Positions 1 to 34,680 of a stretch of 34,680 bases of DNA are shown in pieces. Below the pieces are notes generated by a model. It saw nothing but the letters and a program-made list of their open reading frames with translations, had not been told where the DNA came from and did no database searches. Numbering within the stretch: position 1 is the stretch's first letter; every line of letters starts with the position of its first letter. Source of the stretch: Opitutales bacterium (GTDB lineage Bacteria; Verrucomicrobiota; Verrucomicrobiia; Opitutales; Seribacteraceae); NCBI GenBank assembly GCA_029251885.1, contig JAQXCL010000024.1:1-34680 (forward strand). Reading direction: 5' to 3'. Made by a program: the position numbers and the translations under genes.

Positions 1-2117
1 ATATCATCTAAATAAGTACGTTCTGTCATAGGGACCTTGCCTTGAAAATCAAGAAACTCACTTAAATTGTTATCCAACTGAGCAACTGCAGTTGCGGAAA
101 GTAAACCTGATCTGAACTGTGCCCAGTAACTGCTTCTCTCTTTCTCCAAAAGTCGCCTACGAGCCTCAGCCAATGTATCCATACTTGCTAGTTCATCTGC
201 AGTCAGCGGATAACTTACGGGATCGGGCAAATAGTTCCTGACCAAGCCCCAATTTGCACCGCTTAAAAAGCGATCATCTTTAAGGAGATCCATTTCTTGC
301 TCACAAACATTTGATATGTTGCCGGTGGCGTTGGAAAACATTAATTTTTTAACCGCGGGCAATTCTGTCAGTCCAAGTTTATTTACCAATACTTTGATAG
401 TCGTGGCATTGACCAAAAGAGTGAGCAAAACGATACCAGAAATAAGGAACAGAAATTGATCGCGTACACGCGAAGAAATTCCAACCAAAGAAGCACTTGC
501 GATCGCTCCATTTCCTTCGCCAAAAATAAGAACCTTTTTGGCTCCGCTTGATAAATCTTCCCGAATTTGGGAAACAATCTTAGAATCTTTCTTTCCGAGA
601 ATTTCCTCTGATAATTCGCTGGATTGAGAAATTCCCATAATACGACCATTGGATACCTTAGCCTTGGCAAAGGAATTTGCCGCCATTCCGTATAAATTCA
701 AGTTTGGGTTGGTTCCTGCATACGAACGAGCCTCATCAGAATCGACCACGAAAACAGAAGTTGTTTTTGCAGAGTATCCACTCCCCCCCTCAGTTATTTG
801 AAATTCATACCTCAGGCTTTCTGAATAAACCACCAAGGCTAAGGCCAAGCCAATTGCACCACGCAAAGCACCCCACCAAACCACAATTGCATCTTTTCCG
901 GGAAGTCCATAACCCGCTTTTTTCATGAACGGATAAAACATACCCATATTGATAGCCCGAACGACATGAATGATGACATAAATTAAGAATAAAATGAGGA
1001 AATCCATTCCCGTAGGCTCTGCTTTTTGGGCAATTACCACCCCCACAACGATGAAGATGATTACATTTGCCGCAAAGGCAGTGAATTCCCAAAACTCGTG
1101 CATGAAGTGCTCGACCTCTGGACTAATTCTTGTCCTTCCCACTCCAGCCATAACGATTCCCAATGCAACTAAACCAAGAACTCCTGAGACATGGAAAAAA
1201 TGTTCACAAACAAAAAAGACTGCATAAGAAGCTACTAAAACTACGGTTATTTCAATCAACGGATCGTTAAAAACTTTCCTCACCCATAAAATGGCAATTA
1301 GTCCCAGAAATACTCCAACTAATCCACCCGCTGCTCCAATTTTACCAAAGCCAATTGCAGCACTTCCAATGAAACTGCCTGCACCGAGGAATTGCTCAGC
1401 GCCCGTAACCACTCCGATCAAAAGGACAAAGGCTACGATTGCGGTTCCGTCATTAAGCAAAGATTCACCCTCGATTAAAGTTCCTAATTTCTTACTAGCA
1501 CCCAAGTCCTTAAGCAGAGCAACCACTGCGACAGGATCCGTGGCACTAACCACGGCCCCGAACAACATAGAGGCCAGGACCAGAAAGGCCCCGCTATCCA
1601 CATTCCAGTCTGCTAAGACTCCTCCTGGCCCCCCAAAGGCCGAAACCAGTCCCATAAAAGCAAGTCCGGTCATGACAGTAGCCGTCACAATACCTGGTCC
1701 TGCCATATAAAAGGCATTGACGAAAGATTTCTTAAAGGTGTGAACATCCAAAGCAAAACCAGCCTCAAATATAAGAATGGGCAGGAAAACATACAAAATG
1801 AGATGTCCATCCAAATTTCCGCCCCAAGATATAGCTCCACTAAGGGTATCCACGAACTTGGCCCATAGACCTGAGGCTTGCTCAATACCATGATCATCTC
1901 CATGAGAACTTCCACCATGCGGTCCGTAGGCCCGATTCAATCCACCCATGGCCAAACCAATGAGTAATAAAAGAACCGTAAAAGGAAGAGGAATTCGTTG
2001 CAGGAAATGCCTAGTGGCTGCACCGATAATCAACGCAACAATTAAGAAAAATAATCCGTATAGATAACCGATGTCACCAGAGGAAGCCAAAACATGTGTA
2101 AAACTTAATGAAGTCAT
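1..2117 (-). CDS. CPA1-family Na+/H+ antiporter (partial, C-terminus beyond window)
   Basis: An open minus-strand frame runs from ATG at 2117 to the left edge without a stop (705 codons plus 2 bases). It encodes a polytopic inner-membrane cation/proton exchanger. The CPA1 signature is clear: SATDPVAVVALLKDLG near residue 194, then GESLLNDGTAIV near residue 215, whose Asn-Asp pair is the ion-binding hallmark of electroneutral exchangers. WWGALRGAIGLALALVVY follows near residue 410. A His-rich acidic loop (GPHGGSSHGDDHG) lies near residues 60-74. Unusually, about 115 residues of soluble-looking sequence separate that helix (ending near 430) from the next one (DQFLFLISGIVLL, near 550). The visible C-terminal part continues into a hydrophilic tail, as in long NhaP/SOS1/sperm-NHE-like exchangers. 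There is no clear Shine-Dalgarno. The gene lies just downstream of the FecR-like gene on the same strand. The family call is secure; the transported ion (Na+ or K+) is not. Confidence 0.9.
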   Translation of the reverse strand, partial: MTSLSFTHVLASSGDIGYLYGLFFLIVALIIGAATRHFLQRIPLPFTVLLLLIGLAMGGLNRAYGPHGGSSHGDDHGIEQASGLWAKFVDTLSGAISWGGNLDGHLILYVFLPILIFEAGFALDVHTFKKSFVNAFYMAGPGIVTATVMTGLAFMGLVSAFGGPGGVLADWNVDSGAFLVLASMLFGAVVSATDPVAVVALLKDLGASKKLGTLIEGESLLNDGTAIVAFVLLIGVVTGAEQFLGAGSFIGSAAIGFGKIGAAGGLVGVFLGLIAILWVRKVFNDPLIEITVVLVASYAVFFVCEHFFHVSGVLGLVALGIVMAGVGRTRISPEVEHFMHEFWEFTAFAANVIIFIVVGVVIAQKAEPTGMDFLILFLIYVIIHVVRAINMGMFYPFMKKAGYGLPGKDAIVVWWGALRGAIGLALALVVYSESLRYEFQITEGGSGYSAKTTSVFVVDSDEARSYAGTNPNLNLYGMAANSFAKAKVSNGRIMGISQSSELSEEILGKKDSKIVSQIREDLSSGAKKVLIFGEGNGAIASASLVGISSRVRDQFLFLISGIVLLTLLVNATTIKVLVNKLGLTELPAVKKLMFSNATGNISNVCEQEMDLLKDDRFLSGANWGLVRNYLPDPVSYPLTADELASMDTLAEARRRLLEKERSSYWAQFRSGLLSATAVAQLDNNLSEFLDFQGKVPMTERTYLDD

Positions 2118-2138
2118 AATTATGAGTAGTTTAGAAAA

Positions 2139-3104
2139 TTAATTACCTCGTAGCAGACGACTAGGAAAAGGCCTGGTTGTCGGATCAGTAACAGAGGGTT
2201 TTTCTGAAGTTATCTTGTCTGGTGTTGGAATGGTTGTGGAGGGAAATTCATCAGAGTTAACGGACAATCTCTTTGGCTTTCGACCAAGAAGTTCTTGCAA
2301 GGGAAGAGAGCCTGTTACTTCATAACCCCTTTTCTTGTATGAAAGATTCGAAGTGTCGTTTGAAAACTGGGCTGAGGTGTTTGATGGTTGAAACTCGTTG
2401 ATAATTTCAAAAACTTCAGGTTTTTTTGCACCACCAACAGTCGCATCAAAGGTTTTACCAATGAAAAGCTTTTGAGATTCAGAAACACTTTTCAGCGAAT
2501 TTAAAAAACTCTGACTATTTGAAAAACCAGATATAAGAAATGATGTCTCAAATAAATTATGGAGATCCACAACTAATTTATCGCTAAATACATTTTCTGA
2601 TAAATTGGTAAAAACAAGTTCTCCAGGAAGAATGGTAGCTGAACTTTTTCCATTGAGGCTCAAAATAATCTTTCCAAGTACACCAACACATTTAAAACCA
2701 CCGTTGGGCTCCAAATTAATCAAGCAAGAACCTGCACCGGACAAACGAATCGAGGCCTCAGGGCCTTTAAGATTTAGAGCATTTGTAATTTTACGAGATC
2801 GTACAAATATTGAGCCACTAAATAATTCAATGCTTTGCTCTTCACAAACAAAAGCAGTGGATGAACCGAACCTAAACTGATAACCAGCAGCAAGTGTCTC
2901 AATTCCACTTTTGGGCCGAACAGACAATTTTGTACTAAATGGCAAAAAAGTGGCTTGATTGACTGCCAACGACTTTCCGGATTTATCGGATAAAAAAACT
3001 CCATCTCCCAGACTTGAAACAAATAGGTGAGAAACCTTACCCAAGAGGGAACTCCCTCCAATCAGAAAAATCGAACAAGCAATAAGGCAAAACTTCATTC
3101 TCAT
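2139..3104 (-). CDS. Secreted FecR-like domain protein
   Basis: This is a 321-residue protein with a Sec signal peptide (MRMKFCLIACSIFLIGGSS, cleavage near residue 22). Residues about 25-175 have the alternating strand pattern of FecR periplasmic domains: a start near SSLGDGVFLS, then LSVRPKSGIETLAAG, SIELFSGSIFVRSR and SIRLSGAGSCLINLEPNGG. The C-terminal third is low-complexity, Pro/Ser/Thr-rich and probably disordered. There is no transmembrane anchor, and no sigma factor or TonB receptor is nearby, so a classical FecIR role is unlikely. It lies 71 bases after ftsZ in the same direction, so it may be co-transcribed with the division genes. The FecR assignment rests on pattern only. An outer-surface or periplasmic structural role is equally possible. 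Confidence 0.6.
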   Translation of the reverse strand: MRMKFCLIACSIFLIGGSSLLGKVSHLFVSSLGDGVFLSDKSGKSLAVNQATFLPFSTKLSVRPKSGIETLAAGYQFRFGSSTAFVCEEQSIELFSGSIFVRSRKITNALNLKGPEASIRLSGAGSCLINLEPNGGFKCVGVLGKIILSLNGKSSATILPGELVFTNLSENVFSDKLVVDLHNLFETSFLISGFSNSQSFLNSLKSVSESQKLFIGKTFDATVGGAKKPEVFEIINEFQPSNTSAQFSNDTSNLSYKKRGYEVTGSLPLQELLGRKPKRLSVNSDEFPSTTIPTPDKITSEKPSVTDPTTRPFPSRLLRGN

Positions 3105-3175
3105 TGTTCAAAGATAATTTATCAGGCAGGTCAAACAATCAAAATTTCAAATCCTTCGTAATCCTTAGCAATTCT

Positions 3176-4474
3176 TTAGATTACGATCTTTACCCCTCGC
3201 CGTAAATACGATGGTACATCCAAGTCCTCACCCTCATACATATTCCTGCTAGGAAGATCGTCAAATATGCCTCTTTGGTTCTCTGCTTCCATAAAGAAAA
3301 AAGTATTTTGCTCTTTATTATCAATGTTCCTTCCTCTCTTTTTCCGAGTCGCCATGGAGGAAGTTTTTTCCGGGCTAGTATTTGTAATTTCTAATTTAGA
3401 TCGATGAGACTGTTTAGCATTCTTACCTAGTTCCAATACTTGTTGAGCGACCGGAGCAACATCGGCAGTGGGAACCAAGGGATCTAACGAGGTAACTCCC
3501 AAAATGGTAATTTTGACCTCCTCTCCAAGATTCTCATCAACATGTGCCCCAAAAACAACATCTTCTCCGGCCTTAAATGAATCCCTGATCTCTTTGGATA
3601 CGGATTGTAAACCAGACATACTTAATGAGGTTCCACCCTGTATAAAAATAAGCAAAATATCTGCAGCCTTTGATACATCAGGCATATGTAACATCGGACA
3701 AACGAGTAAATCTCTTAAGGCTTCGCGTAAACCTTCTTTCCCACTCCCCTTTCCATAGCCAAAAAGCGTCCGTCCACCTCGGCCCGAAAAAACTTTACGC
3801 AGGTAGGAAAAATCAACATCAATCATCCCCTTTTTAAATACTATGTTGCAGATGGCAGCTATACCCCTGCTGACATTTCGCCCTGCTTCAGCAAAACACT
3901 CCAAGGCGGTGGAGTCTTCACCTCCCATTTGTAAAAGTGAATCATTAGGTAAAGGAATCACAGCATTTGCATGCTTTCGTAGTTCAGACAAGCACTCCTC
4001 TGCCTGGGCGTGTCGCGTTTTTTCCCAACTAAATGGCAAAGGAGTAAAAGCGAAAACTAGCGCCCCATGTTCACGGGCTAACCTCGCAACAACCGGCGCA
4101 GCCCCTCCTCCTACTCCACCCCCCAAACCAGCAAGAAGGAAAACTAAATCGACACCCTCCAACTCTTTCCGAATTTTATCTTTTTCTTCTTCGGCCAATC
4201 TTTTACCTAAGTTAACATCTCCTCCTGTGCCCATTCCACGTGTATGCCTTCTGCCAAAAGTGAGTTTTTGAGAGGCGAGAGAATCGGCCACTGCCTTAAT
4301 ATCAACATCGATGATCAAATTATCTACGAAGTCAAAATTATCGAAGCGCAAACCATCGACTAAGGATATACCTGCCCCACCAACGCCAATGACCTTTGCC
4401 CTAATTCCAAAGGAATTATTGTTTAAGTTGGAATTGTCATTTGTTTCAAAGAATGTTTCTTGATTCGTATTCAT
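3176..4474 (-). CDS. ftsZ: Cell division protein FtsZ, divergent
   Basis: This 432-residue tubulin-like GTPase forms the cytoplasmic Z-ring. Recognisable landmarks are the T1 loop GVGGAG (30-35), GMGTGGDVNLGKRLAEEE (80-97), the signature loop GLGGGVGGGAAP (116-127), the T7 loop MIDVDFSYLRK (217-227), a variable linker (about 331-400) and a conserved C-terminal peptide EDLDVPSYLRR (416-426) that should bind FtsA. Several key residues differ from canonical FtsZ. The signature GGGTGTG reads GGGVGGG. The T2 loop NTD reads DVD. The T7 motif NxDFAD reads DVDFSY, which keeps the Asp equivalent to E. coli D209 but replaces D212 with Tyr and N207 with Asp. GTP turnover may therefore be slow or altered. 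The gene follows ftsA, as in most dcw clusters. Its identity is certain from context and the C-terminal peptide. Confidence 0.96.
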   Translation of the reverse strand: MNTNQETFFETNDNSNLNNNSFGIRAKVIGVGGAGISLVDGLRFDNFDFVDNLIIDVDIKAVADSLASQKLTFGRRHTRGMGTGGDVNLGKRLAEEEKDKIRKELEGVDLVFLLAGLGGGVGGGAAPVVARLAREHGALVFAFTPLPFSWEKTRHAQAEECLSELRKHANAVIPLPNDSLLQMGGEDSTALECFAEAGRNVSRGIAAICNIVFKKGMIDVDFSYLRKVFSGRGGRTLFGYGKGSGKEGLREALRDLLVCPMLHMPDVSKAADILLIFIQGGTSLSMSGLQSVSKEIRDSFKAGEDVVFGAHVDENLGEEVKITILGVTSLDPLVPTADVAPVAQQVLELGKNAKQSHRSKLEITNTSPEKTSSMATRKKRGRNIDNKEQNTFFFMEAENQRGIFDDLPSRNMYEGEDLDVPSYLRRGVKIVI

Positions 4475-4531
4475 ATCATATAGGCTGGGGTGTTTTTACG
4501 TTACCACACTGAGTGGACTTTCAAATGGTTT

Positions 4532-5737
4532 TTAGATACCGATGAGCCCACCGAGCTTTTTAATAAATCCAGAACTTACTGCTTTGTGCTGCTCTCCTGG
4601 TAAGCCGTGATCCTCCAAACCATAATGTAGGAGTCCTAGAACGGTGGAGTTTTCAGGTTGGGCAAGTTCATTGCCCAACCCGGATGGAAAATTGGCTTTA
4701 GTCACAGGCACGCCGAGAACCTTAGAGGCCAATTGCTCAATACCAGGCAATCGCGAAGCTCCACCCGTTAGCAAAACGCCAGCACCCAACTCAGAAGTAT
4801 CGAGCAAGTCGCCTAGCTCTTTACTGATAATTTCAAACAGTTCAACGACACGAACATGTATAATATCGGTCATTGTTTTACGTGGCACTTTACGGTCACC
4901 AATCGTTTTGTTTCCAATTATCCATAGTTGTTGGTCTGCATCAGAAGGATCCGACTGGGCCTTTCCATATTCCAGTTTAAGTTCCTCTGCGTAAGGCTCT
5001 AATACCCTCAGTCCCATTGACAAATCCCCTGTAAGATGATCGCCCCCCACCGGTATCACTCCCGTGTATGCAACATTTCCATTACGATAAAGGGCAAGAT
5101 CCGTAACACCTGCTCCCAAGTCAATAACTAGAACCCCCGCCCTCCTCAGGTCAGGTCCTGCAACCATAGTCGAAGATGCAATCGAGGACAAAATAAGATC
5201 AGCCACTTCCAATCCATAATTGTGTGCAAGATCGAGGTTCATTCTAATTGCTGATTCATCTCCCTCTATCGACCAATAAATAAGTTCTACTTTTTTCCCG
5301 ATCATACCGACGGGGTCTTCCACGGAACGGCCATCTAACTGAATAGGCATTCTAACATGATGGACATAAGATCTCCCTGATGCAGGTTGTTTGCGCTTTG
5401 CTTCATTAGCAGCGGTTTGTAGGTCATCAACTGACACCCTACCATCAGGCGAAGCAACATTTGCACTTCCCCTTAAAAAAGAACCTTTTATATGTGCACC
5501 AGTTTGGGCCAGGTATACAGAGTCAACCGTTGTTCCTGACATTTTCTCCGCCTCTTCCAAAGCCGCATGAACGCTTGAAGCGACTTTTCTAAAATCTACA
5601 ATCTCACCCTTGCGCATACCTTCGTTTTTCCGAACAGATTTGCCCACAATATTAAGAGATTTCCCCTCGGTCACTTCCCCGACTAATGCTTTAGCACAGG
5701 AAGTTCCAATTTCCACGGCACCAATTATTTTACTCAT
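4532..5737 (-). CDS. ftsA: Cell division protein FtsA
   Basis: This 401-residue actin-like ATPase tethers FtsZ filaments to the inner membrane. The phosphate-1 motif is GAVEIGTSCAKALVGE (6-21), the phosphate-2 motif is VIDLGAGVTDLALY (about 203-216), and the adenosine motif is GVLLTGGASRLPGIE (about 320). The SHS2/1C subdomain lies between the first two motifs (SVYLAQTGAHIKG and following). The last residues, SSGFIKKLGGLIGI, form a short amphipathic helix typical of the FtsA membrane-targeting sequence. Length is close to the family norm. The Glu in the phosphate-1 motif is also found in E. coli FtsA and is not an anomaly. It lies between ftsQ and ftsZ, as in the standard ftsQAZ order, with 34 bases to ftsQ and 57 to ftsZ. 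No strong ribosome binding site is visible before the ATG. Confidence 0.97.
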   Translation of the reverse strand: MSKIIGAVEIGTSCAKALVGEVTEGKSLNIVGKSVRKNEGMRKGEIVDFRKVASSVHAALEEAEKMSGTTVDSVYLAQTGAHIKGSFLRGSANVASPDGRVSVDDLQTAANEAKRKQPASGRSYVHHVRMPIQLDGRSVEDPVGMIGKKVELIYWSIEGDESAIRMNLDLAHNYGLEVADLILSSIASSTMVAGPDLRRAGVLVIDLGAGVTDLALYRNGNVAYTGVIPVGGDHLTGDLSMGLRVLEPYAEELKLEYGKAQSDPSDADQQLWIIGNKTIGDRKVPRKTMTDIIHVRVVELFEIISKELGDLLDTSELGAGVLLTGGASRLPGIEQLASKVLGVPVTKANFPSGLGNELAQPENSTVLGLLHYGLEDHGLPGEQHKAVSSGFIKKLGGLIGI

Positions 5738-5771
5738 AGTATGTATAGGTTAAAATTAAATGCGGACACCT

Positions 5772-6032
5772 TTAGATTTTGGCAAAAACAGAACGGCCAT
5801 GTGAAAGATCAATCGAATGAATAGAAGAAGCCTGAGAAAAATTTGGTTCATCCAGCAAATAGCGCAGCCTTTTTAATTGGTTCGCATAATTGGATGGGTT
5901 AAAGCGGATACTATTTATTCGATTGGATTTGATGGTAATGCTAGCACCGGGATCGTTATCATAAGGGCGATTATAGGAAACGACAGACCAGTCTCGATAA
6001 AGTTCTGGATAGTCTCTCCTCGCCAATTCCAA
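5772..6032 (-). pseudogene. ftsQ: FtsQ C-terminal part, separated from the N-terminal part by an in-frame stop
   Basis: This frame continues exactly in phase from the FtsQ frame upstream (6683 minus 6032 is 651, divisible by 3). Translation across the TAA at 6063-6065 continues with LKGIPVFAPLLELARRDYPE and ends in SIDLSHGRSVFAKI, the expected end of an FtsQ periplasmic beta domain. The longest separately startable ORF begins at a TTG (6032) and gives 86 residues, with no signal peptide or membrane segment. Translated alone it would stay in the cytoplasm and could not replace the missing domain. Read together with the upstream part, the product is about 303 residues, a normal FtsQ size. The frame has no other lesion, so the stop is recent, recoded or a sequence error. 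Confidence 0.75.
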
Positions 6033-6062
6033 AAGTGGTGCAAAAACTGGAATACCTTTTAG

Positions 6063-6065
6063 TTA
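6063..6065 (-). other. In-frame TAA inside ftsQ
   Basis: The coding-strand context is GGT TTT AAA TAA CTA AAA GGT. One substitution (for example CAA to TAA) would explain it. The stop is followed by C, a context generally considered leakier than average. A CUA triplet after a stop is known as a readthrough-promoting context in eukaryotic and viral systems, not established here. TAA is the normal terminal stop of other genes in the window (for example ftsZ and waaA), so genome-wide reassignment of TAA is excluded. Confidence 0.9.
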
Positions 6066-6683
6066 TTTAAAACCTTTTCCATCAGGGGTCTTTTCGATAA
6101 GGGAAGCTGGAACATGTAAAGAGGGAATTAACCTTAGCATTCCCTTGCTGTAACCCTCCCCCCGGTAAAGAAAACCGTCTGATGAGACAAGCCAATCGAG
6201 GTAGCCCTTTTTTCTGTCCCTGAGCCTCAAAACTAACATGGGAACCCGTTCTTTTATTTCGACAACTAAGGTAGATGGAAAACTTCTACTAATTCGTGCA
6301 GATGAAATTTGTTCTTCCTTCAACAAATTTTGCTGAAGTTTTTCTAAATCCACTTCAACCAATGAACTCCCCCTTAAGGGACCCAACCAGTTAAGAAACC
6401 ATTCATGACTCAGAGGACCAGAAGAACGAAAAACTATTTGGTTTATCGGCAAAGAGGGACCGGTATAATCCTTTTTACCAACATCGGTCCGGGCGTCCTT
6501 ATCTATTTGTAGATACAAAAACGAGAATAAGAAGATTATAATAGCTGCACCAAAGATTAACCGAGCAGCCACGGCCAATCTTTTTCTAACCACAACTCGA
6601 GAACTTGACTTTCGTGAAAACCTAGGCTTCAGGTTCCTCCAAGTTGCAGGCATAACGAGATCATTCTTTTTGGCTTTACTCAT
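6063..6683 (-). CDS. ftsQ: Cell division protein FtsQ, N-terminal part ending at an in-frame TAA
   Basis: This 206-residue product has a basic cytoplasmic N-terminus, one transmembrane segment (about 36-58, AARLIFGAAIIIFLFSFLYL) and a POTRA-like domain (about 78-150; strand-helix pattern ending RSFPSTLVVEIKERVPMLVL). It is followed by the start of the FtsQ beta domain (YLDWLVSSDGFLYR). FtsQ is the bitopic divisome scaffold that links FtsB/FtsL and FtsW/FtsI. The protein stops prematurely after TPDGKGFK, while the same frame stays open for another 97 codons. The lost part normally contains the FtsB-binding strands. The gene starts 4 bases after ddl, is followed by ftsA, and sits in the conserved ddl-ftsQ-ftsA order. 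Identification is from position plus topology, since FtsQ sequences are poorly conserved. Confidence 0.85.
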   Translation of the reverse strand: MSKAKKNDLVMPATWRNLKPRFSRKSSSRVVVRKRLAVAARLIFGAAIIIFLFSFLYLQIDKDARTDVGKKDYTGPSLPINQIVFRSSGPLSHEWFLNWLGPLRGSSLVEVDLEKLQQNLLKEEQISSARISRSFPSTLVVEIKERVPMLVLRLRDRKKGYLDWLVSSDGFLYRGEGYSKGMLRLIPSLHVPASLIEKTPDGKGFK

Positions 6684-6687
6684 GGGA

Positions 6688-7635
6688 TTAGGCTGCGTGG
6701 TTATTGACCCTGGAAGACGAATTAAAAAACCTCTCGAGTCCAGGGCTTATTAATTTACGCGTTAATTGATCGAAATTATATCCTGACGAACTAGCACTTT
6801 TGGGAAGTAAACTTGTAGGAGTCAGACCCGGCAGTGTATTGATTTCTAAAAAATGGGCATTCCCGTCTTCGCAAATTATAAAATCGATTCTAGCAAAATC
6901 TCTACACCCACAAGCTTCAAAGGAACTGATAGCAAAACTTTTTATTTCATTTTCAGTTTCTTGATCAAGAACTGCAGGAAAACGATATTCTGTGGCTCCC
7001 GATGTATATTTTCTTTCGTAATCATATACCCCTCCCATGGGAATTACCTCAACTACACCAAGCGGATGATTTCCCAAAACACCAATCGTTACTTCACGAC
7101 CATAAACTCGTGCCTCAACCATCCAATCCCCTGGGCTAAGTTCATCCAACTGTTTTTCCAATTCGCTCAAACCCGAAATTAAGAACAGGGAAACACTGCT
7201 ACCTTGTGCAACAGGCTTGATTACTAAATTTTCTCCAAGTTTATCTATTAACTCAGCTGCATTGCATTGAGCAGGGTCATTAAATTGGAAACTTTTGGGA
7301 ACGCGTACCCCCACATCAGAGACACATTGTTTGGTAGTTATTTTATTAATACATAAACGGCTCGATTGCGTCGCACTTCCACAATACTCTAAACCAGCCG
7401 AATCCATGAGTGATTGTAACTGGCCGTCCTCTCCAAACTCACCGTGAATAACGGGAAAAACCAAATCGGTTAACGGGTTCAACTCGGTCGGAAGTGCATT
7501 TTTATTAATGTCTACAAGCTTGGTCTTGTAACTCGTTGACAAGGATTCTGCCAGTGCTTTGCCAGATGCAAGAGATACATCTCGCTCAGGTCCGGTACCA
7601 CCAGACAGGATAATAATATTAGGTTCTAAATTCAT
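6688..7635 (-). CDS. ddl: D-alanine--D-alanine ligase
   Basis: This 315-residue ATP-grasp enzyme joins two D-alanines for the peptidoglycan stem peptide. Visible motifs are GGTGPERDVSLASG (12-25), HGEFGEDG (64-71), the ATP-binding lysine in VIKPVAQGSS (138-147), the omega-loop YDYERKYTSGATEYRFPA (204-221), and the metal-binding RIDFII (249-254) and LEINTLPGLTP (263-273). The Tyr in the omega-loop fits D-Ala-D-Ala rather than the D-lactate ligases of the VanA type. Length is normal. It is placed between murC-murB and ftsQ with 18- and 4-base spacers, so translation is probably coupled to that of its neighbours. Confidence 0.97.
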   Translation of the reverse strand: MNLEPNIIILSGGTGPERDVSLASGKALAESLSTSYKTKLVDINKNALPTELNPLTDLVFPVIHGEFGEDGQLQSLMDSAGLEYCGSATQSSRLCINKITTKQCVSDVGVRVPKSFQFNDPAQCNAAELIDKLGENLVIKPVAQGSSVSLFLISGLSELEKQLDELSPGDWMVEARVYGREVTIGVLGNHPLGVVEVIPMGGVYDYERKYTSGATEYRFPAVLDQETENEIKSFAISSFEACGCRDFARIDFIICEDGNAHFLEINTLPGLTPTSLLPKSASSSGYNFDQLTRKLISPGLERFFNSSSRVNNHAA

Positions 7636-7653
7636 ATGATATATAATTTTACA

Positions 7654-9858
7654 TCAGGATAAGTATTGATTCCAAGACTCGCCCAGCAAGTTGACTTCGG
7701 GTTCCAATATAACTCCCTGGCTTTCCTTCACTCTCTTTTTTACGCGCTGGATTAATTCAATGACATGGTCAGAAGTCGCACCCCCATGATTAACGATGAA
7801 ATTCCCATGAATTTCTGATACTCCAGCACCGCCTACTTTCTCTCCCTTTAATCCTGCCTGATCAATGAGCCAGCCCGCTGGATGGTTTTCCGGATTACGA
7901 AAAACACAACCAGAACTTGCCTGCTGAGGTTGGCTTTTTCTGCGTTTTTTAGATAATTGATCGATAATATTGCGAATTTCCAAGTGTTGGGCTTTTCCCT
8001 TAGCTCGAAGTTTCGCACGCAAGGCAATGCCTTCATAGGCTTCCCGGCAGTACCTGTAACCAACTTCGAGCTCATCGCCTGGAATTTGCCTTACTTGACC
8101 ATCCGGCATCAGAAACTTTACCCACTCAACCATATCAAAAATTTCCCACCCCATCGCTCCTGCATTCATGCGAAGGGCACCACCCAAGGTTCCTGGGATA
8201 CCTTCGAGAAATTCAAATCCCTTTAAATTTTTAAGGCAGGCGAATTTGCATATTTCCTTCAACTTTGCACCGGCACCAACAATAAGGGTATCTTCACTTC
8301 TTAAATCAATGGTCTTCCAATAGTCTCCGCGCAACCTAATCACCAAGCCCCCAAATCCCTGGTCTGGGACAATTAGATTGGAACCTCGACCAAGCATAGA
8401 CCTGGGTAATTCAAAAAAATCACATGCCTCCAACAGGGTAGTTAAATCCTCTGTATTAGCCGGTTCGCAATACCACTTTGCACCTCCACCAACACCCATG
8501 GTTGTCATGGTCCCGAGAGGAGCATTTTCAACTAATTTGGTTTGCTCAGAGATCCGCCCTTTTAAAAAATAACCAAATGCGTCCTGCTTTACTGCTCCAG
8601 CGGTTTGCCAGGCAGAAAAAGCGTGAGCCCACTTCCACAAATCTCCGGCACCGACAAAGAGTACTTGATCCTTCGCCAATTCTGATGGTTCTCCAAGTGC
8701 AAGCCTAAGATCCCGAAAATGGGTGTATACCTTTGCCGTTTCTCGAAGCCTGGGTGGAAGGTAACCATTTAAGGACTCAACAGTTCCAGACCGATCATAG
8801 GGTTCAAAGGCTGAATAAGTTTGTAACAAATGTAGTTCATCGGCATGAGACAATTCATCTGCAAAAGATGGTGCCAATGCTTTGGTACGGGAATATCGAT
8901 GAGGTTGAAAAACTACTTTCAATTTATGATCGGGTAAAAGCTGCCCCCTCATCCTTAATAAACTGGCAATTTCTGTAGGGTGATGAGCGTAGTCCTCAAT
9001 GATTATCCGCTGAGTGGATTCAAAGAGTGTGCTTTGACGCCTGTCCATACCCGGGAATTCTGAGAATTGTAGGTCGGTGATATCAACTTCCAGTGCTTTA
9101 GCAGTCTGACGAACGGCTCGTTCATTAGCATCAAGAAAATTTGCGGCTTCTTCCGCATGTTTGAAAGGATAAAGCTGTTTACCCTTTAATTCACAGGTCA
9201 TTTCATCCAGCGGATTTGTATCAGCAAAAACAACCGTCTTTTTTGTCCTTAAAAGTAAACTTTTTAGAGTTTCAGCGAAGGAACCTTTTTCCTTGTAAAG
9301 GTCTACATGATCCCAGTCACAATTTAAAGCAACCGTCATCCAGGGTTTAAAGCCATCAATCGAACCATCACTTTCATCCACTTCCATCACTACCCATTTT
9401 GAGTTTGAATAAAACCCAGATGGCAGATGAAAATCTTTAAACTGTGCCCCCACAAGGTAAGATGTCTCAAAACCACAATTTTTAAGTGCCCAGACTAACC
9501 TTCCCGTCACACTGGATTTCCCATGACTTCCAACCACCGCAATGATTCGTTTTCTAGCAAATAATTTGGCAAGGAAATCACCCCTTCGATAAAGAGGAAT
9601 ACCCATCTTCTGGAACTTGTTAAGACGAGAATCATTTTTTGAGACTGCAGACGAATGAACAATACAATCGGGGACTTTGATAGGGTTTAGCTCATCGATA
9701 ATCTTAACGCCAAAACTTAATAGGTGTGAACGAATCGGCTCGGAAAAACGATCATCAAAGGCTTCCACTCGTACGCCTGCACCCCGAAGATAAAGGGCTA
9801 ATGGAGCCATGCCCATTCCACCAGCCCCAAGCAAAAGTACTTTTTTAGGTCTTCTCAC
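7654..9858 (-). CDS. murC-murB: Fused MurC-MurB: UDP-MurNAc:L-Ala ligase plus UDP-GlcNAc-enolpyruvate reductase
   Basis: This 734-residue bifunctional protein has MurC at residues 1 to about 415: Rossmann start VLLLGAGGMGMAPLA (7-21), P-loop VVGSHGKSSVTG near 110, EVDESDGS near 160, NCDWDHVD near 185, and the C-terminal domain motif IEDYAHHPTEI near 290. From about 430 it is MurB: FAD-binding TTMGVGGGAKW near 450, MLGRGSNLIVPDQGFGG near 495, GIPGTLGGALRMNAGA near 560, GYRYCRE and a type II-like C-terminus. In the reductase active site the usual GS(V/F)F reads SSGCVFRNP, so the catalytic Ser is Cys651. The fusion combines two consecutive cytoplasmic steps. A MurB/MurC fusion has been reported from Verrucomicrobium spinosum. 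It overlaps murG by 4 bases (ATGA). Confidence 0.96.
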   Translation of the reverse strand: MRRPKKVLLLGAGGMGMAPLALYLRGAGVRVEAFDDRFSEPIRSHLLSFGVKIIDELNPIKVPDCIVHSSAVSKNDSRLNKFQKMGIPLYRRGDFLAKLFARKRIIAVVGSHGKSSVTGRLVWALKNCGFETSYLVGAQFKDFHLPSGFYSNSKWVVMEVDESDGSIDGFKPWMTVALNCDWDHVDLYKEKGSFAETLKSLLLRTKKTVVFADTNPLDEMTCELKGKQLYPFKHAEEAANFLDANERAVRQTAKALEVDITDLQFSEFPGMDRRQSTLFESTQRIIIEDYAHHPTEIASLLRMRGQLLPDHKLKVVFQPHRYSRTKALAPSFADELSHADELHLLQTYSAFEPYDRSGTVESLNGYLPPRLRETAKVYTHFRDLRLALGEPSELAKDQVLFVGAGDLWKWAHAFSAWQTAGAVKQDAFGYFLKGRISEQTKLVENAPLGTMTTMGVGGGAKWYCEPANTEDLTTLLEACDFFELPRSMLGRGSNLIVPDQGFGGLVIRLRGDYWKTIDLRSEDTLIVGAGAKLKEICKFACLKNLKGFEFLEGIPGTLGGALRMNAGAMGWEIFDMVEWVKFLMPDGQVRQIPGDELEVGYRYCREAYEGIALRAKLRAKGKAQHLEIRNIIDQLSKKRRKSQPQQASSGCVFRNPENHPAGWLIDQAGLKGEKVGGAGVSEIHGNFIVNHGGATSDHVIELIQRVKKRVKESQGVILEPEVNLLGESWNQYLS

Positions 9859-10991
9859 AAACTTAGCTCCATGAGTTCAGTGCCCGGTTCGGATCTCTTA
9901 TTTATATGCAAACTCTTTAAAACATCCTTCGCTAACCTTTGAGAGACATCGTCTTGATCAATCGAATATAAATTCCGTCGTAAGACCGCACGAAATTCTT
10001 CGTTGAACATAACTTCGCGCACTTCCGATAGAAGCTTATTATTCATACCCTCTTCCAAGCATACAACTCCGCCTCCTTTGGCTTCTAAAAAATTGGCATT
10101 GGCTTGCTGATGGTTGTCCGCGGCATAAGGATAAGGAATGAGAATAGAAGGCACCCGACAACGCACAATTTCAGCAATTGAACCGGCACCTGCACGAGAA
10201 ATAACGAGATTCGCAGAAGACATTAAAATGTGAATTTGATCACTAAAAGCAACAAACCGACTGGTTACTGTCTCACCCCCTATTCCCTCTAGTTGAACCA
10301 CACCGGAACTCTGTTCATTCATTCCAGTAAGGCAATAAACTGAAACTCCATCCTTGGCTAATTCTTCTAAATTGTTTTTCACCCAATTATTTAAGGAAAC
10401 CGCCCCTTGGCTTCCCCCAAGAACAACCAATAATTTATCCGACATCGAAATCCCAAGACATTTCCTCGCTCTCTCCATGGGAATCCTTCTAAAATCTGAT
10501 CGTAGCGGATATCCAATATTGGAAATTTTTTCGGTCGCAACTCCGGGCAAACTTATACCACTTGGCAAATAGACTCGGTTGGCACGATTAGCCAAAAAAC
10601 GAACCGCTTTACCCACAACCCTATTGGCCTCATGAATATGAAACGGAATTCCAGTCGTACGAGCTGCAAGTGCAGGTCCAAAGGATGAAAACCCCCCAAA
10701 GCCGATAAGTACATCGGCATCCACTTTACGAAAGAACCTTCGGGAACGAATAAAAGAAAGCAGGAACCCCTTAAGGAATCTAAACAAGCCCAAAGGTGTA
10801 CGAATAAAGGGTGCACCCGGCATAGATATGAAGGTCAATTCCGGATATTTAGAAGCAAGGCGCGAGTCCACCTGTTTTTGGCTGATAAATAGCCAGGTCG
10901 AGCAACCCAGCTCTTCTAAGCTTTGGGCGAGTGCAATACCAGGGGTAAGATGCCCTCCTGTTCCTCCACAAGCTATAACTATGTTCTTCAT
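9855..10991 (-). CDS. murG: UDP-GlcNAc:lipid I N-acetylglucosaminyltransferase
   Basis: This 378-residue GT-B glycosyltransferase converts lipid I to lipid II at the cytoplasmic face of the inner membrane. Family motifs are the N-terminal glycine loop ACGGTGGHLTPGIALA (7-22), VLIGFGGFSSFGPALAA near 90, HIHEANRVVGKAVRF near 118, the second glycine loop VVLGGSQGAVSLNNW near 190, and the UDP-GlcNAc-binding SRAGAGSIAEI followed by ILIPYPYAADNHQQANA. Length is normal. It overlaps ftsW upstream by 4 bases and murC-murB downstream by 4 bases, which points to coupled translation and to coordinated supply of lipid II to FtsW. Confidence 0.97.
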   Translation of the reverse strand: MKNIVIACGGTGGHLTPGIALAQSLEELGCSTWLFISQKQVDSRLASKYPELTFISMPGAPFIRTPLGLFRFLKGFLLSFIRSRRFFRKVDADVLIGFGGFSSFGPALAARTTGIPFHIHEANRVVGKAVRFLANRANRVYLPSGISLPGVATEKISNIGYPLRSDFRRIPMERARKCLGISMSDKLLVVLGGSQGAVSLNNWVKNNLEELAKDGVSVYCLTGMNEQSSGVVQLEGIGGETVTSRFVAFSDQIHILMSSANLVISRAGAGSIAEIVRCRVPSILIPYPYAADNHQQANANFLEAKGGGVVCLEEGMNNKLLSEVREVMFNEEFRAVLRRNLYSIDQDDVSQRLAKDVLKSLHINKRSEPGTELMELSL

Positions 10992-12115
10992 AATTCCCTT
11001 GCTTGAATAGGTGAAGGATTATCCTTTTTTCTCATCACATTGATGACCAGTCCAACAAATACAAAAGTAACCACAAGGTTGGATCCCCCATAACTTATAA
11101 AAGGAAGAGACATCCCCTTGGTTGGAAGACATCCCGTGACCACGCCAATATTAATGATTGCTTGCAAAACCACGAAAAGCAACGCTCCCATGGCCAAAAG
11201 GTATTCATGCATCCTTGAAACTTGCCTTAATTTCAAACCCACGCTGAAAAATAATAATAAAAAAGTTAGAAGGATCGATATAGTGGTGAGCAATCCAAGC
11301 TCTTCTCCAATAACTGGAAATATAAAATCAGTATGTGCCTCGGGTAAAAAGTACATCTGTTGACGCCCCATACCCAAACCAACTCCTTCAATACCTCCTA
11401 CACCAAAAGCGAGCATTCCTTGCCATAATTGATAGGCACTGTCATTGGCGTTAGCTTCAACATCAAGGAAAGAGGTAACTCGCCTTATACGAACAGGGTC
11501 AAAATATACTAAAATAGAAAATGCAGCCACTGCAAAGCCAGCAACCGGTAATAGCCACCTTAGACCAACCCCAGCTTGAAAAAGTAATGTCGCACCCACC
11601 GCTCCGCACAAAAAACAAGTACCGAAATCGGGTTGCAAAAGAATAAGCACACAAACCGAACCAATAATGAGGGACGGAATGAAAAACCCTTGAACAAAAC
11701 TTCCAATCTCTCGTTGCTTATCGGCAAAATATTTTGCCAACAATAAAACCAATCCAATCTTAGCAAATTCTGAAGGCTGTACACGCAAAGACCCAAGACC
11801 TATCCATCTTTGAGCTCCATTTACTTTGACCCCAATTCCCGGAACGAGAGTAAGTACCAAACCCAGCAAACAGAGCGCAAAGATAATATAGGTACGGTTT
11901 CGCAACCAATCCAAGTCGACAAAAGAAACATATCCGCCAACTGCGAGAGATATGAGAACCCAAACAACTTGTTTAACTAATAAATCTTGAGCTCCACGTA
12001 CTGCTCCAGCACTGAAAAGCATGACCAGACCAATCATCGTTAGCCCGATCGAAGCAACGACAATATACGCCGTCACCCAGTTTGTAGTCCTATTAAACGC
12101 TTTTACTTCTGCCAA
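10988..12115 (-). CDS. ftsW: Septal SEDS peptidoglycan glycosyltransferase FtsW
   Basis: This SEDS-family multispanning membrane protein polymerises lipid II at the septum together with FtsI. Visible landmarks are the first helix and LFSAGAVRGAQD, NGAQRWIGLGSLRVQPSEF, the catalytic Asp in LLQPDFGT (about residue 163), FLPEAHTDFIFPVIGEELG and the C-terminal signature LPTKGMSLPFISYGGSN. Two starts are possible. The longest frame opens with GTG at 12139. I prefer TTG at 12115, because a GGGAGG Shine-Dalgarno lies 5 bases upstream of it, and because the extra eight residues (MWWKWEVR) do not look conserved. That start gives 375 residues. The gene follows the LysM gene and overlaps murG by 4 bases. 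Confidence 0.95.
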   Translation of the reverse strand: MAEVKAFNRTTNWVTAYIVVASIGLTMIGLVMLFSAGAVRGAQDLLVKQVVWVLISLAVGGYVSFVDLDWLRNRTYIIFALCLLGLVLTLVPGIGVKVNGAQRWIGLGSLRVQPSEFAKIGLVLLLAKYFADKQREIGSFVQGFFIPSLIIGSVCVLILLQPDFGTCFLCGAVGATLLFQAGVGLRWLLPVAGFAVAAFSILVYFDPVRIRRVTSFLDVEANANDSAYQLWQGMLAFGVGGIEGVGLGMGRQQMYFLPEAHTDFIFPVIGEELGLLTTISILLTFLLLFFSVGLKLRQVSRMHEYLLAMGALLFVVLQAIINIGVVTGCLPTKGMSLPFISYGGSNLVVTFVFVGLVINVMRKKDNPSPIQAREL

Positions 12116-12120
12116 TCGAA

Positions 12121-12126
12121 CCTCCC
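12121..12126 (-). promoter_or_regulatory. Strong Shine-Dalgarno for ftsW
   Basis: On the coding strand GGGAGG sits 5 bases before TTG at 12115. This is one of the few clear ribosome binding sites in the cluster. It supports the TTG start rather than the GTG at 12139. Confidence 0.6.
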
Positions 12127-12160
12127 ATTTCCACCACACACATTAAAACCTATGACAACA

Positions 12161-13228
12161 TCAAGGAGCATCGATAATTGGTCGATCCTCATTGGATGAG
12201 TCGTTGAAGAAGTCTTGCAAGCTTGCCCCCTCATCATTCGGAGCTACTTTCGCTTCATTGGTAATATCTGTTACAGGAGAATTCGACTGTGAATCAACCG
12301 AACCCTGAGAAACGATTAGCGGCTGCCCCGAGCGAATCAAGCTTGGATTGGTAAGCCCATTCCACTCCATAATTTGACTAACTGATACTCCATAAATCGA
12401 GGCAATACGGGAAAGGTTATCGCCCTTTTTTACAATATGAGTACTCGCACCAAGCGGGATCACTTTGGGGGTAGCAACTTCTTTAGTTTCGGTAGCAACG
12501 TAGGAAGATGCATTTGGTATTAATAACTTCTGACCGGGGCGGATAATGGAAGACATGGACATATTGTTCGCTTTTAGTAATTCCGACAGACGTAGACCAT
12601 GTTTACGGGCAATTTGAGAAAGAGTGTCCCCTTTTTCTACAGCGTAAGAGTTTCCAGTTAAGCCAGATTCAAAATTACTCGGTTCTTGTGATGGTTGAGG
12701 CAAAGACAATCCAGGAGTAATTACACCGGGAATCATAATTTCCTGACCAATCGATAAGCGTCCGTTTTGATTAAGATTGGGATTAGCGTCCAATAATTGA
12801 GTCAAAGGCACGCCATTTTTTCTGGCAATCCCCCAAAGGGTGTCTCCCCGTTCAACTTTATAAATTGCAAGATCTGACGGGCGTAAATCAATAGGAACAG
12901 GCTTTTGTTCGCGAGGAACTATAATCGATTGCGTCGAAGGTACACCCGGTTCTTCTGGTACGATTAATTCTCCAGGAACGGGGCGTTGAGGTGCCGCAAA
13001 TTCATTAGCGGAAGAGGTACTTTTAACCTCTTTTGGCTGCTGGATAGCGGAATCTTCGATTCCTTGATTAAAGGTTTGCTCAGGGGCATCCTCGACTGCG
13101 GCTGGAACATCCGCACCAAGGTCTTTTGCCTTTCCACCTGTTGTCTGACAACTAGGTTGGAACATAACCAGAAGAATAACTCCGACGTGAAGCGAGAGTA
13201 CGATACCGAATACTTTTGATAGTTTCAT
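12161..13228 (-). CDS. Triple-LysM peptidoglycan-binding protein within the dcw cluster
   Basis: This 355-residue protein has an N-terminal hydrophobic segment (7-23) followed by PSCQTT, which suggests export and possibly lipidation at Cys27, although the lipobox is atypical. Three LysM modules are evident: residues 123-167 (YKVERGDTLWGIARKNGV), 195-238 (YAVEKGDTLSQIARKHGL) and 264-307 (HIVKKGDNLSRIASIYGV), each ending in a GQ..LIP-type strand. They are joined by Pro/Ser-rich linkers. LysM binds the glycan backbone, so the protein should sit on peptidoglycan in the periplasm. No amidase or peptidase domain is visible, so it is a binder rather than a hydrolase. Its place between murD and ftsW suggests a septal or cell-wall scaffold function, which is an inference. 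Confidence 0.9.
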   Translation of the reverse strand: MKLSKVFGIVLSLHVGVILLVMFQPSCQTTGGKAKDLGADVPAAVEDAPEQTFNQGIEDSAIQQPKEVKSTSSANEFAAPQRPVPGELIVPEEPGVPSTQSIIVPREQKPVPIDLRPSDLAIYKVERGDTLWGIARKNGVPLTQLLDANPNLNQNGRLSIGQEIMIPGVITPGLSLPQPSQEPSNFESGLTGNSYAVEKGDTLSQIARKHGLRLSELLKANNMSMSSIIRPGQKLLIPNASSYVATETKEVATPKVIPLGASTHIVKKGDNLSRIASIYGVSVSQIMEWNGLTNPSLIRSGQPLIVSQGSVDSQSNSPVTDITNEAKVAPNDEGASLQDFFNDSSNEDRPIIDAP

Positions 13229-13233
13229 TTTTC

Positions 13234-14556
13234 TTAATAGCTGATTTGCAAATGGTTTACAGGTAATTTCGTAACCTCTTGAGAGGACCTCTTCAAATCG
13301 AAAACGAGAGATTTAAAGGAATTTCCTCTTACTGAATAATTCGAAAACATATCAAAGCTGGAAAAACCCGGACTAAAAAGTATTTTTTGCTGCCGAGCAG
13401 CTGCCTCAAAAGCGAGATGAAGTGCGTCTTTTAAACTTTTGCAAATAGTGGACTTAATTCCCCTATCCAGAAGGCATTGATTGAGTGGCATACTCATTTC
13501 ACCAATTAAATAAGCTCCTGCTAAATAGGGCTTCAATGATTTTGCAAAATCACTCACTTGCTGACCTTTATTTTTTCCACCACCTATCCAAATTATTTTC
13601 TCTGAAAATGATCTGCAGGCTGCGACAACAGAGGCCAAGTTGGTCGACTTTGAATCATTCCAAAAACTTACCTGATCAACATCATCAACTTTTTGCAGAC
13701 GATGGGGTTCTGGTTGATACTCTTTAAGTGCTTCGAAAAATTGTTTATGAGAAATTCCAAATGCAGAAGTCCATTGCAAGGCGAAGGCCAAATTTTCACG
13801 TTGTGGAACACTCTTAAAAAAAGGGTCTACATGTGAAGGGATTGCCTTTTCACTTAGTGTTGGGACTACCTGAAAATTAGGATTTAAAGAAATTCCAAAT
13901 TTTTGGGCATTCGATACAACTGACTCTCCAATCCAAACATTGTTTGAATTCTTACACCTGTTAGCCAATTTCAACTTGGCTAGAAAGTATTCCCGTTCAC
14001 TTAGATGATAATCCAAATGGTCTGGAGAAAAGTTCGTCCACAAGAGCGAATCCAGCCTAAGGACAGTAGATTGACACGCTTGAAAAGAACTGGTTTCAAG
14101 AAAAATATTTTTTCCTATCGTTTTACCACTAGCTGCTGCACTCGATAATGGATGGCCAATATTTCCCAATGCTATACTCGGAAGGTCCAGATTATTGGCA
14201 ACATGACTTAATATAGTTGCAAGCGAAGTTTTACCATTGGTTCCAGTTATGCCGACTAAAGATCTTGCTCTTGAATAGCACATACCAAGATCAAGCTCTG
14301 TAATTATCGTCCTTCCCTCGTCTTTAGCCAACTTGATCCATTCATGACTAGGGGAAAAACCGGGACTGGTAATAACTAAAGAACATTTCCGAGCGTTTCC
14401 ACGACCAAACCATTTATCTTTTTGATCAAAAATATCGCAGGCATAGCCCTCTTTGTTAAGTAAATCTTCAACTGCTCTGCCGCTAAGACCTTTCCCGAAA
14501 ACCGCTATTGAACCCTTGGATTCCTTTAGTAAATCTTTTAAAAAATCAGCCTTCAT
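13234..14556 (-). CDS. murD: UDP-MurNAc-L-alanine:D-glutamate ligase
   Basis: This 440-residue Mur ligase adds D-Glu to UDP-MurNAc-L-Ala in the cytoplasm. It has an N-terminal Rossmann-like UDP-binding domain (SIAVFGKGLSGRAVEDLL, 16-33), the ATP P-loop LVGITGTNGKTSLATIL near residue 95-111, ETSSFQ near 150 (family carbamylated-Lys/Glu region), NFSPDHLDYH near 175, and the C-terminal domain with EPHRLQKV, FWNDSKSTNLASV and IWIGGGKNKG. Length is normal. It starts one base from the end of mraY and ends 5 bases before the LysM gene. Confidence 0.97.
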   Translation of the reverse strand: MKADFLKDLLKESKGSIAVFGKGLSGRAVEDLLNKEGYACDIFDQKDKWFGRGNARKCSLVITSPGFSPSHEWIKLAKDEGRTIITELDLGMCYSRARSLVGITGTNGKTSLATILSHVANNLDLPSIALGNIGHPLSSAAASGKTIGKNIFLETSSFQACQSTVLRLDSLLWTNFSPDHLDYHLSEREYFLAKLKLANRCKNSNNVWIGESVVSNAQKFGISLNPNFQVVPTLSEKAIPSHVDPFFKSVPQRENLAFALQWTSAFGISHKQFFEALKEYQPEPHRLQKVDDVDQVSFWNDSKSTNLASVVAACRSFSEKIIWIGGGKNKGQQVSDFAKSLKPYLAGAYLIGEMSMPLNQCLLDRGIKSTICKSLKDALHLAFEAAARQQKILFSPGFSSFDMFSNYSVRGNSFKSLVFDLKRSSQEVTKLPVNHLQISY

Positions 14557-15702
14557 TTACCTGAGTTTAAGTGTGGCCAAACCGAGCAATGCAAAAAGAA
14601 GAGATAATATCCAAAATCGAATAACTACCTTGGTTTCTTTCCATCCCTTTAATTCAAAATGGTGATGAATAGGAGACATTAGAAAAATTCTTTTTCCACG
14701 AAGTTTGAAAGAAGCCACCTGTAGGATAACTGACATTGCTTCGATCACAAAAATTCCCCCGACAATAATTAAAGTTAGCGGTTGATGAATCATAAGGGCA
14801 ATAATCCCAACCAAGCCTCCAATCGCCAGGGATCCGGTATCACCCATAAAAATCTCTGCCGGATGTGCGTTGTACCATAAAAATGCGAGACTCCCACCGA
14901 GTAATGCCGTACACAAAATGGTTAATTCACCCGATCCAGGAACCCAACTAATTTTTAAATAATCCGCAATAAGGAAGTTACCGGACGCATAGGACATGAT
15001 TCCATAGGTCAAGGCTACCGTAACCGTACACCCAATGGCCAAACCGTCTAATCCATCGGTAAGATTGATCGCATTACTTGTACCTGAAAGAGTAATTAGA
15101 AAGAAGATAAAGAGCGTAGCCGTGGACATCATGGGAATACCCAATCCAGCAGGATAACTGACAAAAGGAATCCAGAATTCCCTCATTTTATCAGGACTGC
15201 CCAGAGATTCATTACTCACTCCACATAAGTCATTAGCAAAAGGACCAAGTAAGATAAAAAGTGCTACAGCTGTTGTTCCAAGCTGACCCAAGAGTTTAAA
15301 TTTACCGGGCAAGCCTTTACTGTTTTTCTTGGATACTTTTAAATAATCATCCGCAAATCCAACTCCAGTCAAAAGAGTATATGTTATAAGAGCAGTACAA
15401 ATATAAACATTTGGCTCCGCCCATAACAGGGTACTACACAAAACTGAAATAAAAATAAGTGCGCCTCCCATGGTTGGTGTATGAGATTTATCTGAGTGTA
15501 AATCTGCCAAGTCTCCAACCTCATCTTTTCCACGAAATGCCTGTTTTGCCCCGACACTTCGAAGTTTTCGAATAAGAAATGGACCAATCCAAAAACCCAT
15601 AATTAAGGCGGTAATCCCAGCACCCAAAGAACGAACAGAAATGTACTGAAATAAACGAAGCGGACCCCAAAGGTCTTCACTAAATTGTAACCAACTCAGC
15701 AC
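14557..15702 (-). CDS. mraY: Phospho-MurNAc-pentapeptide transferase
   Basis: This 381-residue polytopic inner-membrane enzyme transfers phospho-MurNAc-pentapeptide to undecaprenyl phosphate to make lipid I. Signature elements are THTPTMGGALIF near 72, the first catalytic Asp pair in GFADDYLKVSKKNSKGL, NLTDGLDGLAIG, FMGDTGSLAIGG, and the C-terminal MSPIHHHFELKGWKE with the conserved His triad. A somewhat long periplasmic loop (ANDLCGVSNESLGSPDKMRE) lies near residue 160. It overlaps the murF coding end by 7 bases and abuts murD. Confidence 0.97.
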   Translation of the reverse strand: MLSWLQFSEDLWGPLRLFQYISVRSLGAGITALIMGFWIGPFLIRKLRSVGAKQAFRGKDEVGDLADLHSDKSHTPTMGGALIFISVLCSTLLWAEPNVYICTALITYTLLTGVGFADDYLKVSKKNSKGLPGKFKLLGQLGTTAVALFILLGPFANDLCGVSNESLGSPDKMREFWIPFVSYPAGLGIPMMSTATLFIFFLITLSGTSNAINLTDGLDGLAIGCTVTVALTYGIMSYASGNFLIADYLKISWVPGSGELTILCTALLGGSLAFLWYNAHPAEIFMGDTGSLAIGGLVGIIALMIHQPLTLIIVGGIFVIEAMSVILQVASFKLRGKRIFLMSPIHHHFELKGWKETKVVIRFWILSLLFALLGLATLKLR

Positions 15703-17114
15703 AGCATACCCAATTGTTGTGAATCTTCCTCAACTGCCCATTTAGGTACTAACTCCTCTAAGCGAAACGAACGACTTCCTTTTAATAATACTGGTCCATC
15801 AAACTCTTCAATTAACGGCCTTCCATCCTCTGCATTTTCAAGCACTACAAGTTGATCTACCCTGGCTCCACTATCAATCATCCCCTGAGCCATTTGGCGG
15901 GCATGACCACCAATTAAAATTGCTCGATCCATCTCATCCATAACAATCGCTTTGCCGGTTTCGAAATGAAGTTTTTGGCTCATATTTCCCAATTCATTCA
16001 TTCCACCAAGAACTAGAAGTTTTGGTTTATTTCTAAACTTTCGGCTAAAATACTGGATACTATCCTTCATCGATGCTGGATTAGCGTTATAACAATCGAC
16101 TAGATACGAACGCCCCCGGCCTACGAGATTGGATCCTCGTAGACCGGAGGGACAGTATTGGGGTAGGCGTTCAAAAATTTCTTTATCACTAGCTCCAAGT
16201 TTCCATGCAGCAACGCATGCCAAAACCATATTTCTTATCAAACCTTCCGATAATGGTTCGATAGGAATACAAAGAGGAGGGCACTCAAAACGCTCAATAT
16301 TTAGAACGTTAGAATGCCCACCCTCGTTTGTTTCAGTTGAAATATTATAAAGTACCTGATTTGGGTTTTGAACCTCCTCTCGCGGCCCACCCTTTTTGAT
16401 CACTATATATGGGCGTTCATCGCTGATAGCCTTTTTAAAACTGTCGTACTGCACTAATTCATCAGGAAAAATACCAAGGCACTTTTCGGCTGAATGTGTC
16501 CATAGCCTTATTTTCTCATTGGCCACATTTTCAATTGTTTGCAAACCCTCTAAATGAGAATGGTCTATGGAAGTAATAATGGTAAGGTCTGGACAAATCA
16601 TATCCGTCAAAACATCCATTTCTCCCATTTGATTTATTCCAGCCTCTACAACAGCAAATTTGTGCTCACCCTCGCATACTTGGGTTAAAGTCAAGGGCAC
16701 TCCCAGAAAATTATTTAAGTTCCCTTCCGTACACAATGATTGGTTCAAAATTATTTTTAAAATTTCTTTCGTGGATGTTTTCCCACAGCTGCCGGTAACT
16801 CCAACAACTTTTCCAGAAAACTGTGCTCTGTGCTGCTTGGCAATTCTTTGGAACGACAACAGAGTATCACCCACAACTAATTGTGGTACCTGTGTACTAC
16901 CTACATGATGGTCAACCAGTCCCGCAACAGCTCCCTTCTTAGTAGCCTGATCTAAAAAATCATGCCCGTCTCTATCGGCTTTAATCGCCACAAACATATC
17001 CCCCGAGCTAACTTTTCGGGAATCAATAGTAAAACCGTTTATCCCATTGCTGGGTGAATCACTCCATTTACCATCACACCAACGGCTTAAAGAATTTGGA
17101 TCAAAACGATACAT
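15696..17114 (-). CDS. murF: UDP-MurNAc-tripeptide:D-Ala-D-Ala ligase
   Basis: This 472-residue Mur ligase attaches the D-Ala-D-Ala dipeptide made by Ddl. Evidence includes the N-terminal FTIDSRKVSSGDMFVAIK (28-45), P-loop VVGVTGSCGKTSTKEILK near 103, NNFLGVPLTLT near 138, VVEAGINQMGEM, and the C-terminal LVDCYNANPASMKDSI and LVLGGMNELGNMS. A non-standard stretch near 245-275 (ISTETNEGGHSNVLNIERF) extends the central domain slightly. It starts immediately after murE and overlaps mraY by 7 bases. Confidence 0.97.
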   Translation of the reverse strand: MYRFDPNSLSRWCDGKWSDSPSNGINGFTIDSRKVSSGDMFVAIKADRDGHDFLDQATKKGAVAGLVDHHVGSTQVPQLVVGDTLLSFQRIAKQHRAQFSGKVVGVTGSCGKTSTKEILKIILNQSLCTEGNLNNFLGVPLTLTQVCEGEHKFAVVEAGINQMGEMDVLTDMICPDLTIITSIDHSHLEGLQTIENVANEKIRLWTHSAEKCLGIFPDELVQYDSFKKAISDERPYIVIKKGGPREEVQNPNQVLYNISTETNEGGHSNVLNIERFECPPLCIPIEPLSEGLIRNMVLACVAAWKLGASDKEIFERLPQYCPSGLRGSNLVGRGRSYLVDCYNANPASMKDSIQYFSRKFRNKPKLLVLGGMNELGNMSQKLHFETGKAIVMDEMDRAILIGGHARQMAQGMIDSGARVDQLVVLENAEDGRPLIEEFDGPVLLKGSRSFRLEELVPKWAVEEDSQQLGMLC

Positions 17115-18653
17115 TTATCCTCCAAAAACTTTTGCATCCAATAAACCACCGGCAACTAAGCGATCATCAAAAGGAATAGCTGTGTATTGAACCTCTTGAT
17201 AAGCCTCATGACCCTTACCTGCAATAAGTACACAATCATCCACGCTGGCTGCATCTAAAGCTAAATCAATCGCTCTCCGTCTGTCTTCAACAAAATAAAC
17301 CTCAGAGCCTTTACAAACACCTTTTTGCATATCGCTAAATATAGAATCGATGCTTTCCGTACGTGGATTATCTGAGGTCGCCCAGACCTGATCTGCGGCT
17401 GCACAAGCGACCCTCGTCATTTCGAGTCGCTTCCCCTTATCTCTATCGCCACCGCATCCGAAAACCACCCTGACCTTCCCCTTAGTACATTCCCTGAGCA
17501 TTTCTAATGCATTACGAAGTGCATCGGGTGTATGAGCATAATCAACAACAACTCGGTAAGGTTGCCCTCTATCTACACTCTCCATCCTTCCACATACTCC
17601 TTTGAAACTTCTTAATTTGTGGATCGATTCGACCACGCTTTTCCCCATTGCATGCATGATAGCAAACGAGGCCAAAACATTCGAGACGTTGTAACGCCCA
17701 ATTAAAGGACTAGCGACAACGGTGTTTCCTAATGGGCTTTCCATTACAAATTTGGAACCTTCCGCATCGAGAGTAAGGTTTTTCGCACAAAATTGATTCC
17801 CTACCTCAAATCCAAAAGTTAAAACCTGTACTTGTGGCGGGAGTTCTTGAATAAGTCTTTTCCCATATGGACAATCTCCATTGATGATAGCTACTTTTGG
17901 TAAGGGTCCGTTCATCCCGTTAAAAAGTTTACGCTTTTCTTGGTAGTACTCCTCCATGCTTCCATGGTAATCGAGATGATCCCGTGTAAGATTTGTAAAA
18001 ACTGCAATTTCAAGAGAAATTCCATTAACTCTTGATTGATGAATTCCGTGGGAACTTATTTCCATCACCGAACTACTGCAACCAGCAGCAAGCATACTTT
18101 TTAACATGGGGTATAGATCGGTAGCTTCTGGAGTTGTCTTAAATGAAGGAACATCCCTGTCTCCCAAATTATACTGTACCGTCCCGATTAAGCCTACCGG
18201 GCATCCAGGTTCCTCCAATAAATGGCGGGTTAATGTGCTAACCGTGGTTTTTCCATTGGTTCCCGTTATCCCAATAAGACTTAATGATTCATCTGGTGAA
18301 TCATAAAACTTTTTGGTGAACTTCGCCATGGATTTACGGGCATCTGCTACCTTTACGCGTGCCACACCGAGGGGGACGCTTACCTTATCAGATTGAGAAA
18401 CAATTACTTTAGCCCCTCTATTTAATGCTTCCTGTATGTGAAGATCACCATTTGTTCTATTGCCAGGAATAGCAAAAAAAGCAGCTCCAGGATTAACTCT
18501 CCTACTGTCTGAACTTATCGATTTAATAACCTGGTTTTGAAACTTTTTATCTGTGCTAAAATCTTTGTCTGTGAGAGTACTTAATTCTCGATGCCTTGTA
18601 ATTCTCGACTTTACGCTATCCACACAGTTTATTTCTTGGTCACTCTTTTTCAT
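17115..18653 (-). CDS. murE: UDP-MurNAc-L-Ala-D-Glu:meso-diaminopimelate ligase
   Basis: This 512-residue Mur ligase adds the third stem-peptide residue. Motifs are ISSDSRRVNPGAAFFAIPG (46-64), P-loop LIGITGTNGKTTVSTLTRHL (about 132-151), FKTTPEATDLYPML, MEISSHGIHQSRV, FTNLTRDHLDYHG, and the C-terminal RVVVDYAHTPDALRN and VVFGCGGDRDKGKR. The specificity motif is DNPRTE near residue 430. DNPR marks meso-DAP-adding enzymes, in contrast to the variants in lysine adders, so the wall is probably DAP-type, as in Gram-negative bacteria. The N-terminal 40 residues before SDSRR are longer and more polar than usual, so an internal start cannot be excluded. Confidence 0.96.
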   Translation of the reverse strand: MKKSDQEINCVDSVKSRITRHRELSTLTDKDFSTDKKFQNQVIKSISSDSRRVNPGAAFFAIPGNRTNGDLHIQEALNRGAKVIVSQSDKVSVPLGVARVKVADARKSMAKFTKKFYDSPDESLSLIGITGTNGKTTVSTLTRHLLEEPGCPVGLIGTVQYNLGDRDVPSFKTTPEATDLYPMLKSMLAAGCSSSVMEISSHGIHQSRVNGISLEIAVFTNLTRDHLDYHGSMEEYYQEKRKLFNGMNGPLPKVAIINGDCPYGKRLIQELPPQVQVLTFGFEVGNQFCAKNLTLDAEGSKFVMESPLGNTVVASPLIGRYNVSNVLASFAIMHAMGKSVVESIHKLRSFKGVCGRMESVDRGQPYRVVVDYAHTPDALRNALEMLRECTKGKVRVVFGCGGDRDKGKRLEMTRVACAAADQVWATSDNPRTESIDSIFSDMQKGVCKGSEVYFVEDRRRAIDLALDAASVDDCVLIAGKGHEAYQEVQYTAIPFDDRLVAGGLLDAKVFGG

Positions 18654-18659
18654 AACAAC

Positions 18660-20447
18660 TTATAACCCTAGTTTTTGTTCTCTGATTAAGGATAATTCTT
18701 TTGGTCTAGGTTGAATCCCCAAATAGGTAATTAAACGGGATGCAATATTTTTAAAAGATGGACCAGCCACACTTCCCCCGTAACCCAGCCTACCTTTTTT
18801 CATTTTGGGTTCATCAACAACAACAGTTATTACTGCCCTTGGATTATCTGCAGGAAAAAACCCTGAAAATGAAGCTACATGATGGGTGTTAGAATATTTT
18901 CCATCGATAATCTTTTGAGTTGTCCCTGTTTTTCCCGCCACTTGATATCCTTGAATCATTGCCGATCTCGCAGTACCTTCTGGACCAACAACAGAAACAA
19001 GCATTTCTGAAAGTTCATCCGCAACCTGCTCGTCAATTACACGCCTGACTGCTCGAGGTTTAAATGGAATTACCGTTTTAGATTCCTCATCGAAAACTCT
19101 CCTTATTAACGACGGTCGCATCATAATTCCACCATTTGCAACTGCACACATCGATCCATGCACTTGCATTGGAGTTACAGAAACTGCATGCCCCATTGGC
19201 AAACGCGTAATGGTCAAGCCATCCCAATTACTAGGTTTGTGTAGCGTTCCTTTCCTCTCTCCGAGCAAGCCTAGGTTTGTCCTCTCACCAAAGCCAAATG
19301 CACGGCAATACGAATAAAGCCGTTCAGGTCCAAGCCTTAAACCAACCTGAGCAGCACCTCGGTTGCTAGACTTCTGAACTACTTGGTGAAGGGAAATCTT
19401 TCCTAAAGGATGATGATCCTTAGGAAGCCTCAATCTTTTTTTTCCTTTTTGGTAGGTTGAAACTGAACAATCAATAATATCATCGGTTCTTAATATCTTC
19501 TCATTAAGTGCAGCACCTACAGGTATTATCTTAAATGTAGACCCAGGCTCATAAAGATCCGTCAAACAGCGATTTCTATGATTTTCTAAAGGTACATCAT
19601 TGAATAGATTGGGATCAAAACTTGGCCCGTTAGCCATAGCTAAAATTTCACCAGTTCTTGGTTCACTGACAATAATTGAAACACTTACAGGGGAAAACTC
19701 ATCCATAATTCTAGACACTTCCTGCTCAACGCGTTCCTGCACAACTCGGTCTATAGACAACTCCACACTCAACCCTTCACGTGCATCAAACTCAACCGAA
19801 CGAAATTGTGGCATTTCTCTACGCCTCCCATCTCTTTCACTTTCTCGCCATCCGTCCTGCCCTCGTAGATAATAGTCAGCCATCAATTCTATACCCATAC
19901 AGGCTTTACCCTCCTTGTTTAGATAGCCAAGGACATGTGATGCAAAGTTCTGATTTGGATATAATCTTGAGTGTTTATAATTTCCATACACTCCATCTAT
20001 CCCAAGTTTTAGAATCTTCCGGTAGGTAGAATCATCAACCTCATCTTTCAACTTCACCCATCTGATAGGCTTCATAGCAGTCACACCATTTCCGGAGTGT
20101 ATAAATTTTCGCCGAACTGACTCTTCTACTTTTTCTGATTCAAGATCCAACAGAACTGCCAACTGCTTTAACTTCTTACTGTCTTTTTCCTTAAATGAAT
20201 GTGGATCAACCCCTAGAACAACCACTGATCGCGTAGTTGCAAGAAGACTGCCTTTACGATCAACAATATCTCCTCTTCTCGCTTCTTCATGAATGAAATT
20301 CTTACGGGCGTTGCTTGCGAGGTTTGTGTACTTGTCACTTTGCCACACCTGTAGATGCAAAAGCCTTCCCCCAAGAGTACAAAAGGTTAAAAGAATCGCC
20401 AAAAATACAAAATAAAATCGATAAGGGGAAATAAAGACGTTTTTCAT
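18660..20447 (-). CDS. ftsI: Septal penicillin-binding protein (transpeptidase) FtsI/PBP3
   Basis: This 595-residue class B PBP cross-links septal peptidoglycan and partners FtsW. It has a short cytoplasmic tail, one membrane anchor (about 11-32), a pedestal domain with EEARRGDIVDRKGSLLATT (54-72), and the transpeptidase domain. The catalytic triad motifs are complete: STFK at 303-306 (EPGSTFKI), SSN at 360-362 and KTGT at 506-509. There is no C-terminal PASTA domain. FtsI rather than an elongation PBP2 is indicated by its position between the FtsL-like gene and murE. It begins 1 base after the upstream stop. Confidence 0.96.
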   Translation of the reverse strand: MKNVFISPYRFYFVFLAILLTFCTLGGRLLHLQVWQSDKYTNLASNARKNFIHEEARRGDIVDRKGSLLATTRSVVVLGVDPHSFKEKDSKKLKQLAVLLDLESEKVEESVRRKFIHSGNGVTAMKPIRWVKLKDEVDDSTYRKILKLGIDGVYGNYKHSRLYPNQNFASHVLGYLNKEGKACMGIELMADYYLRGQDGWRESERDGRRREMPQFRSVEFDAREGLSVELSIDRVVQERVEQEVSRIMDEFSPVSVSIIVSEPRTGEILAMANGPSFDPNLFNDVPLENHRNRCLTDLYEPGSTFKIIPVGAALNEKILRTDDIIDCSVSTYQKGKKRLRLPKDHHPLGKISLHQVVQKSSNRGAAQVGLRLGPERLYSYCRAFGFGERTNLGLLGERKGTLHKPSNWDGLTITRLPMGHAVSVTPMQVHGSMCAVANGGIMMRPSLIRRVFDEESKTVIPFKPRAVRRVIDEQVADELSEMLVSVVGPEGTARSAMIQGYQVAGKTGTTQKIIDGKYSNTHHVASFSGFFPADNPRAVITVVVDEPKMKKGRLGYGGSVAGPSFKNIASRLITYLGIQPRPKELSLIREQKLGL

Positions 20448-20448
20448 T

Positions 20449-20793
20449 CTAACGCCTTACTGAAAACTTTCTTTTGGAAAGTTCGTCTTTTCTTGCGATA
20501 CCTGATTGTCCATTGGAATACATTTCTCGCTCGGAGACATGAACCGTTCTCCTTGCCGATGGGATGGTTAATCTCCCCGCCACAAGTTGTGCAAGTACGG
20601 AAGGTCGCATCATTGTTGATTTCCTCCCCCTGAGCTCTCTAAGTTCTCGAGCTACCATCTCCCGCTGATCCTCAAGATTTCCACATTTTTTTGCGGTTGC
20701 GGATATCTCCATACGTAACCAAACGATGGAGATAGCACCGCCCCCGAACAGTGAAACTGCAAGTATTATAGACATCCACCACACCCGATTCAT
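20449..20793 (-). CDS. FtsL-like small bitopic division protein
   Basis: This 114-residue protein has a single N-terminal membrane segment (about 5-26, WWMSIILAVSLFGGGAISIV) followed by a short predicted coiled coil (about 30-60, CGNLEDQREMVARELRELRG) and a basic tail. Size, topology and position between rsmH and ftsI match FtsL, which forms the FtsQLB complex that activates FtsWI. FtsL sequences are poorly conserved, so the call depends on context and architecture. I saw no separate ftsB in the window. Confidence 0.75.
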   Translation of the reverse strand: MNRVWWMSIILAVSLFGGGAISIVWLRMEISATAKKCGNLEDQREMVARELRELRGRKSTMMRPSVLAQLVAGRLTIPSARRTVHVSEREMYSNGQSGIARKDELSKRKFSVRR

Positions 20794-20798
20794 CAGTC

Positions 20799-21770
20799 TT
20801 ACAGTTCCGGTTGTTTTAGTTTTGTTAAAAACCTCAACCGTGCAGATCTACTGCGCGGATTATTTTCAACCTCTTCCTTACCAGGGAAAATTGCTTTGGA
20901 TCCATTAAGTTTTGCGCAAACAATTCTATCTTGCTGAGCCCTCCCATCATATTTGGATTCAGGGCGACCAGCCATTTTCCTCATAAATCTTTTAACAATA
21001 CGATCCTCCAAAGAGTGGAATGAAATTACAGCCAGAACGCCACCTTCCTTTAACGCTCGAAATGCTTTTGGTAAAGTAACCGCCAAGGCTTCAAGTTCCC
21101 CATTAATCGCAATCCGAATACCCTGAAAAGTTTTCGTTGCTGGGTGAATTCGCTGGCGAAAATTCCTTCCACCAACCGCATTACTTACCAATTCAGCAGC
21201 ACTCATTGTTCGTGACAGAAGGCCTGTCCCTCTTGCCTGAATAATCGCTTCTACTACTCGCCTCCATCTTTTCTCTTCCCCGTATTCTCGAACCGCCCGG
21301 ACCAAGCTTTCATAAGAGGCAGTCTCTAGAAATTCAGCCGCACTTTGACCCACTCTCGGGTCTAATCTCATGTCAATCGGAGCATCCAACCTGAAAGAAA
21401 AACCCTTAACTGGTTCCATTAATTGGAAAGATGAAATCCCTAGGTCCATGAGAATGCCATCAAATTCACCAGCCGAAGAAAACTGATCAAGATCACGGAA
21501 TGAAGAATCGCAGAAATTAAATCGATCTTCAAACTCAAGCACAAACGATTCCGAGCGATCCCTAGCATCTGGATCACAATCCATCGCTAATAAATTATTC
21601 TCACTGTTCGCTTCTAGAATCGCACGGGAATGCCCTCCCCCACCAAATGTTAAATCAGCAAACGACCCACCGTGCCCAGGCTCAAGAGCAGACAGGCATT
21701 CATCTAGCAGAACGGGAATATGCTTCACCGCTGTTGGAGAACATACAAATTCAACCGCACCACAATACAT
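20799..21770 (-). CDS. rsmH: 16S rRNA (cytosine1402-N4)-methyltransferase RsmH
   Basis: This 323-residue AdoMet-dependent methyltransferase modifies C1402 in the ribosomal P site. Family motifs are HIPVLLDECLSAL (17-29), the AdoMet loop FADLTFGGGGHSRAIL (37-52), LAMDCDPDARD, GILMDLGISSFQL, FSFRLDAPIDMRLDPRVGQS, and RIHPATKTFQGIRIAINGEL with ISFHSLEDRIVKRF. It is the standard second gene of dcw clusters. The first 15 residues (MYCGAVEFVCSPTAV) are an unusual extension and an internal start is possible, but the ATG at 21770 is the only ATG upstream of the HIPVLL core. Confidence 0.97.
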   Translation of the reverse strand: MYCGAVEFVCSPTAVKHIPVLLDECLSALEPGHGGSFADLTFGGGGHSRAILEANSENNLLAMDCDPDARDRSESFVLEFEDRFNFCDSSFRDLDQFSSAGEFDGILMDLGISSFQLMEPVKGFSFRLDAPIDMRLDPRVGQSAAEFLETASYESLVRAVREYGEEKRWRRVVEAIIQARGTGLLSRTMSAAELVSNAVGGRNFRQRIHPATKTFQGIRIAINGELEALAVTLPKAFRALKEGGVLAVISFHSLEDRIVKRFMRKMAGRPESKYDGRAQQDRIVCAKLNGSKAIFPGKEEVENNPRSRSARLRFLTKLKQPEL

Positions 21771-21851
21771 TTCTACCCCCCCCGAGATTGACGTTAATTA
21801 AAAAAGAAGCGCGAGGGAGGAGTTGGTACCCGGAGTCAAATCCCCTTCTTA

Positions 21852-21875
21852 GGACGACCACCCTAAAGGTCGTCC
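21852..21875 (-). other. Hairpin in the mraZ-rsmH spacer
   Basis: GGACGACC and GGTCGTCC form a perfect 8-bp stem around an 8-base loop, within the 123-base spacer between mraZ and rsmH. This is by far the longest spacer in the dcw cluster. On the coding strand the hairpin is not followed by a T-run, so it is not a classical terminator. It may stabilise or process the transcript. Confidence 0.6.
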
Positions 21876-21893
21876 AAAACTTGCCACCAAGCA

Positions 21894-22340
21894 TCATAAC
21901 CCTAACTCCCTCATCGCATCGAAAATATTTCTCTCGTCCTCGGCTGGCCGCTTTTCGTAACGCCCGACAGACCAAATAGCAAAAGCGGAGAAGTTTCCCA
22001 CCAAGACTGCTTTGCCTTTGATTCCTGCATGAGCCAACAACTTGTCGTTCAGATTGATTCGCCCTTGCTTGTCGCACCCAAACGAATGGGCTTTTGAAAA
22101 TAATTCCATAAAGAGTGCCTGAGCTCTTACATCGCTGAGGCTTGCCTCTGCTACTTTTTCCTCCAAACGACTTACCATCTTGGGTGGATAAACAGTTATA
22201 TAACCCCCGGGATTGGGTAGTGCCAAGTAGGTATTCTCGTCTCCCGGTATCCTCCACTTTGACGGAATAGTAACCCTCCCCTTGCTGTCCAAAGCATGAG
22301 TAAACTCGCCTACAAAGAAGGTTGTCGTCTCTTTTTCCAT
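21894..22340 (-). CDS. mraZ: MraZ, transcriptional regulator of the dcw cluster
   Basis: This 148-residue protein has two SpoVT/AbrB-like swapped-hairpin domains, each with the DxxxR-type motif: DSKGRVTIPSKWR (18-30) and DKQGRINLNDKLLAHAG (about 92-108). MraZ binds repeats upstream of its own gene and controls the dcw cluster. Length is normal, and it is the first gene of the cluster. A matching operator lies directly upstream at 22368-22402. Overlapping frames on the same strand lack any family features. Confidence 0.97.
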   Translation of the reverse strand: MEKETTTFFVGEFTHALDSKGRVTIPSKWRIPGDENTYLALPNPGGYITVYPPKMVSRLEEKVAEASLSDVRAQALFMELFSKAHSFGCDKQGRINLNDKLLAHAGIKGKAVLVGNFSAFAIWSVGRYEKRPAEDERNIFDAMRELGL

Positions 22341-22367
22341 TCGCTTTGTTTATTCGTGCATAAATTA

Positions 22368-22402
22368 CCACTCCACACCATTTCTTGCCACTTTAACCCA
22401 CT
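22368..22402 (-). promoter_or_regulatory. MraZ operator: four ARTGG repeats with a 10-bp period
   Basis: On the coding strand the sequence upstream of mraZ contains AGTGG, AGTGG, AATGG and AGTGG exactly 10 bases apart (plus-strand CCAYT at 22398, 22388, 22378 and 22368). Known MraZ sites are short TGG-containing direct repeats spaced one helical turn apart, so this is an excellent fit. A -35-like TTGACC lies just upstream (22405-22410), with only a weak -10 (CAAGAA, 17-base spacing) inside the repeats. Bound MraZ would therefore cover the promoter, consistent with autorepression. The array is also about 93 bases from the divergent tlyA start. Confidence 0.8.
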
Positions 22403-22494
22403 CGGGTCAAGTTTTTTTACAAAAATCTCTAGAAACCTGTAAATAAGTTATTCGGTAATTGAACGATTTGCCATGATCGGCACCCTGTAAGCAG

Positions 22495-23253
22495 ATGAGC
22501 AAAAAAATACGTGCAGATGAATTATTGGTCCTTTGCGGCTTGGTCGATAGTCGTACAAAAGCTCAAGCTTGCATTTTGGCAGGTCAAGTTCGGTGTAAGG
22601 GCGAAAAAATTCACAAATCAAGTCAGCTTCTCCCTTCGAATGAAGTGCTTAGCCTTGATACACCGATGCCCTATGTGGGTAGAGGTGGAATAAAGATGGA
22701 AAATTTCATTAAAGAATCAAAATGGTTGGTTCGTGACTTAGACATTTTGGACCTTGGAGCATCCACTGGTGGATTTACAGACTGTCTTTTACAGATGGGA
22801 GCCAAATCATCAACCTGTGTAGATGTTGGCCGAGGTCAGTTACATTACAAATTGAGAACAGACAATAGAGTTACCAACTTTGAAAAAATGAATTTAAGGT
22901 CCTTACAATTAAACGACCTCCCCCGCACATGCTATCCTTTGATTGTTATGGATTTATCCTTTATATCGCTTCGTAAGGTACTAAGGGAAGCTTGGCAATT
23001 TCTTGAAACCAACGGTCGCATAGTCGCTTTGGTAAAGCCTCAGTTTGAATGCCACAAAAAGGAAGCGGATTTAGGACGTGGCGTTATAAAAGACAAAGAC
23101 ATACACATCAGAGTCCTGGAAGAGATTAAACAATTTGCCAACCTAAACTTAAACGGGTCTAATTTACTCATCGAAACAACCTCAGAACCTAAGGGGAATG
23201 ATGGTAATACCGAATTTTTTTTAGGTTGGGAGAGATTACCAAGTCCCACCTAA
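22495..23253 (+). CDS. tlyA: TlyA-type rRNA 2'-O-methyltransferase
   Basis: This 252-residue protein has an N-terminal S4 RNA-binding domain (about 1-60, IRADELLVLCGLVDSRTKAQ and QVRCKGE) and an FtsJ/RrmJ-like methyltransferase domain. The latter has AdoMet loop LDLGASTGGFTDCLLQMGA near 84-102, CVDVGRGQLHYKLR, VMDLSFISLRKVL and ALVKPQFE. TlyA enzymes 2'-O-methylate cytidines of 16S and/or 23S rRNA and are sometimes annotated as haemolysins. It is divergent from mraZ and convergent with the PpiD-like gene (20-base gap, no terminator seen). There is no obvious Shine-Dalgarno before the ATG. Confidence 0.94.
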   Translation: MSKKIRADELLVLCGLVDSRTKAQACILAGQVRCKGEKIHKSSQLLPSNEVLSLDTPMPYVGRGGIKMENFIKESKWLVRDLDILDLGASTGGFTDCLLQMGAKSSTCVDVGRGQLHYKLRTDNRVTNFEKMNLRSLQLNDLPRTCYPLIVMDLSFISLRKVLREAWQFLETNGRIVALVKPQFECHKKEADLGRGVIKDKDIHIRVLEEIKQFANLNLNGSNLLIETTSEPKGNDGNTEFFLGWERLPSPT

Positions 23254-23273
23254 GAATTGAATAGTGAGGAATT

Positions 23274-25664
23274 TTATTCCTCGAGGCTAGATGATATCAA
23301 CTCACGGAGAATTTGGTCTCTTGAAAGCATACCTCTAGAAAGTTCCAAATTCCTTTGCATGGCGACTGCTTCATCTGATTCCGTAACCTTCCCTCTTAGC
23401 GAATAGATGTCACGAAGCTTGCCAAAAATGACTTCATTCTCATTCCTTTCAATCTCTGCCCACTTACCATCAACGGGCAATGCATCAGCCCCATCAAGAA
23501 AAGAAGTTACTGTTGATCGCTCTTGGTTCAATTCTTCAATATCAGAGTTAAGGCTTTTAATTTGACGATCAAGGCTGCTCTTCTTCGCCGATTTCTCTTC
23601 CTTTATTTCTGCCTTTTCCTGTTCAAGCTTTTGAATCTTGGAGCGGAAATTTCTCTGCTTTGCATCAAAGTATGCCTGAGCGGTACCTGAATTCTTCTTA
23701 CTGAACTGATGAACTTTCAAATCTTTATTATCTGCCTTATCGGACTCCATTAGACGCTTCTTGATACTTTCAATTTTCTTGGCAAAAGCATCAGTTTTTA
23801 AGTGCCTTAAATATTCCCGGCAGAGAGTTGAATAAGGTAAGTTCTTAAATACAGCAGGACGACGATCCGTTTTTCTGTCCAAAAGAAAAACGACCTGACC
23901 GCTTCGGGATTTTCGTACAGAACGCGTAAAAAAGCGTACTTCATCTAATGTTGAAACTTCCTCCAAGGGTTCTCGATTAGTTCTTTGCTCACTTGCTCTT
24001 CTCTCCAACCCAAGAACCATAGACTGCACTCCCATTTCAGAATCAGAAAACGAAACCTTCCTTTGTTTTGCCTCACTGGAGCTCAAAAATCGCTCAAGTT
24101 CATCGGAATTTCTCAAAGCGGGGAAGTCAGGAAACTTTCGTTTTATTTCGTCGGCAAAGGTGTTCAGGTTATCGAGGAAATCAAGCGCTGCCTCCTGTGC
24201 TAATCGACCGGCCTCCCGTTTGGCATCATTGGTATCTTGCTCAGCTACTTTTTGACGAACCTGTTCAGCCACATCCTCAAATTTAACATCTTGAGGAACA
24301 CTATTATTTCCATCTTTTTTGACCGAAGGATCCTCATCAGAGAGAAAATCCAGACGATTTCGTTCAAAGTAGGAACGAAGCCTTGCTTTATCAGCAGGCG
24401 GTGGAGGTGTTAGAAAACTTTGATTTTCAAAGACCATCGCAGTGGCAAAGGTACGAGGTTCTTCAGCAAAAACATCCAAATCCCGATTTCCCTCAAAATA
24501 GGCTAGCAATTTATCCGAAAGCAATTCTGTAAACTCTATGGAATTTGCATCACTCTTAATTAAAGGCGAAGATTTACCAAGCTTATCATTTTCGAGTTCT
24601 AAAGAGATCATATTTCCCTTTTTTTCAATGGCCAGAATCCCCAGATCCTTCTGATTAAAAGCACTAATTAAAGCTAGAGCACTCTCCTTAATAGTCTTTC
24701 CAAGCACAACCTTAACGATTGAACCGTTAGTATCGACTGCAGAATTACTGAATACAAAGTTGTACTTTTTCGTTCCGTAAGAAACGGATAAGGAATCACC
24801 AGTACTGGGGAGCTTGGAAAGTTTAACTTGCCCCAAAGATAGGGTTTTAAGTGGCAGAGCGGTTGCTGAAAGAACAGCAACATCCCCATCCCATACAAAC
24901 GCGTTTTCGTGACTGAGGGCATTAATTTCTCCCGCCAATGCAAATCCACGACTTTGGTAAATCCGATCAATTTGCTTATCTCTAAAAGCGGCATAAAGAA
25001 CCGACTCCAGTTCATTCGCAGACATTCCAAATCTTGCCCCAACCATCGAAAAAGCTGAGGACCGATTTGCTTCCGACTGCAAAGAAGGATCCAATCGGCT
25101 GAGAAAGTTAAGGAATTCCGCATTAACCGCGGGATGATTCACCTGAGGGGACAAGAAGTCCCACTCATCAGCCTGAAAACCTAAGGCAACACGCGACTCA
25201 ATGGCAGCATCCAAAAAATCGCTATCATAAGATCCAGAACGGGCAATTTCGCGAGCTTGAAAATCGGGAGCAAAATTTGGCCATGCCTGCATATATTCAA
25301 ACATCCTTTGCATGGCATCACGATCAACCTCTTCAGGGTTCGCCCGAAAAGCCGCTTGGATTTGTTGCTGCAGACCCTCCATGTAAGCAGTACCCGCCCT
25401 GGAAATATCTTCGCGCCCTGGGTTGGACATTACCCCCATGGCACCTGCCGCACGCGTGGTCACGCTAAGAAAACGTCTCTGATCAGGATCGTTCCAATTA
25501 TATCCGAAAAACTCTTTCTTTTCTCGCCCGCCGTCAGACATTAGATCAAAAACCGAGGATCCTTGGGATAGGTATAAAACAAAAGATACCACTACTAATA
25601 AGAGCAGAAGTATAAATACAAATTTTCCTTTTTTGGAAATAAAGTGCTGAAGGGCTGTAATCAT
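23274..25664 (-). CDS. PpiD/SurA-like membrane-anchored periplasmic protein lacking an evident parvulin domain
   Basis: This 796-residue protein has an N-terminal membrane anchor (about 14-32, KFVFILLLLLVVVSFVLYL) and a helical SurA_N/PpiD-like region (about 85-250). At 283-385 is a beta-rich insert (PSTGDSLSVSYGTKKYNFVF, then VVLGKTIKESALALISAFN). It then returns to a PpiD-like helical segment (LRSYFERNRLDFLSDED, VKFEDVAEQVRQKVAEQ) and has a charged coiled coil (about 665-725). The position where PpiD carries its prolyl-isomerase domain shows no parvulin motif. A role as a periplasmic chaperone or holdase at the translocon is inferred. It ends the trpA-led gene group and has a possible weak promoter of its own (TTGACG at 25722-25727). 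The family call is tentative. Confidence 0.6.
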   Translation of the reverse strand: MITALQHFISKKGKFVFILLLLLVVVSFVLYLSQGSSVFDLMSDGGREKKEFFGYNWNDPDQRRFLSVTTRAAGAMGVMSNPGREDISRAGTAYMEGLQQQIQAAFRANPEEVDRDAMQRMFEYMQAWPNFAPDFQAREIARSGSYDSDFLDAAIESRVALGFQADEWDFLSPQVNHPAVNAEFLNFLSRLDPSLQSEANRSSAFSMVGARFGMSANELESVLYAAFRDKQIDRIYQSRGFALAGEINALSHENAFVWDGDVAVLSATALPLKTLSLGQVKLSKLPSTGDSLSVSYGTKKYNFVFSNSAVDTNGSIVKVVLGKTIKESALALISAFNQKDLGILAIEKKGNMISLELENDKLGKSSPLIKSDANSIEFTELLSDKLLAYFEGNRDLDVFAEEPRTFATAMVFENQSFLTPPPPADKARLRSYFERNRLDFLSDEDPSVKKDGNNSVPQDVKFEDVAEQVRQKVAEQDTNDAKREAGRLAQEAALDFLDNLNTFADEIKRKFPDFPALRNSDELERFLSSSEAKQRKVSFSDSEMGVQSMVLGLERRASEQRTNREPLEEVSTLDEVRFFTRSVRKSRSGQVVFLLDRKTDRRPAVFKNLPYSTLCREYLRHLKTDAFAKKIESIKKRLMESDKADNKDLKVHQFSKKNSGTAQAYFDAKQRNFRSKIQKLEQEKAEIKEEKSAKKSSLDRQIKSLNSDIEELNQERSTVTSFLDGADALPVDGKWAEIERNENEVIFGKLRDIYSLRGKVTESDEAVAMQRNLELSRGMLSRDQILRELISSSLEE

Positions 25665-25738
25665 AGGATCGTCAATTCAAACCAAGTGTTAAAAGATCCA
25701 TGATGAAGACAGCACGCCTAACGTCAAATCTTTGCAAT

Positions 25739-25750
25739 TTGATCGATCAA
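25739..25750. repeat. 12-bp perfect palindrome TTGATCGATCAA
   Basis: This perfect palindrome lies in the 91-base gap between the lipoprotein gene and the PpiD-like gene, 5 bases after the lipoprotein stop. It could be a regulator site for the PpiD-like gene, or chance. No T-run follows, so it is not a terminator. Confidence 0.45.
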
Positions 25751-25755
25751 TAAAT

Positions 25756-26523
25756 CTACTTGGCAACCAAGACCGGACGATCAGAAAAAATTAATGAACT
25801 CATCCAACTTTGCCTCTTCGATCCATCTTCCTTCACAAAGGGGCGCATAACCACCATCTTCTCTAGAACCAAAGCTTTGTCACCCTCTTCAGAGCAGCGC
25901 AAAAAATACTTGTAGCTTTCCTCAGGTATGTTTTCTTCCGCTTCCATAACAATCTTGGGTAACTTGATAGTCACAGTAACCCGGTCACTCACACGGTTCC
26001 ATTCCCCAGTCATCATCTGGGGAAGACCTGCACCTGCAACCCTGGCCCCACCCTGATCACCAAATGTAATCTCTATAGGGAAAGATGCCTTGCGCGACTT
26101 TCCAAGGTTTCGCATTAATAAAAGCGGAGATCCGTCGTCATTTCTTAAACCCTTTATTGACTGAAAGGCATAGCGAACACCCCGCTTAATTAAAAAGAAT
26201 TCTCCTGGTTTTTTGTCGTCATCTAAACGAATAATTCTTTCGCCATCCCCCACCTCCCATGTGCCCAGTCGGCTAACCGGTTTCATTTGCGGGTGGGCGA
26301 AACGAATTTCCGCAGACATCTTGCTTGGGGATTGTGATAAGAGCAGCTCGACCCGGCACTCGTTACCATCAGTGATTAAATTCCCCTCAAAAACTTCATA
26401 GACCCAGTCTTTAACCTCTCCCACATAGGAACCCTCGGGGTCGTCATACAGACAAGAAGAAAGCAAAAACAACAGCCCATACAGGAGGAAGTTTTTTACC
26501 CAGCTCATAATAAATTCAAACAT
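25756..26523 (-). CDS. Predicted lipoprotein, unknown function
   Basis: This 255-residue protein has a type II signal peptide and a good lipobox, LLFLLSSC, with Cys24 as the lipidation site. The mature part looks all-beta, with repeated GxW segments (GTWEVGDGERIIRLDDD near 87 and GEWNRVSDRVTVTIKLP near 173). There are no catalytic motifs. It lies 34 bases after the membrane-bound pseudokinase gene on the same strand, so it is almost certainly co-transcribed with it. The extracytoplasmic part of that pseudokinase shows a similar GEWEKVDGSFRLNF segment, so the two may share a fold or partner. I do not recognise the family. Confidence 0.75.
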   Translation of the reverse strand: MFEFIMSWVKNFLLYGLLFLLSSCLYDDPEGSYVGEVKDWVYEVFEGNLITDGNECRVELLLSQSPSKMSAEIRFAHPQMKPVSRLGTWEVGDGERIIRLDDDKKPGEFFLIKRGVRYAFQSIKGLRNDDGSPLLLMRNLGKSRKASFPIEITFGDQGGARVAGAGLPQMMTGEWNRVSDRVTVTIKLPKIVMEAEENIPEESYKYFLRCSEEGDKALVLEKMVVMRPFVKEDGSKRQSWMSSLIFSDRPVLVAK

Positions 26524-26557
26524 CTGGCCTGAATCTTGAAAAAAGGTTTAAGGAAAC

Positions 26558-28192
26558 TCAATCCTTTCCCGCTGGAACCTTGGGTATAGAAACCAAAACT
26601 CGATGATACATAGAACAGGCCAACAAAAACCCAACCCCTAGAAAAAGTGACCAACTCGGCCCTGATTTATCTGTTTGAGTAAAGATTAGTTCCGCCTTTT
26701 TTATTTCCCCCGCACTCCGACGCATCCTTACCTCTGGGAACAACCGGAGAGGTTCCTGCCCTCTTTGCCCGGGCAGAAAGACATCTTCTTCATACACTCG
26801 TTTAACAAAAAGTAATTCCCTCTTATTTCGATCAAAAAACAAATAATCAGACCAAGCATAATAATCATCGGGACGAGTAGCTCCTTTGCCAATGTACTGC
26901 CAAAGTTTTTTCCCGGAATCGTCCTCGTCCACTTTTTTAAATTTTCGAAAATTCAAGCGAAAACTTCCATCCACTTTTTCCCATTCTCCAGCGACATCTT
27001 GTCCGCCCTCTCCATTATCATCATAAACGGCGGGCAAAATCCCCCATGCCTTACCTGACCATATTCCAAAACCAAGTTGATAACGGTCCGATGCACCCTC
27101 CATCGAATACTCAACCCAAGGGGACGGGTTTAAATATAAATATATTTTAGAGAATAAAAAAATAAGCAGACACAAAGAACCAGCCAATCCAGTCATATTT
27201 CTTCGAAAAGTGGATGACTTCACCTTTTGTTCTCTCTGCCATTCCCATTCCCGCTGCTTTGTTACTTCCTCGCTCGTTAGACTGTTCACACCATCCTTTT
27301 TTTCCGAAACCATTCCGTAAACCGATAAATCTTCGATTCCTGGAATAGCCTCCATCGATTGAGCAACTGTAAAAAACCCCCGATTTACCGCTTTCCCTGC
27401 CCAGACTCGCCAAGCTAACCATTCATCGCTTGATTTCTCACTTTTTTGGATAATCGATTGGGCGAGGCTGCCCATTGCAACGAGGTCCCAACTCTCTTCC
27501 GGTATTTCCATAAGATTGGTATCCGGCGGGCGGTAAGCCTGGCTTTCATTAAGAGAATCTTGGTATTGCAAGCTTTGAGAAGAAAAGGCAGTTGAATTTT
27601 TAATATCGTCCCCAACCGGTTGAAAACAGCACAATTTAGCCAGGGCAAATTCAGATATCCAGGCAACGAAATCCCCGTCCTCTTTTTCCTTTAATAAAAT
27701 ATTGCTAGGTTTTAAATTACCGTGAATTACTCCCGATGCGTGTGCCCGGTTTAACCCGCAATGCAGGTCAATTATGATCGACTTTAATTCTTTTGGGCCA
27801 ATACGATTTGTATCGTGGGCCAGCCAATCTGCCAAGGACCGTAAAACAACCTCCTCAGGTTCTTTGTCTTCGGATTGGCTAGGTGTGGGTGCTTGAACGA
27901 TCTTCCCATCAAACCAAGCAAAAGAGATCCAGTGCTTCCACTTGAGAGTTCCACTTCCAAGCATCGGCCAAACCCCGCGCCCTTCAATTTGTTGAATAGC
28001 TCGACACTCTTGAGAAAAGTAGTCGGTAAAACCTTCTTTTTCAGAAAGTTCGCGATGAAATAACTTCAGGTACCTTAACTGTCCTTTCTCTTCCCCTGAA
28101 CTTGCTTCCCCTGAATAACTTTGACCACAAAATCCTTCCCTAATCCACTTTTGGACATTATACGGACCAATTCGTGTGCCTGCCGATAGCAT
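26558..28192 (-). CDS. Transmembrane Ser/Thr pseudokinase-like protein
   Basis: This 544-residue protein has an N-terminal protein-kinase fold (about 8-290), a membrane segment (about 335-356), an extracytoplasmic domain (about 357-512) and a second membrane segment (about 514-532). Kinase landmarks are the Gly-rich loop IREGFCGQSYSG (17-28), candidate Lys43 (YLKLF), HGNLKPSNIL (157-166) and SEFALAK (180-186), with RPPDT as the APE-like region. The catalytic HRD Asp is Asn159 and the DFG triplet reads Glu-Phe-Ala (181-183). Classical phosphotransfer is therefore unlikely, and it is best called a pseudokinase that may bind ATP or partners. It sits in the trpA-miaA-NAD kinase gene group, directly before a lipoprotein gene. 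The function is unknown; a cell-envelope sensing or scaffold role is an inference from topology. Confidence 0.85.
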   Translation of the reverse strand: MLSAGTRIGPYNVQKWIREGFCGQSYSGEASSGEEKGQLRYLKLFHRELSEKEGFTDYFSQECRAIQQIEGRGVWPMLGSGTLKWKHWISFAWFDGKIVQAPTPSQSEDKEPEEVVLRSLADWLAHDTNRIGPKELKSIIIDLHCGLNRAHASGVIHGNLKPSNILLKEKEDGDFVAWISEFALAKLCCFQPVGDDIKNSTAFSSQSLQYQDSLNESQAYRPPDTNLMEIPEESWDLVAMGSLAQSIIQKSEKSSDEWLAWRVWAGKAVNRGFFTVAQSMEAIPGIEDLSVYGMVSEKKDGVNSLTSEEVTKQREWEWQREQKVKSSTFRRNMTGLAGSLCLLIFLFSKIYLYLNPSPWVEYSMEGASDRYQLGFGIWSGKAWGILPAVYDDNGEGGQDVAGEWEKVDGSFRLNFRKFKKVDEDDSGKKLWQYIGKGATRPDDYYAWSDYLFFDRNKRELLFVKRVYEEDVFLPGQRGQEPLRLFPEVRMRRSAGEIKKAELIFTQTDKSGPSWSLFLGVGFLLACSMYHRVLVSIPKVPAGKD

Positions 28193-28216
28193 CCTAACCG
28201 ATTCCTTGAAGTTTAA

Positions 28217-29035
28217 TCATCCCCATTTCAATTTATTTCGCAAGACCTTGAAATGCGAATGATCCACCGTTTCCATCAAAGGAAAAGTCTTTGAAGAAAC
28301 AAATATTTCCAACGGGAAGTTGGGAGATGGAGAAAAAGCCTCACCACCATCTGCCGAGACATGGGGAACCGTGTTGTTTTCACCACTCTCTATCCTGAGG
28401 TTTATTCCGGAAGGAAAAACAAGGGGGCGACTGGTCAGGCTATGGGCGGAGATCGGGGTCATCAGCATGACCTCTGCCTCCGGATGAGCAATTGGTCCAC
28501 CCGCAGCGAGATTGTAAGCAGTCGATCCGGTCGGCGTGCTAAAAACGATCCCATCCGATGCATAGTCCGCCACCCTTTCGCTTCCACAAAAAACTGAAAA
28601 CCTTCCAAGGCGGCCGGCTATACCACTTTTGATCACAAAATCATTTAAGGCCAACTTCTCACTACCTCCAGCCTCACGACAAGCCAGCAGACTCCTTCGG
28701 CGCACATGGAAATCCCCCTGAAGCAAAGGGAGTAAACATTTTTTTAGATCATCAGGGGGTAAGGTCGCTAAAAAACCAAGTTTACCCAAGCCGACTCCCG
28801 CCACGGGGACTTCATGGACAATGGCCTCTTCCAAAATATTTAGCAATGTACCATCTCCTCCAACCGAGAAACAGGCATCCATCCCTTTTAGAAAACCAGC
28901 CGGACATGGAAACTCCTCAGTCAGCCGAACCTCAACTCCCTCATTCTTGCAAATTTCTGCCAAAATCCGGGCTACTTCACCCGTGCCAGACTTGGTCAGG
29001 TTGGAAACTATGGCAACGCTGCGTAATGGATTCAT
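28217..29035 (-). CDS. nadK: NAD kinase
   Basis: This cytoplasmic enzyme phosphorylates NAD to NADP. Conserved motifs are the GGDGT loop (SVGGDGTLLNIL), ALNDFVI, and YASDGIVFSTPTGSTAYNLAAGGPI with the adjoining conserved HPEAE region. ISAHSLTSRPLVFP follows near the C-terminus. I place the start at ATG 29035 (MNPLRSVAIVSN, 272 residues), where the family usually begins. A longer frame opens at 29098, but its 21 extra residues overlap the miaA end by 19 bases and look unconserved. It lies 24 bases upstream of the pseudokinase gene. Confidence 0.95.
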   Translation of the reverse strand: MNPLRSVAIVSNLTKSGTGEVARILAEICKNEGVEVRLTEEFPCPAGFLKGMDACFSVGGDGTLLNILEEAIVHEVPVAGVGLGKLGFLATLPPDDLKKCLLPLLQGDFHVRRRSLLACREAGGSEKLALNDFVIKSGIAGRLGRFSVFCGSERVADYASDGIVFSTPTGSTAYNLAAGGPIAHPEAEVMLMTPISAHSLTSRPLVFPSGINLRIESGENNTVPHVSADGGEAFSPSPNFPLEIFVSSKTFPLMETVDHSHFKVLRNKLKWG

Positions 29036-29079
29036 TTTAAAAAACTGCTCTTTTAAGCTAAGTCGATCTATGGAATCGG

Positions 29080-30030
29080 TCAAGTGCCCGCCGCCCATGG
29101 TAAATTATCAGACGATACATGATCGTTGGGTCTTATGATGAAATGAGATTGCTGGGGAAACCTTTTTCTAAACCACTTTCGCTGCTTCGATACTAGTTGG
29201 CGGGTAGATCTGGTGATCGACCGTGACAAGTTTTCAACCGAACCACCATTTTTTAAAAACTCAATTACTTCCCGATATCCTACCGAGGAAGCAAGACTGA
29301 TATGATTGTCTATCCCCTGCTCAATCGCACGCTCAGTCTCTTCAATCATACCTGCCTCAAGCATTTGATGTGTCCGCTGTTCAATGCGTGCAAGGAGGTC
29401 ATCATTTTCACGGTCTAACCAAACCAGTTTTTTTTGAAATTCTTGATAAGGCAGCGGCATCTTGGCGAATTCATCTTTTAAATCATTCAAGGAAAGGCCT
29501 GTCTGCATACATCTTTCCAATGCCCGCAATACCCGTAGAGGGTTATTCGCATCCAGACCAGCAAGCCCATTTGGGTTTAACTCATTCAATTTTTTAAGAA
29601 TTTTGAAAAGGCCACCCGTTTCAAAAAGTTTTTCTGCCTCATTTCTAACCTGCTGTTCAATTTCAACACCGTCTGATATGGGACGTAAAAATCCATCGAG
29701 AAAAAATCCACTTCCACCCACTAAAAGAACTTTTTTTCCACGGTTAAGAATTTCCTCTACCTTTTTACGGGCATATACATGAAATTGGCGGACATCATAG
29801 GTTTCGCTAAGGTCGGCAAGATCAAGCCCATGATGGACGATCTGTTTTTGCTCTTCTGTAGATGGCTTGGCCGAACCGAGATTAAGGCCGCGATAGAAAG
29901 ATACAGAGTCGCAGGAAATAATTTCTGCACCGTTTTTTTCTGCCCATTCGATTGACAAACCGGTCTTACCTGCGGCAGTTACTCCTCCTAGTAACCAAAG
30001 TTCCCGGACTGTAGCACCCATGGAACTCAA
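29080..30030 (-). CDS. miaA: tRNA dimethylallyltransferase MiaA
   Basis: This 316-residue enzyme transfers a dimethylallyl group to A37 of tRNAs that read UNN codons. Motifs are P-loop LLGGVTAAGKTGLSIEWA (13-30), IISCDSVSFYRGLNLGSAKP (35-54), HHGLDLADLSETYDVRQF, VGGSGFFLDGF, NPLRVLRALE and SSVGYREVIEFL. RSTRQLVSKQRKWFR, the tRNA-binding C-terminal stretch, follows. The Tyr usual in DSMQVYRGLDIGTAK is replaced in a DSVSFYRGL variant common outside Proteobacteria. A second ATG three codons downstream is an equally good start. It is 16 bases after trpA. Confidence 0.96.
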   Translation of the reverse strand: MSSMGATVRELWLLGGVTAAGKTGLSIEWAEKNGAEIISCDSVSFYRGLNLGSAKPSTEEQKQIVHHGLDLADLSETYDVRQFHVYARKKVEEILNRGKKVLLVGGSGFFLDGFLRPISDGVEIEQQVRNEAEKLFETGGLFKILKKLNELNPNGLAGLDANNPLRVLRALERCMQTGLSLNDLKDEFAKMPLPYQEFQKKLVWLDRENDDLLARIEQRTHQMLEAGMIEETERAIEQGIDNHISLASSVGYREVIEFLKNGGSVENLSRSITRSTRQLVSKQRKWFRKRFPQQSHFIIRPNDHVSSDNLPWAAGT

Positions 30031-30046
30031 CTTTACAAAGCAGCTT

Positions 30047-30859
30047 TTATGCAGCGGTTAGACCGCCCACCAAAGACCGAGCTTTTTGTTCAATTGCGGC
30101 AAGCATCTTAGGAGTACTCTCCAAATTTTGAGGAATACAATTCACCAATGCACTACCCACAACGACTCCATCTGCCACCTTGGCAACTTCAACAACTTGC
30201 TGAACCGAAGATATTCCAAAGCCCACAACCAGAGGAAGATCTGTATGCTCGCGAATGGCCGCGACCCGCTCGTCTAAATCACCGGCTAAATCATCCCGCG
30301 CTCCGGTCACCCCCTCCCGGGAGACATAGTATAAAAACCCAGAAGCTCGTTTAGCAATCTTGGCAATACGCTCTTTGGGAGTAGTTGGTGCAATGATGAA
30401 AATATTGGCCAACTCACTTTCTTTGCATGCATTGATCAATTCATCTGCCTCTTCCGGTGGCAAGTCGAGAGTTAGCAAACCATCCACTCCTGCTTCTTTT
30501 GATTTTCGAGCGTAATTTTCAACTCCCTGCGAAAAAATCAAATTGTAATAAGTGTAAAAGACAATGGGTATCTCCGAAAATGTCCTAATTTCACGAACTA
30601 AACGAAACACATCTTCCTGAGTACACCCAGCCTCCAAAGCCCGTTGAGCGGCCAATTGATTGGTCAAACCATCCGCAAGCGGATCGGAAAAAGGAACACC
30701 AAGTTCCAAAATGTCCACTCCCCCCTTTATCAAGGACCTGCAAACCTCCAAAGAACGATCAAAGTCAGGATCACAAGCACAAACATATGCCACAAAGGCC
30801 GATCGACCTTCGGCCTTGCAATCAGAAAAAAGTTTCGCGATTCGGTCAGAATTCATCAT
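30047..30859 (-). CDS. trpA: Tryptophan synthase alpha subunit
   Basis: This 270-residue TIM-barrel lyase releases indole from indole-3-glycerol phosphate. The catalytic pair is in ILELGVPFSDPLADG (Glu52 and Asp63, equivalent to E. coli E49 and D60). Other motifs are LLTLDLPPEEADEL, IFIIAPTTPKERI, GFLYYVSREGVTGARDDL and the phosphate-binding VVGFGIS and ADGVVVGSALV. No trpB or other trp gene is in the window; its partner must be elsewhere. It heads a minus-strand gene group with a good promoter upstream and an apparently very short leader, so trp attenuation is not evident. Confidence 0.97.
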   Translation of the reverse strand: MMNSDRIAKLFSDCKAEGRSAFVAYVCACDPDFDRSLEVCRSLIKGGVDILELGVPFSDPLADGLTNQLAAQRALEAGCTQEDVFRLVREIRTFSEIPIVFYTYYNLIFSQGVENYARKSKEAGVDGLLTLDLPPEEADELINACKESELANIFIIAPTTPKERIAKIAKRASGFLYYVSREGVTGARDDLAGDLDERVAAIREHTDLPLVVGFGISSVQQVVEVAKVADGVVVGSALVNCIPQNLESTPKMLAAIEQKARSLVGGLTAA

Positions 30860-30876
30860 ATAAGAAATAGCCTTGA

Positions 30877-30905
30877 ATTATTCCTCATCCAACCCGAACT
30901 GGCAA
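30877..30905 (-). promoter_or_regulatory. Candidate sigma-70 promoter for the trpA gene group
   Basis: On the coding strand TTGCCA (-35, 30900-30905) and AATAAT (-10, 30877-30882) are separated by exactly 17 bases. The predicted start of transcription is about 10 bases before the trpA ATG, giving a very short leader. It lies in the 69-base gap shared with the divergent waaA gene. Confidence 0.55.
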
Positions 30906-30928
30906 CGGTAAACAGGACAGTATTACCC

Positions 30929-32227
30929 GTGATATTTTTCTACCGCCTCGCCTTTCCTTTTCTGGCTCTCCTTGCATCGCCTTACTTTATATACCGAATG
31001 CTCAGGCGAGGTGGATACAGCTACAAAATCTCCTATCGTCTTGGCCTATTTCCTACACTCCCCCCCAAAAAAGCAGACTGTAAACGTATCTGGATTCAAG
31101 CGGTCAGCGTTGGCGAACTCTCCTCGCTTTCCAAAATAATTGACCAACTCCAAAAGAACACAAGCATCGAGATTGTGCTCACGGGCACAACCAGTACTGG
31201 TTTACTTATGGCTTCCCAACGCTATAAAAACTTGCTACTTGCCCAAGGCCCCTTCCCTCTCGATTGGTGGCCAGTTAGCCGATTGGCCTGGGCGAAAATC
31301 CAACCCGACTTAATCCTTACTGTAGACAGCGAATTGTGGCCTGAACACTTTCATCAGGCTAGTCTTCGAGGCATACCCGCTCTGGTCATTAACGCCCGCC
31401 TTTCCGATCGTACATTTAACAGACTGCAATCATCCCCGATAGCCCGAAGCTTGCTATTACCCAAAGGACTTGAAATCCTTACCACCTCAGAAAGACAGCG
31501 TTCAAGATGGATAGAGATTGGCATTCCGCACGACCGTGTTGAAGTTGTTGGAAATCTCAAGGTGGACGCCGTTACCTCGACCCAACTTGACCAGTCTGAC
31601 TCAGTAAAATTAAAAACTGAATTCGGATTCAGTGAAGATTCTTTTGTACTTACTGGTATATCTACCTGGCAGGGAGAGGAAGAAATGTTAGTTGATACCC
31701 TCTTGGAACTACGGGAACTAAAGTTTGATGCCCGACTCCTCTTAGTACCCAGACATGCGGAAAGAAGAAGGCAGATCACATCGATGCTCCAACAAAAGAA
31801 CATCCCTTACCACCAACGTACGCAAAAAAAACAAGCCCCTACCGGCACTTTAGTATACTTAGCAGATACCACCGGCGAACTTAGCAAACTCATTGAGTGT
31901 GCAGATCTTGCCTTTGGAGGAAAAACCCTGCCACCCAACCGTGGCGGCCAAAATCCAATCGAACCCATTGCACTTGGAATCCCTTTGGTTTTAGGCCCAA
32001 ACTTTCAAAATTTTCAACAAACCTGCGGGGACCTACTTATACACGAAGCCATTCAAACTACCGAATCTCAAGAATCTGCCCTAAAAGAACTACTTTCTCT
32101 GGCTCAAAATTCACAGGACAGAAAAGAACTTAGACAAAATGCACTCTCCTGGTTCGAGTCCCAGGGGTCACCCTCTGATCGAACCCTGGAAAAACTTTTT
32201 CAGCTTTTACAAAGCAGCCCAACCTAA
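30929..32227 (+). CDS. waaA: Kdo transferase (3-deoxy-D-manno-octulosonic acid transferase)
   Basis: This 432-residue GT-B glycosyltransferase attaches Kdo to lipid A at the inner membrane. It has an N-terminal membrane anchor (FYRLAFPFLALLASPYFIYRM), RLGLFP, the catalytic-Glu loop WIQAVSVGELSSLSKI, TGTTSTGLLMA, PLDWWPV, LTVDSELWPE, NARLSDRTFNR, VGNLKVDAV, VPRHAERR and FGGKTLPPNRGGQNPIEP. In the last, the usual GGHN reads GGQN. The same frame is open from an ATG at 30644, but that would overlap trpA antisense by about 215 bases with unrelated sequence. GTG at 30929, with AGGA 11 bases upstream, is the plausible start and gives the normal family length. The gene implies an LPS-bearing outer membrane. 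Confidence 0.93.
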   Translation: MIFFYRLAFPFLALLASPYFIYRMLRRGGYSYKISYRLGLFPTLPPKKADCKRIWIQAVSVGELSSLSKIIDQLQKNTSIEIVLTGTTSTGLLMASQRYKNLLLAQGPFPLDWWPVSRLAWAKIQPDLILTVDSELWPEHFHQASLRGIPALVINARLSDRTFNRLQSSPIARSLLLPKGLEILTTSERQRSRWIEIGIPHDRVEVVGNLKVDAVTSTQLDQSDSVKLKTEFGFSEDSFVLTGISTWQGEEEMLVDTLLELRELKFDARLLLVPRHAERRRQITSMLQQKNIPYHQRTQKKQAPTGTLVYLADTTGELSKLIECADLAFGGKTLPPNRGGQNPIEPIALGIPLVLGPNFQNFQQTCGDLLIHEAIQTTESQESALKELLSLAQNSQDRKELRQNALSWFESQGSPSDRTLEKLFQLLQSSPT

Positions 32228-32247
32228 GCCTTTGTTGCTTAACACAA

Positions 32248-32276
32248 TTGACTAAAGTAACACACCTGTTAACGAT
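32248..32276 (+). promoter_or_regulatory. Candidate promoter of the phosphonate-type transporter operon
   Basis: TTGACT (32248-32253) and AACGAT (32271-32276) are 17 bases apart. The predicted start of transcription is near 32283, inside a perfect palindrome (32275-32297), so a protein bound there would block initiation. ACCTGTTA occurs both inside the spacer and -10 boundary (32264-32271) and again at 32301-32308. Confidence 0.5.
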
Positions 32277-32297
32277 ATTGAGACTCAGTCTCAATAT
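32275..32297. promoter_or_regulatory. 23-bp perfect palindrome upstream of the binding-protein gene
   Basis: ATATTGAGACT and its exact complement flank a single central C, in the 86-base gap between waaA and the binding-protein gene. It overlaps the predicted -10 and transcription start and is flanked by direct repeats of ACCTGTTA (32264-32271 and 32301-32308). No T-run follows and a 1-base loop is unsuitable for a terminator. I read it as an operator for a dimeric regulator. Confidence 0.6.
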
Positions 32298-32313
32298 GAA
32301 ACCTGTTACTTGA

Positions 32314-33252
32314 ATGAACCGAAAAAAAATCAGCATCCAACCAATTAGCATATGCTTGGCCATACTTTTTGTCCAAGCAACAATCTCATGCACTTCCCCT
32401 GTGCAAGAAGAAATTCTTCCCCAGTCAGATTTACCCAGCGAACTTTCTCTGAAGAAAGTCGTTATCGCCCTAAAAGCGAACAAGAACCCGGAAAAGATGC
32501 TGGCTGAAAAAGAATTTCTTGAAGCTTATCTTTCCAAAAAACTTTCCAGGGAAGTCGAAGTTCTTATCCCCACCGATTCTTCCGTGGTGGTCGAATCTTT
32601 CCGCAATGGAACACTCGATCTTGGCTACCTTAGCTCTACCGATGCCGCTCGAAACCTCGACCAACAAACTGCATCCGTTTTGCTGATTCATTTAAAGAAC
32701 GGTTTACCCAACTACCAAAGCATTTGGCTAAGTTTGAAAAATAAAAACTATCAATCTATTGAAGAATTGAAGAGTAAGCCCGTTGCTTTTGCCAGTCGTT
32801 CAAGCACCTCGGGTTACCTCATTCCAGTTTGGGATATGGCCAAGCGTAAATTGGTAGGCCCCAAGAAAGCTCTAACCGATTTCTTTTCATTAGTCATTTA
32901 TGGAACTGGCTATGTATCGGCGGTTGAAAAAGTCCTCAGTGGAGAAGTGGAAGCCGCTGCTGTTAGTGATTATGTTTTCACCGGGGATAACAAGTACTTG
33001 TCCGACGCTCAAAAAGCTCGTTTACGAATCGTCCAAAAACAAGGCCCGGTACCTTCACACACCCTCTGCGTGCGGACTTCCTTATCACAAACTGACACTG
33101 CAATTCTTCGGGATGCACTACTCTCGATGAATCAGGAAAACCCAACCCTACGCGACCAGGTATTTAACGGGGAACTAACCGAAGTGGATGAAACCGAACA
33201 CCTACGAGTAACGCGCGAGGCCATCGAAACCCAAAAAAACCTCAAGCCCTGA
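32314..33252 (+). CDS. phnD: PhnD-like phosphonate/phosphite ABC transporter substrate-binding protein
   Basis: This 312-residue exported binding protein has a signal sequence and probable lipidation at Cys26 (VQATISC). It has the PhnD-family two-lobe architecture: VVIALKANKNPEKMLAEKEF near 50, then YLSKKLSREVEVLIPTDSSV, NGTLDLGYLSSTDAAR, SKPVAFASRSSTSGYLIP (oxyanion-binding Ser/Thr cluster near 155-172), GTGYVSAVEKVLSGEVEAAAVSD and VRTSLSQTD. The substrate class (phosphonate, phosphite or phosphate) cannot be told from sequence alone. It is followed by an ATPase and a permease gene in the same direction. No phosphonate-degrading gene is in the window. Confidence 0.88.
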   Translation: MNRKKISIQPISICLAILFVQATISCTSPVQEEILPQSDLPSELSLKKVVIALKANKNPEKMLAEKEFLEAYLSKKLSREVEVLIPTDSSVVVESFRNGTLDLGYLSSTDAARNLDQQTASVLLIHLKNGLPNYQSIWLSLKNKNYQSIEELKSKPVAFASRSSTSGYLIPVWDMAKRKLVGPKKALTDFFSLVIYGTGYVSAVEKVLSGEVEAAAVSDYVFTGDNKYLSDAQKARLRIVQKQGPVPSHTLCVRTSLSQTDTAILRDALLSMNQENPTLRDQVFNGELTEVDETEHLRVTREAIETQKNLKP

Positions 33253-33281
33253 TCGGGTAAGTCCTCCCAGGTTAAGAATTA

Positions 33282-33968
33282 ATGAATTCCTCCCTATTGG
33301 AAACTCAAGGCCTTGGTCTTTGTATTTCCCAACGCTGGCTTTTTCGTAACCTTGATATTTCCATACCACCCCAATCTTTTGTGGGGGTGACAGGTCCATC
33401 TGGCGTTGGTAAGACCAGCCTGCTTCGCTTGCTTGCCAAAGATTTGCAGGCAGACGAAGGCAAAGTATGTTCGCACCTACAAAACGGACAAAATACTGCA
33501 ATGATCTTTCAAGACCTCCAACTGGCAGATGGTGCCAGTGCCCTCAACAATGCTCTGGGAGGTTGCCTTGGCAGGCACAGCGGAATTTCCACCTTTTTTA
33601 ATTTCCCCTCCCCCGAAAAAGAAGCGGCCAACAATTGGTTGGAAAAATTTGGACTGGACGGAAAATCTCGCCAATGGGCATCGACTCTCTCACGAGGAGA
33701 ACGTCAACGCCTCGCCATTTGCCGTACCTTGTTGTCCAACCCCACCCTGTTACTTGCGGACGAACCAGTAGCCAGCCTCGATAACGAATGGGCTGGTCAA
33801 ACACTGCAAATCCTCAAGGATTCACAAACGCAAAAAGGGGGCAGCCTGGTCTGCTCTCTCCACGACGAAGACCAAGTCCAACGCTTTGCCGACTTCGTCC
33901 TGCGTTTACACCCTTCAGATCCGACATTATGGAGCTGGGAAACCCTCACAAAGCAGACTGAATCATGA
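33282..33968 (+). CDS. phnC: PhnC-like phosphonate ABC transporter ATPase
   Basis: This 228-residue ABC ATPase energises the transporter formed with the neighbouring binding protein and permease. Walker A is GPSGVGKT (38-45), the Q-loop is AMIFQDLQL, the signature is TLSRGERQRLAICRTLL, Walker B is TLLLADEPVASLD, and the switch His is in CSLHDED. The signature reads LSRGE rather than LSGGQ, which is a known type of variant, and the protein is slightly short. It starts 29 bases after the binding-protein gene and its TGA overlaps the permease ATG. Confidence 0.9.
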   Translation: MNSSLLETQGLGLCISQRWLFRNLDISIPPQSFVGVTGPSGVGKTSLLRLLAKDLQADEGKVCSHLQNGQNTAMIFQDLQLADGASALNNALGGCLGRHSGISTFFNFPSPEKEAANNWLEKFGLDGKSRQWASTLSRGERQRLAICRTLLSNPTLLLADEPVASLDNEWAGQTLQILKDSQTQKGGSLVCSLHDEDQVQRFADFVLRLHPSDPTLWSWETLTKQTES

Positions 33969-34680
33969 AACCTGACCTTCCATGGCATAGTCGGTTTGAT
34001 CTTTTAGGTGTAACCTTTTTACTCTTTTTGGCAGCTGCCCTAGGAGCTCTCCCAGCCATCGAGGGCTCGGGTCGAGATTTGGATTACCTCGGAAACCTTT
34101 CCCGCTTTGCCGCCCAATTTTTCCCACCCGACTGGTCTATTCTCGACCGTACCCTTGCTGGCTTGCTCGAAACTGTGCAGATCGCCTTGGTCTCCACTCT
34201 TTTGGCCATCTTTTTATCCTTTATTATTTCCCTTGGAGCATCTCGTAATGTTTCGCCAGCCTGGTTACTCTGGCCTACCCGTATGCTCCTCAATATGATT
34301 CGTACCATTCCCAGTTTGCTCTGGGCACTGCTTGCTGTGGTCATTGTGGGTTCAAACTCCCTCGCGGGAGTTATCGCTCTAACGCTTTACAGCGTTGGAT
34401 ACCTTGCCAAATTTTTTAGCGAAACCTTTGAATCTGCCGATCTCAGTGCCCAAAAAGCACTCCAATCTCTTGGGGCCGGCAGACTACAAGCTTTCCAGTA
34501 CGGATTGTGGCCCAACGCACGCCCCATTATTTGGAGTCATTGCTTATGGATGCTGGAATACAATGTTCGATCGGCCAGTATTATTGGATATGTGGGAGCA
34601 GGTGGTATCGGTTTGCATCTTAAACTCTACGCAGAATCGGCAGATAGTTGGAACAAGTTTTCCCTCGTTCTCCTCTGTAT
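33965..34680 (+). CDS. phnE: PhnE-like phosphonate ABC transporter permease (partial, C-terminus beyond window)
   Basis: The frame opens at ATG 33965, overlapping the ATPase stop (ATGA), and is open to the right edge (238 codons plus 2 bases). It encodes an inner-membrane permease with several hydrophobic segments (LLGVTFLLFLAAALGALP near 14; ETVQIALVSTLLAIFLSFII; LAVVIVGSNSLAGVIALTLY). The ABC permease coupling loop reads SAQKALQSLGAGRLQAF, and YNVRSASIIGYVGAGGIG is the typical PhnE signature. The end of the protein is cut off by the window. Confidence 0.92.
   Translation, partial: MKPDLPWHSRFDLLGVTFLLFLAAALGALPAIEGSGRDLDYLGNLSRFAAQFFPPDWSILDRTLAGLLETVQIALVSTLLAIFLSFIISLGASRNVSPAWLLWPTRMLLNMIRTIPSLLWALLAVVIVGSNSLAGVIALTLYSVGYLAKFFSETFESADLSAQKALQSLGAGRLQAFQYGLWPNARPIIWSHCLWMLEYNVRSASIIGYVGAGGIGLHLKLYAESADSWNKFSLVLLC

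What the first reader, a model, noticed from the sequence alone, without database searches (positions are those of the whole stretch)
3176..4474. FtsZ lacking canonical GTPase residues
Seen: the signature GGGTGTG is GGGVGGG (116-127 region), the T2 NTD is DVD, the T1 Asn is Ser, and the T7 NxDFAD is DVDFSY, so the residue equivalent to E. coli D212 is Tyr224. The C-terminal FtsA-binding peptide is intact. Known: the T7 Asn and Asp residues activate GTP hydrolysis in the adjacent subunit, and the signature threonines contact phosphate. Inference: this FtsZ may hydrolyse GTP slowly, use another residue, or act mostly as a scaffold, perhaps alongside a second tubulin homologue elsewhere.
Basis: partly seen in the sequence, partly recalled or inferred. 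Interest (0 to 1): 0.72.

Follow-up and report, generated by a model that had tools for sequence, protein, structure and literature searches.

The report
Cell-division FtsZ with one catalytic aspartate
The main cell-division filament protein of this uncultured bacterium lacks several residues that textbook FtsZ uses to burn GTP, and most sampled relatives across its phylum have trimmed the same active site to a single acidic residue, which makes them a natural test of how much GTP burning cell division needs.

Summary
The gene is on the minus strand, 4474..3176 (432 aa), at the end of a long dcw cluster, and is the only FtsZ/tubulin found in a 94%-complete draft genome. The named substitutions are there: T1 N->S, T2 NTD->DVD, GGGTGTG->GGGVGGG, T7 NxDFAD->DVDFSY (Tyr224). 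It is not a lone oddity. Among 212 sampled genomes of the phylum (one FtsZ each), 28 keep the full N-x-D-x-x-D T7 motif, and in the window's order 0 of 65 do; outside the phylum 16 of 17 records do. The erosion is patterned: 203 of 212 keep an acidic residue at E. coli position 209 or 212, and 156 keep exactly one. The window protein keeps the 209 aspartate (Asp221), the residue that swings onto the catalytic water in S. aureus FtsZ, plus Asp58, Glu151 and Arg154, under strong purifying selection. I read it as a genuine, GTP-binding, slowly hydrolysing FtsZ with a reduced one-aspartate active site, not a dead scaffold and not half of a two-tubulin system. Fast verrucomicrobial ftsZ evolution was already in print; the residue-level rule was not found in my searches. 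No activity has been measured.

The parts
3176..4474 (-). ftsZ, 432 aa, sole FtsZ/tubulin homologue found in the genome
   Evidence: PF00091 8.4e-34 and PF12327 3.8e-11; TIGR00065 224.5 bits, below the curated cut-off 295.2; one match in own genome; AlphaFold2 model matches S. aureus FtsZ, TM 0.92 by target length
4364..4366 (-). Ser37, at E. coli Asn24 (T1)
   Evidence: S in 27 of 29 family members
4295..4309 (-). T2/H2: D56 V57 D58 I59 K60 (E. coli N43 T44 D45 A46 Q47); Asp58 kept
   Evidence: D at 43 and D at 45 in 29 of 29 family members; K or R at 47 in 25 of 29
4103..4123 (-). T4 signature GGGVGGG (Val121 at T108, Gly123 at T110)
   Evidence: position 108 in the family: T17 I5 V4 M3
4013..4024 (-). 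Glu151-Lys-Thr-Arg154 (E. coli E138 and R142 kept, one residue deleted between)
   Evidence: both 29 of 29 in the family
3875..3895 (-). H7 start FAEAGRN; Gly198 at a position that is Asp or Asn in 34 of 36 order-mates outside the family
   Evidence: G in 27 of 29 family members
3800..3829 (-). T7 loop GMIDVDFSYL: Asp219 (N207), Asp221 (D209, kept), Tyr224 (D212)
3263..3277 (-). Conserved QRGIF motif upstream of the C-terminal peptide
   Evidence: Q400 R401 G402 F404 invariant in 18 of 18 sequences of A1
3179..3235 (-). C-terminal conserved peptide EGEDLDVPSYLRRGVKIVI (FtsA-binding type)
   Evidence: E416 to P421 and Y423 to R425 invariant in 18 of 18
4532..5737 (-). ftsA, adjacent upstream gene, ordinary
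   Evidence: TIGR01174 275.4 bits, cut-off 175.85
6063..6683 (-). ftsQ-type POTRA protein
   Evidence: PF08478 2.5e-09

Best explanation
This is the organism's working division FtsZ. Shown: it is the only FtsZ found, sits in a long dcw cluster beside a normal ftsA, carries the FtsA-binding tail, and is under purifying selection; its predicted fold is FtsZ. Shown by comparison: its lineage has trimmed the T7 aspartate pair to one acidic residue. Inferred: GTP binds the N-terminal domain with Mg2+ near Asp56/Asp58, the next subunit's T7 loop docks, Asp221 (E. coli Asp209, S. aureus Asp210) swings onto the attacking water, and Arg154 supplies the positive charge that in S. aureus FtsZ is water-bridged to the residue now missing (Asp212). 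With Asp212 gone, and Asn207 and Gln47 changed to Asp and Lys, hydrolysis and filament turnover are slow (more like E. coli D212 mutants than wild type), while the ring still recruits the septal machinery through FtsA. Asp219-Lys60 might replace the K+ ion held between T7 and H2 in S. aureus FtsZ; that last point is speculation.
For: Single homologue in own genome; dcw synteny. Family of 29 genomes: D45, G71, E138, R142, N165, F182, D209 all 29/29 against 82 of 304 core columns invariant. Order: acid at 209 in 65/65 (62 D, 3 E), D45 63/65, E138 64/65, R142 63/65, but Asp at 212 in only 7/65. Phylum: 203/212 keep an acid at 209 or 212, 156/212 exactly one. A dependent two-trait model beats the independent one (likelihood ratio 24.1; 0 of 48 control pairs reach it; 23.0 on an IQ-TREE tree with 1 of 24 controls reaching it, 23.4 without families f29 and f45 with 0 of 26). 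dN/dS 0.04-0.06. S. aureus structure: D210 swings to position the catalytic water, D213 and R143 assist, N208 and Q48 hold K+ (PMC8936486, passages). E. coli D212G forms static rings with almost tenfold less GTPase (PMC7320174, passages) and is reported to function in division (PMC4383033, passages). V. spinosum FtsZ, identified here by two published primers and its 673-aa length, has T7 GIVRMGIADL (N207R, D209G, D212 kept) and is essential (PMC12283558, passages).
Against: No activity is measured. In S. aureus, N208L, D210N and D213N each suppress assembly (PMC8936486), so a D212Y protein might not polymerise without partners or compensating changes. Two other phylogenetic tests of the one-acid rule were not significant: independent pairs, median p 0.125, and a simulated count of proteins with neither acid, P 0.18. 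The Asp219-Lys60 idea has no covariation support: 4 independent pairs, no signal, and 4 family genomes have Asp at 47 with Asp at 207. The draft genome is 94% complete, so a second homologue could be missing; 8 of 37 family genomes gave no FtsZ match, one of them 91% complete. ftsA is under tighter constraint than ftsZ in the same genome pairs (dN/dS about 0.03).
Confidence: 0.6

Rival explanations
1. Non-hydrolysing scaffold: it binds GTP and polymerises but does not hydrolyse at a useful rate; turnover comes from other factors and septal synthesis drives constriction.
For: Loss of Asp212, Asn207, Thr108 and Gln47 together; N208L and D213N suppress assembly in S. aureus FtsZ; E. coli D212G gives static rings yet is reported to function in division.
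Against: Asp209 kept in 29/29 family members, an acid there in 65/65 order members, and Arg142 in 63/65, which drift would not be expected to spare; an acid at 209 or 212 is kept in 203/212 genomes.
Confidence: 0.2
2. Full-speed GTPase with a rewired active site: Asp219 (N207D), Asp56 (N43D) and Lys60 (Q47K) compensate completely, and rates match ordinary FtsZ.
For: N207D in 27/29, N43D in 29/29 and a basic residue 47 in 25/29 family members; Asp at 43 is common elsewhere in the phylum too (10 of 36 order-mates, 36 of 106 other class members, 30 of 41 of other classes).
Against: No phylum-wide covariation of acid-207 with basic-47; position 212 varies among H, Y and D within the family, as a relaxed rather than re-purposed site would.
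Confidence: 0.15
3. Altered nucleotide specificity or a nucleotide-poor structural filament, because residues near the guanine base changed (N24S, H7 Asp/Asn to Gly).
For: S at 24 and G at 186 in 27/29 family members; in S. aureus N25 hydrogen-bonds the nucleotide (PMC8936486, passages). That the H7 position contacts guanine is recalled.
Against: Asn165 and Phe182 are kept in 29/29; D45, G71, E138 and R142 are kept.
Confidence: 0.05

Closest known systems
Canonical bacterial FtsZ (E. coli, S. aureus, B. subtilis)
   Same: Predicted two-domain FtsZ fold (TM 0.92 to S. aureus FtsZ), PF00091 + PF12327, Asp45, Gly71, Glu138, Arg142, Asp209, FtsA-binding tail, dcw position
   Different: T7 N207D and D212Y, T2 N43D/T44V, Q47K, T108V, T110G, N24S, one-residue deletion after Glu138; TIGR00065 score 224.5 against cut-off 295.2
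Verrucomicrobium spinosum FtsZ (essential; PMC1845146, PMC12283558)
   Same: Same phylum; T7 acid pair reduced to one; dcw cluster; fused murC-murB in the genome
   Different: V. spinosum loses the 209 acid (Gly) and keeps 212 (Asp), with Arg at 207; it has a long C-terminal extension (673 aa)
E. coli FtsZ D212A/D212G laboratory mutants
   Same: Loss of the same T7 aspartate with Asp209 kept
   Different: A single engineered change in an otherwise canonical protein; here it is fixed, with co-occurring changes in neighbouring contacts
Ca. Thiosymbion oneisti FtsZ (natural low-GTPase FtsZ, PMC8953583)
   Same: A natural FtsZ reported with low GTPase activity (passages)
   Different: [quoted passage not shown] here the catalytic residues themselves changed
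BtubA/BtubB bacterial tubulins of Prosthecobacter
   Same: FtsZ/tubulin superfamily, same phylum
   Different: The window protein has the FtsZ C-terminal domain and is the sole homologue found; I read the extra weak matches in G164, G168 and G183 as such tubulins, next to a separate FtsZ

Membership tests
FtsZ (orthologue) | Tubulin/FtsZ GTPase domain plus FtsZ C-terminal domain | tested here: met
   PF00091 117.9 bits (cut-off 33) and PF12327 43.6 bits (cut-off 27)
FtsZ (orthologue) | Reaches NCBIfam TIGR00065 curated cut-off | tested here: not met
   224.5 against 295.2 bits; 29 of 141 sampled genomes of the class reach it, 13 of 14 control genomes do
FtsZ (orthologue) | dcw cluster position next to ftsA and C-terminal FtsA-binding peptide | tested here: met
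FtsZ (orthologue) | FtsZ fold | tested here: met
   predicted only: AlphaFold2 model, mean pLDDT 81.5; the 50 best PDB matches shown are FtsZ, TM 0.92 by target length for the first
Canonical FtsZ GTPase (T7 N-x-D-x-x-D) | Asn207, Asp209 and Asp212 all present | tested here: not met
   Asp, Asp, Tyr
Canonical FtsZ GTPase (T7 N-x-D-x-x-D) | GTP hydrolysis at FtsZ-like rate and treadmilling | not testable with these tools
   needs biochemistry
Two-tubulin division system | A second FtsZ/tubulin gene in the same genome | tested here: not met
   one match to PF00091 at E <= 0.001 and one to P0001 at E <= 10; genome 94% complete
One-acid T7 class (proposed here) | Exactly one acidic residue at E. 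coli positions 209/212 | tested here: met
   Asp221 kept, Tyr224; 156 of 212 genomes share this state

The most novel reading that the evidence does not exclude
Most of a phylum, including the genetically tractable V. spinosum in which FtsZ is essential, divides with Z-rings whose subunits have a one-acid active site and turn GTP over so slowly that rapid treadmilling is not part of their division mechanism.
Probability: 0.25. Interest if true: 0.82.

Novelty: new variant of a known kind. Interest (0 to 1): 0.6.

Why it matters
Whether division needs FtsZ GTP hydrolysis and treadmilling has been argued largely from point mutants in model species. Here the T7 acid state has changed at least 17 times at position 209 and 21 times at 212 on one tree (the count cannot tell gain from loss), in a gene that stays the sole FtsZ found in the window's genome and is essential by transposon sequencing in one species (PMC12283558). 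That turns the question into a comparative experiment with ready-made alleles and a host with targeted mutagenesis. It also suggests that annotation cut-offs such as TIGR00065 (passed by 29 of 141 genomes of the class) under-call FtsZ in this phylum.

Tried and rejected
Second FtsZ or tubulin in the genome: none found. A second, canonical FtsZ in relative G024 (L047) sits on a 6.8-kb contig and looks to me like contamination; left out of counts. SepF or MinC as partners: no match in own genome, so FtsA is the likely anchor. Asp207-Lys47 salt bridge replacing K+: attractive in the family, no support across the phylum. General degradation of the division genes: not favoured, since FtsA passes its cut-off in 139 of 141 genomes of the class while FtsZ passes in 29 of 141; caveat, the FtsA cut-off is passed by only 7 of the 14 control genomes and the FtsZ cut-off by 13, so the two are not equally strict. 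Alignment artefact for the T7 counts: not favoured; realigning with a profile built only from out-of-phylum FtsZs, of 202 alignable 80 keep the 209 acid only, 69 the 212 acid only, 47 both, 6 neither, and 28 are NDD; 10 of one family (f29) could not be aligned at T7, so their letters in the main count are unreliable. RNA families in the window: none at gathering threshold. Promoter/terminator scan of 1900-6200: no excess over shuffles.

Rows left out before the 212-genome counts: 10 class genomes of one genus (f24, g40) that were found but not fetched; 53 of 94 FtsZ-positive genomes of other classes not fetched; duplicate loci of one genome; tubulin-like L173, L176, L177, L178; L047; second copy L149. 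Partial sequences, for example L028, L045, L157 and L164, were kept. The 17 out-of-phylum controls leave out L047; one (L327) aligned poorly outside H7/T7, and L258 and L267 are near twins at the loops.

Full report
What is there. The ORF 4474..3176 lies on the minus strand (432 aa). It matches PF00091 and PF12327 above their cut-offs but scores 224.5 bits against TIGR00065, whose curated cut-off is 295.2. Upstream, in dcw order, are ftsA, ftsQ, ddl, a murC-murB fusion, murG, ftsW, a LysM protein, murD, mraY, two further Mur ligases, a penicillin-binding protein, a 114-aa ORF at the place of ftsL, and mraW; no mraZ was recognised. The own genome (2.18 Mb, 94% complete) has no other match to PF00091 at E <= 0.001 or to the protein itself at E <= 10. 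Four contigs of family members have the same lengths as contigs of named records titled uncultured Verrucomicrobia, Opitutales or Opitutia (CACMBV010000025.1, PBSV01000001.1, CAJQSI010000062.1, JABGWD010000434.1). From that I take the phylum to be Verrucomicrobiota and the order to be Opitutales-like; the matching by length is mine.

Residues, in E. coli numbering with window residue in brackets. Changed: N24S [37], N43D [56], T44V [57], Q47K [60], T108V [121], T110G [123], N186G [198], N207D [219], D212Y [224]. Kept: D45 [58], G71 [84], E138 [151], R142 [154], N165 [177], F182 [194], D209 [221]. In the S. aureus filament structures D210 (= D209) swings to place the catalytic water, D213 (= D212) and R143 (= R142) assist, N208 and Q48 hold a K+ ion, and N44/D46 order the Mg2+ waters; the authors call D46, Q48, R143, N208, D210 and D213 conserved across species (PMC8936486, passages).

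Is it one odd protein? No. I collected one FtsZ from each of 212 genomes of the phylum: 29 of the window's family, 36 of other families of the order, 106 of other orders of the class (V. spinosum included), 41 of other classes. All three T7 residues are canonical in 28 of 212 genomes, in 13 of 89 families at least once, and in 0 of 65 genomes of the order. As a contrast, 16 of 17 records from outside the phylum (Pseudomonadota, Actinomycetota, Bacillota, Bacteroidota, an archaeon, and three contigs titled Deltaproteobacteria, Syntrophaceae and Atribacteria) have all three; the exception, a plasmid copy in Ca. Thiodictyon, lacks only N207. E. coli has all three too, as do B. subtilis and M. tuberculosis in the alignments. 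That control is small, drawn mostly from a plasmid collection, and two of its rows are near twins.

The pattern. Acidic residue (D/E) at 209 only: 85; at 212 only: 71; both: 47; neither: 9. At family level by majority state 37, 28, 22 and 2, where 13 'neither' would be expected if the sites were independent; none of 20,000 permutations was as low (families as units, phylogeny ignored). On the FastTree phylogeny built without the T-loop columns, a model in which each site's loss rate depends on the other fits better than independence (likelihood ratio 24.1); by point estimate, loss of the 209 acid is about ten times slower when 212 is already gone, and loss of 212 about four times slower when 209 is gone. 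Since such tests can be inflated, I ran the same test on control column pairs: 0 of 48 reach 24.1, highest 16.7; on an IQ-TREE tree the ratio is 23.0 and 1 of 24 controls reaches it (23.6), and without families f29 and f45 it is 23.4 with 0 of 26. Against it: the independent-pairs sign test is not significant (median p 0.125), and simulated 'neither' counts under independence vary so widely that the observed 9 is not unusual (P 0.18). An independent realignment gives similar proportions. I call the one-acid rule well supported, not proven.

The window's branch. The order has mostly dropped 212 (Asp in 7 of 65) but keeps an acid at 209 in 65 of 65, D45 in 63, E138 in 64, R142 in 63. In the family all seven of D45, G71, E138, R142, N165, F182 and D209 are invariant in 29 of 29, while 82 of 304 core columns are. 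dN/dS against the two nearest genomes is 0.008/0.204 and 0.028/0.452 for ftsZ; ftsA is tighter (0.004/0.142 and 0.007/0.276). The gene is constrained, and the constraint includes a reduced active site. Eight of 37 family genomes gave no FtsZ match; they are drafts of 63-91% completeness.

ftsZ more than its neighbour. In 141 genomes of the class ftsA passes its cut-off in 139, ftsZ in 29, though the two cut-offs differ in strictness (7 and 13 of 14 controls). This agrees with a 2008 genome paper that reported accelerated ftsZ evolution in Methylacidiphilum and cited Prosthecobacter, with ftsA and ftsK unaffected, data not shown (PMC2474590, passages). V. spinosum was identified here by two primers printed in PMC1845146 (passages) and a 673-aa reading frame, the length given there. 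Its T7 is GIVRMGIADL: the 209 aspartate is gone, 212 is kept. Its ftsZ is essential by transposon sequencing and it divides by symmetric binary fission (PMC12283558, passages). So at least one FtsZ with a one-acid T7 is doing essential work.

Mechanism. E. coli D212G has an almost tenfold lower GTPase in one assay, with under 1% of wild type cited from earlier work, and forms static vortices (PMC7320174, passages). D212A hydrolyses much more slowly and, expressed with extra FtsA in cells that also have wild-type FtsZ, gives septa that complete division; the same paper cites reports that D212G functions in division (PMC4383033, passages). B. subtilis cells expressing the equivalent mutant beside wild type still constrict but with poorly condensed rings (PMC8079713, passages). 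Set beside these, the window protein is most simply a slow GTPase that uses Asp221. The AlphaFold2 model (mean pLDDT 81.5, 60 sequences) looks like a normal FtsZ, TM 0.92 to S. aureus FtsZ by target length; it is a monomer and says nothing about the composite active site.

What is known and what is not. In print: verrucomicrobial FtsZs are among the most divergent (PMC9871819, passages), ftsZ evolves fast (PMC2474590), V. spinosum FtsZ is essential (PMC12283558). I found no paper describing the T7 losses, the one-acid rule or a GTPase measurement of a Verrucomicrobiota FtsZ in searches. I saw only the top of each listing (5 to 20 papers of 5 to 122) and passages of eleven papers; in one of them, PMC5147048, none of my five terms occurred. 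The library lacks most subscription papers, and two likely ones (PMC32248, PMC2347405) were not held.

Noticed in passing
window 3263-3277 (-), and A1/A2: A second conserved block (Q389, F392, QRGxF at 400-404, N411) precedes the usual C-terminal FtsA-binding peptide; Q389, F392, Q400-G402, F404 and N411 are invariant in 18 of 18 sequences of the family and one order-mate. Possibly a second docking peptide.
   Followed up: partly
window 7654-9858 (-): murC-murB fusion, as reported for V. spinosum.
   Followed up: no
window 12161-13228 (-): A 355-aa LysM-repeat protein sits inside the dcw cluster between ftsW and murD.
   Followed up: no
L165-L172, L174, L175 (family f29): FtsZ of this family is so degenerate that T7 could not be aligned with a canonical profile (10 sequences), though ftsA in these genomes is over its cut-off.
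   Followed up: partly
L143 and L149 (G180): Two long FtsZ-like proteins in one genome of the class, on two different contigs.
   Followed up: no
G282:C24, G290:C32, G309:C1: Weak second FtsZ matches in open frames of 366-376 aa in three genomes of other classes, perhaps a second FtsZ-like family.
   Followed up: no
window 23274-25664 (-), 25756-26523 (-), 2139-3104 (-): Long ORFs without any Pfam match at E 0.001; the last lies just downstream of ftsZ.
   Followed up: no
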